Assembly: GCA_015234045.1 (NCBI GenBank)
Contig: JADFWU010000024.1
Location: forward strand, 1 to 42,594
Reading direction: 5' to 3'
Origin: Magnetococcales bacterium
GTDB taxonomy: Bacteria > Pseudomonadota > Magnetococcia > Magnetococcales > JADFWU01
Length of the DNA: 42,594 bases
In this document: piece by piece, positions 1 to 42,594 of the stretch
How positions within the stretch are numbered: position 1 is the stretch's first letter
How the letters are laid out: each line of letters starts with the position of its first letter
The notes under the pieces: generated by a model
Databases searched by the model: none
The model's input: the letters and a program-made list of their open reading frames with translations, nothing else
Told to the model about the DNA's origin: nothing
Made by a program: the position numbers and the translations under genes

Positions 1-1170
1 GCTACTGCACCGTTGGTGATCGAAGGGTGCATCATGATGCGTAAATGTCATCTGGGAACATGTCCGGTGGGCGTGGCTACTCAGAATGTCAATTTGCGTA
101 AGAAATTTACCGGTGAGCCACAACACATCGTTAACTATTTCTATTTCATTGCCAATGAAGTGCGTGAGTTGATGGCCAGCATGGGCTTTACCAAGCTGGA
201 TGATATGATCGGTCGTGTGGATCTCATTGAGCCGGAAGCGGCTATTGAGCACTGGAAAGCCAAAGGCTTGGACCTGAGCAATATCATTAAAAAGGTTGAT
301 GCGCTGTCTCAATTTGCTGTCCGCTGTGTGACAGAACAGGATCATGGAATTGAGGGTGTGCTTGATCAAAAAATGATCGAATTGGCTCAAGTTGCATTCG
401 ATACTCAAGAGCCTATTGAAATTCATCTGCCCATCCGCAACACCGACCGTACTGTTGGTGCCATGCTGGGCGGTGAGATCTCCAAACGGTTCGGTGGTGC
501 TGGTTTGCCTCTGGGCACCATTAAATGCTTCTTCCGAGGTGTGGCTGGGCAGAGTTTTGGTGCTTTCAACGTAACGGGTGTGACACTGAACCTGAAAGGC
601 GCGGCCAACGACTATGTCTGTAAAGGCATGTCTGGTGGTCGGGTCGTTATTCAACCACCAACTGAGTCCACTTTCATCGCTGAAGAGAACATCATCATCG
701 GCAATACCGTGCTTTACGGCGCAACAGGCGGAACCGCCTTGTTCCGTGGTATGGGCGGTGAGCGTTTTGCGGTGCGTAACTCCGGTGCGCGGGCTGTTGT
801 TGAAGGTCTTGGTGATCACGGTTGTGAATATATGACCGGCGGGACGGTTGTTGTGCTTGGCCCGACTGGCCGAAATTTCGGTGCGGGTATGAGTGGTGGT
901 ATGGCCTTCGTTCTGGATGAAGCGGGCGACTTTGCTTCCCAATGCAATACCGCAATGGTCTTGTTGGAGAAGGTCGAGAGTGACGAAGATGTCGCGCTGT
1001 TGCGCGAATTGGTTCAAGAACATTTTGAATTTACCGGCAGTGCGGTTGCAAACCGATTGCTAGTGGATTGGGAAGAGAGCTTGACCAAGTTTGTCAAAGT
1101 AATGCCCACCGAGTACAAGCGGGTTTTGGCGGAGATAAAAGAAAAGCAGGAGAAATTAGCCAATGGGTAA
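1..1170 (+). CDS. gltB: Glutamate synthase large subunit, C-terminal part (5' end outside window)
   Basis: This is the C-terminal ~389 residues of the NADPH-dependent glutamate synthase alpha subunit, which transfers the glutamine amide to 2-oxoglutarate. The reading frame is open from base 1, so the gene is truncated by the window edge and the internal ATG at 13 is not its start. The first residues hold the Cys cluster CIMMRKCHLGTC followed by PVGVATQ, which matches the ligand motif of the 3Fe-4S cluster at the end of the FMN domain. The rest has the glycine-rich GXGXG beta-helix domain, for example GGEISKRFGGAGLPLG and TGGTVVVLGPTGRNFGAGMSGG. Its stop codon overlaps the start of gltD by 8 bases, indicating translational coupling into a two-subunit enzyme. 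Identification is very secure. Confidence 0.97.
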   Translation, partial: ATAPLVIEGCIMMRKCHLGTCPVGVATQNVNLRKKFTGEPQHIVNYFYFIANEVRELMASMGFTKLDDMIGRVDLIEPEAAIEHWKAKGLDLSNIIKKVDALSQFAVRCVTEQDHGIEGVLDQKMIELAQVAFDTQEPIEIHLPIRNTDRTVGAMLGGEISKRFGGAGLPLGTIKCFFRGVAGQSFGAFNVTGVTLNLKGAANDYVCKGMSGGRVVIQPPTESTFIAEENIIIGNTVLYGATGGTALFRGMGGERFAVRNSGARAVVEGLGDHGCEYMTGGTVVVLGPTGRNFGAGMSGGMAFVLDEAGDFASQCNTAMVLLEKVESDEDVALLRELVQEHFEFTGSAVANRLLVDWEESLTKFVKVMPTEYKRVLAEIKEKQEKLANG

Positions 1171-2605
1171 GGTCACCGGATTTATGGAAATTGGGCGTGA
1201 AACGCCCCAACTTCGGCCAGTGGCGGAACGGGTTCAGGATTTTAGTGACCTGTACCAGATTTTCCCAGTGGAGAAACTTCAGGAACAAGCATCCCGTTGT
1301 ATGGATTGCGGGATTCCTTTCTGCCACAATGGGTGCAGTCTGCACAATCTGATTCCCATCTGGAACGATTGGGTTTATCGGGGTAAGTGGCAGCAGGCGG
1401 TCACCGCGATGCACCGGACCAATAACTTTCCAGAGTTTACCGGCCATGTTTGTCCGGCACTCTGTGAGGCTTCTTGTGTGGTAGGTCTGAATCGGGAGCC
1501 GGTTACCATTCGGCAGATTGAACAGACCATTGCTGAAGAAGGGTTCAAACGGGGTTTGATCAAGCCCGAACCGGCTAAGAATAAGACAGGTAAAACCGTT
1601 GCTGTGGTGGGCTCTGGTCCGTCGGGCATGGCTGCCAGTCAACAACTCACTCGCGCAGGTCATACGGTGACGTTGTTTGAAAAGAATGAACAGCCCGGTG
1701 GTCTTCTACGCTACGGTATCCCAGACTTTAAGCTTGAGAAATGGATCATTGATCGTCGTCTTGAACAGATGAAAGACGAAGGATTGACCGTGAAGACCGG
1801 TGTGAACATCGGTGTGGATATCTCTGGTGATCAACTCAAGAGCGATTTTGATGCCGTTGTTCTGACCGGTGGTTCTGAGCATCCCAGAGATCTGCCGATT
1901 CCTGGTCGGGATTTGGATGGTGTACACTTTGCCATGACATTCCTGGCCCAGCAAAACCGCCGTGTTGCCAAAGAGAGCATTCCTGAAGATCAGGTTATCT
2001 CGGCCAAAGGCAAACGCGTTGTGGTGATCGGTGGTGGTGATACTGGTGCTGACTGTGTCGGTACATCCCGCCGTCAAGGCGCATTGAGTGTGACTCAGCT
2101 TGAGTTGTTGCCTAAGCCGCCCAAGTCGCGTTCCGATGAGACACCTTGGCCGATGTGGCCCAATATGTTGCGGACTTCCACCAGTCATGAAGAGGGGTGC
2201 GAACGCCTCTGGTCCATCCTGACGAAGTCGTTTGAAGGAACTGATGGCAAGGTTAAGCGTTTGAACTGCGTGCGTCTGCATTGGCAAGAACGCGAGGATG
2301 GTGGATTTCCTCGGATGCAAGAGATTGAAGACAGTGAATTTGTTCTGGACGCTGATCTCGTATTGCTTGCCATGGGCTTTCTTCATCCGGTTCAAGAAGG
2401 TATGCTAACGCAGTTGGGTGTTGAGTATGATAATCGCGGTAACGTTAACGTTGACGACAACGGCATGAGCAGTGTTGAGGGTGTTTTTGCTGCTGGAGAT
2501 ATGGCCACGGGTCAATCTTTGGTCCTGAAAGCGATCAGCGGCGGTCGTCAAGTGGCGATAGGCGTAGATGCTTGGTTGCGTGGCGGTCAATCCGTTTTGG
2601 GATAG
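1163..2605 (+). CDS. gltD: Glutamate synthase small subunit (beta, FAD/NADPH)
   Basis: A 480-residue beta subunit of NADPH-GOGAT that passes electrons from NADPH through FAD and Fe-S centres to GltB. The N-terminal ~150 residues carry the Cys pattern of the 4Fe-4S domain (CMDCGIPFCHNGC near residue 47 and CPALCEASC near residue 98). A first dinucleotide fold begins at VAVVGSGPSGMAASQ (FAD) and a second at VVVIGGGDTGADC (NADPH). The closing motif EGVFAAGDMATGQSLV is typical of the FAD-binding end of this family. The ATG overlaps the gltB stop, and a strong hairpin with a T-run follows the stop, so gltBD looks like a complete transcription unit. Length is normal for the family. Confidence 0.97.
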   Translation: MGKVTGFMEIGRETPQLRPVAERVQDFSDLYQIFPVEKLQEQASRCMDCGIPFCHNGCSLHNLIPIWNDWVYRGKWQQAVTAMHRTNNFPEFTGHVCPALCEASCVVGLNREPVTIRQIEQTIAEEGFKRGLIKPEPAKNKTGKTVAVVGSGPSGMAASQQLTRAGHTVTLFEKNEQPGGLLRYGIPDFKLEKWIIDRRLEQMKDEGLTVKTGVNIGVDISGDQLKSDFDAVVLTGGSEHPRDLPIPGRDLDGVHFAMTFLAQQNRRVAKESIPEDQVISAKGKRVVVIGGGDTGADCVGTSRRQGALSVTQLELLPKPPKSRSDETPWPMWPNMLRTSTSHEEGCERLWSILTKSFEGTDGKVKRLNCVRLHWQEREDGGFPRMQEIEDSEFVLDADLVLLAMGFLHPVQEGMLTQLGVEYDNRGNVNVDDNGMSSVEGVFAAGDMATGQSLVLKAISGGRQVAIGVDAWLRGGQSVLG

Positions 2606-2628
2606 CGCGTACTTTTTTGAGTTCAATC

Positions 2629-2664
2629 AAGCCTCTGACAGCGTGTTTTGTCAGGGGCTTTTTT
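2629..2664 (+). terminator. Rho-independent terminator after gltD
   Basis: A 12-base arm (AAGCCTCTGACA, 2629-2640) pairs with TGTCAGGGGCTT (2649-2660), allowing one G-U pair, across an 8-base loop. A T-run follows directly. It lies 24 bases past the gltD stop. Confidence 0.85.
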
Positions 2665-2711
2665 GTGTGTTGCGTATTATTCTTATTCTTCTGTTGAGTG
2701 TGTTTACGATC

Positions 2712-2741
2712 TTGACAGAAGGATTGGTAAAGAACTACACT
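2712..2741 (+). promoter_or_regulatory. Candidate sigma-70 promoter for the zapB-like/zapA/6S unit
   Basis: A perfect -35 box TTGACA (2712-2717) is followed after 18 bases by TACACT (2736-2741). It sits after the gltD terminator and about 120 bases before the zapB-like start. Called by consensus match only. Confidence 0.5.
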
Positions 2742-2859
2742 GATTATAAGAGAAAATAGAATTAGTTGACAAAGGAACAGGAAGGAACAGAGTGGGATCT
2801 GTCCCGTCTTTAATGCCTTGTCATTGACCATAAACTGTTTCGAATGGCGCGAGAACCTC

Positions 2860-3156
2860 ATGGATCCAACAGCTGCTGATGCGGTAACCCAGGAACCCAG
2901 CATGACGGAAAGTCTGTTGACCGCCCTGGAAAGACGTTTTGAAGCCGTATCTAAACGAATGTTGGAACTCAGAGATGAGAACCAGTCTTTATTATCGGGC
3001 CAAGACGATGTTGATGCCCGTGTTCAAGAGCTTCAGGCGCTAAAAGAGCGTAATCAACAGCTGGAACAAGAGGTGGAAAATCTTCAGCAAGAGCGGGAGA
3101 AAACCATCCAGCGCATTGAAGAACTTCTTGCCAAATTCGAACAGTTGAGTCAGTAA
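2860..3156 (+). CDS. Small coiled-coil protein, ZapB/TIGR02449-like
   Basis: A 98-residue acidic, almost wholly helical protein. From about residue 15 to the end it has heptad-like spacing of Leu and charged residues (LERRFEAVSKRMLEL, LKERNQQLEQEVENLQQ), which predicts a parallel coiled coil. Genes of this kind commonly sit just upstream of zapA and are annotated as ZapB-like or TIGR02449 division accessory proteins. I chose ATG 2860 over an in-frame TTG at 2818, because the 14 extra residues do not look like the family and the ATG begins the conserved helical part. No strong ribosome binding site is visible. The division role is inferred from the neighbour and the coiled coil, not from a diagnostic motif. 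Confidence 0.75.
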   Translation: MDPTAADAVTQEPSMTESLLTALERRFEAVSKRMLELRDENQSLLSGQDDVDARVQELQALKERNQQLEQEVENLQQEREKTIQRIEELLAKFEQLSQ

Positions 3157-3240
3157 TCCAAGTACGGGAACCGAGCTGTATTACATGTTGAAAGCAGGTA
3201 TCTGTTACGGTTCCAAAGTGTTTTTTCCGGGAGTAGGGCC

Positions 3241-3540
3241 TTGAAACGATCGGTAGAAGTGATGATCCATGGCCAGAGCTTTCGGTTGCGCACAGAGGCG
3301 AATGATGCCTATGTACGGGATCTGGCAGGCCATGTTGACAATGTCATGCAGCGGGTCAACCGGGGTTCATCGTCCCTGGCAATGGATCGACTGGCCATTA
3401 TGGCAGCTTTGCAGATAACCGACAGCATGTTCCAAATGGAACAGCAGTCGGAGAAAGATAAGCAGATTAGTGTCTCAATTGATGAACGGATCACCCGTTT
3501 GATTGATCATTGCGATACGCTGCTGTTTGAGTCGAAATGA
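3241..3540 (+). CDS. zapA: Cell division protein ZapA
   Basis: A 99-residue ZapA homologue, a cytoplasmic protein that binds and cross-links FtsZ filaments at the division ring. The N-terminal part MKRSVEVMIHGQSFRLRTE followed by a conserved Asp-rich turn is the ZapA head domain. The stretch SLAMDRLAIMAALQITDSMF and the remaining C-terminal helix form the dimerising coiled coil. The start is TTG 3241, preceded by GGGAG about 7 bases upstream. It is directly followed by the 6S RNA gene and then the cyclo-ligase gene, the same order as in E. coli. Confidence 0.92.
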   Translation: MKRSVEVMIHGQSFRLRTEANDAYVRDLAGHVDNVMQRVNRGSSSLAMDRLAIMAALQITDSMFQMEQQSEKDKQISVSIDERITRLIDHCDTLLFESK

Positions 3541-3720
3541 GACCCCTGCTGTGTTTGTGTGGATTTCGGTGTCCTCCTGAGCCGATACTTACGAACCTTA
3601 GGAATCCTGCTCTGATCGTGGAGTGCGAGCTTTAGGGCTTACCGGAAGCGATTATTCAGGAGTCCACCTTGATCCAAGGGTTCAAGAGGAAAGTTTTCCC
3701 ACGGCACCGGTGGGGGTTTC
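3541..3720 (+). ncRNA. ssrS: 6S RNA
   Basis: The 180 bases between zapA and the cyclo-ligase gene carry the conserved 6S elements in the right order. CCTGAGCCGATA lies near 3575-3586 on the 5' side of the central bubble. The 3' side has CACCTTGATCCAAGGGTTCA near 3664-3683. The ends can pair (ACCCC near 3542-3546 with GGGGT near 3713-3717), as required for the closing stem. 6S RNA binds sigma-70 RNA polymerase holoenzyme and mimics an open promoter. Exact ends are approximate. Its position matches the known zapA-ssrS-ygfA arrangement, and it is probably processed from a transcript shared with its neighbours. Confidence 0.9.
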
Positions 3721-3723
3721 AGA

Positions 3724-4335
3724 ATGTCTGAGCATAAACAACGCATTCGTCAGTCTATTCTGGCGCAGCGTATGGACATGAGTGCTTCTCAGGTCCAACG
3801 ACTCAGTGCGACCATCTGCGCACACATCACCCTTTCTGCGTCATTCGGAGCGGCCCGATATGTCGGGATCTATCACCCGATCCGTAATGAAGTGGACCTC
3901 CTGTCCCTGATTGTTACTACGGGGCGTAAAGCGTCAAATTGCATAAAGCAGTTTTATCTGCCGGTTACTGATCGAAATAGTGGAATGTTGCGCTTCTGTC
4001 CTTTTGATGTGCAAACACCGCTTGTTACCGGTGCATTTGGCGTTAAAGAACCAAAACAGCAGACCAATACTCCCTGCTTGATGCCTGAAGGTATGGTTAA
4101 ACTTGACCTTCTTTTGATGCCACTGGTTGGTTTTTCCAACACAGGTATTCGTTTGGGCTATGGCGGTGGATATTATGATCGGACGTTGGCTGAAAAAGAC
4201 CGATCATCAGCTGAGAAACCATTATTGATCGGTGTGGGTTACGCATTTCAACAGGTGGATCTCCTGTATGCGGAAAGCCATGATTGGCCTTTGGATGGTA
4301 TCGTTACTGAAAATGGTCTGCATATCCTGTCATAA
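3724..4335 (+). CDS. fau: 5-formyltetrahydrofolate cyclo-ligase
   Basis: A 203-residue enzyme that converts 5-formyl-THF to 5,10-methenyl-THF with ATP, recovering folate stored as an inhibitor. The C-terminal signature GIRLGYGGGYYDR (around residues 139-151) is diagnostic for the family, and the N-terminal part has the expected KQRIRQSILAQR helix. The end, WPLDGIVTENG, matches the family's conserved 'hD' region. The ATG starts only 3 bases after the 6S RNA, so the gene is probably co-transcribed with it, as for E. coli ygfA. Length is normal. Confidence 0.95.
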   Translation: MSEHKQRIRQSILAQRMDMSASQVQRLSATICAHITLSASFGAARYVGIYHPIRNEVDLLSLIVTTGRKASNCIKQFYLPVTDRNSGMLRFCPFDVQTPLVTGAFGVKEPKQQTNTPCLMPEGMVKLDLLLMPLVGFSNTGIRLGYGGGYYDRTLAEKDRSSAEKPLLIGVGYAFQQVDLLYAESHDWPLDGIVTENGLHILS

Positions 4336-4531
4336 GTGTTGCGTCGTGTCGCACGCTTGATGGCTGGAAGGGGGAGGCCTGCATGCTTTCCTTAATTCGA
4401 GGCAATGAAAATATAACCGTGCTGAACTGTTCGGTGCTTGCTGCAATGCGTTGGTCGATCATTTTTGACCAGTGCATTTTAAGTGCTGTGCGCTGATTTT
4501 ATGCTCAAGCGTGGTGGGAGATAAGGATATC

Positions 4532-6091
4532 ATGGATCTAATGGCACTGTTGATCGGTATAGTGGCTGGAGTAGCACTTTCAGCGATTGCTTTGATCTAT
4601 ATTCGACGCAATGATAATCAAGTGCGTCAAGAGCAGGAAATGCGTACCCAGAACTTGTTGCAAGAAGCACGTGACAAGAGTGAAGCCATGGTACGGGAAG
4701 CGGATCAGCGCAACAAAGAAGAGCGCAAACAGTTTAAGGCTGAACTGGATCGCGAATATAAACGACATCGTAAAGAGCTGAAAGATCAGAAAAATGCTCT
4801 TGCGGATAAAGAACGTCAGCTGGATAAACGCTTTAGTCAGCTTGATAAAAAAGATGATGAGCTGGAACGACGTCGCAGTGTGCTGGAGAAGGATCGCCGT
4901 GCAGTAGAAGAGACGCGCAATAAACATCAGCAGCTTCTGAAAAATGTTGAAAAGCGTTTGGAGGAGGTTGCACACTTTACCCGTGACGAGGCGAAAGCAG
5001 CTTTGATGACCGCTTTGGAAGATGAAGCCCGTCAAGAGGCTGGCCGCATGCTCAAACAGCTTGAGGATGAGGCGCGTGATAGCGCCACTAAAAGAGCGCA
5101 GGATTTTATCGCCACAGCCATTCAACGTTTTGCTGGTGAGTTTGTTGCTGAACATACTGTGTCTGTTGTCAATCTGCCAAACGATGATATGAAAGGGCGG
5201 ATTATCGGTCGAGAAGGGCGTAATATTCGTGCCCTTGAAGCGGCTACCGGTTGCGATTTAATTATTGATGATACTCCGGAAGCGGTGGTTATTTCCGGCT
5301 TTGATCCCGTTCGACGCCAGGTGGCGCGACGTGCTTTGGAAGAGTTGGTAACTGATGGGCGCATCCATCCTGCCCGTATTGAAGAGATCGTCCGTAAAGC
5401 CAATAAAGGCATCAATGCTGAAATTCGTGAAGCTGGTGAGCAGGTTGTTTTTGATCTCGGAATGCGGGATCTTCACCCTGAATTGGTTAAGCTGTTGGGT
5501 GCTTTGAAATTCCGCACATCTTATACCCAAAATGTGCTGAATCACTCCATTGAAGTAGCCTATTTTGCCGGTATCATGGCGGAAGAGTTGGGCTTGGATG
5601 GTGATTTGGCTCGGCGATGTGGTTTGTTACATGATATCGGTAAAGCCATTGATCATGATCGTCAGGGGTCGCATGCTGTTCTGGGTGGCCAGTTGGTCAA
5701 GCGCTATAAAGAGCATCCTATTGTGATCAATTCGGTCTGGTCGCATCATTTTGATATTGAGCCAGATTCGGTTTACGGTCCTTTGACCAATGCCGCTGAT
5801 GCGCTTTCCGCCGCCCGCCCTGGGGCGCGGCGTGAAAATGTGGAAACCTATATCAAACGGCTGGAAAATCTGGAACGTATTGCGTCTGATTTCGGTGGCG
5901 TGGATAAAGCCTATGCGATCCAGGCAGGCCGAGAGCTGCGGGTGATGGTTTCTTACAATAAGGTCTCTGATGAAGGGTCTTTACTGTTGGCACGGGATAT
6001 CGCCAGACGGGTAGAGGATGAGATGACCTATCCGGGCCAGATTAAAGTCACGGTGATTCGTGAAATGCGTGCCACAGAGGTGGCGCACTGA
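4532..6091 (+). CDS. rny: Ribonuclease Y
   Basis: A 519-residue membrane-anchored endoribonuclease that initiates mRNA turnover. The order is one N-terminal membrane helix ([20 protein letters not shown]), a long charged coiled coil to about residue 200, a KH domain with [13 protein letters not shown] near residue 223, and an HD phosphohydrolase domain with [10 protein letters not shown] near residue 367. The start is ATG 4532, preceded by GGGAGATAAGGA. An in-frame ATG at 4472 would add 20 residues that are not family-like ahead of the anchor. The enzyme is typical of Firmicutes but also occurs in some proteobacterial lineages. No other gene lies within 190 bases upstream. Confidence 0.96.
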
Positions 6092-6125
6092 CGGCACACT
6101 GAAGCGTGCTATACCTGTTGGGTTT

Positions 6126-6797
6126 TTATTCGAAACGGGCAAAGAAACTGGACATTTGACTGCGCTCATATTTGCTTCGGTATGTCATGAGGCGTTTGAT
6201 CAATTCAGGTACAATCACATGGTTGCCTGGTGGAGGTTCACCGTAGACCCAGTTTTCCTGACCAACATTAAAGACAAACTTGTCATAGGGTCCGGTGAAT
6301 GGGCCGTTGATTGGGTTGCCTTTGATGCGTCTGCGGGTATACACGCGAACAAAATCGCTTTTTGGGTGAAAACCAAATGCCATTTCTGTACCTAGAAGCG
6401 TGAGTTTTTCGTAACATTTGTCTTTGATACGGTGTCCAATCACGCACTGCGATAGCTCATCATAGAACATGATAGCATTTGTTTCGTTGAGCCCTTTGCG
6501 AAGATGTCGGCAGAGTCGATGTATATGATTTGATGGAAAATTAGATTGAAATTGTCTGAATCGTGTACAGTTACATGTCAAACGATACAGATTGACACGG
6601 TAGCTTTTGAACGCTTTGCGCTTACTCTGAACACGTGTGAGCTTATTCATGTCCTTGGGTAGGGTTGGCAGTGTCAATCCCGGACAGTTTTTAAACGCTT
6701 TTCGAATCCGTAGTCGTTTGATCTGCGGCGCGATGATGAAGCGAATTGTTGCCCAAATTGGCAGTAGAAAAAAGAAAATAATGTCAAAAAGTTCCAT
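6126..6797 (-). CDS. Unrecognised membrane-anchored protein
   Basis: A 223-residue protein I do not recognise. It starts with a hydrophobic segment (LFDIIFFFLLPIWATIRFII, residues 3-22) that looks like an N-terminal membrane anchor. A strongly basic stretch follows (Lys/Arg-rich, about residues 26-75), then a mixed globular part with aromatic and charged residues. The C-terminal half has a Gly/Pro-rich loop (GEPPPGNHVIVPELIKRL). I chose ATG 6797 because the anchor begins there; an in-frame ATG at 6833 would add 12 polar residues. It lies between rny and a LolA-like gene and is transcribed against both, so it is a single-gene unit. Codon use looks somewhat more AT-rich than its neighbours. Antisense frames in this stretch are less protein-like. 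Confidence 0.65.
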   Translation of the reverse strand: MELFDIIFFFLLPIWATIRFIIAPQIKRLRIRKAFKNCPGLTLPTLPKDMNKLTRVQSKRKAFKSYRVNLYRLTCNCTRFRQFQSNFPSNHIHRLCRHLRKGLNETNAIMFYDELSQCVIGHRIKDKCYEKLTLLGTEMAFGFHPKSDFVRVYTRRRIKGNPINGPFTGPYDKFVFNVGQENWVYGEPPPGNHVIVPELIKRLMTYRSKYERSQMSSFFARFE

Positions 6798-7013
6798 CGT
6801 ATTATCCGACGCAGTAGCCGTGTTAGGTATCATTCACCATATTGATCACACACTGTGAGCATAATGACAGATTCAGTGTATAAACGGGAAGAGGACAAAT
6901 AAAAAGAGCGTCTGTTGTGGGAATTTAGAGTGGTGCAAACAGGGCCTAACAGGCTCCAAAGGTTATTCAATTATTATTTTGTTTGATTGCTTGTCTATTT
7001 TGAGGTGGCGATT

Positions 7014-7781
7014 GTGAATAGAGTATTCGTCATTTGTGTTGTGCTGTTTGCATTGATGGGGGCTACATTCTCCATTGAGGCCCAAGAGCGTGTGCTCAAG
7101 CCTGATGACGTGCTTGCCCGTGTGGAGAAGACCCTGTTTCCTGATCAGTGTCGGATCTATTTTAACGTGGTGAATAAGCGTCCGAACCGTCCCGAGCAGA
7201 GTGCGACGCTCTTTGCTGTCCGAATGGGTGGTGATCGTATGGCAGCTTTGATATTAAAGCCTACGGATCGGATAGGGCAGGCGGTGTTACGGCATGGGAA
7301 TGAGATTTGGTCACGTAATCCTGGTGATCTGAGGCCGGTTCATACGCGCCTTACTCAGGGGTTTGTCGGTGGGGTTGTGAATACCATGGACATTCTGCCT
7401 CTTGATCTATCATTAAGCTATCGTACACAGTGGAATATTGATGAAGGCACGGATGAACAGTCTCATATTCTGGATTTGACACCGTTGGAGCCGGGTTCGG
7501 TGCCATATGGTTTGATTCGCATGTGGGTTGATAAAAAACTGTTTGCGCCCAACAAGGTAGAGTTATATTCAATGCCTGGACGCTTGATGAAGACCATGGT
7601 CTATCACGAGGTCGCTGTGATGGCACCTGGGTTGGTACGTCCCAGGCGGATTGAAGTCACTGATGCGCGAAACAAAGGGTATGTCAGTGTCATTCATTAT
7701 GGCCGTATTCATCCGGCTGTATTGAATGCTTCTGTATTTGAACCAAAAGCACTGGGTCAGTTGGGACGTTTGATGAGATAG
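7014..7781 (+). CDS. LolA-like outer-membrane lipoprotein-sorting family protein
   Basis: A 255-residue exported protein. The N-terminus VNRVFVICVVLFALMGATF followed by SIEAQ is a signal peptide with likely cleavage near residue 23. The remainder resembles the COG2834 lipoprotein-sorting family: a DVLARVEKTLFP opening helix, several beta strands, and the block IRMWVDKKLFAPNKVELY followed by MKTMVYHEV and RPRRIEVTD. That block is the 'mobile lipid-binding barrel' pattern of these proteins. The start is GTG 7014 with GAGGTGG five bases upstream; a longer in-frame start at 6987 lacks such a site. The exact cargo is unknown. Such proteins often pair with membrane transporters, but none is adjacent here. 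Confidence 0.75.
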   Translation: MNRVFVICVVLFALMGATFSIEAQERVLKPDDVLARVEKTLFPDQCRIYFNVVNKRPNRPEQSATLFAVRMGGDRMAALILKPTDRIGQAVLRHGNEIWSRNPGDLRPVHTRLTQGFVGGVVNTMDILPLDLSLSYRTQWNIDEGTDEQSHILDLTPLEPGSVPYGLIRMWVDKKLFAPNKVELYSMPGRLMKTMVYHEVAVMAPGLVRPRRIEVTDARNKGYVSVIHYGRIHPAVLNASVFEPKALGQLGRLMR

Positions 7782-7863
7782 TAAATGCAGTGTCTTTGCA
7801 CCACTATTCACCGTGTGAGAGCTGTTAAATCTGTTGATAGAGGTGTCGTCCCGGTTTTTTCCT

Positions 7864-7891
7864 TTGGAAAAGGGATGAAGTTCTCTATACT
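7864..7891 (+). promoter_or_regulatory. Candidate sigma-70 promoter for infA
   Basis: TTGGAA (7864-7869) and TATACT (7886-7891) are separated by 16 bases, about 85 bases upstream of the infA start. Consensus match only. Confidence 0.35.
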
Positions 7892-7976
7892 TCCTCGCTT
7901 AACCTGGAAATTGTGTGGCACCGTAATGCCTGGAACAGGTTGACTGTATTTAAATAGACTTTGAGGAGAGTTGGTT

Positions 7977-8195
7977 TTGAGTAAGGAAGATGTCATTGAA
8001 ATGGAAGGGACGGTTTTGGAAAATCTGCCCAATGCCATGTTCCGTGTTCAGTTGGAGAATGATCATAAGCTATTGTGTCATATTTCTGGCCGTATGCGTA
8101 AACACTATATTCGGATTCTCCCTGGCGACCGTGTAACGGTCCAGCTGACTCCCTATGATCTGACTAAAGGTCGGATTTCCTACCGTCATAAATAA
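7977..8195 (+). CDS. infA: Translation initiation factor IF-1
   Basis: A 72-residue OB-fold protein that occupies the ribosomal A site during initiation. The sequence [19 protein letters not shown] followed by [27 protein letters not shown] and [14 protein letters not shown] is nearly a consensus IF-1. The start is the second of two close TTG codons (7977), giving the standard length and leaving GAGGAG (about 7962-7967) at a good distance. A TTG start is notable for an initiation factor. It stands alone, with parE starting 73 bases downstream. Confidence 0.97.
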
Positions 8196-8268
8196 TCATT
8201 AAACGAAATAGACGGATCAGGTGGTTGTTGTCTATGTGTAGACAGAACTGACTGACCGCAGTGCGGCT

Positions 8269-10182
8269 ATGTCCTACGATGCATCTCATATTGAAGTCCT
8301 CGAAGGGCTAGAAGGAGTTCGCAAGCGTCCGGGCATGTATATCGGAGGCACGGATCAGCGTGCCTTGCATCATCTGCTGGCTGAAATCCTGGATAATGCC
8401 ATGGATGAGGCCGTTGCTGGCCATGCCGATAAGATCTGGCTGGTTCTGGCGGAAGACGGCTCTGTTTTGGTACGTGACAATGGTCGCGGCATTCCCGTTG
8501 AACCCCATCCAAGTTATCCGGATAAGTCCGCCCTTGAAGTGGTGATGACCATGCTTCATGCCGGTGGCAAGTTTAACAACAATGTCTATGCCACCGCAGG
8601 TGGTTTGCATGGTGTTGGACTTTCGGTGGTGGCAGCGCTCTCCGAGTGGGCTGAAGTAACGGTTGAACGTAACGGCAAACGGTTTCGTCAACGTTATGAG
8701 TTAGGCAAGGTTGTCTCGCCGGTTCTTGAAGAAGGAAAGACCCGTCGTTGTGGCACTCAGGTGGCTTTTCTGCCCGATAAAACCATTTTCACCGACCCGA
8801 AGTTTCAGGAAAAACGGGTGGTGGAGATGTGTCGCTCCCGTGCGTATCTGAATCGCGGTGTAAAAATCCAACTCAAGGTAGCCGCATCCGATACCGATTA
8901 TGAATTCCATTTTCCCAATGGATTGAGCGATTTTCTGCGTGATGCCGGGGCTGACAAGGGTGTGATTACCACTGAGCCTTTTGAAGGTCGTGTAGAGAGT
9001 TTTGGTGATCAGGGAAAATGCCGCATGGAGTGGGCGCTTACTTGGTCTCAGGCTGATGATAATAAGGTTCTGACATACTGTAATACGGTGCCGACACCGG
9101 CGGGCGGTTCCCATGAAAGCGGGCTTCTCAATGCATTGGTGAGAGGGCTTCGAGAGTTTGGTAAAGCGCGTAATCTTCTCCCAAAAAACATGACCATCAC
9201 TCGCGACGATGCTCTGGGCGGTGTGATGGCGATTTTCTCGCTGTTTATTCCCGATCCACAGTTTTCCGGTCAAACCAAGGAAAAGCTCAATAATCCAGCC
9301 ATCTCGCGTGTGATCGAAGCGGAGATGAAGGACCGGTTGGAGCAGTGGATGCATGGCCATGCTGAACAGGCTGTGACGCTGGTTGAGCATGTCGTATCTC
9401 GTGCTAAAGATCGGATGAACCGGCGGAAAGCATCTGCTGTAAAACGTAAAAGTCCAACATCCCGTCTGACTTTGCCTGGTAAATTGACAGACTGTGTTTC
9501 CGAAAACAGTTTGATTTCTGAGCTGTTTATTGTAGAAGGTGACTCTGCTGGCGGTTCCGCGAAGCAAGCGCGAGACCGACATACTCAGGCTATTTTGCCG
9601 TTACGCGGCAAGATTTTGAATGTAGAACAGGCAAAACAGGAAAAATTTGAAAAAAATGTTGAAGTCCAGAGTCTGATTACCGCAATTGGGGCTGGGTGTG
9701 GCCGTAGTTTCAATTTAAAATCAATACGATACGGTCGTGTCATCATCATGACTGATGCGGATGTTGATGGTGCTCATATCGCCAGCCTATTGCTGACGTT
9801 TTTCTATCGTTTCATGAAGCCACTGGTCATGAGTGGTCATCTCTATATGGCTATGCCACCGCTTTATAAAGTCGCTTCTGGGCGTGATAGTCAGTATGCT
9901 TTGGATGAGCGGGAACGGGATGTGGCTATCAAACGCTTTAAAAAGAAGCGTCCCAACGCTAAAATAACCATATCGCGTTTTAAAGGCCTGGGTGAAATGG
10001 ACCCGATCCAGTTGCGCGAAACCACTATGAGTCCAAAGGTACGCCGCCTTCTTCAGGTCACAGTTGATGATGACGAGTTGACGGATGATACTTTTGATCG
10101 CCTCATGGGAAAAAGACCGGCAGAGCGTTTCCGTTTTATTCAGGATCGTGCTGATTTTGCTGGGGAAAATTTGGATATTTGA
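8269..10182 (+). CDS. parE: DNA topoisomerase IV subunit B
   Basis: A 637-residue type IIA topoisomerase ATPase subunit. The GHKL ATP site shows EILDNAMDEAV, DNGRGIPV and GGLHGVGLSVV. The TOPRIM domain has EGDSAGGSAKQARDR near residue 423 and the metal-binding DADVDGAHI near residue 496. The end, RFKGLGEMDPIQL, is typical of the family. At 637 residues it is ParE-sized, well short of proteobacterial GyrB (about 800), and it lacks the GyrB insert. The partner parC is not in the window. The enzyme decatenates replicated chromosomes. Confidence 0.93.
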   Translation: MSYDASHIEVLEGLEGVRKRPGMYIGGTDQRALHHLLAEILDNAMDEAVAGHADKIWLVLAEDGSVLVRDNGRGIPVEPHPSYPDKSALEVVMTMLHAGGKFNNNVYATAGGLHGVGLSVVAALSEWAEVTVERNGKRFRQRYELGKVVSPVLEEGKTRRCGTQVAFLPDKTIFTDPKFQEKRVVEMCRSRAYLNRGVKIQLKVAASDTDYEFHFPNGLSDFLRDAGADKGVITTEPFEGRVESFGDQGKCRMEWALTWSQADDNKVLTYCNTVPTPAGGSHESGLLNALVRGLREFGKARNLLPKNMTITRDDALGGVMAIFSLFIPDPQFSGQTKEKLNNPAISRVIEAEMKDRLEQWMHGHAEQAVTLVEHVVSRAKDRMNRRKASAVKRKSPTSRLTLPGKLTDCVSENSLISELFIVEGDSAGGSAKQARDRHTQAILPLRGKILNVEQAKQEKFEKNVEVQSLITAIGAGCGRSFNLKSIRYGRVIIMTDADVDGAHIASLLLTFFYRFMKPLVMSGHLYMAMPPLYKVASGRDSQYALDERERDVAIKRFKKKRPNAKITISRFKGLGEMDPIQLRETTMSPKVRRLLQVTVDDDELTDDTFDRLMGKRPAERFRFIQDRADFAGENLDI

Positions 10183-10300
10183 TTTTTTCTGTACGTCTTG
10201 TTCTTTGGTTATTGTCTGTACAGATCATGGTTCATTAGAGTGTGTCAACATGCTCTAAGTCCGCTAATAAGCAGGCTGATATCAATAGGAACCTCTCTTT

Positions 10301-11593
10301 ATGAACAGCTTACGCTCTTTTCAATCCATGGTATTTTCAGGCTGCTTGGGTTTGGCTCTTGTCATGGTCAGCAGTTGGGCTTCAGCCACTTCTTTTCATG
10401 ATGTGTTGGATACTACTTTGGAGAGAAATCCCAAGGTACGGGCTGCCAGTCAGCGGTTAAAGAGTGCTCAGGAGCGTGATCCTCAAAGTCAGGCGGCTTT
10501 ATTGCCGACTGTGACGCTTTCCGCTGGTATTTCGCATTCTGATACCGAGTGGTCAACAGGTGATAGCTCGTCAACGCCTTCGGAAATCTCTCTGGGACTT
10601 ACGCAAACTCTTTTCAATAAACAGGCTTTCACCGCCTATGCCCAAAGTGAGCCGTATATTCGAACCTTTGAAAAGGATTTGGATGCCGCCCGGCAAGGTG
10701 TGATTTTTGAAGCCATTGAAGCCGCTTTGAAGGTGATGGAAGCGGAAGAAGTGGCAGAGTTGTCTAAAAATAATGAGAAGTTGATTGAGCGCCATTTAAG
10801 TGCGACAAAAGCGCGTTATCAAGTGGGTGAAATCACCCGAACCAATGTCAGTCAAGCCGTGTCTCGTCTCTCCTCTGCAACAGCGGATCGCATCAAGGCA
10901 GAGAATGGTATTTCCAGCACGCTGGCGCGTTTTTTGGAAGTGACAGGTGTTGTGCCGCCGGAGCAAATGACAGTGCCTGAACCGGCAAATGATATCACAG
11001 GCTTAAGCCATGATGCGTTGTTCGAACGCCTCTCCAGTAGGCCAGATTTGCAAGCCGCCTCTCTGCGGGTGCGTGTTGCTGAAATGACAGCTCGGATCAA
11101 GCATGAAGCGCACTATCCAACCGTATCACTCAGTGGTGAATTGTCTCGTGGTTGGAACAGTGCGTCCGGCCTGGGTGATCCTGTGGATGGCATGAGTGTG
11201 GCGCTTACAGCGTCTTTGCCTCTGTTTAGCGGCGGTATGGTTCAATCACAGACTCGTGAAGCTTGGGCGGATCATAAGGCGCAGGTTGCCGATTTGAGTC
11301 GCATTCAAAGACAGGCTCAACGGGAAGTGGCGCAGGCTCAGTTGGATTTTCAATCTTCAGAGGCGACAGTAAAAGCCTATGAGTCGGTTGTGGCAGCGGG
11401 TCAGGCGGCTTTGGACGGTGTTGAACAAGAGTTTCAGGTAGGCACCCGAACAGCACTGGAAGTGCTGGATGCACAGTATGAGTTGTTTTCCGCACAAACC
11501 CAACTGACACAAAATCGATATGCTCGGCTATTGGCTCGCTATCGTTTGCTCTATGCCGTGGGTATGTTGGATCAGTCAGTTATAAATCAATAG
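10301..11593 (+). CDS. TolC-family outer membrane efflux/export channel protein
   Basis: A 430-residue outer membrane factor. A signal peptide covers residues 1-29, with probable cleavage after SWASA. Two structural repeats follow. Each has a conserved helix hairpin (NPKVRAASQRLKSAQER near residue 43; RPDLQAASLRVRVAEM near residue 246) and a beta strand region (LLPTVTLSAGISHS; YPTVSLSGELSRGW) with LPLFSGG. This is the TolC type I export trimer fold. The 3' end has the canonical GTRTALEVLDAQYELFSAQ. It is 14 bases upstream of the nifU-like gene and may be co-transcribed. No inner-membrane pump or adaptor gene is adjacent, so the substrate is unknown. Confidence 0.92.
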   Translation: MNSLRSFQSMVFSGCLGLALVMVSSWASATSFHDVLDTTLERNPKVRAASQRLKSAQERDPQSQAALLPTVTLSAGISHSDTEWSTGDSSSTPSEISLGLTQTLFNKQAFTAYAQSEPYIRTFEKDLDAARQGVIFEAIEAALKVMEAEEVAELSKNNEKLIERHLSATKARYQVGEITRTNVSQAVSRLSSATADRIKAENGISSTLARFLEVTGVVPPEQMTVPEPANDITGLSHDALFERLSSRPDLQAASLRVRVAEMTARIKHEAHYPTVSLSGELSRGWNSASGLGDPVDGMSVALTASLPLFSGGMVQSQTREAWADHKAQVADLSRIQRQAQREVAQAQLDFQSSEATVKAYESVVAAGQAALDGVEQEFQVGTRTALEVLDAQYELFSAQTQLTQNRYARLLARYRLLYAVGMLDQSVINQ

Positions 11594-11606
11594 ATACAGG
11601 TAAATC

Positions 11607-11831
11607 ATGAAAGAACGTGTTCTGGCAGTTTTGGAAGAGATTCGTCCCATGTTGCAACGGGATGGTGGTGATGTTGAATTGGTGGATGTGACGGCTGAGA
11701 ATGTGGTCAATGTCCGCCTTCGTGGTGCGTGTGGCACCTGTCCTGGCGCAACCATGACCCTGAAAATGGGTATTGAACGGATCATGAAAGAGCGGATTCC
11801 TGAGGTGAAATCAGTGGAGAGTGTGGCCTGA
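11607..11831 (+). CDS. NifU C-terminal-domain Fe-S scaffold protein
   Basis: A 74-residue stand-alone NifU C-terminal domain that can hold and pass on a 4Fe-4S cluster. It begins with the helix ERVLAVLEEIRPMLQRDGGDVEL. The invariant CxxC motif CGTCPGA has its cysteines at residues 42 and 45, followed by MTLKMGIERIMKERIPEV. Length is typical of the short single-domain form. The TGA stop overlaps the apparent CTG start of ampD (CTGA), suggesting translational coupling. Confidence 0.92.
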   Translation: MKERVLAVLEEIRPMLQRDGGDVELVDVTAENVVNVRLRGACGTCPGATMTLKMGIERIMKERIPEVKSVESVA

Positions 11832-12406
11832 GCCCGACTTTTCGCTTTCTCGCATCACCGCATTTTAATAATCGTCCAGAGGATGAAAAGATCACACTGT
11901 TGGTGGTGCATGCCATCAGCCTACCGCCGCATCGGTTTGGCGGTGGGTATGTGGATGATCTTTTCCTCGGTCGGCTTGATCCCACAGTTGATCCCTTTTT
12001 TAAAGAGATTGAAGGGCTTCGGGTCTCGGCGCATTTTCTGATCGACCGTGAAGGTGTGGTGACGCAATACGTGCCGGTGTTCAAACGGGCTTGGCATGCG
12101 GGTGTGAGTAGCTGGAAGGGTCGAAGTGGGTGCAATGATTTTTCTGTGGGAATCGAGTTGGAAGGGGATGAAAAAACACCCTTCACTGATATCCAATATG
12201 CGTGTCTGACAGCATTGACGCGACAGTTGCAGAGTGGTTTGCCTGATCTTGATGATGAGGATATCACCGGTCATCAGGATATTGCCCCAAAACGAAAATG
12301 GGATCCTGGTCCCTGTTTTGACTGGCCACGTTTTAGACTTGCCCTTGCCAATTGTGGTGAGTCTGGCTCTTTTTCCTCTGGTACTTGGCCCATCGTTTGG
12401 ACCTAG
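11828..12406 (+). CDS. ampD: 1,6-anhydro-N-acetylmuramyl-L-alanine amidase AmpD (apparent CTG start)
   Basis: A zinc amidase that removes the stem peptide from anhydro-muropeptides during cell wall recycling in the cytoplasm. Zinc ligand candidates are His28 in LLVVHAIS, His in RAWHAGVS, and GHQDIAPKRKWDPGPCFDW, which matches the E. coli His/Asp motif. The reading frame opens at 11804 and has no ATG or GTG before the catalytic domain. A TTG at 11900 would remove the first strand and leave the first zinc His near residue 4. The conserved N-terminal FLASPHFNNRPEDE aligns with the E. coli AmpD start region, so translation must begin earlier. CTG 11828 overlaps the preceding stop (CTGA) and has GGAG 8 bases upstream; this start is inferred. 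The product is 192 residues and is followed by mpl. Confidence 0.9.
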   Translation: MSPTFRFLASPHFNNRPEDEKITLLVVHAISLPPHRFGGGYVDDLFLGRLDPTVDPFFKEIEGLRVSAHFLIDREGVVTQYVPVFKRAWHAGVSSWKGRSGCNDFSVGIELEGDEKTPFTDIQYACLTALTRQLQSGLPDLDDEDITGHQDIAPKRKWDPGPCFDWPRFRLALANCGESGSFSSGTWPIVWT

Positions 12407-12434
12407 TTTGGACCTGGTTTGGACCTAGTTTGGA
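12395..12434 (+). repeat. 11-bp tandem repeat at the ampD/mpl junction
   Basis: Three full copies of GTTTGGACCTA/G (12395-12405, 12406-12416, 12417-12427) and a partial fourth (GTTTGGA, 12428-12434). The first copy contains the ampD stop. The fourth supplies the GGAG ribosome binding site of mpl. It looks like slippage expansion of a leader segment. Confidence 0.9.
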
Positions 12435-12442
12435 GTTGTGTA

Positions 12443-13837
12443 ATGAAACATGTCCATATCATTGGTATCTGTGGCACGGCCATGGCAGGAATTGCTGCGT
12501 TGGCACAAGATAGTGGTTGGCGTGTAACCGGCTCTGACAGTGGTATCTATCCACCCATGAGTACCTTTTTGCAAGAGCGGAATCTTCTGCTTTCAGAAGG
12601 GTTTGATGTGGCCAATCTGGAACCGGCTCCTGATTTGGTCGTGGTGGGCAATACCATATCCCGTGGTAATGTTGAGCTTGAGGCGGTGCTTAATCGCGGC
12701 CTGTCGTACTGCTCTGGCGCAGGTTGGATTCATGATCATCTGTTGGCCGGACGTCATCCGGTTGTGGTGACTGGAACCCATGGTAAAACCACGACAAGCA
12801 GTATGATCTCCTGGTTATGGGAAAACGCGGGCTGGCAACCGGGTTTTCTGATCGGTGGTATCCCGGCTAATTTTGGTCAAGGGGTGCGTTTTCCCGGGGA
12901 TCAATGGGTGGTGATGGAAGGGGATGAGTATGATACCGCTTTCTTCGACAAACGGCCTAAATTTCTGCACTATCGACCCCAAACGCTGATCATCCATAAT
13001 TTGGAATATGATCATGCGGATATCTATCCCGATCTTGAATCGATTCGGATTCAGTTCCGACTGCTATTACGTACTGTACCGGGTAATGGCCTGATTTTGG
13101 CTAATGGTGATGAGGCGGAAGTAGAAGGTATTGTAGGGTCGTCCGAATGGACACCGATTGTCCGTTATGGTCTGAAAGGGGATTACCCTTTTACCGCTAA
13201 AATGCAGGGCACCGATGGACGGACATGGGATCTGATTCGTGAGGGTGAAACCCTGTTCACCGTGCATTGGGATTTTCTCGGTGAGCACAATGTCATCAAT
13301 GGATTGGCAGCTGCGGCGGCGGCGTTGAGTCGGGGTATGAGACCGGAGGTGGTCAAGGCAGGATTGGAGACTTTCAAAGGCGTTGCCCGTCGTTTGCAGG
13401 TGCGTTACAAAGAGGATGGTGTGACCATCTATGATGATTTTGCGCACCATCCCACAGCAATAGCCACAACGTTGAAAGGGGTGCGGGCTGCGGTTGGTAA
13501 GGAACGGATCTGGGCGGTTATGGAACCACGCTCCAACACCATGCGCAGACGGATTCACCAAACCCGTTTGGATCAGGTATTGGAACCTGCTGATTTTGTT
13601 GTTATTGCCCGTCCTGCTGCAAAAGGATTGAGCAATGATGAGATGTTGGATGTGCAGCGCATTGCCGATGACATCAATGCCAAACAGCCTGGAAAAGCGG
13701 TTGTAGTGGAAAATGGCATTGAAGCGTGTCACCATATGCAGGATCAGCTTGTTTCTGGTGATCATGTTGTGGTGATGAGTAATGGTGGTTTTGATGGTAT
13801 TCACAAGCGTTTGGCAGATGCTCTAGCGGCGCGATAG
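12443..13837 (+). CDS. mpl: UDP-N-acetylmuramate:L-Ala-gamma-D-Glu-meso-DAP ligase
   Basis: A 464-residue Mur ligase that attaches recycled tripeptide to UDP-MurNAc. The N-terminal Rossmann-type domain begins HVHIIGICGTAMAGIAAL. The ATP loop is GTHGKTTTSSM, followed by GGIPANFG, which is Mpl-specific compared with MurC. The central domain contains EGDEYDTAFFDKRPKFLHY and the third domain YDDFAHHPTAI. The start is ATG 12443 with GGAG 7 bases upstream, not the in-frame TTG at 12419. It follows ampD, whose product provides the tripeptide, so the pair forms a recycling module. Confidence 0.95.
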   Translation: MKHVHIIGICGTAMAGIAALAQDSGWRVTGSDSGIYPPMSTFLQERNLLLSEGFDVANLEPAPDLVVVGNTISRGNVELEAVLNRGLSYCSGAGWIHDHLLAGRHPVVVTGTHGKTTTSSMISWLWENAGWQPGFLIGGIPANFGQGVRFPGDQWVVMEGDEYDTAFFDKRPKFLHYRPQTLIIHNLEYDHADIYPDLESIRIQFRLLLRTVPGNGLILANGDEAEVEGIVGSSEWTPIVRYGLKGDYPFTAKMQGTDGRTWDLIREGETLFTVHWDFLGEHNVINGLAAAAAALSRGMRPEVVKAGLETFKGVARRLQVRYKEDGVTIYDDFAHHPTAIATTLKGVRAAVGKERIWAVMEPRSNTMRRRIHQTRLDQVLEPADFVVIARPAAKGLSNDEMLDVQRIADDINAKQPGKAVVVENGIEACHHMQDQLVSGDHVVVMSNGGFDGIHKRLADALAAR

Positions 13838-13864
13838 TAGGGGCGGCAAGGGAGGTCGGAGGGT

Positions 13865-14428
13865 ATGAGTCAATCATCGAGTCTGATTGGAAAACTACTG
13901 ATAGCGATGCCAAACCTTGAAGATCCCTACTTTGAGCGCACGGTTACGTTTATGTGTGCCCATACCGAAGAAGGGGCGCTGGGCATCGTCATCAATCAGC
14001 CTCACATGGCAACGATGGATGAGGTTTTGGCGCAACTCTCGTTGCAGAGTGATCGGTTGCAGCAGTCAATAGTTAATTACGGTGGACCGGTTTCACCGGA
14101 GCGTGGATTTATTCTCTATGAGGATGATCTTAAGCTGGACGGCTATTTGGAAGTTGTCCCACACCTGTTTATGGGTACTAACCCGGATATTCTGCGTAAA
14201 CTGGTGTCTGGTCCACATACTGGTCGGTTTCTTTTTGCGTTGGGTTATGCAGGCTGGTCAGCTGGACAGTTAGAAGAAGAGATGCGGGAAGACTCCTGGC
14301 TGGTAACAGATCTGGACCGGCGAATTTTATTTGATGTGCCTTTGGAAAACCGTTGGGAAGCCGCTGTGCGCCTGTTGGGTATAGATCCGGCCATGATCGT
14401 TGGTGGAAATCGGATTTCAATCAACTGA
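13865..14428 (+). CDS. YqgE/AlgH family protein
   Basis: A 187-residue DUF179 protein. Family marks are LIGKLLIAMPNLEDPYFERT near the N-terminus, GALGIVINQP, YGGPVSPERGFIL, and the C-terminal FALGYAGWSAGQLEEEM. The cellular role of the family is not settled, although AlgH was named as an alginate transcription regulator. A strong GGAGGTCGGAGGG precedes the ATG. It is followed by the tRNA-Leu unit. Confidence 0.93.
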   Translation: MSQSSSLIGKLLIAMPNLEDPYFERTVTFMCAHTEEGALGIVINQPHMATMDEVLAQLSLQSDRLQQSIVNYGGPVSPERGFILYEDDLKLDGYLEVVPHLFMGTNPDILRKLVSGPHTGRFLFALGYAGWSAGQLEEEMREDSWLVTDLDRRILFDVPLENRWEAAVRLLGIDPAMIVGGNRISIN

Positions 14429-14470
14429 CTTTGTTGATTTTATTGTATTAATTATTAATTTTTTTTAAAC

Positions 14471-14498
14471 TTGACTCTCAGAGGGGCAACCCTATAAT
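14471..14498 (+). promoter_or_regulatory. Sigma-70 promoter of tRNA-Leu
   Basis: TTGACT (14471-14476) and a perfect TATAAT (14493-14498) are separated by 16 bases, ending 14 bases before the mature tRNA 5' end. Confidence 0.75.
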
Positions 14499-14512
14499 TA
14501 GAGCCACACAAC

Positions 14513-14599
14513 GCCCAGGTGGCGGAATTGGTAGACGCGCTAGATTCAGGATCTAGTCCACGCAAGTGGGTGGAAGTTCGAGTCTTCTCTTGGGCACCA
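14513..14599 (+). tRNA. tRNA-Leu (anticodon CAG)
   Basis: An 87-base class II tRNA. The acceptor arm GCCCAGG (14513-14519) pairs with CTTGGGC (14589-14595). The anticodon stem CTAGA/TCTAG encloses loop TTCAGGA, giving anticodon CAG for CUG codons. A long variable arm and a T-loop GTTCGAGTC follow, then discriminator A and an encoded CCA. It has its own promoter and terminator. The TGGCGGAATTGGTAGACGCG D-arm region is typical of leucine tRNA. Confidence 0.97.
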
Positions 14600-14613
14600 A
14601 ATTTTACTATTAG

Positions 14614-14647
14614 AAAGGCCACACCATTTATTGGTGTGGCCTTTTTT
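14614..14647 (+). terminator. Rho-independent terminator after tRNA-Leu
   Basis: AAAGGCCACACC (14614-14625) pairs with GGTGTGGCCTTT (14633-14644) around the loop ATTTATT. A T-run follows. It lies 14 bases past the tRNA. Confidence 0.9.
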
Positions 14648-14741
14648 GTTGTTGTTGGTCTGATAGTGTGTCCTTTTTCCCGAAATTATTGTGAATTCAA
14701 GCGCTCCTTCTTGAAAGATATATTTGAAATGAGGATGCTAT

Positions 14742-16703
14742 TTGCATGATTCTGATTTAGAATCATGGTCTCAGTTCATTTCTTACTATCAGGACCGTGA
14801 TTTCATGGAACCGCTTGATTTTAATAAGCACAAAAAACTCCGCTTCCATCATTTGGACCATTATCGTTTTGCTGCACAGTGGACGTTGGTGCCTATTACC
14901 TATTCCGAAATTGTGCCGGTTTCGCGGATTTGTCCGGTGGTTTTTCCGCACCCGGACAGTGACCATCCTGATCTGCCTTTGGCGTTGCTCTCTCTGGATA
15001 AAAACGGGTCAAACTTACTGCTCCAAGGTAATGGCCATTGGCGCGGTGATTATGTGCCTGGAAATATTCGTCGATACCCTTTTGCGCTTCAAGATGGGGG
15101 TGGTGCGTCAGATCGAAAAATTTTGCTTAATCCGGAATCTGCTCACTTTCATCAAGGCGGTGGTTTGTTATTATTTAATAACGAAGGAGAGCCAACCGCA
15201 GAGCAGAATCGGATCAAAAACTTTTTAGAGACAATCTATAAGGAGGAGCGCACAACGCTTCAATTGGTCCATCTTCTGAGAGAGTCCAGGCTGTTGGTTG
15301 GGAAGCGTTTGCATCGTAAAAAACCAAAGCAGAATGATGCCGATACGCTGCATCAGGGGTTTGAGGTGCTGGACGCGGATCGTTTGGCAGCGTTGGAAGA
15401 TGATGTGTTTCTGGATTGGCGTAGACGGGGTGTGTTGCCGTTGCTCTACGCTCATATCGCTTCTTTAAATAATATTGGTCAGTTGGAACGTTGGGAAGAG
15501 CAGTTGGAACATGAAGCGCCTGCGTTATCCGTTGCCCGTCAGGAAAGTCGAGATGCAGCGATTCCGCTCAATCAGCTGAATGATACTCGTTTTACTGGTA
15601 TCTCTGATGATGTGTCCAGTACATCATCCTCAACGGTAGCGGTTCAGAAAAGTGTACCAATAACAACGCCAAAACCAGCCAAGCGCAAAGCCAGACGTGG
15701 TCAGAATAGTTGGATAGCCTATACTTCAGCTGCGGCTTTGGGTGGTTTGGTGGTGCTGTTGGGTCAAGGGGTTATCTCTCAGAAACCATTGGAGAAACAG
15801 GTTGTTGATCAGTCAGTAGTGAGGCCGTCAGTCAACGATGATTCAGAGACAACGGGTTCTACGGACGCAACCGCTAAGACGATTTTGGTCGGTCCAGCTG
15901 AATCTTCTAATAATGTTGAGAAAAAACCAATTATTGTGGTACAGCCAGAGCCATTTGAGCCAGTTCCACAAGTATCTACACAGGTGGACACTGTTCAACA
16001 GGCGAAAAAGGATCACTCTGAGAGCGAAGTGTTGCGTGAAGCGGTTTTGGATGTTGTTGACCAGCAGTCGGAAAATAGTTCTGCACCCGTTCAATCGGTA
16101 GTTGAACGGAGTGAGGGCACAGTACGGCAGCAGGTGGCAGACGGTGCGGTTCAACCGAAGGTGACCAATTTCGAACAGCCTGCGCCTCAGCCAGAAATAG
16201 AGATTGAAGATTCAACGTTGAAAGTCATTCAGCAGGAGACTCCAAAGGAAATTAAGCCAACACATTCTGCCTCGGTAAAACCCATGCTGGATGCGTTTCA
16301 CCGTTATTTTGGCCGACTGCGTTTAACACGTCCGGCTGGTGATTGTGCGTTGGATAGTTTGCGGGAAGCGCGCGGCATCAATCCAGATGATGCTGGTGTG
16401 CGAGCGGCTACAGAACAGTTGGTAACCAAGCTGCTTGAACTGGCTGATGGTGATATTGAAGCCTATCGTCTCTCCAGACCCAAGGGCGCAAATGCTGTCT
16501 TTCGTATCACGCTTGCCAATGAGTTGATGCCAGGTGATATGCGGGTTGAGCAGCGGTTGGATGCCGTTGCATTACGCTATGTGGGGTTGGCTCTGCATCA
16601 TGTTGAGCGTAATAGAGAAAAGGGAATGGGCTATCTGCACGAAGCCATTGCACTCAGACCACACCATCCAGAGGTAGTAAACGCGCAGAATCAGATACAA
16701 TAA
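14742..16703 (+). CDS. SapC-domain protein fused to a TM helix and a helical C-terminal domain
   Basis: A 653-residue protein. Residues ~22-210 are a SapC domain (S-layer-associated family): HYRFAAQWTLVPITYSEI, PVVFPHPD, PLALLSLDKNGSNLLLQGNG, WRGDYVPGNIRRYPFALQ, and GLLLFNNEGEPTAEQN. A linker leads to one membrane helix (residues ~324-346, WIAYTSAAALGGLVVLLG), preceded by a basic KRKARRG stretch that places the SapC part in the cytoplasm. A ~170-residue Ser/Glu/Val-rich low-complexity stretch follows. The last ~140 residues are a helical, TPR-like domain ending YLHEAIALRPHHPEV. The start is TTG 14742 with GAGGA upstream; ATG 14805 is possible but has a poor site. The fusion is unusual, since SapC proteins are normally ~240 residues. 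Function is unknown. Confidence 0.85.
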   Translation: MHDSDLESWSQFISYYQDRDFMEPLDFNKHKKLRFHHLDHYRFAAQWTLVPITYSEIVPVSRICPVVFPHPDSDHPDLPLALLSLDKNGSNLLLQGNGHWRGDYVPGNIRRYPFALQDGGGASDRKILLNPESAHFHQGGGLLLFNNEGEPTAEQNRIKNFLETIYKEERTTLQLVHLLRESRLLVGKRLHRKKPKQNDADTLHQGFEVLDADRLAALEDDVFLDWRRRGVLPLLYAHIASLNNIGQLERWEEQLEHEAPALSVARQESRDAAIPLNQLNDTRFTGISDDVSSTSSSTVAVQKSVPITTPKPAKRKARRGQNSWIAYTSAAALGGLVVLLGQGVISQKPLEKQVVDQSVVRPSVNDDSETTGSTDATAKTILVGPAESSNNVEKKPIIVVQPEPFEPVPQVSTQVDTVQQAKKDHSESEVLREAVLDVVDQQSENSSAPVQSVVERSEGTVRQQVADGAVQPKVTNFEQPAPQPEIEIEDSTLKVIQQETPKEIKPTHSASVKPMLDAFHRYFGRLRLTRPAGDCALDSLREARGINPDDAGVRAATEQLVTKLLELADGDIEAYRLSRPKGANAVFRITLANELMPGDMRVEQRLDAVALRYVGLALHHVERNREKGMGYLHEAIALRPHHPEVVNAQNQIQ

Positions 16704-16750
16704 GCATTATGCAGTTAAATGTGGATCTGTTAGAGTGATTCCACTTAAAT

Positions 16751-17851
16751 CTATCTCGGGATGGGATCTGTAGACTCTCTAATAATATCATATATATCAG
16801 TGAGATGATTTGCTGAGCGAATCAAGCCAGCCTGGCGACCCCATGCATATAGCCCTACGGGCGTATTGGTATGTCCATGGGTGCGCCATGTAACATGGGG
16901 CAGGGTGCCGATACCTTTGGGACGATCAATTTTCAATCCGCCTGTTTCATGATCAGCAGTGACCAAAATGAGTGTTTTTTCGTGTTTCTTTGCCCATTTT
17001 TTTGCATAGGCAGCGGCATCTGAAAGATCGAGGATTGCATCGATCATTTTTTTTGTGTCGTGATTATGGGCAGCCCAGTCAATACGTCCTGCTTCAATCA
17101 TTAGAAAAAAGCCGTTTGTATCGTGTTGAAGATAGGAGAGGGCAAATTGTGTTAGATCTTTCAGTTTTGGTACTTCTTCGAAGCGGGCCAGAATGGGTCC
17201 GTTGTTTGGGTCGGGTTCAGGTAGAGTGTCGATGGATGTGATATAGGTGTAGCCTGCTTTTTCTATGGTTTGTACTGGAATCTCTTCGCCTTTGACACCC
17301 ATCAGTAGATCAGGACGGCTGTTTTCAAAATAGTTTTGAATAATACCCGCACTATTTTTGCGGGAGGGTTGATGGCTGGCAAATGCGGCGGGTGTTGCAT
17401 GGGATATGGGAACTGTTGTGATCAGGCCGGTCATTTTGCCCTGTTTGGCCATATGTTCCAAAATTGTTTCATAATCCCGACCGTTACCGGGAATTGCTTG
17501 AGAAAGCACACCAACATTAACCCGCTGACCGGTGGCCATGGCTGTTGCGCCGGCGGCTGAGTCTGTGACTGGATTGTCGGCAGCATCGGTAGCGATGGTG
17601 GTTCGAAAGGAAAATCTTTCAAAAGACAAACTATTCGGGTGATTGTGCCGATAGTATCCGGCGGCACGAACCTGTTCTGGTCCCATGCCGTCACCAATAA
17701 AAAGAATAATATTCTTTGCATAGGCTTCAGGCGTTTTGGCGAGAAATAGTCCTATAAAGCCAGTAAATGTCAGAATAACAATAATGGTGATGATCTGAAA
17801 ATTTCTGATACCAGGGTAGAGAGAGATTACACGCTTTTTGGTATGTGACAT
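16751..17851 (-). CDS. Alkaline phosphatase
   Basis: A 366-residue PhoA-superfamily phosphomonoesterase, exported to the periplasm. A hydrophobic N-terminal segment (residues ~18-38) serves as signal peptide or anchor. The metal site begins ILFIGDGMG (Asp54), and the nucleophile is Ser98 in the motif DSAAGATAMATG. Later metal-binding blocks are EAGRIDWAAHNHD, LVTADHETGG and WRTHGHTNTPVGLYAWG. It is shorter than E. coli PhoA (~470 residues) but complete in catalytic motifs. It is convergent with the SapC-fusion gene and divergent from the 11-mer repeat gene. The phoB/phoR pair lies 12 kb away. No clear Pho box was seen upstream. Confidence 0.93.
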   Translation of the reverse strand: MSHTKKRVISLYPGIRNFQIITIIVILTFTGFIGLFLAKTPEAYAKNIILFIGDGMGPEQVRAAGYYRHNHPNSLSFERFSFRTTIATDAADNPVTDSAAGATAMATGQRVNVGVLSQAIPGNGRDYETILEHMAKQGKMTGLITTVPISHATPAAFASHQPSRKNSAGIIQNYFENSRPDLLMGVKGEEIPVQTIEKAGYTYITSIDTLPEPDPNNGPILARFEEVPKLKDLTQFALSYLQHDTNGFFLMIEAGRIDWAAHNHDTKKMIDAILDLSDAAAYAKKWAKKHEKTLILVTADHETGGLKIDRPKGIGTLPHVTWRTHGHTNTPVGLYAWGRQAGLIRSANHLTDIYDIIRESTDPIPR

Positions 17852-17957
17852 TGAAACGGAAAATCCTTGAAGCTATGGTTATGTTGGTATCAAAATACAA
17901 TAGAAGATCTTTCTCGCTGAATATCTCATATTAGATTCTGACGAATAGGACAATATC

Positions 17958-18371
17958 ATGAAACAAACGCTGTTGATAACCGTGTTTGCACTTTTTGTAA
18001 TTGGTGGATATTTGCATCCTGTTACTGATCTGCATGCTCAGGAACCAGTTTTGGTTGCTGAAAATGAGCCATCCCTTTGGGATAAGGTCAAATCCACTTC
18101 TAAAAATGCGTGGAGCAAGACAAAAGATGCGAGTGGTGATGCCTGGGAAGGTACCAAGTCTGGCGCGAAGAAGGGCTGGAAAGCCACCAAGGACGTGAGT
18201 AGTGATGCCTGGGAAGGAACAAAAAAAGTGAGCGGTGACGTTGTGGATACCGGGAAAGATGTTGGCGGTAAGGCATGGAATGCCACCAAAGATGGCGCTA
18301 AAACCGGTTGGGATAAGACCAAAGAACTCAGTAATGATGCCGTGGATGCAACAAAAAGTGCTGTAGGCAAT
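17958..18371 (+). CDS. Secreted protein of nine 11-residue (LEA-like) repeats
   Basis: A 137-138 residue protein with a signal peptide (residues 1-27, cleavage near LHA/QEP). From Leu40 to the final Asn138 the chain is tiled by nine consecutive 11-residue units: LWDKVKSTSKN, AWSKTKDASGD, AWEGTKSGAKK, GWKATKDVSSD, AWEGTKKVSGD, VVDTGKDVGGK, AWNATKDGAKT, GWDKTKELSND and AVDATKSAVGN. Trp or Val at position 2 and Lys at position 6 are nearly invariant. An 11-residue period fits amphipathic helices of the LEA group 3/synuclein type. A role in desiccation, membrane or envelope stress protection is inference. The start is ATG 17958 with AGGAC upstream. It is followed by the gspC promoter region. Confidence 0.85.
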
Positions 18372-18397
18372 TAATATCTCTTCAATTCAGTACGGCT

Positions 18398-18427
18398 TTG
18401 GCATTTTTGCTTACTTTCCTCTATACT
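18398..18427 (+). promoter_or_regulatory. Candidate promoter of the gsp operon
   Basis: TTGGCA (18398-18403) and TATACT (18422-18427) are spaced by 18 bases, 42 bases upstream of the gspC GTG start. Consensus match only. Confidence 0.45.
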
Positions 18428-18469
18428 CACGGTTTTCTTGATTAACGGAGTATTGGAGCATATATAGCC

Positions 18470-19360
18470 GTGACCGCTGTTTTTTCTGCCAGACAAAAGC
18501 GTGGGTTAACCGGTGTTGTTATTCAGCGCTGGTTGCCCATTGCATTGAACCTTGTGCTGATCATTTTGATAGCGCGGAGTTTAGCGGGTTTTTCGTGGGA
18601 TCTGCTCTCTTCATGGCTTGATCCTTCTGTCAATAAATCACATACGCGGAATCTGCCGGATAGTGATGGTGTGCATGATATCGTCTCCATCAATTGGCAG
18701 ATGTTCGGTCCACTTTCCATCCAATCAGAAACAAAATCCGCGCGCAGTGCGGCACCAAAAACCAATCTGAAGTTGGTATTACGTGGCATTCTTTCCACAC
18801 AGGGTGAGGGTGGTATCGCATTGATACATACGCCATCCAAAGGTGAACAGATCTATCGTGTAGGTGATAAACTGCCGGGCAGTAGTACACTCCATTCCGT
18901 GCATAGTGATGGTGTTCTGATTGAGCGCAATGGGCGTTTGGAGTCACTGACACTACCAAAGGACCGGGTGAAACTGGCCAATGCCGGTGTTGTTGTGAAT
19001 AAGGGGAGTGACGGTATCAACCGGTTAAAACCAACTGAGGATGCCGCTTCGGTACTACGACATATCCAGAAACAGTTTCAAATTAATCCTGGGAAGATAA
19101 TCAGTAAAGTAAATTTCGAGCCTGCGACGTATAGAGGGCGTTTCCAAGGGTTCAAGATTAATCGGGGGACCTCTGAGACTTTTCTTGATGCGCTGGATAT
19201 TAAGCCGGGTGATGTCTTGGTTGAGTTGAATGGTACGCAGATATCCAGTCCGATGAAGGGCATGGAGGCGCTTTCTGCCTTGGCTAATGCACGGGCAGTT
19301 TCTTATACCGTTCTGCGTGATGGTGATCGCAGGTCTGCACATGTTTCCATGGATGAATAG
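18470..19360 (+). CDS. gspC: Type II secretion inner-membrane protein GspC
   Basis: A 296-residue GspC, the clamp linking the inner-membrane platform to the GspD secretin. A short cytoplasmic N-terminus precedes one membrane helix (LPIALNLVLIILIARSLAGF, residues ~22-42). The periplasmic homology region spans roughly residues 95-160 (LKLVLRGILSTQGEGGIALI, IYRVGDKLPG). The C-terminal PDZ-like domain (GFKINRGTSETFLDALDIKPG) follows. The start is GTG 18470. It is the first gene of the operon. Confidence 0.9.
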   Translation: MTAVFSARQKRGLTGVVIQRWLPIALNLVLIILIARSLAGFSWDLLSSWLDPSVNKSHTRNLPDSDGVHDIVSINWQMFGPLSIQSETKSARSAAPKTNLKLVLRGILSTQGEGGIALIHTPSKGEQIYRVGDKLPGSSTLHSVHSDGVLIERNGRLESLTLPKDRVKLANAGVVVNKGSDGINRLKPTEDAASVLRHIQKQFQINPGKIISKVNFEPATYRGRFQGFKINRGTSETFLDALDIKPGDVLVELNGTQISSPMKGMEALSALANARAVSYTVLRDGDRRSAHVSMDE

Positions 19361-19398
19361 TGCGTTTTGTATCATTTGGTTAGGGCGGTTCTGGCGAT

Positions 19399-21513
19399 AT
19401 GAATAGGAAAGTGGGTAGTAGATTGATTATTTCAGGTGCCATTCTTAAACGCAGACTGTTGGGTCGTGTGATTGGGATTCTATTGTTGGCTTTGATGTCA
19501 CTGCCAACACCGGGTTGGTCAGAGTCCTACACCTTGAATCTCAAAGATGCTGACCTGCGCACTTTGGTGGAGACAGTTTCTGCCGCAACAGGTCGGAACT
19601 TCATTTTAGATCCCAAAGTGAAAGGAAAAGTGACGGTGGTCTCATCCCGCTCCATGAGCGCTGATGAGATGTACAGCATGTTTCTTTCCATTTTGGAAGT
19701 GCATGGTTATATCGCTGTTGAAGTGGGTGATTCAGTTAAAATAGTTCCAGATGCCGTGATGCGCTACAGCGGTACAGCAGACCGCCCACAAGCCAGAGGG
19801 GATGATCCTGTAGTCAAGGTGTTTGAACTGGATAATATTGATGCATCCAAATTGGCACCAGTGCTCAGGCCGATGATCTCGCCTAAAGGGCATCTTGGCG
19901 CTTATGGAAGCGGCAATATGTTGATTTTGTCCGACTATGGCAGCTCAATTCAACGCATGACCCGAATCATCCATCAGATGGATCAACCCGATACCGGACA
20001 ATTGGATCTGGTGCCTCTTGAGCATGCATCAGCAATCAATCTGGTGGCGGTGATCAATAGACTTTATGATCACGAAAAAACCCATAAAAAACCTTCTCTA
20101 GTGGCGGACTCTCGATCCAACAGTATTCTGTTGGGCGGTGATAAGAGCAGTCGTTTGCGTTTGCGTGCATTGATTGCTCATCTTGATTCGCCGGTAGATC
20201 GAGTCGGCAATACCGAAGTGGTCTATCTGCGCTATGCCAAAGCGGCTGCGCTAGCCGAAGTGCTGAACAGTATGGGCCAGAGCTATGTAAAAAAATCCAG
20301 TAAAGATAAAGCCAAGACTGCTGATCAAGTGGTTAATGTACAGCCTTTTCAAGGGGCTAATGCGTTGGTGATCACAGCACCACCGGATTTGATCAAGTCG
20401 ATGAAATCGGTGATTCGCAGTTTGGATATTCGACGCGCACAGGTTCAGGTTGAGGCGATTATCGCTGAAGTGTCATTGGATAAGGCCGCAGAGTTTGGTA
20501 TCCAGTGGAACACCATTCCCGGTGGTGGTTCCGGTATCATCGGTGGTACCAATTTTCCAGGTAGTTCTTCGCAAAGTATTCTTGATCTCAGTGGTGTAAA
20601 TCGTTCCAGTGATGCTACCTCACCGTTTCAAGTGGGTACTGGTCTCAATCTGGGGCTGGTTGATGGTACAAGTACGCTGTTGGGCACCACTTCTACCACC
20701 ATTCTGAATTTGGGGATGGTTATGCGTATGTTGCGGACCGATGGTGACAGCAACATCCTGCAAACACCGACAGTAGTCACGTTGGATAATGAAGAGGCTG
20801 AAATCATCGTCGGTGAAAAGGTGCCGTTTGTGACCCGCAATGCTGTGGATAACGCGGGTAATCCGTTACAAAATTACGAACGGGAAAATGTGGGACTGAC
20901 TCTGAGAGTGACACCGCAGATCAACGAAGGTTCAGCCATTCGGTTGGATATTCTTCAGGAACTGTCCGATGTGAAGAGTACGCCAACCCTCGGTGTGACC
21001 AATAATGTCGTCACCAATACCCGCTCTATTCGTACCGCTGTGATGGTGGATAACCGTCAGATTCTGGTACTGGGCGGATTGATGCGTGATAAAGTGACTC
21101 AGTCTCAGGATAAAGTACCGTTGTTGGGCGACATTCCTCTGTTGGGTGCGCTGTTCCGTTACGAATCCAATGTGCATGGAAAGACCAACTTGATGGTCTT
21201 TCTGCGTCCTAAAATTTTGCGTACAGCGGAAGATGGACGCGAAATCACCGAAGGAAAATACAATACGTTGCGCCAGTGGCAACTGGATATGAATACGCCC
21301 GGCTGGTTAGTCGATGTGGATGAGGAAAATCCAATACTGCCCGATATGAAACAGCCTGAGAGTCAACAGATGACCAATCAGAACCATATTGACACGCCGT
21401 CAACCATGGCTCCTGCCTACTACGAAGAGGATGCAGACCGCCCTGATCAAGTCGTAATGGATGCGATAGTGCCCAAAGCTTCCCATGTGGAAGAGGCGGA
21501 CTATGGCAATTAA
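19399..21513 (+). CDS. gspD: Type II secretion secretin GspD
   Basis: A 704-residue outer-membrane secretin. After a signal peptide (residues ~1-41, ending PGWSES) come the N0 domain (LNLKDADLRTLVETVSAATG), N1 (VVKVFELDNIDASKLAPVLR), N2 (LDLVPLEHASAINLVAVINR), N3 (VVYLRYAKAAALAEVLNSMG) and the secretin core (RRAQVQVEAIIAEVSLDKAA to about residue 610). The core includes VPFVTRN and VLGGLMRDKVTQSQDKVPLL. A variable acidic tail may act as a pilotin-binding S domain. Its end overlaps gspE by 11 bases. All elements of a functional secretin are visible. Confidence 0.96.
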   Translation: MNRKVGSRLIISGAILKRRLLGRVIGILLLALMSLPTPGWSESYTLNLKDADLRTLVETVSAATGRNFILDPKVKGKVTVVSSRSMSADEMYSMFLSILEVHGYIAVEVGDSVKIVPDAVMRYSGTADRPQARGDDPVVKVFELDNIDASKLAPVLRPMISPKGHLGAYGSGNMLILSDYGSSIQRMTRIIHQMDQPDTGQLDLVPLEHASAINLVAVINRLYDHEKTHKKPSLVADSRSNSILLGGDKSSRLRLRALIAHLDSPVDRVGNTEVVYLRYAKAAALAEVLNSMGQSYVKKSSKDKAKTADQVVNVQPFQGANALVITAPPDLIKSMKSVIRSLDIRRAQVQVEAIIAEVSLDKAAEFGIQWNTIPGGGSGIIGGTNFPGSSSQSILDLSGVNRSSDATSPFQVGTGLNLGLVDGTSTLLGTTSTTILNLGMVMRMLRTDGDSNILQTPTVVTLDNEEAEIIVGEKVPFVTRNAVDNAGNPLQNYERENVGLTLRVTPQINEGSAIRLDILQELSDVKSTPTLGVTNNVVTNTRSIRTAVMVDNRQILVLGGLMRDKVTQSQDKVPLLGDIPLLGALFRYESNVHGKTNLMVFLRPKILRTAEDGREITEGKYNTLRQWQLDMNTPGWLVDVDEENPILPDMKQPESQQMTNQNHIDTPSTMAPAYYEEDADRPDQVVMDAIVPKASHVEEADYGN

Positions 21514-23038
21514 TGATCCCTCGCCAGATCCTGTTCAAGAGGGTGTGCAGCCTTCTCTGTCGCCAGGAGAGGGGCAGTTGTCACTGGCTTATGCCAAGCG
21601 TCATGATGTGCTGGTAGCCTCTTCGGGTTCTGATTCTATTTCCATCTCCTGCGGACCGAATGCCACCTTGCCGGTATTGCTGGAACTGCGCCGCCATTTT
21701 GCCAAGCCGGTAACTTTTCATAAATTGGATCGAGCCGCATTTGATGCTGTTTTGCGTCGTGCTTTTGAGGCAGGATCATCCCAGGCCATGCAGGATATGG
21801 AAGAGTTGGATGATTCGCTGGATCTGGATCAGGTTGCGCGTCAACTCAGTAAACCACAAGATTTGGTAGACAGTGCCGATGATGCACCGATCATCCGATT
21901 GATAAACGCACTGCTCACCGAGGCGGTTAAACAGAATGCCTCGGATATTCATTTGGAACCGTATGAAGATCAGGTTGCGGTTCGTTTTCGGGTGGATGGT
22001 GTGTTACGCAAGGTGCTTGCGCCAAAGTCGGCGGTAGCTCCATTGTTGGTGTCTCGTATCAAGGTGATGGCCCGGTTGGATATTGCTGAAAAACGATTGC
22101 CACAGGATGGTCGCATCTCTTTGCGTATTGCCGGTCGCCCGGTGGATGTGCGTGTTTCCACCATTCCTACCGGACATGGTGAACGTGTGGTGATGCGCCT
22201 GTTGGATAAACAGGCGGGCCGGTTGGATCTGAATCAATTGGGCATGCCGATGGAGAGTCAAGACGGCATTGACAGAGTGATTCGAAAACCCAACGGTATT
22301 ATTTTGGTTACTGGTCCAACAGGGTCGGGTAAGACCACTACGCTATACGCCATTCTAAAACGGTTGAATGACCATAGCCGCAACATCATGACCGTTGAAG
22401 ATCCCATTGAATACAACTTGGACGGCATCAGCCAAACCCATGTGAATACCAAGGTGGATCTCACCTTTGCACGTGGATTGCGGGCGATTTTGCGTCAAGA
22501 TCCCGATGTGGTAATGGTGGGTGAGGTGCGGGATCTGGAGACCGCTCGTATCGCGGTTCAGGCCAGTTTGACGGGTCATTTGGTGCTTTCTACACTGCAC
22601 ACCAACAGTGCAATTGGTGCGATTACCCGATTGCGGGATATGGGTATGGAACCCTATCTGCTTTCGTCCAGTCTGGTTGCGGTGTTGGCACAACGGTTGG
22701 TGCGCATGCTGTGCCCAAGCTGTCGTGTGGCGCGTTCGGTCACTGAGATTGACCGTGAAATGTTTGGCAGTGATGGCCATCATTTGCCGGATCAGGTGTA
22801 TGGACCTGGGCGCTGTGAGCAGTGCGGTCATACTGGATTTCGAGGCCGTAGTGGTATTTATGAATTGATGGTGATGAATGATGCCTTGCGCCACCGCATC
22901 CATGAAGGTGCTGGTGAACAGGAGTTGGTTTCCCTGGTTCGTAAGGAAACGCCAACCCTTCGGGATGATGGCTTGCGACTGGTACGTGATGGTTTGACCA
23001 CACCTGAAGAGGTGTTACGGGTCACGCGGGAGGATTAG
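21503..23038 (+). CDS. gspE: Type II secretion ATPase GspE
   Basis: A 511-residue cytoplasmic ATPase powering pseudopilus assembly. The N-terminal domain is followed by EAVKQNASDIHLEPYEDQVA, the Walker A GPTGSGKTTTLYA near residue 271, the Asp box (TVEDPIEYNLDGISQTHVN), the Walker B (ILRQDPDVVMVGEVRDLETA) and the His box (GHLVLSTLHTN). A zinc finger of CPSC and CEQC near residues 404 and 439 is present, as in GspE. The start is ATG 21503, which has AGAGG six bases upstream, rather than ATG 21485. It overlaps the gspD stop, suggesting coupling. Confidence 0.96.
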   Translation: MAINDPSPDPVQEGVQPSLSPGEGQLSLAYAKRHDVLVASSGSDSISISCGPNATLPVLLELRRHFAKPVTFHKLDRAAFDAVLRRAFEAGSSQAMQDMEELDDSLDLDQVARQLSKPQDLVDSADDAPIIRLINALLTEAVKQNASDIHLEPYEDQVAVRFRVDGVLRKVLAPKSAVAPLLVSRIKVMARLDIAEKRLPQDGRISLRIAGRPVDVRVSTIPTGHGERVVMRLLDKQAGRLDLNQLGMPMESQDGIDRVIRKPNGIILVTGPTGSGKTTTLYAILKRLNDHSRNIMTVEDPIEYNLDGISQTHVNTKVDLTFARGLRAILRQDPDVVMVGEVRDLETARIAVQASLTGHLVLSTLHTNSAIGAITRLRDMGMEPYLLSSSLVAVLAQRLVRMLCPSCRVARSVTEIDREMFGSDGHHLPDQVYGPGRCEQCGHTGFRGRSGIYELMVMNDALRHRIHEGAGEQELVSLVRKETPTLRDDGLRLVRDGLTTPEEVLRVTRED

Positions 23039-23039
23039 C

Positions 23040-24263
23040 GTGGGCGCATTCAACTTTACCGCATTGGATGGACAGGGGAAAAACCGCACAGGGGTTTTGG
23101 AAGGGGATACCGCACGGCATGTGCGGTCCCGATTGCGTGAACGGGGGCTTACGCCTCTGGATGTAACTGCGGTTCAGGATCAAAAACCGCGCAGACACGC
23201 TGAAAAAAGACCCTTTAAGCTGGAGTCGCGGATTCGTTCTGCGGATATCGCTTTGGTCACACGGCAGTTGGCCACGCTGGTGCGGTCGGGTTCGCCGTTG
23301 GAAGAGGCGTTGGCTGTGGTATCACGACAGACCAGCCGGGCAAACTTGAGCGGTATTGTGCTCAGTGTGCGTTCCCGGGTGATGGAGGGGAATCCACTGG
23401 CCAGTGCATTGGGTGGATTTCCGAAGCTGTTTGATAGTCTGTTTTGTCAAACCATTGCAGCGGGTGAGCAGTCTGGACGATTGGACCTGGTATTGGAACG
23501 GTTGGCGGATCATCTGGAGAAGTCACAAAAGTTGAAACAAAAAGTGACACTGGCAATGATCTATCCGGCTATTGTGCTGATCTTTTCCATTTTGGTGACC
23601 ACGGCACTGTTGGCCTATGTGGTGCCCGAGGTGGTACAGGTATTTGCGGATATGAAGCAGACCTTGCCATTGTTGACGCGGATTATGATTGCGTTGAGCG
23701 ATACGATACGCGATTTTGGCTGGTTGATTGTATTGGCGATTGTAGGTCTGTTCTTTGGCATGCGTGCGCTGTTGCGAATTGATCTGATTCGCTGGCGTTG
23801 GGATCGAACCAAGCTTAGATTGCCGCTGATATCCCGCGTGATTCGGGGTATGGAAACAGCACGTTTTGTCCGAACCTTTGGTATTTTGGTCTCCAGTGGT
23901 GCGCCGGTGCTGGACGGTTTGGAAACAGCGGGAAAAGTGCTTGGTAATCTGCCCATGCGTCAGGCTGTTGAAGAGGCTGCACAAGAAGTGCGTGAAGGTG
24001 GTGCTCTCTATCCGGCACTGGATCGGCAGGGTCTGTTTTCACCGATGGTGTTGCATCTTATCGCCAGTGGTGAGGCAGGTGGTGATCTTGCGGGTATGTT
24101 GGACCGGGCAGCAGAGGCCCAGGAGCAGGAGGTTGAAGCCCTGGTGACAACGTTGGCCGGTGTGGTAGAACCGCTTTTAATTCTGATGATGGGCGGGCTT
24201 GTGCTCACCATTGTTATGGCCATTCTGATGCCTATTTTTGATCTGAACCAACTGATATTGTGA
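23040..24263 (+). CDS. gspF: Type II secretion inner-membrane platform protein GspF
   Basis: A 407-residue polytopic platform protein. Two T2SSF repeats are visible (FLVTRQLATLVRSGSPLEEA-like sequence at residues ~70-90; FVRTFGILVSSGAPVLDGLE near residue 278). Three membrane segments are predicted (about residues 170-195, 225-245 and 375-400). The start is GTG 23040, one base after the gspE stop, with GGGAGGA as ribosome binding site. The N-terminus GAFNFTALDGQGKNRTGVLE matches the GspF opening. Normally gspG follows next; here gspH does. Confidence 0.95.
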   Translation: MGAFNFTALDGQGKNRTGVLEGDTARHVRSRLRERGLTPLDVTAVQDQKPRRHAEKRPFKLESRIRSADIALVTRQLATLVRSGSPLEEALAVVSRQTSRANLSGIVLSVRSRVMEGNPLASALGGFPKLFDSLFCQTIAAGEQSGRLDLVLERLADHLEKSQKLKQKVTLAMIYPAIVLIFSILVTTALLAYVVPEVVQVFADMKQTLPLLTRIMIALSDTIRDFGWLIVLAIVGLFFGMRALLRIDLIRWRWDRTKLRLPLISRVIRGMETARFVRTFGILVSSGAPVLDGLETAGKVLGNLPMRQAVEEAAQEVREGGALYPALDRQGLFSPMVLHLIASGEAGGDLAGMLDRAAEAQEQEVEALVTTLAGVVEPLLILMMGGLVLTIVMAILMPIFDLNQLIL

Positions 24264-24275
24264 GTAATTCTGACT

Positions 24276-24797
24276 ATGAATAATAAGCGATTAAAACATC
24301 ATGGATTTACGCTTTTGGAGATCCTGGTTGTTCTGGTAATCATCACCATCGTGGTGAGTGTCGGGCTTTTCTCCGTTGGTTCATCAGATGTGAAACGGAC
24401 TGAACAGGCAGTGCGTCAGGTGAGTGCTGAGATTGAATCTATAGGCAAACAGGCATTGCTGAATGGTCAGAATATTGGAATGGGTTTGACGGCATCGCAC
24501 TATCGATTTTATCAGCGGGATGAGGCAGAAGGTGTTTGGAAGTCGTTGGACAGTGATCCGACATTCACACAACGTTCACTGCCTGAGGTAGTGTCGATTC
24601 GGTTAACGGTGGATGGTGAAACTCAGAAACTGCCTGAACAGTTTGAACAGCAGCCTCAGTTGATTTTTGATGCCAGTGGAGAACGGACACCGTTTGAAAT
24701 TATGTTTCAAATGGAAACAACTGGTTTCGGTTTTCGCATTTTTGGGGAGGCCCGAGGGCCTATTATCTGGTCCTATGTGGCGGCAACGACCTATTGA
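24276..24797 (+). CDS. gspH: Minor pseudopilin GspH
   Basis: A 173-residue type II pseudopilin. The prepilin peptidase site is G10/F11 in HHGFTLLEILVVLVII, with Glu15 at position +5 of the mature protein. The remaining hydrophobic helix and a beta-rich C-terminal domain containing QLIFDASGERTPFEI fit GspH. I considered GspG, but the family's conserved calcium-binding end and length (~140 residues) are absent. This gene sits directly after gspF. The 3' end overlaps gspI by 23 bases. Confidence 0.85.
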   Translation: MNNKRLKHHGFTLLEILVVLVIITIVVSVGLFSVGSSDVKRTEQAVRQVSAEIESIGKQALLNGQNIGMGLTASHYRFYQRDEAEGVWKSLDSDPTFTQRSLPEVVSIRLTVDGETQKLPEQFEQQPQLIFDASGERTPFEIMFQMETTGFGFRIFGEARGPIIWSYVAATTY

Positions 24798-25161
24798 AGC
24801 GGGATTTTCTCTGATTGAAGTGATGGTCGCACTGGCTGTGTTGGCGATTGCTTTGGGTGCGCTGGCCAAAGGTAGTGGCATGTTGAGCGGTAATACGGCC
24901 TATCTTCGGGATCGTACGTTAGCCCATTGGGTAGCGGTAAATCAGCTGACAGAGTTGCGCGTTTTGGAGCGCTGGCCGGGTCCTGGTGTCATGCGTGGCA
25001 AAGAGGAGATGGCCGGGCGGATGTGGTATTGGCGGGCAACGATTTCCGGTACGCTTAACGCATCTATTCGCCGGTTAACCATGGAGGTCCATAAGCGTGA
25101 GCAGTCCCGAGAGGCACCGGTTGCTGAACTGGAAGGGTATCTGCTTCAGCCCAATATCTAA
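24775..25161 (+). CDS. gspI: Minor pseudopilin GspI
   Basis: A 128-residue pseudopilin. The cleavage motif EAGFSLIEVMVALAVLAI has Gly10/Phe11 and Glu15 (+5). The C-terminal part (LAHWVAVNQLTELRVLERWP) is the conserved GspI block. ATG 24775 begins inside the gspH coding region (overlap 23 bases). A longer in-frame ATG at 24667 would put 36 unrelated residues ahead of a normal prepilin leader, so I reject it. GspI is part of the tip complex with GspJ and GspK. Confidence 0.9.
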   Translation: MWRQRPIEAGFSLIEVMVALAVLAIALGALAKGSGMLSGNTAYLRDRTLAHWVAVNQLTELRVLERWPGPGVMRGKEEMAGRMWYWRATISGTLNASIRRLTMEVHKREQSREAPVAELEGYLLQPNI

Positions 25162-25162
25162 G

Positions 25163-25774
25163 GTGTCAAACAGACGGGTATCGGATCGGACAAGCCGTGG
25201 TTTTACGCTGATTGAACTGTTGGTGGCATTGGCGGTTTTTGCCGTGATGTCAGCCATGGCTTACAGTGGTTTGACCAGTTTGTTGCGGGTTGGTGCGGGT
25301 GTGGAGCAGACGCAAACGGCGTTGTCAGAGCTTCAATGGTTTTGGGTTCAGATGGAGCGGGATGTTGAACAGGCCATCGGTCGTCCGGTTCTGGATGAAG
25401 TGGGTGTTTCACTGCCCGGATTTGTCGGCAATGACGGAGCGTCAGTTTTTTTGGAATTGACCCGAGCTGGACGTTTGAATCCACAGCAGCGCACCAGAAG
25501 CAGTATGCAACGGATCTCTTATCGGTTGGAAGAGGATAAACTGATCCGCAGCAGTTGGCAGCAGCTGGACCGTGGTGGTGAAGCCAATGAACAGAACAGC
25601 GTGATATTGACCGATGTTCTGGATGTTGAAATCGGTTTTTTGTCCCAATCAAAAAGATGGAAAAAACAGTGGTCTGGATCGGAATCGAACATGCCACGGG
25701 CAGTGGAGGTAACGGTTGATGTGGCTGAGTGGGGAAAGGTCAGGCGGATTTTTCAAGTGCCGCCCGCCTCATGA
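25163..25774 (+). CDS. gspJ: Minor pseudopilin GspJ
   Basis: A 203-residue pseudopilin. The leader motif SRGFTLIELLVALAVFAV (Gly13/Phe14, Glu18 at +5) and the following LQWFWVQMERDVEQAIGRPV match GspJ. The GTG at 25163 follows the gspI stop by one base. An upstream in-frame GTG at 25097 would add 22 residues. The ribosome binding site for 25163 is weak, so translation probably depends on coupling. Confidence 0.88.
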   Translation: MSNRRVSDRTSRGFTLIELLVALAVFAVMSAMAYSGLTSLLRVGAGVEQTQTALSELQWFWVQMERDVEQAIGRPVLDEVGVSLPGFVGNDGASVFLELTRAGRLNPQQRTRSSMQRISYRLEEDKLIRSSWQQLDRGGEANEQNSVILTDVLDVEIGFLSQSKRWKKQWSGSESNMPRAVEVTVDVAEWGKVRRIFQVPPAS

Positions 25775-26681
25775 CCACGGTGCGGCATTGATCACGGCAC
25801 TGTTGGTGGTGGCTACGGCCTCAATTACCTGGGCCGGTTTGCTCAGTCAACAGAATTTGGCAATTCGTGAGAGTGCGGGCTATTTTGACCGGGATCAAGC
25901 CTATCAGTTTATTCTGGGTGGTGAAGCCTGGGCGCGGGAAGTGCTCCACACCGATAGGAAAGATAACAAGTACGACAGCCTGAATGAGGATTGGGCACAC
26001 ACCCTTGATCCACAACCCATTGAAGGCGGCATGATCTCCGGTCATTTGGAGGATATGCAGGGACGAATCAATCTCAATGGTTTGGTGATCAACGAAGGGA
26101 TGGCACCACTGATTGCCGGTCGTCTGGAACGGTTATTGGTCAACCTGGACCTTGATAGTTCACTGGTGGATGCCATTGCCGATTGGATTGATGCGGATCA
26201 TGATCCACAGGGATCAGGCGGTGCAGAGGAGGGCAGTTATCTTGCTTTGGAACCGGCTTATCGTCCTGCCAATCGTCGATTGACTACGGTCTCGGAAATC
26301 AGATTGATCCAGGGTATGACAGCATTGGTATATGAGCGGTTAACGCCGTTTGTTTCGGTTTTGCCTTTTCCCACGGACATCAATATCAATACCGCACCGC
26401 CGGAGGTGTTGATGAGCCTTGCGGATGGCTTTAGCAAAGCGATGGCAATGACATTGGTGGATATTCGCAAGCATAATGCTTTTGTGGATGTGTCGGCCTT
26501 TGTCAACCATGCGTCCATCAAGGACTTTGAAATCGAACCAGCCGGGTTGACGGTTACCAGTGACTATTTTTTAGCCAAAATCAAAGCGCAAATTGGGCGC
26601 GGGCGGGTATCGTTGTTTAGTTTATTGGAGCGCACTGGAAAAGGTGTCCGTGTGATACAACGCGGACGGGGAGCACTGTAG
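25719..26681 (+). CDS. gspK: Minor pseudopilin GspK
   Basis: A 320-residue large minor pseudopilin that forms the pseudopilus tip. The leader HGAALITALLVVATASI lacks Glu at +5, as expected for GspK. The body contains QGRINLNGLV, the acidic block DAIADWIDADHDPQGSGGAEE, and the closing DININTAPPEVLMSLADGF, all diagnostic. The start is ATG 25719, with GGAGG 9 bases upstream, overlapping gspJ by 56 bases. The 20-residue leader is long and basic. Confidence 0.93.
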   Translation: MWLSGERSGGFFKCRPPHDHGAALITALLVVATASITWAGLLSQQNLAIRESAGYFDRDQAYQFILGGEAWAREVLHTDRKDNKYDSLNEDWAHTLDPQPIEGGMISGHLEDMQGRINLNGLVINEGMAPLIAGRLERLLVNLDLDSSLVDAIADWIDADHDPQGSGGAEEGSYLALEPAYRPANRRLTTVSEIRLIQGMTALVYERLTPFVSVLPFPTDININTAPPEVLMSLADGFSKAMAMTLVDIRKHNAFVDVSAFVNHASIKDFEIEPAGLTVTSDYFLAKIKAQIGRGRVSLFSLLERTGKGVRVIQRGRGAL

Positions 26682-26684
26682 ATC

Positions 26685-27926
26685 ATGGTGGAAACCGGAA
26701 TCATCATTCTGCCGCTGACAGGCACTGCGTCTGTTTGGCGTACTGCGGCTGGTGTGGTTGGATCAGGCAGTTTGACTGAAGCAGCTCAACAGATTGCCGG
26801 TGGTGTAGGCGTGTGGCCAGGTACTGAGGTGACGGTTACCAGCGTGGCCATGCCGCGTATGCGCCGGCGGCAGGCGTTGAAAGCGATCCCTTTTCAGTTG
26901 GAAGAGGGATTGATTGATTCTGTTGAATCCCTTCAATTTCTGATTGGTAATCAAGAAGAGTCCGAAGGCTGGCCGGTAACTGTGGTCAATAAGGCTCAGT
27001 TGACACAGATGCAACGCCAGTTGGACAGCGCCAATTGTGGACTCTCCTCCGTGGTGCCTGAGCCGTTGTTGTTGCCTTGGCAGCCGGGCAGATGGTCTAT
27101 GCTTTTGATGACGGATCGGGTGGTGGTGCGTATTGGTCAATGGCAGGGTTTCTCTATTGATCGAGAAAATATCTCTTTAGCCATGGAGATGTTGGTTGCT
27201 GAAACAGACTTGGAAAACAGCCCGAAAAAATTGATCATCCATAAACCAAAAGGTGTTGCGGATATCGACTTGCCCGATGGATTGGGGCTTTCGGTTGAGC
27301 GTGTATCCAGTGCGGAGAGTGCGCTTGATATTTTGATTCGAGGGCTGGATCAGACACAGCTTCCCAACCTGTTGTCCGGTTCCTATACATCATTGCGTGG
27401 TGGTTCAGGATCCTTTTCTCTGCCAGCTATGGGTGTTTTGCGCCCCTATTTTTCTTCTGCAATCCTGTTTGCTATTTTACTGCTGATTGGTTTTGTTCAA
27501 ACCGTGATTACAGATTCTGGTTCAGGGTTGGACAGTGCCGCGTTGAAAAAACGCATGACACAACTCTACAAACAGACCTTTCCCGCAGAAAAAACGGTGA
27601 TTGATCCGCGCAAGCAGATGGAAATTCATCTCAACCGGATGCAGAAGGGTGCCAGTCAATCAGGTTCAAAACCGTTTTACCAATTAATGACTGCCTTTCA
27701 AACCGCCTATCAATCCAATGAGGGAATCACGATTCAAGGGGTCAACTATGATTCCGGCGGCTTGCTGATTCAGGTTGCTCTGGGTGATGTTGCTGGTGTG
27801 GACGCTTTGCTGAGTCGTTTACGGAGTCAATCAGATTTGTCAGTGGCTTTTACAAAATCCAAACAGGCTGGTGACAAGACGGGCGTGTTAAAGATCTCTG
27901 GTTCTGAGTCTGGGAGCGGGTCATGA
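26685..27926 (+). CDS. gspL: Type II secretion protein GspL
   Basis: A 413-residue inner-membrane protein that docks the GspE ATPase to the platform. The N-terminal cytoplasmic domain (residues 1-245) has the actin-like fold pattern with RRRQALKAIPFQLEEGL and VPEPLLLPWQPG. One membrane helix (SSAILFAILLLIGFVQTVI, residues ~252-272) follows, then a periplasmic ferredoxin-like domain (RMQKGASQSGSKPFYQL). The start is ATG 26685, three bases past the gspK stop. The gene ends with an ATGA overlap into gspM. Confidence 0.9.
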   Translation: MVETGIIILPLTGTASVWRTAAGVVGSGSLTEAAQQIAGGVGVWPGTEVTVTSVAMPRMRRRQALKAIPFQLEEGLIDSVESLQFLIGNQEESEGWPVTVVNKAQLTQMQRQLDSANCGLSSVVPEPLLLPWQPGRWSMLLMTDRVVVRIGQWQGFSIDRENISLAMEMLVAETDLENSPKKLIIHKPKGVADIDLPDGLGLSVERVSSAESALDILIRGLDQTQLPNLLSGSYTSLRGGSGSFSLPAMGVLRPYFSSAILFAILLLIGFVQTVITDSGSGLDSAALKKRMTQLYKQTFPAEKTVIDPRKQMEIHLNRMQKGASQSGSKPFYQLMTAFQTAYQSNEGITIQGVNYDSGGLLIQVALGDVAGVDALLSRLRSQSDLSVAFTKSKQAGDKTGVLKISGSESGSGS

Positions 27927-28414
27927 TGGCCAATTGGCACAGCCGGTCACAACAGGAGCGTAAGCTTATTTTGCTCGGTGCGGTTTCTGTTGTGCTGATA
28001 TTATTGATCGTATTGGTTTTGATGCCGTTTTGGCAGACCCATCAAAAGGAGTCACGACTTCAGACCCGATATGAACAAGAGTTAATCTGGATGACGGAGG
28101 CTGTCGATCACATCAAGGAACTGCGTAAAAATGGTACGCTTCCGGGCCATTTTCCTGCTGGTCAGAACATCCGAAAAATTGTCTCTCAGTCCGCAAAAAA
28201 AGCGGATATTACTGGTCTCAGTTCCATCGCGGATCAGGGTGATAACAGCGCAAAATTGACCGGTATTTCCATGCCATTTGGACTGTTGATGAACTGGCTT
28301 GAAATGCTCTGGACCCAATATGGTATCACTGCTGTCAGTGTTAAACTGACACCTGCCAAAACATCCGGGCGGGTAGATGGGGCGTTGATTCTTAAGCCGT
28401 TGGATGTTTTATGA
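27923..28414 (+). CDS. gspM: Type II secretion protein GspM
   Basis: A 163-residue bitopic inner-membrane protein, partner of GspL. A short cytoplasmic segment with SRSQQERKLILLGAVSV leads into one membrane helix (residues ~15-37) and a periplasmic domain with the expected coiled part and ferredoxin-like fold. It overlaps gspL by ATGA at 27923 and gspN by ATGA at 28411. Assignment rests on topology, length and operon position more than on motifs. Confidence 0.85.
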   Translation: MMANWHSRSQQERKLILLGAVSVVLILLIVLVLMPFWQTHQKESRLQTRYEQELIWMTEAVDHIKELRKNGTLPGHFPAGQNIRKIVSQSAKKADITGLSSIADQGDNSAKLTGISMPFGLLMNWLEMLWTQYGITAVSVKLTPAKTSGRVDGALILKPLDVL

Positions 28415-29169
28415 ACAAACGCCGTTGGATCAGTTATTTTGCGGTTGGTGTGATGGCCTTTGTCTGGTTTTTGGGGCACAACCCACCCTGGTCTCGTCTT
28501 GAAGGGTGGATAAATAAGCAGATTCCGGTTGAGATACAGGATGTAACTGGTTCAATTTGGCACGGAAATGTTGATTCTCTCCAATATGATGCGTACACAG
28601 TTCGACATGTGGGGTGGCGATTGGTTTGGTCTCGCCTGTTGGGTCTGACACCGACTATTGCCTTGTCAATTGGGCAGGGGAGTGACGCGTTGATTGGTTC
28701 GGCTCTGGTTAGTCAACCAGAGGATCACACGCTAAGTCTGGATGAGTTGCGGCTGTCAGGTCGTTTGGTTGATCTCCAGCCACTGTTGGGTGCCTATATT
28801 TCTGGCTGGCATGGTCAGTTTCAGGTTGTTTCGGATTCAATAGAATACGTCTTGCACAACAAAATTCCCCAAATTTCCAATACTGAAATCAGCGTTCACG
28901 ATCTCACCATTTGGGGAGAGACGTTAGGGCGCTATCGGGCTGTTGCAAAAAGTAGCTCTGATGGTGAGATGGTGATTCGTCTGAATGATGAGGCGGGTGT
29001 GGTTGGATTGGATGGCACAGTACGGATCAGCAAAAAAGGGCGTTATCAATTGAGTGGCTTGATGACCCTGCCCGCCCACCTTGAGAAGCGGTTTGCACCA
29101 TTGCTCAGGCAGTTGGGCAGAGTAAAAGAGCCGGGACGGGTTACTCTTAACATCAAAGGAACACTGTAG
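28411..29169 (+). CDS. gspN: Type II secretion protein GspN
   Basis: A 252-residue protein of the GspN family. An N-terminal membrane helix (ISYFAVGVMAFVWFLG) is followed by a periplasmic beta-rich domain with the family-typical opening VEIQDVTGSIWHGNVDSLQY. GspN is optional in T2SS and its role is unclear. It ends the operon, 14 bases before the end of the convergent TPR gene. Confidence 0.88.
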   Translation: MNKRRWISYFAVGVMAFVWFLGHNPPWSRLEGWINKQIPVEIQDVTGSIWHGNVDSLQYDAYTVRHVGWRLVWSRLLGLTPTIALSIGQGSDALIGSALVSQPEDHTLSLDELRLSGRLVDLQPLLGAYISGWHGQFQVVSDSIEYVLHNKIPQISNTEISVHDLTIWGETLGRYRAVAKSSSDGEMVIRLNDEAGVVGLDGTVRISKKGRYQLSGLMTLPAHLEKRFAPLLRQLGRVKEPGRVTLNIKGTL

Positions 29170-29183
29170 ATTAGCACGAAAAA

Positions 29184-29765
29184 TTAGGAAAGCTGATACT
29201 GATTACGCAGTTCCGCCATTTCGGCATCGTTGACATAAAGCGTTGGTGCTTTTGCCTCACCGTGCATCATGGCGGCGACACGATCACTGGCTGTTGTAGT
29301 CATGCCATGGAAATCCATACCGGATTTACGATTTGCTTCTGAAATACGTAAGGCAGCCTCGCTATCATAACGGGCCAACTCATTATGGTTGTTGTCATCG
29401 TGAAGTTGAGCACGTTCCAGATAGGCTGCGCCATAGTTGACATCATATTCAATGGCCTTGGAAAAGTCTGACATGGCACGCTGGAGACGACCGAGCATTT
29501 TATGGGTAAGGCCACGGTAAAACCAAGCGCGTGCACTGTCATACTTGTGGTCCAGAGCCTGAGTGAAATCTTGAGAAGCCTTTTGATACTCTTTGATCAT
29601 CATGTGTGCCACACCTCGACTGAGGAAGGCTGAATAATTCTCCGATTGTTGGTCATTCTTCATCGCTTCATTGAAGGCGTGAATGCTATCTTCAAAGCGT
29701 CCCGCCATTAAATGACGTTGACCTGCTGTAGTCGTTCGGTAGGCTTCAATGTCAATAACGTTCAT
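29184..29765 (-). CDS. TPR-repeat protein
   Basis: A 193-residue soluble protein made of about three or four tetratricopeptide repeats: GQRHLMAGRFEDSIHAFNEA, SRGVAHMMIKEYQKASQDFT, YRGLTHKMLGRLQRAMSDFS and LERAQLHDDNNHNELARYDS. No signal peptide or enzyme motif is present. It is probably a protein-interaction scaffold. The start is ATG 29765 with GGAGGA upstream, chosen over an adjacent TTG. The stop nearly touches the gspN stop of the opposite strand. Confidence 0.88.
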   Translation of the reverse strand: MNVIDIEAYRTTTAGQRHLMAGRFEDSIHAFNEAMKNDQQSENYSAFLSRGVAHMMIKEYQKASQDFTQALDHKYDSARAWFYRGLTHKMLGRLQRAMSDFSKAIEYDVNYGAAYLERAQLHDDNNHNELARYDSEAALRISEANRKSGMDFHGMTTTASDRVAAMMHGEAKAPTLYVNDAEMAELRNQYQLS

Positions 29766-29769
29766 CAAA

Positions 29770-30325
29770 CATTCCTCCAGGAATGGATTTCTTTATTTTG
29801 GTTATGATGACTCGGTGTTTAATTCGTTTGTTTGTGTTGAGCTTGTTTAATAGTTTTGATGTGTCTTAATGAGAATTGGTTCCATTTGGTTTGTAATAAA
29901 CCTGCTTGTTAACGTGATTTTGCAACATAATAAACATATTGAATGGATGGAAACAGATTCGAACAGGCATTGATTTCACTCAATTGTTGCTGTTACTGTG
30001 ACGATAAGGTGACATAATATCCTCCTACAGTGAATGTCACGTGAAATTACAGCTCTGTTGTTGCAAAGTTGGCAGTGATTGATAAACTAGAGTGCAGTAA
30101 GGGATACGGAAAACAATTTATCATCCCATTTACTGGTCTCTTGGTCTGTTTGCTGCGTTCCTGAAAGGTTGTACGCAATGAGCGTGCTGGTTTTCTATGC
30201 TTTGCAGACGAACCAGTACTCTTCGTGACAGAGATGATTAATTTATTTCGGTGGTCCTACATCAGAGGGGTCAAGTAGGTTTGATCTGAGTAATTGCTCT
30301 AATCGGCTTATTGGTGAAAATAAGG
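29770..30325 (+). other. Intergenic region between the TPR gene and phoB
   Basis: A 556-base non-coding stretch between the divergent TPR and phoB genes. I see no convincing open frame or RNA. A TGTGAC/GGTGACA arrangement with 11-base spacing lies at 29997-30015. On the minus strand it reads as two GTCAC cores 11 bases apart, which resembles a Pho box half-site pair. Promoters for both genes presumably lie here. Confidence 0.5.
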
Positions 30326-31036
30326 ATGTCCAATCACATTCTCATCGTTGAAGATGAAAAGGATCTGGCAACCACGCTTGAGTACAATCTCAAACGGGAA
30401 GGTTACCAGACACAGATTGCAATGACCGGAGAAGAGGGGTTGAGGTATGCCTTTCTTGATCCTGGTCCCGATATGGTGATATTGGATTTGATGTTGCCGG
30501 GTGTTTCCGGTATTGAGGTGTGTCGTCGCCTTAGAGAGACAGATAAGACGCGCAATCTGCCCGTGTTGATTCTCACCGCTCGTGGTGAGGAGATCGATAA
30601 AGTGGTGGGCTTTGAAGTGGGTGCGGACGATTATGTCGTCAAACCGTTCAAAGTACGCGAGCTGATGTTGCGTATTCGGGCGATTCTGCGTCGGGCCAAG
30701 CCCGAGCATCGTACTCAGGAGAAACGGACCGTTTTCGGAATTCTTACTGTAGATTTTGAAGGTCATCGGGTCTGGGTGGATGGCGCGGAAGTCGCTTTGA
30801 CAGCCATGGAATTCAAAATGTTGTCCACGTTTCTTGCCCATAAAGGCCATGTGCAGAGCCGTGAGAATCTGCTCCATGATGTGTGGGGTATGAATGCGTT
30901 TGTGGTCCAAACCCGTACGGTTGATGCCCATGTGAAGCGCCTGCGTGAAAAACTGGGTGATGCTGGTGCCTATATCGAAACCATTCGTGGTGTGGGTTAT
31001 CGTTTCCGCAGTGAGCCTGATGGTAGTGGCGCGTGA
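30326..31036 (+). CDS. phoB: Phosphate regulon response regulator PhoB
   Basis: A 236-residue OmpR/PhoB-family response regulator. The receiver domain has acidic pair Glu9/Asp10, phosphoacceptor Asp54 in ILDLMLPG, Thr84 and Lys106 in VVKPF. LTARGEEIDKVVGFEVGADD closely matches PhoB. The C-terminal winged-helix domain ends with RTVDAHVKRLREKLG and YIETIRGVGYRF. I chose ATG 30326; in-frame GTG 30314 and TTG 30311 would add only a few residues. It overlaps phoR by GTGA. Pst/PhoU genes are not in the window, so the phosphate link rests on sequence similarity. Confidence 0.88.
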   Translation: MSNHILIVEDEKDLATTLEYNLKREGYQTQIAMTGEEGLRYAFLDPGPDMVILDLMLPGVSGIEVCRRLRETDKTRNLPVLILTARGEEIDKVVGFEVGADDYVVKPFKVRELMLRIRAILRRAKPEHRTQEKRTVFGILTVDFEGHRVWVDGAEVALTAMEFKMLSTFLAHKGHVQSRENLLHDVWGMNAFVVQTRTVDAHVKRLREKLGDAGAYIETIRGVGYRFRSEPDGSGA

Positions 31037-32790
31037 GACTCGGTGTTCGTGGCAAGCTGTTTTTGCTGTCGCTTGTGGTGATTCTCGGTGTTATCGTTTC
31101 GTTCGGAATCTATTTGGAATACGCTCTCAGCCAATGGCTTGAGTCGCGTATTGCCTCCGAACTTGAACGTCATGCCGAATCAGGACGTGTGCTTATTCAA
31201 GCCGTTCCCAACGATTACACAGTAGCATCCATTGATCCCTTGGCCGACCGGCTGGGGCGGGCTACTTCTGCCCGAATTACAGTAATTTCAGATGGTGGAC
31301 AGGTGTTAGGTGACTCTCAACTCAGTGTGGTTGAGATTCTTCTGGCCGGCAATCAAGGTAACTGGCAAGAGGTGTTGGATGCCAAACGTACCGGTGTCGG
31401 ACTATCCAAACGTTACTCAACGCTCCTTGAAACCACCATGCTTTTTGTGGCTATTCCGCTTCAGCGTTCGGATGGACAATCCGGGTTCATTCGAGCGGCC
31501 ATGTCTTTGGAAGATGTGGAAAAAGCCAAGGTAACCCAGCGTTGGGTTTTGCTGCTTGGTGGTTTGTTTGCCTTGGGTGCCGCTGTTTCCATGAGTGGAC
31601 TCAACGCTCATTTTGCCACCCGTACTTTGAGAACTCTGGTGCGTCATATCCATGCGGCAGGTGGTCGAAAACTGGGTAAGAAACGCATTCGTATCTTTCC
31701 ACGCGATGAGATCGGCGGTTTGGCGGGTTCATTCAATAAACTGGCTGGTGAGTTGGAAGATGCCGTTGAAGCGCTCAACCGTGAAAAGAACCGCATGCGT
31801 GCCGTGCTCGAAGGTATGAGTGAAGGTGTTGTCGGGCTGAATCGCGACTATCGTATTACGCTGGTCAATCAATCAGCTATGAACATGCTCAATCTGACTT
31901 ATCCGCCAATTGGCAAGCCTTTGAGTGTGGTTACTGATTATAAACCGCTGCTCAATTTGGCTGAAACGCCCGGTACACTGAATACTGAATTTGATCTTCC
32001 AGGCCGAGATGAAGCGCTTTCCAAGCGTGTTTGCGTGCAACGGACACCCACCAGAACCAGAGGTGGGTGCGCCATTGTTTTGCGTGATGTGACTGAAATT
32101 CACCGTCAGGAGCAGATTCGGCGCGATTTTGTCGCCAATGTGTCCCATGAATTAAGAACGCCTGTGGCGATTATTCTGGCTAACTCAGAAACGCTGCTTG
32201 ATGGTGCCTTTGATGATCCGGTCTTTGGTAGAACACTCATGGAAGCGGTTGAGCGCCATGCGTTTCGCCTTTCACGAATCATCACTGATCTTCTTGATCT
32301 GTCACGTTTGGAATCGGGTCGTTATGACATTGAGATGCAGCCGGTTAAGCTCTCTAATCTGATTGCTCGTGTGGCGGATGGGGTTGGTACTTTGGTGGCC
32401 AGCAAGCATGTTTCCCTGAATAATGAAGTGCCTGAAGAGATGATAGTGATGGCGGATTCAGGCGCTTTAGAGCAAATTCTATTCAACCTGATGGACAATG
32501 CTGCCAAATATACCCCTGAGAATGGCAAAGTGTTTATTCGAGCCAAGCTCCAGAAGAATCGTATTCGAGTTGAGGTAGAGGATTCTGGTCCTGGCATTCC
32601 ACCCAAGCATCACCCACGGGTTTTTGAACGCTTCTATCGTGTTGATCCCGGACGCTCTCAGGATATGGGAGGCACTGGTTTGGGTCTGCCGATTGTCAAG
32701 CGTTTGACTGAGAATATGGGCGGACTTGTGGGTCTGGAGTCGGTCCAACCGCAAGGGGTGTTGTTCTGGTTTACTTTGGAACGTGCCTGA
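31033..32790 (+). CDS. phoR: Phosphate regulon sensor kinase PhoR
   Basis: A 585-residue sensor histidine kinase. TM1 spans residues ~8-30 and TM2 ~171-190, enclosing a ~140-residue periplasmic domain. HAMP (~192-243), a PAS domain, and HisKA with His372 in VANVSHELRTPVAI follow. The HATPase has NLMDNAAKYTPENG (N box), DSGPGIPPKHHPRVF and GGTGLGLPIVK. The large periplasmic domain is as in the PhoR of some Gram-positives and alphaproteobacteria, not the E. coli form, which has almost none. GTG start 31033 overlaps phoB. The stop lies in a perfect inverted repeat. Confidence 0.9.
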   Translation: MRLGVRGKLFLLSLVVILGVIVSFGIYLEYALSQWLESRIASELERHAESGRVLIQAVPNDYTVASIDPLADRLGRATSARITVISDGGQVLGDSQLSVVEILLAGNQGNWQEVLDAKRTGVGLSKRYSTLLETTMLFVAIPLQRSDGQSGFIRAAMSLEDVEKAKVTQRWVLLLGGLFALGAAVSMSGLNAHFATRTLRTLVRHIHAAGGRKLGKKRIRIFPRDEIGGLAGSFNKLAGELEDAVEALNREKNRMRAVLEGMSEGVVGLNRDYRITLVNQSAMNMLNLTYPPIGKPLSVVTDYKPLLNLAETPGTLNTEFDLPGRDEALSKRVCVQRTPTRTRGGCAIVLRDVTEIHRQEQIRRDFVANVSHELRTPVAIILANSETLLDGAFDDPVFGRTLMEAVERHAFRLSRIITDLLDLSRLESGRYDIEMQPVKLSNLIARVADGVGTLVASKHVSLNNEVPEEMIVMADSGALEQILFNLMDNAAKYTPENGKVFIRAKLQKNRIRVEVEDSGPGIPPKHHPRVFERFYRVDPGRSQDMGGTGLGLPIVKRLTENMGGLVGLESVQPQGVLFWFTLERA

Positions 32791-32844
32791 TACCCTGTTT
32801 AGAAATGTGTATTCTGTGCTTTTTTGTGTTTCTAAACAGGGTAT
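32790..32844 (+). repeat. Perfect 16-bp inverted repeat at the phoR 3' end
   Basis: ATACCCTGTTTAGAAA (32790-32805) pairs exactly with TTTCTAAACAGGGTAT (32829-32844) over a 23-base loop. It lies between convergent phoR and the polyphosphate kinase gene. It has no T-run after the right arm, so it is not a textbook terminator, although the loop contains T6. Confidence 0.9.
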
Positions 32845-32880
32845 GCTGCACGACTGGAACGATTCTTTTTTCCGAGCCTC

Positions 32881-33837
32881 TTAATTGACAAAATGTCCTT
32901 TCTTGATCCGCTGCTGGGTCAGGCGTTCCAACTCCAGCGCACCAGATCTGATCACCTTTTTGTCGGGAACATAATTCAGATTGGTATCACGATTTTCATA
33001 GGGTACGGTGTTGAGTATCACCCGGATGGCGTTGAGACGGGCCAGATGCTTATGATCTGACCGGACAATGGTCCAAGGTGTCTCACTGGTGTGGGTGCGT
33101 TTGAGCATCTCATATTTTACTTCAGAGAACTGTTCCCACATCTCTTGGGCCTGGAGGTCTACTTCAGACAGTTTCCACTGTTCCAGCGGATCATTATGGC
33201 GTACTTCAAACCGTTTCGCCTGCTCCTCTTTGGAGACGCTTAGATAGAGCTTGATTAAAATCGTTCCTTGCCTGACCAAATCCTTCTCAAATCCCACCAC
33301 ACCGCGCATGAAATTCTGATGTTCTTCTTCAGTACAGAAGTTAAACACCGGCTCAACCATAGCCCGGTTATACCAGCTACGATCAAACACTACGACCTCG
33401 CCACCACGGGGAAATTGAGAGATATATTTTTGAAAAAACCATTGAGTGCGTTGTTCTTCGGTCGGTTTGCCAAGCGCAACAACGCGACAATGCTTTTGAT
33501 TCATAAAACGGGTCAGACGACGGATAACACTGCCTTTACCCGCAGCATCACGCCCTTCAACTACCACGATCATCCGTTTGGCATGGGTCTCAAGATAGTG
33601 CTGAAGCTTGATCAACTCCGCTGCATAGGCGCGGATCTCACTCTCTTGACGATATTTACGCAGTGCCGCGCTCTCCTCCTTTTTCAGGGCATTGTAGGCG
33701 GATTTGATCTTATCGTACTTGGCTTTCAGCGCGTCGAAATCCAGTTGAACAGCGGTCTCTTTTTGATCGGTGGTACTGTTTGGTTTAGGTTTCAGATCCA
33801 CCACAGGTGCAGAGGTTGTGCTTGAGGCAGCTTCCAT
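32881..33837 (-). CDS. ppk2: Polyphosphate kinase 2 (PPK2)
   Basis: A 318-residue PPK2-family enzyme that transfers phosphate between polyphosphate and nucleotides. The Walker A motif GRDAAGKGS is at residues ~95-103, the lid region has RFMNQKHCRVVALGKPTEEQ, and the Walker B FDRSWYNRAMVEPVF lies near residue 150. A single domain with an Asp/Glu-rich N-terminal extension of ~35 residues is seen. It is convergent with phoBR, consistent with phosphate storage under PhoB control, although no Pho box could be confirmed. Direction preference (GTP, ADP or AMP use) cannot be told from the sequence alone. Confidence 0.93.
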   Translation of the reverse strand: MEAASSTTSAPVVDLKPKPNSTTDQKETAVQLDFDALKAKYDKIKSAYNALKKEESAALRKYRQESEIRAYAAELIKLQHYLETHAKRMIVVVEGRDAAGKGSVIRRLTRFMNQKHCRVVALGKPTEEQRTQWFFQKYISQFPRGGEVVVFDRSWYNRAMVEPVFNFCTEEEHQNFMRGVVGFEKDLVRQGTILIKLYLSVSKEEQAKRFEVRHNDPLEQWKLSEVDLQAQEMWEQFSEVKYEMLKRTHTSETPWTIVRSDHKHLARLNAIRVILNTVPYENRDTNLNYVPDKKVIRSGALELERLTQQRIKKGHFVN

Positions 33838-33889
33838 ATTGAGACCCTCCAGCTAAAGTGAAACATATCGTCCAAACCGCCGGGATATT

Positions 33890-34006
33890 CTACGATATCT
33901 CAGTTTCAAACGTTTCGTGCTGCTCGTACCAGACCAGCATTTTATCGGCGTATTTCTTGGTGAACCCCTCAATCAACCCCTTCCTGTGTTTCCAGATGCG
34001 TTTCAT
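33890..34006 (-). CDS. Possible 38-residue small protein upstream of ppk2
   Basis: A short frame from ATG 34006 to TAG 33890 encodes 38 residues starting MKRIWKHRKGLIEGFTKKYA and ending FETEIS. It lies 52 bases before the ppk2 start in the same direction. Its composition is protein-like (basic start, aromatic residues, acidic end). There is no clear ribosome binding site. It may be a small protein, a leader peptide or a remnant. A stop codon lies five codons upstream of the ATG. Confidence 0.35.
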   Translation of the reverse strand: MKRIWKHRKGLIEGFTKKYADKMLVWYEQHETFETEIS

Positions 34007-34118
34007 GAGATATTGTGTTTAACTTGTTGTTTATAAAGTAAAATTATAGAAATATGCTTTTGGTGATTTAGAAACAGGTCTTAAGATTTTGAACCGTTTC
34101 AAGCGCTGTTAGTTCCAC

Positions 34119-34147
34119 AATTTTTTTATTGGCTGGATAAAAAAATT
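34119..34147 (-). terminator. AT-rich hairpin at the lpxK 3' end
   Basis: A perfect 11-base inverted repeat AATTTTTTTAT/ATAAAAAAATT with loop TGGCTGG covers the lpxK stop. Read from lpxK, the T-run is the first arm and the A-run is the second, so it is weak. Terminator function is uncertain. Confidence 0.3.
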
Positions 34148-35246
34148 ATTTCCTAATCATGGTGCTACAGAGGGTGTAAAACCTATCGCGCTGATCAAGT
34201 GACAGATCAATCGTAAGCACATAAAGTGGAAGGTCAGACTGCCATTCAATTTTGACTGCATCCTTTTCGGTGCAGACAAGAAAATCAGCGCCAGCCGCTT
34301 GTGCATGCTGCTCAAGTCGGCTGAGATCATTTTTATTGAAGTTGTGATGGTCGGTAAATGAGAGGGTGTCGGCGAGAGGGATTTGCTGTTGTTGAAGGGT
34401 TTTCCAAAATACTTCTGGTGATGCGAGACCGCAAAAGGCAAGGCCTGTGCCCTTTGGGGCACTGTTCATTTTATGATTTTGTCCTGATTTGCGCTGGTAC
34501 CAGTGGCTGGGCTTGTGAAGGGCTTGAAATATCGGTGTTGACGGTGTGATCCAGGCAGAGATCTGCTTTTTTGCCTGTGCAAAACGCTGTTCTGACGGAC
34601 ATCGGGTGAAAATGATGATGTCGGCCCGTTTTGACGCGCTGGGAAACTCTCGGAGTAAACCGGCAGGCAGTAGACGGCCATTTGCCAGTGGATGCGAAGC
34701 GTCCATCAATAGAATATTGATGTCTCGATCCACCGCCAGATGCTGATAGGCATCATCCAATAGAATGATGTCCACATCAAATTGATCAACAGCCGCTTGG
34801 ATCACTGCGGAACGTTTTGGACCGGTCAATACAGGTACTGTGGGAAGGCGGTCTGCCAATAGGCAGGCTTCATCCGCTGCCTCGGGTGGTGATATCAGCC
34901 GTTTTTCACCATCGGAAACCACAGTGATTGCCGCTTTGGAACCTTGACCATATCCGCGACTGATAATGACCGGCTTTAATCCCATCTCCAACAACAGCGA
35001 TGCCATGAAGGCAGTCATCGGTGTTTTCCCGGTGCCGCCGGTGGTCAGGTTGCCGATGCTGATTACAGGGCGGGGAGGGTGATAACGCTCAAGCCAGTTA
35101 TGGGCGTAGCCAAATGCACGGATTTTCTGTATCAATCCATGTAGCTGTCCGAGTGGGCCGAGTAGGGCGAACAGGCTTTTTTCTGCCCATGTGCTTGGTG
35201 TCCTGCGTCCATCAAGCAGAGGGAGCAGTGCGTTAAAGCGGCTCAT
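34146..35246 (-). CDS. lpxK: Tetraacyldisaccharide 4'-kinase LpxK
   Basis: A 366-residue inner-membrane lipid A kinase that phosphorylates the tetraacyldisaccharide. The conserved VISIGNLTTGGTGKTPM carries the Walker A motif near residue 70, and VISRGYGQGSKA and the LLDDAYQHLAVDRDINILL block confirm the family. An N-terminal amphipathic helix (WAEKSLFALLGPLGQLHGLI) fits peripheral membrane insertion. Its start overlaps the waaA stop by 14 bases, giving a waaA-lpxK operon. Length is typical. Confidence 0.95.
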   Translation of the reverse strand: MSRFNALLPLLDGRRTPSTWAEKSLFALLGPLGQLHGLIQKIRAFGYAHNWLERYHPPRPVISIGNLTTGGTGKTPMTAFMASLLLEMGLKPVIISRGYGQGSKAAITVVSDGEKRLISPPEAADEACLLADRLPTVPVLTGPKRSAVIQAAVDQFDVDIILLDDAYQHLAVDRDINILLMDASHPLANGRLLPAGLLREFPSASKRADIIIFTRCPSEQRFAQAKKQISAWITPSTPIFQALHKPSHWYQRKSGQNHKMNSAPKGTGLAFCGLASPEVFWKTLQQQQIPLADTLSFTDHHNFNKNDLSRLEQHAQAAGADFLVCTEKDAVKIEWQSDLPLYVLTIDLSLDQRDRFYTLCSTMIRK

Positions 35247-36537
35247 GGGTCGTGGCCTGGCCGTTTCGAATCAGCGGTAGAAGAATGGCGAGTGTATTGG
35301 TTAACGAGCCTGAGTTATCCAGGACGACCTGTCTGGCGCGGTTGCCCATTTGGGTGCGTTGTTCGGGATTTTTGATGAGTTCTACGAGTTTTTCTGACAG
35401 AGCGTTACTATCCTCGACTTGGAAGCAGGCTTGATTCTCCTTGAGCTGTGTGACGGCTTCTCGGAAATTCATAGTATGGGGTCCAAATATGGGCGGAATC
35501 GACCAGGCAGCCGGTTCGAGCATGTTTTGTCCGCCATGCGGGATTAAGGTGCCGCCGATAAAGACCGCGTCAGCATGGCTGTAAAGCCGGCCTAACCAGC
35601 CTACATCATCCACAAGAAGTAGATCACTGGTCCATTGACCCTGAGTTTCAGAAAACCGACTGAACGAAAGAGCGCTCTTTTCAATAGCGTGTGCAACCGT
35701 ATCTGCGCGTTCTGGATGGCGTGGTACCAGGATCATTCTGAGACCAACTATCTGCTGGGATGCCGCGTGGTGAACCTTGAGTAGTTGTTCTTCCTCTCCA
35801 GGGTGGGTGCTGGCTGCCAGCCAGACAGGTCTGTTTCCCGGAGGGCCGATCTGTTTGGTCAGTGCATCCATGGACTTAGAACTGGGTTTCTGTGCAGCTT
35901 GATCATATTTTATGTTGCCTGTATGGCTGATGCGATCCGCTGGAATACCTAGACGGTGCATGCGTTGGGCATCTTCCTGGCTCTGCATGCAGAAGTGGTG
36001 AAAAGCGTTGAGCGTTGGTCTTAGTAAATGACGCAACCGATAGTAGCCTTTGAAAGAGCGATCAGACAGGCGGCCGTTGACCATAACGGTTGGGATGTTA
36101 TCTCGTTTCAATTGGTACAATAGAGAGGGCCAGATCTCAGTCTCCATGATGATGACCAGACTCGGGCGTAGTTGTCGAACAATACGGGCTGTCATCCAGG
36201 AAAAATCCAGTGGTAAATAGAGGGTTTGATCTGCCTCAAGAATTTTCTCACGAGCAATCTTTTGTCCGGTGCGTGTCACTGTTGACAGCGCGATGCGATG
36301 ATCTGGAAAACGGTGTGCAATTGCCTGAATTAGGGGACGAGCGGCCAGCGTCTCACCCACTGAAACTGCATGAATCCATATCATAGGATGATCAGGAGAG
36401 CCGCGCAGTGTAGGTAGATCCAGAGAAAGACGGCGGCGGATCGTGCCGCGATACTTTGGATTGTATGCCCGCTTGATCCAAAACGGTAAGCCGATGATAA
36501 GCACCAGAGTTAGAACAATATTATAGAGTAAAATCAT
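35233..36537 (-). CDS. waaA: Kdo transferase WaaA
   Basis: A 434-residue glycosyltransferase that adds Kdo to lipid A in the inner membrane. It has an N-terminal membrane helix (YNIVLTLVLIIGLPFWI), then the family's IHAVSVGETLAARPLI, the ALSTVTRTGQKIA block, and the GT-B C-terminal half with WLAASTHPGEEEQL and GGTLIPHGGQNMLEPAAW. Whether it adds one or two Kdo residues cannot be read from the sequence. Its operon partner lpxK follows. Confidence 0.95.
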   Translation of the reverse strand: MILLYNIVLTLVLIIGLPFWIKRAYNPKYRGTIRRRLSLDLPTLRGSPDHPMIWIHAVSVGETLAARPLIQAIAHRFPDHRIALSTVTRTGQKIAREKILEADQTLYLPLDFSWMTARIVRQLRPSLVIIMETEIWPSLLYQLKRDNIPTVMVNGRLSDRSFKGYYRLRHLLRPTLNAFHHFCMQSQEDAQRMHRLGIPADRISHTGNIKYDQAAQKPSSKSMDALTKQIGPPGNRPVWLAASTHPGEEEQLLKVHHAASQQIVGLRMILVPRHPERADTVAHAIEKSALSFSRFSETQGQWTSDLLLVDDVGWLGRLYSHADAVFIGGTLIPHGGQNMLEPAAWSIPPIFGPHTMNFREAVTQLKENQACFQVEDSNALSEKLVELIKNPEQRTQMGNRARQVVLDNSGSLTNTLAILLPLIRNGQATTHEPL

Positions 36538-36728
36538 GGTGACTGTGTGTCACTCCTGGTGTGTGTTCACGGATTAGAAATTGCAAAAAAATGGATGATT
36601 CGTTTCACTCACTATACGGAACAGCCAAGCGCGTATGAAGGATTTACCGAAATGATCTGTTCAGTTTGACAAAATGGCAGGTATAATTTCAACTGAGAGA
36701 TGTTTTTCCTAGATTTGACAGAGGGTTG

Positions 36729-36755
36729 CATTGTATTTCCTAAGAAAATACAATG
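36729..36755 (+). repeat. 10-bp inverted repeat upstream of pgpA
   Basis: CATTGTATTT (36729-36738) and AAATACAATG (36746-36755) pair perfectly over a 7-base loop, 34 bases before the pgpA start. It could be an operator or a small terminator. The repeat is in a 252-base region between divergent waaA and pgpA. Confidence 0.7.
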
Positions 36756-36789
36756 ACTCTTTTGCCTAACATGGGATTCAGTAAATAAA

Positions 36790-37290
36790 ATGACAGCGCA
36801 ACGCACATCACCAACAACGATATTGGCGCTCATTGTGGCGACAATGGGTGGTGCTGGTCTGTTTCCAAAAGCGCCGGGAACCATGGGTACATTGGTCACG
36901 GTGCCATTATTCATGCTACTGGCTGTACAGGGCGGCATGTGGGCGGTGATCGGTGTGATGGTATTGCTCACACTGGTGGGAGTATGGGCAACGCAACGGG
37001 CGTGCACATATTGGGGCGCGAAAGATCCGGGTAAAGTCGTGGTGGATGAAGCGGTTGGCTATCTGTTGACAGTCTTTTGGTTGCCGCCAGATTGGGTGTG
37101 GGCAATGGTTGGTTTTGCACTGTTTCGCGTTTTTGATATTGCAAAACCCGGTCTTGTTGGATGGGCCGACACACGCATTCCCGGTGCTTGGGGTGTTATG
37201 ATAGACGATTTGGTGGCGGGCCTCTATGCGGGTGTGTCACTGGCTGTGTTATATGGAATCAGTATCTACATGGGATGGATTCAGGGATGA
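36790..37290 (+). CDS. pgpA: Phosphatidylglycerophosphatase A
   Basis: A 166-residue inner-membrane phosphatase of phosphatidylglycerol synthesis. Family motifs are GLFPKAPGTMGTLV, KVVVDEAVGYLL, FRVFDIAKPGLVGWAD and GAWGVMIDDLVAGLYAG. Three or four membrane helices are predicted. It overlaps cinA by ATGA (stop 37290, start 37287), so the two genes are coupled. The order pgpA-cinA is common in Proteobacteria. Confidence 0.95.
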   Translation: MTAQRTSPTTILALIVATMGGAGLFPKAPGTMGTLVTVPLFMLLAVQGGMWAVIGVMVLLTLVGVWATQRACTYWGAKDPGKVVVDEAVGYLLTVFWLPPDWVWAMVGFALFRVFDIAKPGLVGWADTRIPGAWGVMIDDLVAGLYAGVSLAVLYGISIYMGWIQG

Positions 37291-38402
37291 AGTGTTTATT
37301 GGTTGTTCCTCGGTGGAATGAACTTGAAAGTTTGATGCCGTTTTCCGGGCGGCCTCATCTGGATCTGACTTTGCAACAGTTGGGTGTCAATCAGCTGGAT
37401 GTGGTAGAGGTCGATCCTGATGATCCTTTTGATCCGTTTGAGACAGATCCTGAGTATCGTTTGATTCTTGTTGAAGGTGAGCGGGGCAGCCGTCTACGGC
37501 GTTCTGTGCTCTCCAATCTGGATATCATGCTTTGGGTGGATGATAGTAGCTCGGATCGACTACGGGTGGGTGGTGGTCGGCCATTGCTCAATAGTTTGGG
37601 TGAGGCAGTAGGCTTTGTTATAAATCGTCAGAATCGGTTGGTGGCATTGTGTGAAGAACCGATCTGGAATGATCAGGATGGTCTTAAACAACTCCTTGAT
37701 GCACTGCTATATGATGGTGCAAACCTGCGTTCAACACGCTTCAATTGTTGGATGGTAGAGGACGGTGTAGACCTGAAACCCTCGGATATTTGGGATACAG
37801 CACCCAGTATGTATGGCCGTTTGCGTTATCTGCCAGACGGTGACGCAGCCGTTGTTTTCCCTGCAAATACCAATGCTGAATTGGCTATACGGACACGTGA
37901 ACAGCTGGGTGATCGGCTTTACTCAGAGCACCCTGTCGCGATTGAATCACTGCTTCAAAAACAGCTTACTGATGCCAATATGACCATTGCTGTCGCTGAA
38001 TCCTGTACTGCGGGATTGGTTATGGCGCGTCTTTCCGCATTACCGGGAAGCAGTGCCTACCTTAAAGGTGGATATGTTACCTACAGTAATGATCTTAAAA
38101 TGGATTTAAACCCTGGTATTGGGGCTCTCATCACTGCCTGTGGTGCGGTGAGCTCTGAAGTGGCAATGGCTATGGCAAATGGTGCTCGGCGTAAGTCAGA
38201 GGCTGATATGGCGGTAGCCATTACCGGGATTGCTGGTCCTGGTGGTGGTTCGGCAGAAAAACCAGTCGGCACTGTCTATCTTGCCGCTGTACATATCAAT
38301 GGCAATGTCCTGGAAGAGAAGAAGCTTTACAGGGGGAGTCGAGACCGAGTACGGTTTCAAGCCAGTCAGACAGCGCTTCATATGCTGCGCAGGTTGTTAT
38401 AG
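37287..38402 (+). CDS. CinA-family protein with non-standard N-terminal half
   Basis: A 371-residue protein. The C-terminal ~165 residues are a PncC-type CinA domain that deamidates NMN, with AVAESCTAGLVMARLSALPG, GGYVTYSNDLKMDL and ITGIAGPGGGSAEKPVGTVY. The canonical motif is AESCTGGL; here the second glycine after Thr is Ala. The N-terminal ~205 residues do not show the usual MoaB/MogA-like CinA domain motifs. They include the stretch VPRWNELESLMPFSGRPHLD and an acidic DPDDPFDPFETDPE region. The linker ANTNAELAIRTREQLGDRLY still resembles CinA. The start ATG 37287 overlaps the pgpA stop. It may be a degenerate or replaced COG1058 domain. Confidence 0.8.
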   Translation: MKCLLVVPRWNELESLMPFSGRPHLDLTLQQLGVNQLDVVEVDPDDPFDPFETDPEYRLILVEGERGSRLRRSVLSNLDIMLWVDDSSSDRLRVGGGRPLLNSLGEAVGFVINRQNRLVALCEEPIWNDQDGLKQLLDALLYDGANLRSTRFNCWMVEDGVDLKPSDIWDTAPSMYGRLRYLPDGDAAVVFPANTNAELAIRTREQLGDRLYSEHPVAIESLLQKQLTDANMTIAVAESCTAGLVMARLSALPGSSAYLKGGYVTYSNDLKMDLNPGIGALITACGAVSSEVAMAMANGARRKSEADMAVAITGIAGPGGGSAEKPVGTVYLAAVHINGNVLEEKKLYRGSRDRVRFQASQTALHMLRRLL

Positions 38403-38451
38403 ACTGGCCGGATATCTTGATCGCGTGCCCTCTTTTCAGGTTTGATAAATC

Positions 38452-39588
38452 GTGAGAAAGTTGCTTTTCATCCTCTCGGCGCTATTGGCACAGCCATTCT
38501 CTATTGGCTATGCACAGACAGGCACGCCGCTGAAACTGGAAATGGAAACACAGCTCAGTGAAAAGACGGCACGTCTGCCTTTGAGAACATGGATGCAACC
38601 CCAGCCTGGTGAAGAGATCATTGGACCTGGGTTGGTGCCGCATGTAATGAATACCGGTGATCATATCGTTGAATTAGCACGTATTTTTGATCTGGGTTTT
38701 TATGAATTGGTGGACGCTAATCCAGATGTCAATCCGTGGGTGCCGATCAAAGGAACACGGTTACAGGTTTCTCAATCCTGGATTTTGCCGAACCCATTGA
38801 CGGTTTCAGAAAAATCCACCAAAGCGGCAAACAAAGCAGGCCGTGTTGATAATAATAAACATGGCACCTTGATCATCAATCTGGCGGAGCGTCGGCTCTA
38901 TTACCGTAATAAAGCTGGCAGTGTGGCCACTTTTCCGGTAGGCATTGGTCGTGCGGGTTATGCAACGCCTAAAGGCTATGGCAAGATCGTCCGCAAGCAA
39001 GCCGCGCCAACATGGTATGTGCCACAATCCATTCTTGATGAGCGGCCAGAGCAAGAGCCTATTGTGCCACCAGGGCCAGAAAATCCATTAGGCACTCATG
39101 CCCTATACCTCTCTATTCCTGGCTATCTCATCCACGGAACCAATAAGCCTTATGGCATTGGTCGCCGAGTGAGTCACGGCTGTATCCGTCTTTATCCTGA
39201 AGATATTCTTTGGTTGTTTGATCACGCTTATCCCGGTGACAAGGTGATGATTGTCGAAGAGCCGGTCAAAGCGGGTTGGCGGGATGGTCTGCTCTATCTG
39301 GAAGTGCATCCGGTTTTGGAAGAGAGTATGGGGAGTGTGGATTGGCGTGAGTTGGCTTTTCAGGTAGTCAATCAAGCTTTGGCACGCTATCCAAGCCAGA
39401 GTGTCCAGTTGGATTGGAATAAAGTGGATCAGATGATTGTCAAACCCAACGGTGTACCGCAGGTGGTTGGTAAGCCAGTGGTTCGACCTAATCAGACAGG
39501 TTTGAAAATAGATTGGCGATTAAGAAAGCAGCCGGATGCCGCTAAAAAGAGCACAACGACTGAGAAAAAGGCGATTCAGGCAGAGTGA
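38452..39588 (+). CDS. L,D-transpeptidase (YkuD family, LysM-like N-terminus)
   Basis: A 378-residue periplasmic enzyme that forms 3-3 cross-links or attaches proteins to peptidoglycan. The N-terminal signal peptide spans residues 1-22 (cleavage near GYAQ). A LysM-like stretch follows (HVMNTGDHIVELARIFDLGF). The YkuD domain runs from LIINLAERRLYYRNK with the catalytic motif HGTNKPYGIGRRVSHGCIRL; Cys244 is the nucleophile. The start is GTG 38452. The C-terminal ~90 residues are a lineage-specific extension ending in a basic tail. It is convergent with a coiled-coil lipoprotein gene, which could be its attachment substrate (inference). Confidence 0.93.
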   Translation: MRKLLFILSALLAQPFSIGYAQTGTPLKLEMETQLSEKTARLPLRTWMQPQPGEEIIGPGLVPHVMNTGDHIVELARIFDLGFYELVDANPDVNPWVPIKGTRLQVSQSWILPNPLTVSEKSTKAANKAGRVDNNKHGTLIINLAERRLYYRNKAGSVATFPVGIGRAGYATPKGYGKIVRKQAAPTWYVPQSILDERPEQEPIVPPGPENPLGTHALYLSIPGYLIHGTNKPYGIGRRVSHGCIRLYPEDILWLFDHAYPGDKVMIVEEPVKAGWRDGLLYLEVHPVLEESMGSVDWRELAFQVVNQALARYPSQSVQLDWNKVDQMIVKPNGVPQVVGKPVVRPNQTGLKIDWRLRKQPDAAKKSTTTEKKAIQAE

Positions 39589-39608
39589 ATTTGACAAAAA
39601 AGAATAAA

Positions 39609-39665
39609 AAAAGCCGATGAACAGTCGATGCCCTATTTTGAGGGCAAAGAGATTCATCGGCTTTT
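39609..39665. terminator. Bidirectional terminator between the L,D-transpeptidase and lipoprotein genes
   Basis: AAAAGCCGATGAA (39609-39621) pairs with TTCATCGGCTTTT (39653-39665). The A-run and T-run at the two ends give U-tracts in both directions. A nested small hairpin (GCCC 39630-39633 with GGGC 39642-39645) lies in the loop. Confidence 0.85.
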
Positions 39666-39684
39666 AGAAAGACGCTATTCGCGT

Positions 39685-40011
39685 TTACTTGTACTGTTTG
39701 GCTTCGAACTCTTCGTTCTTTTTCTGCATTTCTGCATGAGACATTCTCTGCTCTTCAGCACGTTGGCGTTCCAGACGGGCACGCTCTTCTTCAATGCGGG
39801 CGCGTTCACGCTCTTCAGCTTCCATACGAGCCTGCTCAGCTTCTGCGCGGGCTTTTTTTTCTGCTTCCATTGCAGCGTCGTTATCTGCCGGTGCGGCAGC
39901 GGTGGCCTGGGGTTCATTTTCATTCGCTGAATCGCTGGCACAACCACTCAAAACACCGCCCATCAAACCCGCTGCAACAACGGCAGCTAACAGGGAGTTC
40001 AGTCTGGACAT
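39685..40011 (-). CDS. Coiled-coil lipoprotein
   Basis: A 108-residue lipoprotein. Signal peptide MSRLNSLLAAVVAAGLMGG is followed by the lipobox VLSGC, so Cys24 is probably lipidated. An Ala/Asn-rich linker follows, then a ~60-residue highly charged helix with repeated Arg/Glu/Ala (EEERARLERQRAEEQRMSH) predicted to form a coiled coil, and a short Lys-rich end KQYK. It resembles Lpp in layout, including the C-terminal Tyr-Lys, but has no Lpp sequence signature. The start is ATG 40011, with GAGGAGAAAA upstream; a further in-frame ATG at 40050 would add 13 residues before the signal peptide. It lies opposite an L,D-transpeptidase gene. Confidence 0.88.
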   Translation of the reverse strand: MSRLNSLLAAVVAAGLMGGVLSGCASDSANENEPQATAAAPADNDAAMEAEKKARAEAEQARMEAEERERARIEEERARLERQRAEEQRMSHAEMQKKNEEFEAKQYK

Positions 40012-40286
40012 GGTGGTTTTCTCCTCTTTGGTATTATGTAGAACGTTCATTAATTAACGCATTTTAGATCGGAATAGATGCAAAACGCATAGATCCGAAC
40101 AGACGAAATTTTGACATAACAAGGAAAACCGAATGAAAAAAGGATCAATTTTCCAAATACTGAGTCTATACCAAGCATAATGCATGCCAAGAAAGACGAT
40201 GTGTTTTTTTATCTCAAATACGATAAAGCAGTCACCAATTATGCAGCCTTCACACTGAAAAGGAAAGCAAACCGTGCCACTTAATA

Positions 40287-40844
40287 TCATGAATCGCTAA
40301 AAAACCGCAAGAGACCACGCCGGGATACGGGTTTTTTCAGGTGGGCAGAGAGGGATTGCCCAGGTATTCGGGGCGCTTTTCGATTTAATGCGGCGTTAAA
40401 TGCCTCTTCAGCGGTATTAAACGCCATTACTGAGGGCAACAGCGTTTCGATAAAGTGGTGGCCGGGTTCCGGCTCCCATGCCACAGTGACAGGAATTTTA
40501 CGGGTTTCGTCAATCAACAGGCATCCCTGACCGCTTTCAATGAGTCCGCTTTCATCTTTGCTCAGCGGATAGGCACTCTCAATGAAAGGTAACGGTTCGG
40601 CAGGGTTATTCCAAAAAATCCGTTCTACTGCCCATGGTGTGATCAGGATGGCGGAAATGAGTTTGGATGTGTCTCCGGAATCCTCCATACGAACGATGAC
40701 GCTTATTTTGGGATTGAATGTTGTTTCATTGTAGCGTTCATGGGCCAGTCGATCAGCAGCCACCTGAATGGCCACCGGATCTGGCCAACGACAATCCCAG
40801 CTGTCGATATCTTCTTCAGTGGGGCGATAGGGATCCGGGACCAT
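40287..40844 (-). CDS. HybE-like [NiFe]-hydrogenase chaperone family protein (tentative)
   Basis: A 185-residue soluble protein. The middle contains ISAILITPWAVERIFWNN, which resembles the 'LITPW' core of the HybE/hydrogenase assembly chaperone family. The surrounding blocks (PRSAYPLS-like and VMAFNTAEEAFNAAL) are consistent with it, but the match is short. No hydrogenase gene is in the window. The start is ATG 40844 with GAGAGA upstream. It follows thiS-thiG by 45 bases on the same strand, suggesting co-transcription. Family assignment is tentative; it could be an unrelated conserved protein. Confidence 0.6.
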   Translation of the reverse strand: MVPDPYRPTEEDIDSWDCRWPDPVAIQVAADRLAHERYNETTFNPKISVIVRMEDSGDTSKLISAILITPWAVERIFWNNPAEPLPFIESAYPLSKDESGLIESGQGCLLIDETRKIPVTVAWEPEPGHHFIETLLPSVMAFNTAEEAFNAALNRKAPRIPGQSLSAHLKKPVSRRGLLRFFSDS

Positions 40845-40889
40845 GATGGCGTTCTCTCTCTCAATTGACAGAAAATTGGCTGGTAAATT

Positions 40890-41873
40890 CTAAAAGAAAG
40901 TACCATCCAAAGGACTGGATGCCGTTGCATACAGCTTGGCAGGGATTCGGCCAGACAAAAAGGCTTCACGACCTGCAATCACCGCATGCTTCATGGCACT
41001 GGCCATAAGGATTGGATTCTTTGCGTCAGCAATGGCAGTGTTCATCAGCACACCATCACAACCCAGTTCCATGGCAATGGCTGCGTCAGAGGCGGTACCC
41101 ACACCGGCATCAACAAGAATCGGCACATTGGCCTGTTCGATGATGATACGGATCGTGTAGGGATTGCATACACCCAATCCAGAACCAATCGGCGCGGCCA
41201 ATGGCATCACTGCCACGCAGCCCATATCCTCATACCGTTTGCACATGTAGGGATCATCAGTGGTATAAACCATCACTTTAAACCCTTCTTTAATAAGGGT
41301 TTCAGCGGCCTTGAGGCTTTCTACATTATTGGGCCAGAGATATTTAGGATCGGATAGAACTTCCAACTTAACCAGATCCCAACCACCGGCTTCCCGTGCC
41401 AAACGCAGGGTGCGAACGGCATCATCTGCGGTGAAACATCCGGCAGTGTTGGGTAGATAGGTGTATTTCTTGGGGTCAACATAGTCGGTCAGCATCGGCG
41501 CTTTTGGATCACTGACATTAACCCGACGCACCGCTACTGTGACAATCTCAGCACCAGAAGCTTCTATGGCTTCAGCGGTCTCTTCGAAATCTTTATACTT
41601 TCCTGTGCCTACCAATAGACGACTGTTGAACGTTTGCCCGCCGACCACTAAAGGATCAGCTGAAGGCGTGGATGATCCGCCACCAATGAAATGAACCACT
41701 TCGATACGATCTCCTTCTTGTAGTTGAATCTGGCTATATGTATCACGGGAAACCACTTCCAAGTTGCGTTCTACCGCAACACGAGCGGGATCAAATTCCA
41801 AACCAGTGAGCAATTGAGTAATGGTCGCTTGGTCTGGCGCTGTATGGGATTCACCGTTAAGCTGAATTTTCAT
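40890..41873 (-). CDS. ThiS-ThiG fusion (sulfur carrier/thiazole synthase)
   Basis: A 327-residue fusion. Residues 1-66 are a ThiS ubiquitin-like fold ending in [13 protein letters not shown]. Residues ~76-327 are ThiG, which makes the thiazole ring from DXP, dehydroglycine and ThiS thiocarboxylate. Lys169 in [10 protein letters not shown] is the probable DXP Schiff base residue; the phosphate site is GVGTASDAA and ILVDAG. The ThiS glycine end is internal, joined by a Ser/Thr/Pro linker (SSTPSADP). Normal ThiS needs a free C-terminal Gly-Gly. No TPP riboswitch motif was found upstream. Other thiamine genes are not in the window. Confidence 0.94.
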
Positions 41874-41973
41874 TCTGACCTCTTTGAAGGCAGTTGGGAC
41901 GGTATCCTGTGTGACTGATACACTCTATTTTTTCGCTATTGGGGGTTGGTAATCAAGTGTTTGGTTACAGTAA

Positions 41974-42015
41974 AAATTGATTGCTACCCTTGAATTTGGC
42001 AAAATCAATCAATTT
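41974..42015 (+). repeat. 10-bp inverted repeat in the thiS-thiG upstream region
   Basis: AAATTGATTG (41974-41983) pairs exactly with CAATCAATTT (42006-42015) over a 22-base loop. It lies in the 277-base region between divergent thiS-thiG and the acidic repeat gene, so it could be an operator. AT-rich. Confidence 0.6.
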
Positions 42016-42150
42016 CAGGATGAAAAACAGGCTCTAACATTTTTTTGTAGTGAGCGTGATTTCAGTCTCGGAGTGTACCAATAACTGGTATGTAAATGGT
42101 ATTCCGATGCTATTGTTGCAGTGATTTTATTCTAAGGATGGGTGTCGGCC

Positions 42151-42594
42151 ATGAATTCAGATGATATTGAGCGCATTCAGGAAATTGTCGGACTGGCTCG
42201 TGTTTCCCGTATTGAGGACGCGCAGGGAAAGTTGGATGACCTGATTCAGGCCTCTCCTGAATTGGTTGCACACTGGTATATTCTAGCACGGTTGTTGATG
42301 GATGATCCCAGTCGGGAACAAAAGCTTGAGGAGAGGCTGGGAAAGTATGGCAAAGCACCTGCTAATGCGTATCGAAATGCCATTAATGCTTTGATAGAGG
42401 CAATGGCACCATTACAGGAAGTGCAGGCAGAAGTAGAAGCAGAACCAGAAGCAGAGCCAGAAGCAGAGCCAGAAGCAGAAGCAGAGCCAGAAGCAGAGCC
42501 AGAAGCAGAGCCAGAAGCAGAAGCAGAGCCAGAAGCAGAGCCAGAAGCAGAGCCAGAAGCAGAGCCAGAAGCAGAGCCAGAAGCAGAGCCAGAA
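42151..42594 (+). CDS. Protein with C-terminal Ala-Glu-Pro-Glu repeat (3' end outside window)
   Basis: The frame opens at ATG 42151, with AAGGATGGG upstream, and runs to the window edge with no stop. The first ~90 residues form a soluble helical domain (IERIQEIVGLARVSRIEDAQ, LVAHWYILARLLMDDPSREQ). Downstream of about 42424 the protein becomes a low-complexity acidic repeat built of AEPE units (12-base unit GCAGAGCCAGAA) with interspersed 18-base variants that insert an extra AE. Similar acidic Pro-rich repeats occur in unrelated surface and magnetosome proteins, so function cannot be inferred. No signal peptide is seen at this start. Confidence 0.8.
   Translation, partial: MNSDDIERIQEIVGLARVSRIEDAQGKLDDLIQASPELVAHWYILARLLMDDPSREQKLEERLGKYGKAPANAYRNAINALIEAMAPLQEVQAEVEAEPEAEPEAEPEAEAEPEAEPEAEPEAEAEPEAEPEAEPEAEPEAEPEAEPE
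42424..42594 (+). repeat. 12-bp tandem repeat GCAGAGCCAGAA encoding AEPE
   Basis: The unit GCAGAGCCAGAA recurs in frame from about 42424 to the window end. Some copies are preceded by an extra GCAGAA, giving an 18-base higher-order variant. The array is cut by the window edge, so its full length is unknown. Confidence 0.93.

Follow-up and report, generated by a model that had tools for sequence, protein, structure and literature searches.

What role could a SapC domain, which normally makes up a whole protein, play at one end of a chain that continues through a membrane helix into a helical repeat domain? The question is raised by a gene in a 42,594-nucleotide stretch of a Magnetococcales genome (hereafter, the window), in which a first-pass annotation had seen a possible new architecture linking a SapC function to the periplasm, while allowing that the C-terminal half might be a separate gene joined by a sequencing error, or the fusion a chance event of one strain. 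The frame is open throughout 653 codons from a TTG, the third-position GC of the three parts of the gene is alike (0.46, 0.42 and 0.44) and the same order of parts recurs in other genomes, so that there is no frameshift in the gene. The first in-frame ATG, at residue 22, is more likely to be the start than the TTG, since in the alignment it fits better with where the relatives begin. Nor is the fusion peculiar to one strain: a search for the same domain order found nine further proteins in five other genomes, or ten fusions in six genomes in all. Sequencing error and chance fusion are ruled out by these ten conserved loci, and an artefact in any wider sense (frameshift join, mis-assembly or strain-specific fusion), for which the draft state of the genome (117 contigs) could be invoked, is extremely improbable in view of the open frame, the even composition and the shared order of parts.

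The N-terminal domain matches PF07277 over the whole model (positions 1-220 of 220), with 170 bits against a curated cut-off of 28.9, and is the sole Pfam domain above cut-off in the protein. In alignment, 10/10 fusions retain the SapC core residues (E, N, W, P and the YPF motif), and the SapC fold is thus under constraint in these proteins. Other positions have changed: a Cys found in 92% of 38 single-domain SapC proteins is replaced by Leu or Val in all ten, and the second Arg of RRYPF is retained only in the window protein. The domain is SapC and the protein as a whole, which is not a single domain of about 240 residues, is a variant. An AlphaFold2 model of the SapC part, built from four sequences only (pLDDT 64.9), says nothing firm about the fold; it gave no match among solved structures, and the SapC sequence found no credible relative in the PDB. 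A cytoplasmic location of the domain fits the hydropathy of its single-domain relatives: of 51 ORFs, none begins with a hydrophobic segment when a peak above 1.9 is required (by hydropathy only); in the window ORF, the next-best peak besides the membrane helix reaches 1.28.

No stretch after the SapC domain is more hydrophobic than the putative membrane helix, whose mean Kyte-Doolittle value is nevertheless modest, and every fused relative has one hydropathy peak in the corresponding region, after its SapC domain. The Lys/Arg-rich stretch from which the orientation had originally been deduced is present before the helix of the window protein, where the 20 residues that follow the helix hold 3 K/R and 3 D/E, but this charge asymmetry is not shared by all relatives. 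Among the ten fusions, K/R residues are more numerous before the helix than after it in five, equal in two and fewer in three, and the positive-inside bias is thus mixed. The Val/Ser/Glu-rich linker that had been noted after the helix is there, with Gln and Pro as further abundant residues; it extends over about 155 residues and is poorly conserved among the relatives.

The C-terminal domain has no Pfam match and, in particular, no TPR model listed, and the 34-residue repeat of the Pfam TPR models is not detected in the window protein, while related proteins such as L053 and L067 do pass TPR_11. Structure prediction nevertheless gave, with high confidence, seven helices and an all-helical domain, and a profile search of the PDB matched designed consensus TPR proteins (best E=3.5e-13). 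A profile HMM of the repeat has 43 positions, a period of 49 and the consensus SRLTRPEGRNALEKYRAVLELDPDNPEAKEGLERIAERLLELA, in which a conserved loop, RLTxPxGxNA, is set between both helices of the repeat. Foldseek alone found nothing better than E=0.13, with BamD on top. A second structural comparison returned many TPR proteins at Z of at most 9.4, including BamD (3q5m, Z 8.3, rmsd 4.0 over 131 residues), where helical repeats at Z under about 13 (here 8-9) may reflect only a common arrangement. Because the consensus-TPR profile match, the predicted helices and the TPR chains among the structural matches agree, we regard the domain, on the strength of the model, as TPR-like with an inserted conserved loop. 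The number of repeats varies: there are two plus a closing helix pair in the window copy, L031 and L032, and one in L034-L038. Taken together, Pfam, hydropathy and AlphaFold2 support the order proposed at the outset, of SapC, one membrane helix, linker and TPR-like domain, the last of which would lie in the periplasm.

Features of the fusion gene and its upstream flank, with positions counted from the first nucleotide of the window.
Feature	Position	Strand	Remarks
tRNA-Leu	14513-14599		Upstream of the fusion gene
Terminator-like hairpin after tRNA-Leu	14612..14646	+	Upstream of the fusion gene
CDS, SapC-TM-TPR-like fusion	14742..16703	+	653 aa from TTG; 632 aa from ATG at 14805
SapC domain, residues 25-248	14814..15485	+	Pfam PF07277 E=7.6e-50; putatively cytoplasmic
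Lys/Arg-rich stretch directly before the membrane helix	15663..15722	+	6 K/R, 0 D/E in 20 residues
Single putative membrane helix, residues 328-346	15723..15779	+	Hydropathy peak 1.59
Low-complexity V/S/E/Q/P-rich linker	15780..16247	+	Sequence, alignments
C-terminal TPR-like domain, residues 503-653	16248..16700	+	AlphaFold2 pLDDT 93.9; profile match E=1.3e-50
Repeat 1 (RLTRPAGDCAL...), residues 527-568	16320..16445	+	Repeat HMM E=5e-12
Repeat 2 (RLSRPKGANAV...), residues 576-617	16467..16592	+	Repeat HMM E=5e-12
Closing helix pair of the solenoid	16614..16697	+	Model helices 123-136 and 141-150

Fusions were sought by protein search in 61 genomes and through Pfam SapC in 48 genomes of Magnetococcales. 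SapC itself is common, being present in 40/48 genomes of the order and in 137/398 sampled genomes of the phylum. The fusion occurs, besides the window genome, in one other family of the order, each of whose five sampled genomes carries it, with up to three paralogues per genome (G007, L038; G017, L034 and L045; G022, L033 and L035; G027, L031, L032 and L036; G030, L037); L033 stops at a contig end, and L045 is broken by unread bases, with its repeat in a second frame. Three fusion loci were found in Magnetococcales MAG records (JADGBW01, JADFZS01). When a profile of four fusions was run against the 398 genomes, with mostly three candidates scored per genome, full-length matches among those listed came only from the window genome and that family, and elsewhere coverage was limited to one part, either SapC or the C-terminal domain, in agreement with the earlier view that SapC proteins are normally single-domain. 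The 24 SapC matches in 21 genomes outside the order that have module-like matches are likewise all single-domain. None of 31 plasmid records matching the query did so over 80% of its length, viral contigs yielded no SapC relative, and a search of the SapC loci for a split form, with a module gene beside a single-domain SapC gene, gave one weak module match (L047). A 527-aa open frame in G070 was considered as a fusion and rejected, as it seems to be a single-domain gene whose open frame runs on upstream. So far, then, the architecture is known only from two families, both of Magnetococcales. A quick tree was built from 92 SapC domains. On one side of a branch with support 92 it has the ten fused domains and L143 and L149 (very divergent, weakly placed single-domain sequences), on the other the remaining 80. 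The likelihood improved when the ten fusions were constrained to group (AU p=0.565), so that one clade is not rejected. The fusion seems to have arisen within the order, probably once; a single origin is likely but, because of the long branches in the tree, not proven.

Unlike the complete fusion, its C-terminal module is found in most genomes of the order by profile search, and weaker matches occur in 21 genomes of other groups of the phylum. It follows Ser/Thr kinase-PEGA proteins in L051, L053, L063 and L065, three of which also have an FGE domain, and is also carried by an AAA ATPase (L057; TIGR03015 at E=1.1e-46, below its cut-off), a PilZ protein (L060), a coiled-coil-like protein without Pfam matches (L070) and OEP/TolC-type proteins. 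Of these last, L056 and L067 have HlyD and M50 neighbours, and L062, which was recognized by comparison with OEP references, has ABC-HlyD neighbours. In other families of the phylum, L178, L179 and L181 are kinase-like with repeats behind a hydrophobic segment, and L176 and L180 are kinase-like with an FGE-like C-terminus, names that come, for all five, from our reading of the sequences and not from a Pfam scan. The module is preceded by signal-peptide-like starts in L067, L069 and L182 and by a kinase-TM arrangement in L051 and L063, which places it outside the cytoplasm; it is periplasmic in those proteins whose location is otherwise plain, and it looks like a promiscuous periplasmic part, a general periplasmic adaptor. 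L182 (1848-2744, -), on contig C24, encodes a second repeat-bearing protein of the window genome, with one copy of the repeat, and the 1542-aa protein of L068 (6417-11042, -) has eleven copies of RLTxPxGxNA.

The surroundings of the window copy had been described as offering no explanation, and its own neighbours are indeed of little help, but those of its relatives are informative, since giant surface proteins, export operons, PPIases and flagellins lie near SapC. In the window, the terminator-like hairpin after tRNA-Leu and a convergent alkaline phosphatase gene on the opposite strand suggest that the fusion gene is probably its own transcription unit. Its direct neighbours include no export gene; a TolC gene lies four genes upstream, and a T2SS operon (C, D, E, F and K components) begins at 18470, two genes downstream. 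A 138-aa protein at 17958-18374 (+), without a Pfam family, begins in a signal-like manner and contains imperfect amphipathic repeats (WEGTK, SDAW, KGW) that give it a LEA-like look.

Among the fused relatives, L084/L032 shows on one strand an ORF of more than 2,646 aa, whose sampled part matches FG-GAP and cadherin models, followed by a 281-aa ORF, then the fusion itself and genes for a kinase and a large histidine kinase. The L038 fusion adjoins ABC-HlyD and TolC genes, and next to that of L034 six ORFs of 278-285 aa stand in a row, the one tested with Pfam being a flagellin. Hybrid histidine kinases adjoin five of the ten fusions (L031, L033, L035-L037). In L031 (3138-8712) and L033, a NIT-sensor hybrid histidine kinase and a response regulator-SpoIIE phosphatase are divergent from the fusion, as judged from domains scanned in L031 only.

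For the order as a whole, a SapC ORF was recovered in 61/73 stretches (72 fetched plus the window), and within five ORFs of it we found export proteins (OEP, HlyD, M50, ABC-HlyD) at ten loci, PPIC-type PPIases at eight and flagellins at five. Control counts for 289 ORF centres in 27 other stretches were 30, 5 and 0, respectively, where all 30 export centres come from loci chosen for the C-terminal module, and those for 113 centres in seven arbitrary stretches were 0, 0 and 0, with hybrid histidine kinases near 38 (34%). The export signal is therefore weak against the 27-locus control and clear only against the seven arbitrary loci, and the counts should be taken as indications, since SapC neighbourhoods were themselves the source of the reference proteins and the genomes, being related, are not independent samples. 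Individual arrangements recur: SapC adjoins an M50-like 720-aa protein and one or two HlyD in L046 (1476-9139), L112, L113, L114, L123 and L134, with an OEP/TolC protein in four of these six; it stands beside one or two PPIC-type PPIase genes in L115, L120, L125, L127, L128, L131, L133 and L135; and it lies a few ORFs from flagellin-like genes in L100-L103 (single-domain) and L034 (fused). In L173 (3366-8276, -), it is located between what we take to be an outer-membrane TonB-type receptor, cupin-like and halogenase-like proteins.

Plasmid SapC genes often have giant neighbours, which are seldom found near SapC in Magnetococcales. In 8 of 14 loci examined from the 31 plasmid records, the nearest listed gene encodes 3,400-8,150 aa (three filamentous haemagglutinin-type proteins and one each of autotransporter-repeat, MBG, LEPR-XLL, calcium-binding and hypothetical type). 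A Sulfitobacter plasmid has a 1,047-aa DUF4214 protein nearby, Gemmobacter has VCBS proteins, Aminobacter a 4,170-aa protein seven genes off, and R. rubrum ABC genes and an M10 peptidase C-terminal protein; the Terrarubrum and Aureimonas plasmid loci show no such neighbours. Large or giant surface-protein genes directly adjoin plasmid SapC in L086, L088, L090, L091, L092, L093, L096, L097 and L099. The Campylobacter fetus sap locus, for its part, encodes an S-layer with type I export.

These observations could be reconciled if the membrane-anchored SapC were an adaptor coupling a periplasmic partner to a cytoplasmic role of SapC in making or exporting surface proteins, a reading to which we give a probability of about 0.4. 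The fusion would be a single-pass inner-membrane protein with SapC in the cytoplasm, a flexible linker crossing the periplasm and the TPR-variant domain as a periplasmic docking part. SapC would help to produce or export surface proteins that are very large or very abundant, and the periplasmic domain would tether this activity to, or report from, an envelope partner, perhaps an export complex or the exported protein itself. The parts of the protein, their persistence among relatives, the TPR-like nature and wide sharing of the module and the neighbour counts are observations; we infer the topology, the partner and the function, and the putative role of SapC in S-layer or surface-protein export is deduced from neighbouring genes. 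In favour are the conservation of the fusion, the constraint on SapC, the TPR-like nature of the module, its occurrence on TolC-type proteins, its periplasmic placement and the neighbours of SapC; against are the lack of an established SapC function in the literature found, the rarity of giants in the order, an export signal that is weak against one control, the kinase neighbours, the window copy without an adjacent export gene and the mixed positive-inside bias. The main rival, possible but rather doubtful in our opinion, is a transmembrane signalling device in which the TPR-like domain senses a periplasmic state and SapC is the output or regulated domain. The same build with a kinase (L051, L063, L065), AAA (L057) or PilZ (L060) domain in the N-terminal position speaks for signalling, as do the kinase-like proteins of other families (L178, L179, L181) and the hybrid histidine kinases and response regulators beside L031, L033 and L035-L037. 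However, such kinases are near a third of the arbitrary centres anyway, we know of no enzymatic or ligand-binding signature in SapC, and the genes around the fusions in L084 and L038 suggest surface proteins and export instead.

It is also conceivable, if unlikely, that the TPR-like domain only holds SapC at the membrane or the peptidoglycan, with no transfer of information. A long, poorly conserved linker and a module attached to many unrelated domains are what such an anchor would lead us to expect, but the strong conservation of the RLTxPxGxNA loop across unrelated hosts suggests a specific binding surface. The adaptor reading could be extended to a single mobile TPR-variant module that makes kinase, AAA ATPase, PilZ and SapC proteins transmembrane reporters on giant-surface-protein export, an idea we consider improbable. 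If it were true, giant-adhesin export would have in SapC a cytoplasmic partner that has escaped recognition, acting as pilot, chaperone or gate, and the fusion would physically connect this partner to the export machine.

A literature search found no description of the SapC-TM-TPR-like architecture, and the literature found on SapC offers no established function for any SapC protein. Passages in the sources refer to a putative SapC protein of Chromatium okenii 'missing the signal peptide' (PMC6374484), to sapC of C. fetus as a component of the Sap transporter (PMC3887049) and to a probable SapC homologue (PMC13340143). For a family that is widespread yet without a function in this literature, the fusion offers a handle: it would fix the membrane side of SapC and tie it to a periplasmic binding module, and the link between SapC and giant surface proteins leads to a testable prediction.

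What is new is the domain architecture, and the families that it joins are known. SapC proteins of PF07277 are single-domain and about 220-300 aa long; the window fusion matches the complete model and keeps the conserved core positions but, unlike them, carries a membrane helix and a C-terminal domain. That domain is predicted to form a helix-pair superhelix like TPR solenoids, among them the consensus TPRs and the periplasmic BamD, but its period is 49 instead of 34 and it has the conserved loop between the helices. The closest parallels in overall build are the Ser/Thr kinase-TM-PEGA-TPR-like (-FGE) proteins (L051, L053, L063, L065) and the kinase-like L178, L179 and L181, which share an N-terminal cytoplasmic domain, a linker and the same repeat module beyond a hydrophobic segment; they differ in that the cytoplasmic part is a kinase and that some add PEGA and FGE-sulfatase domains. 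ExeA carries a periplasmic peptidoglycan-binding domain, and the XrtA/ExeA-type AAA ATPase L057 has, like the fusion, a cytoplasmic domain, a TM segment and the periplasmic module, with the ATPase in the place of SapC.
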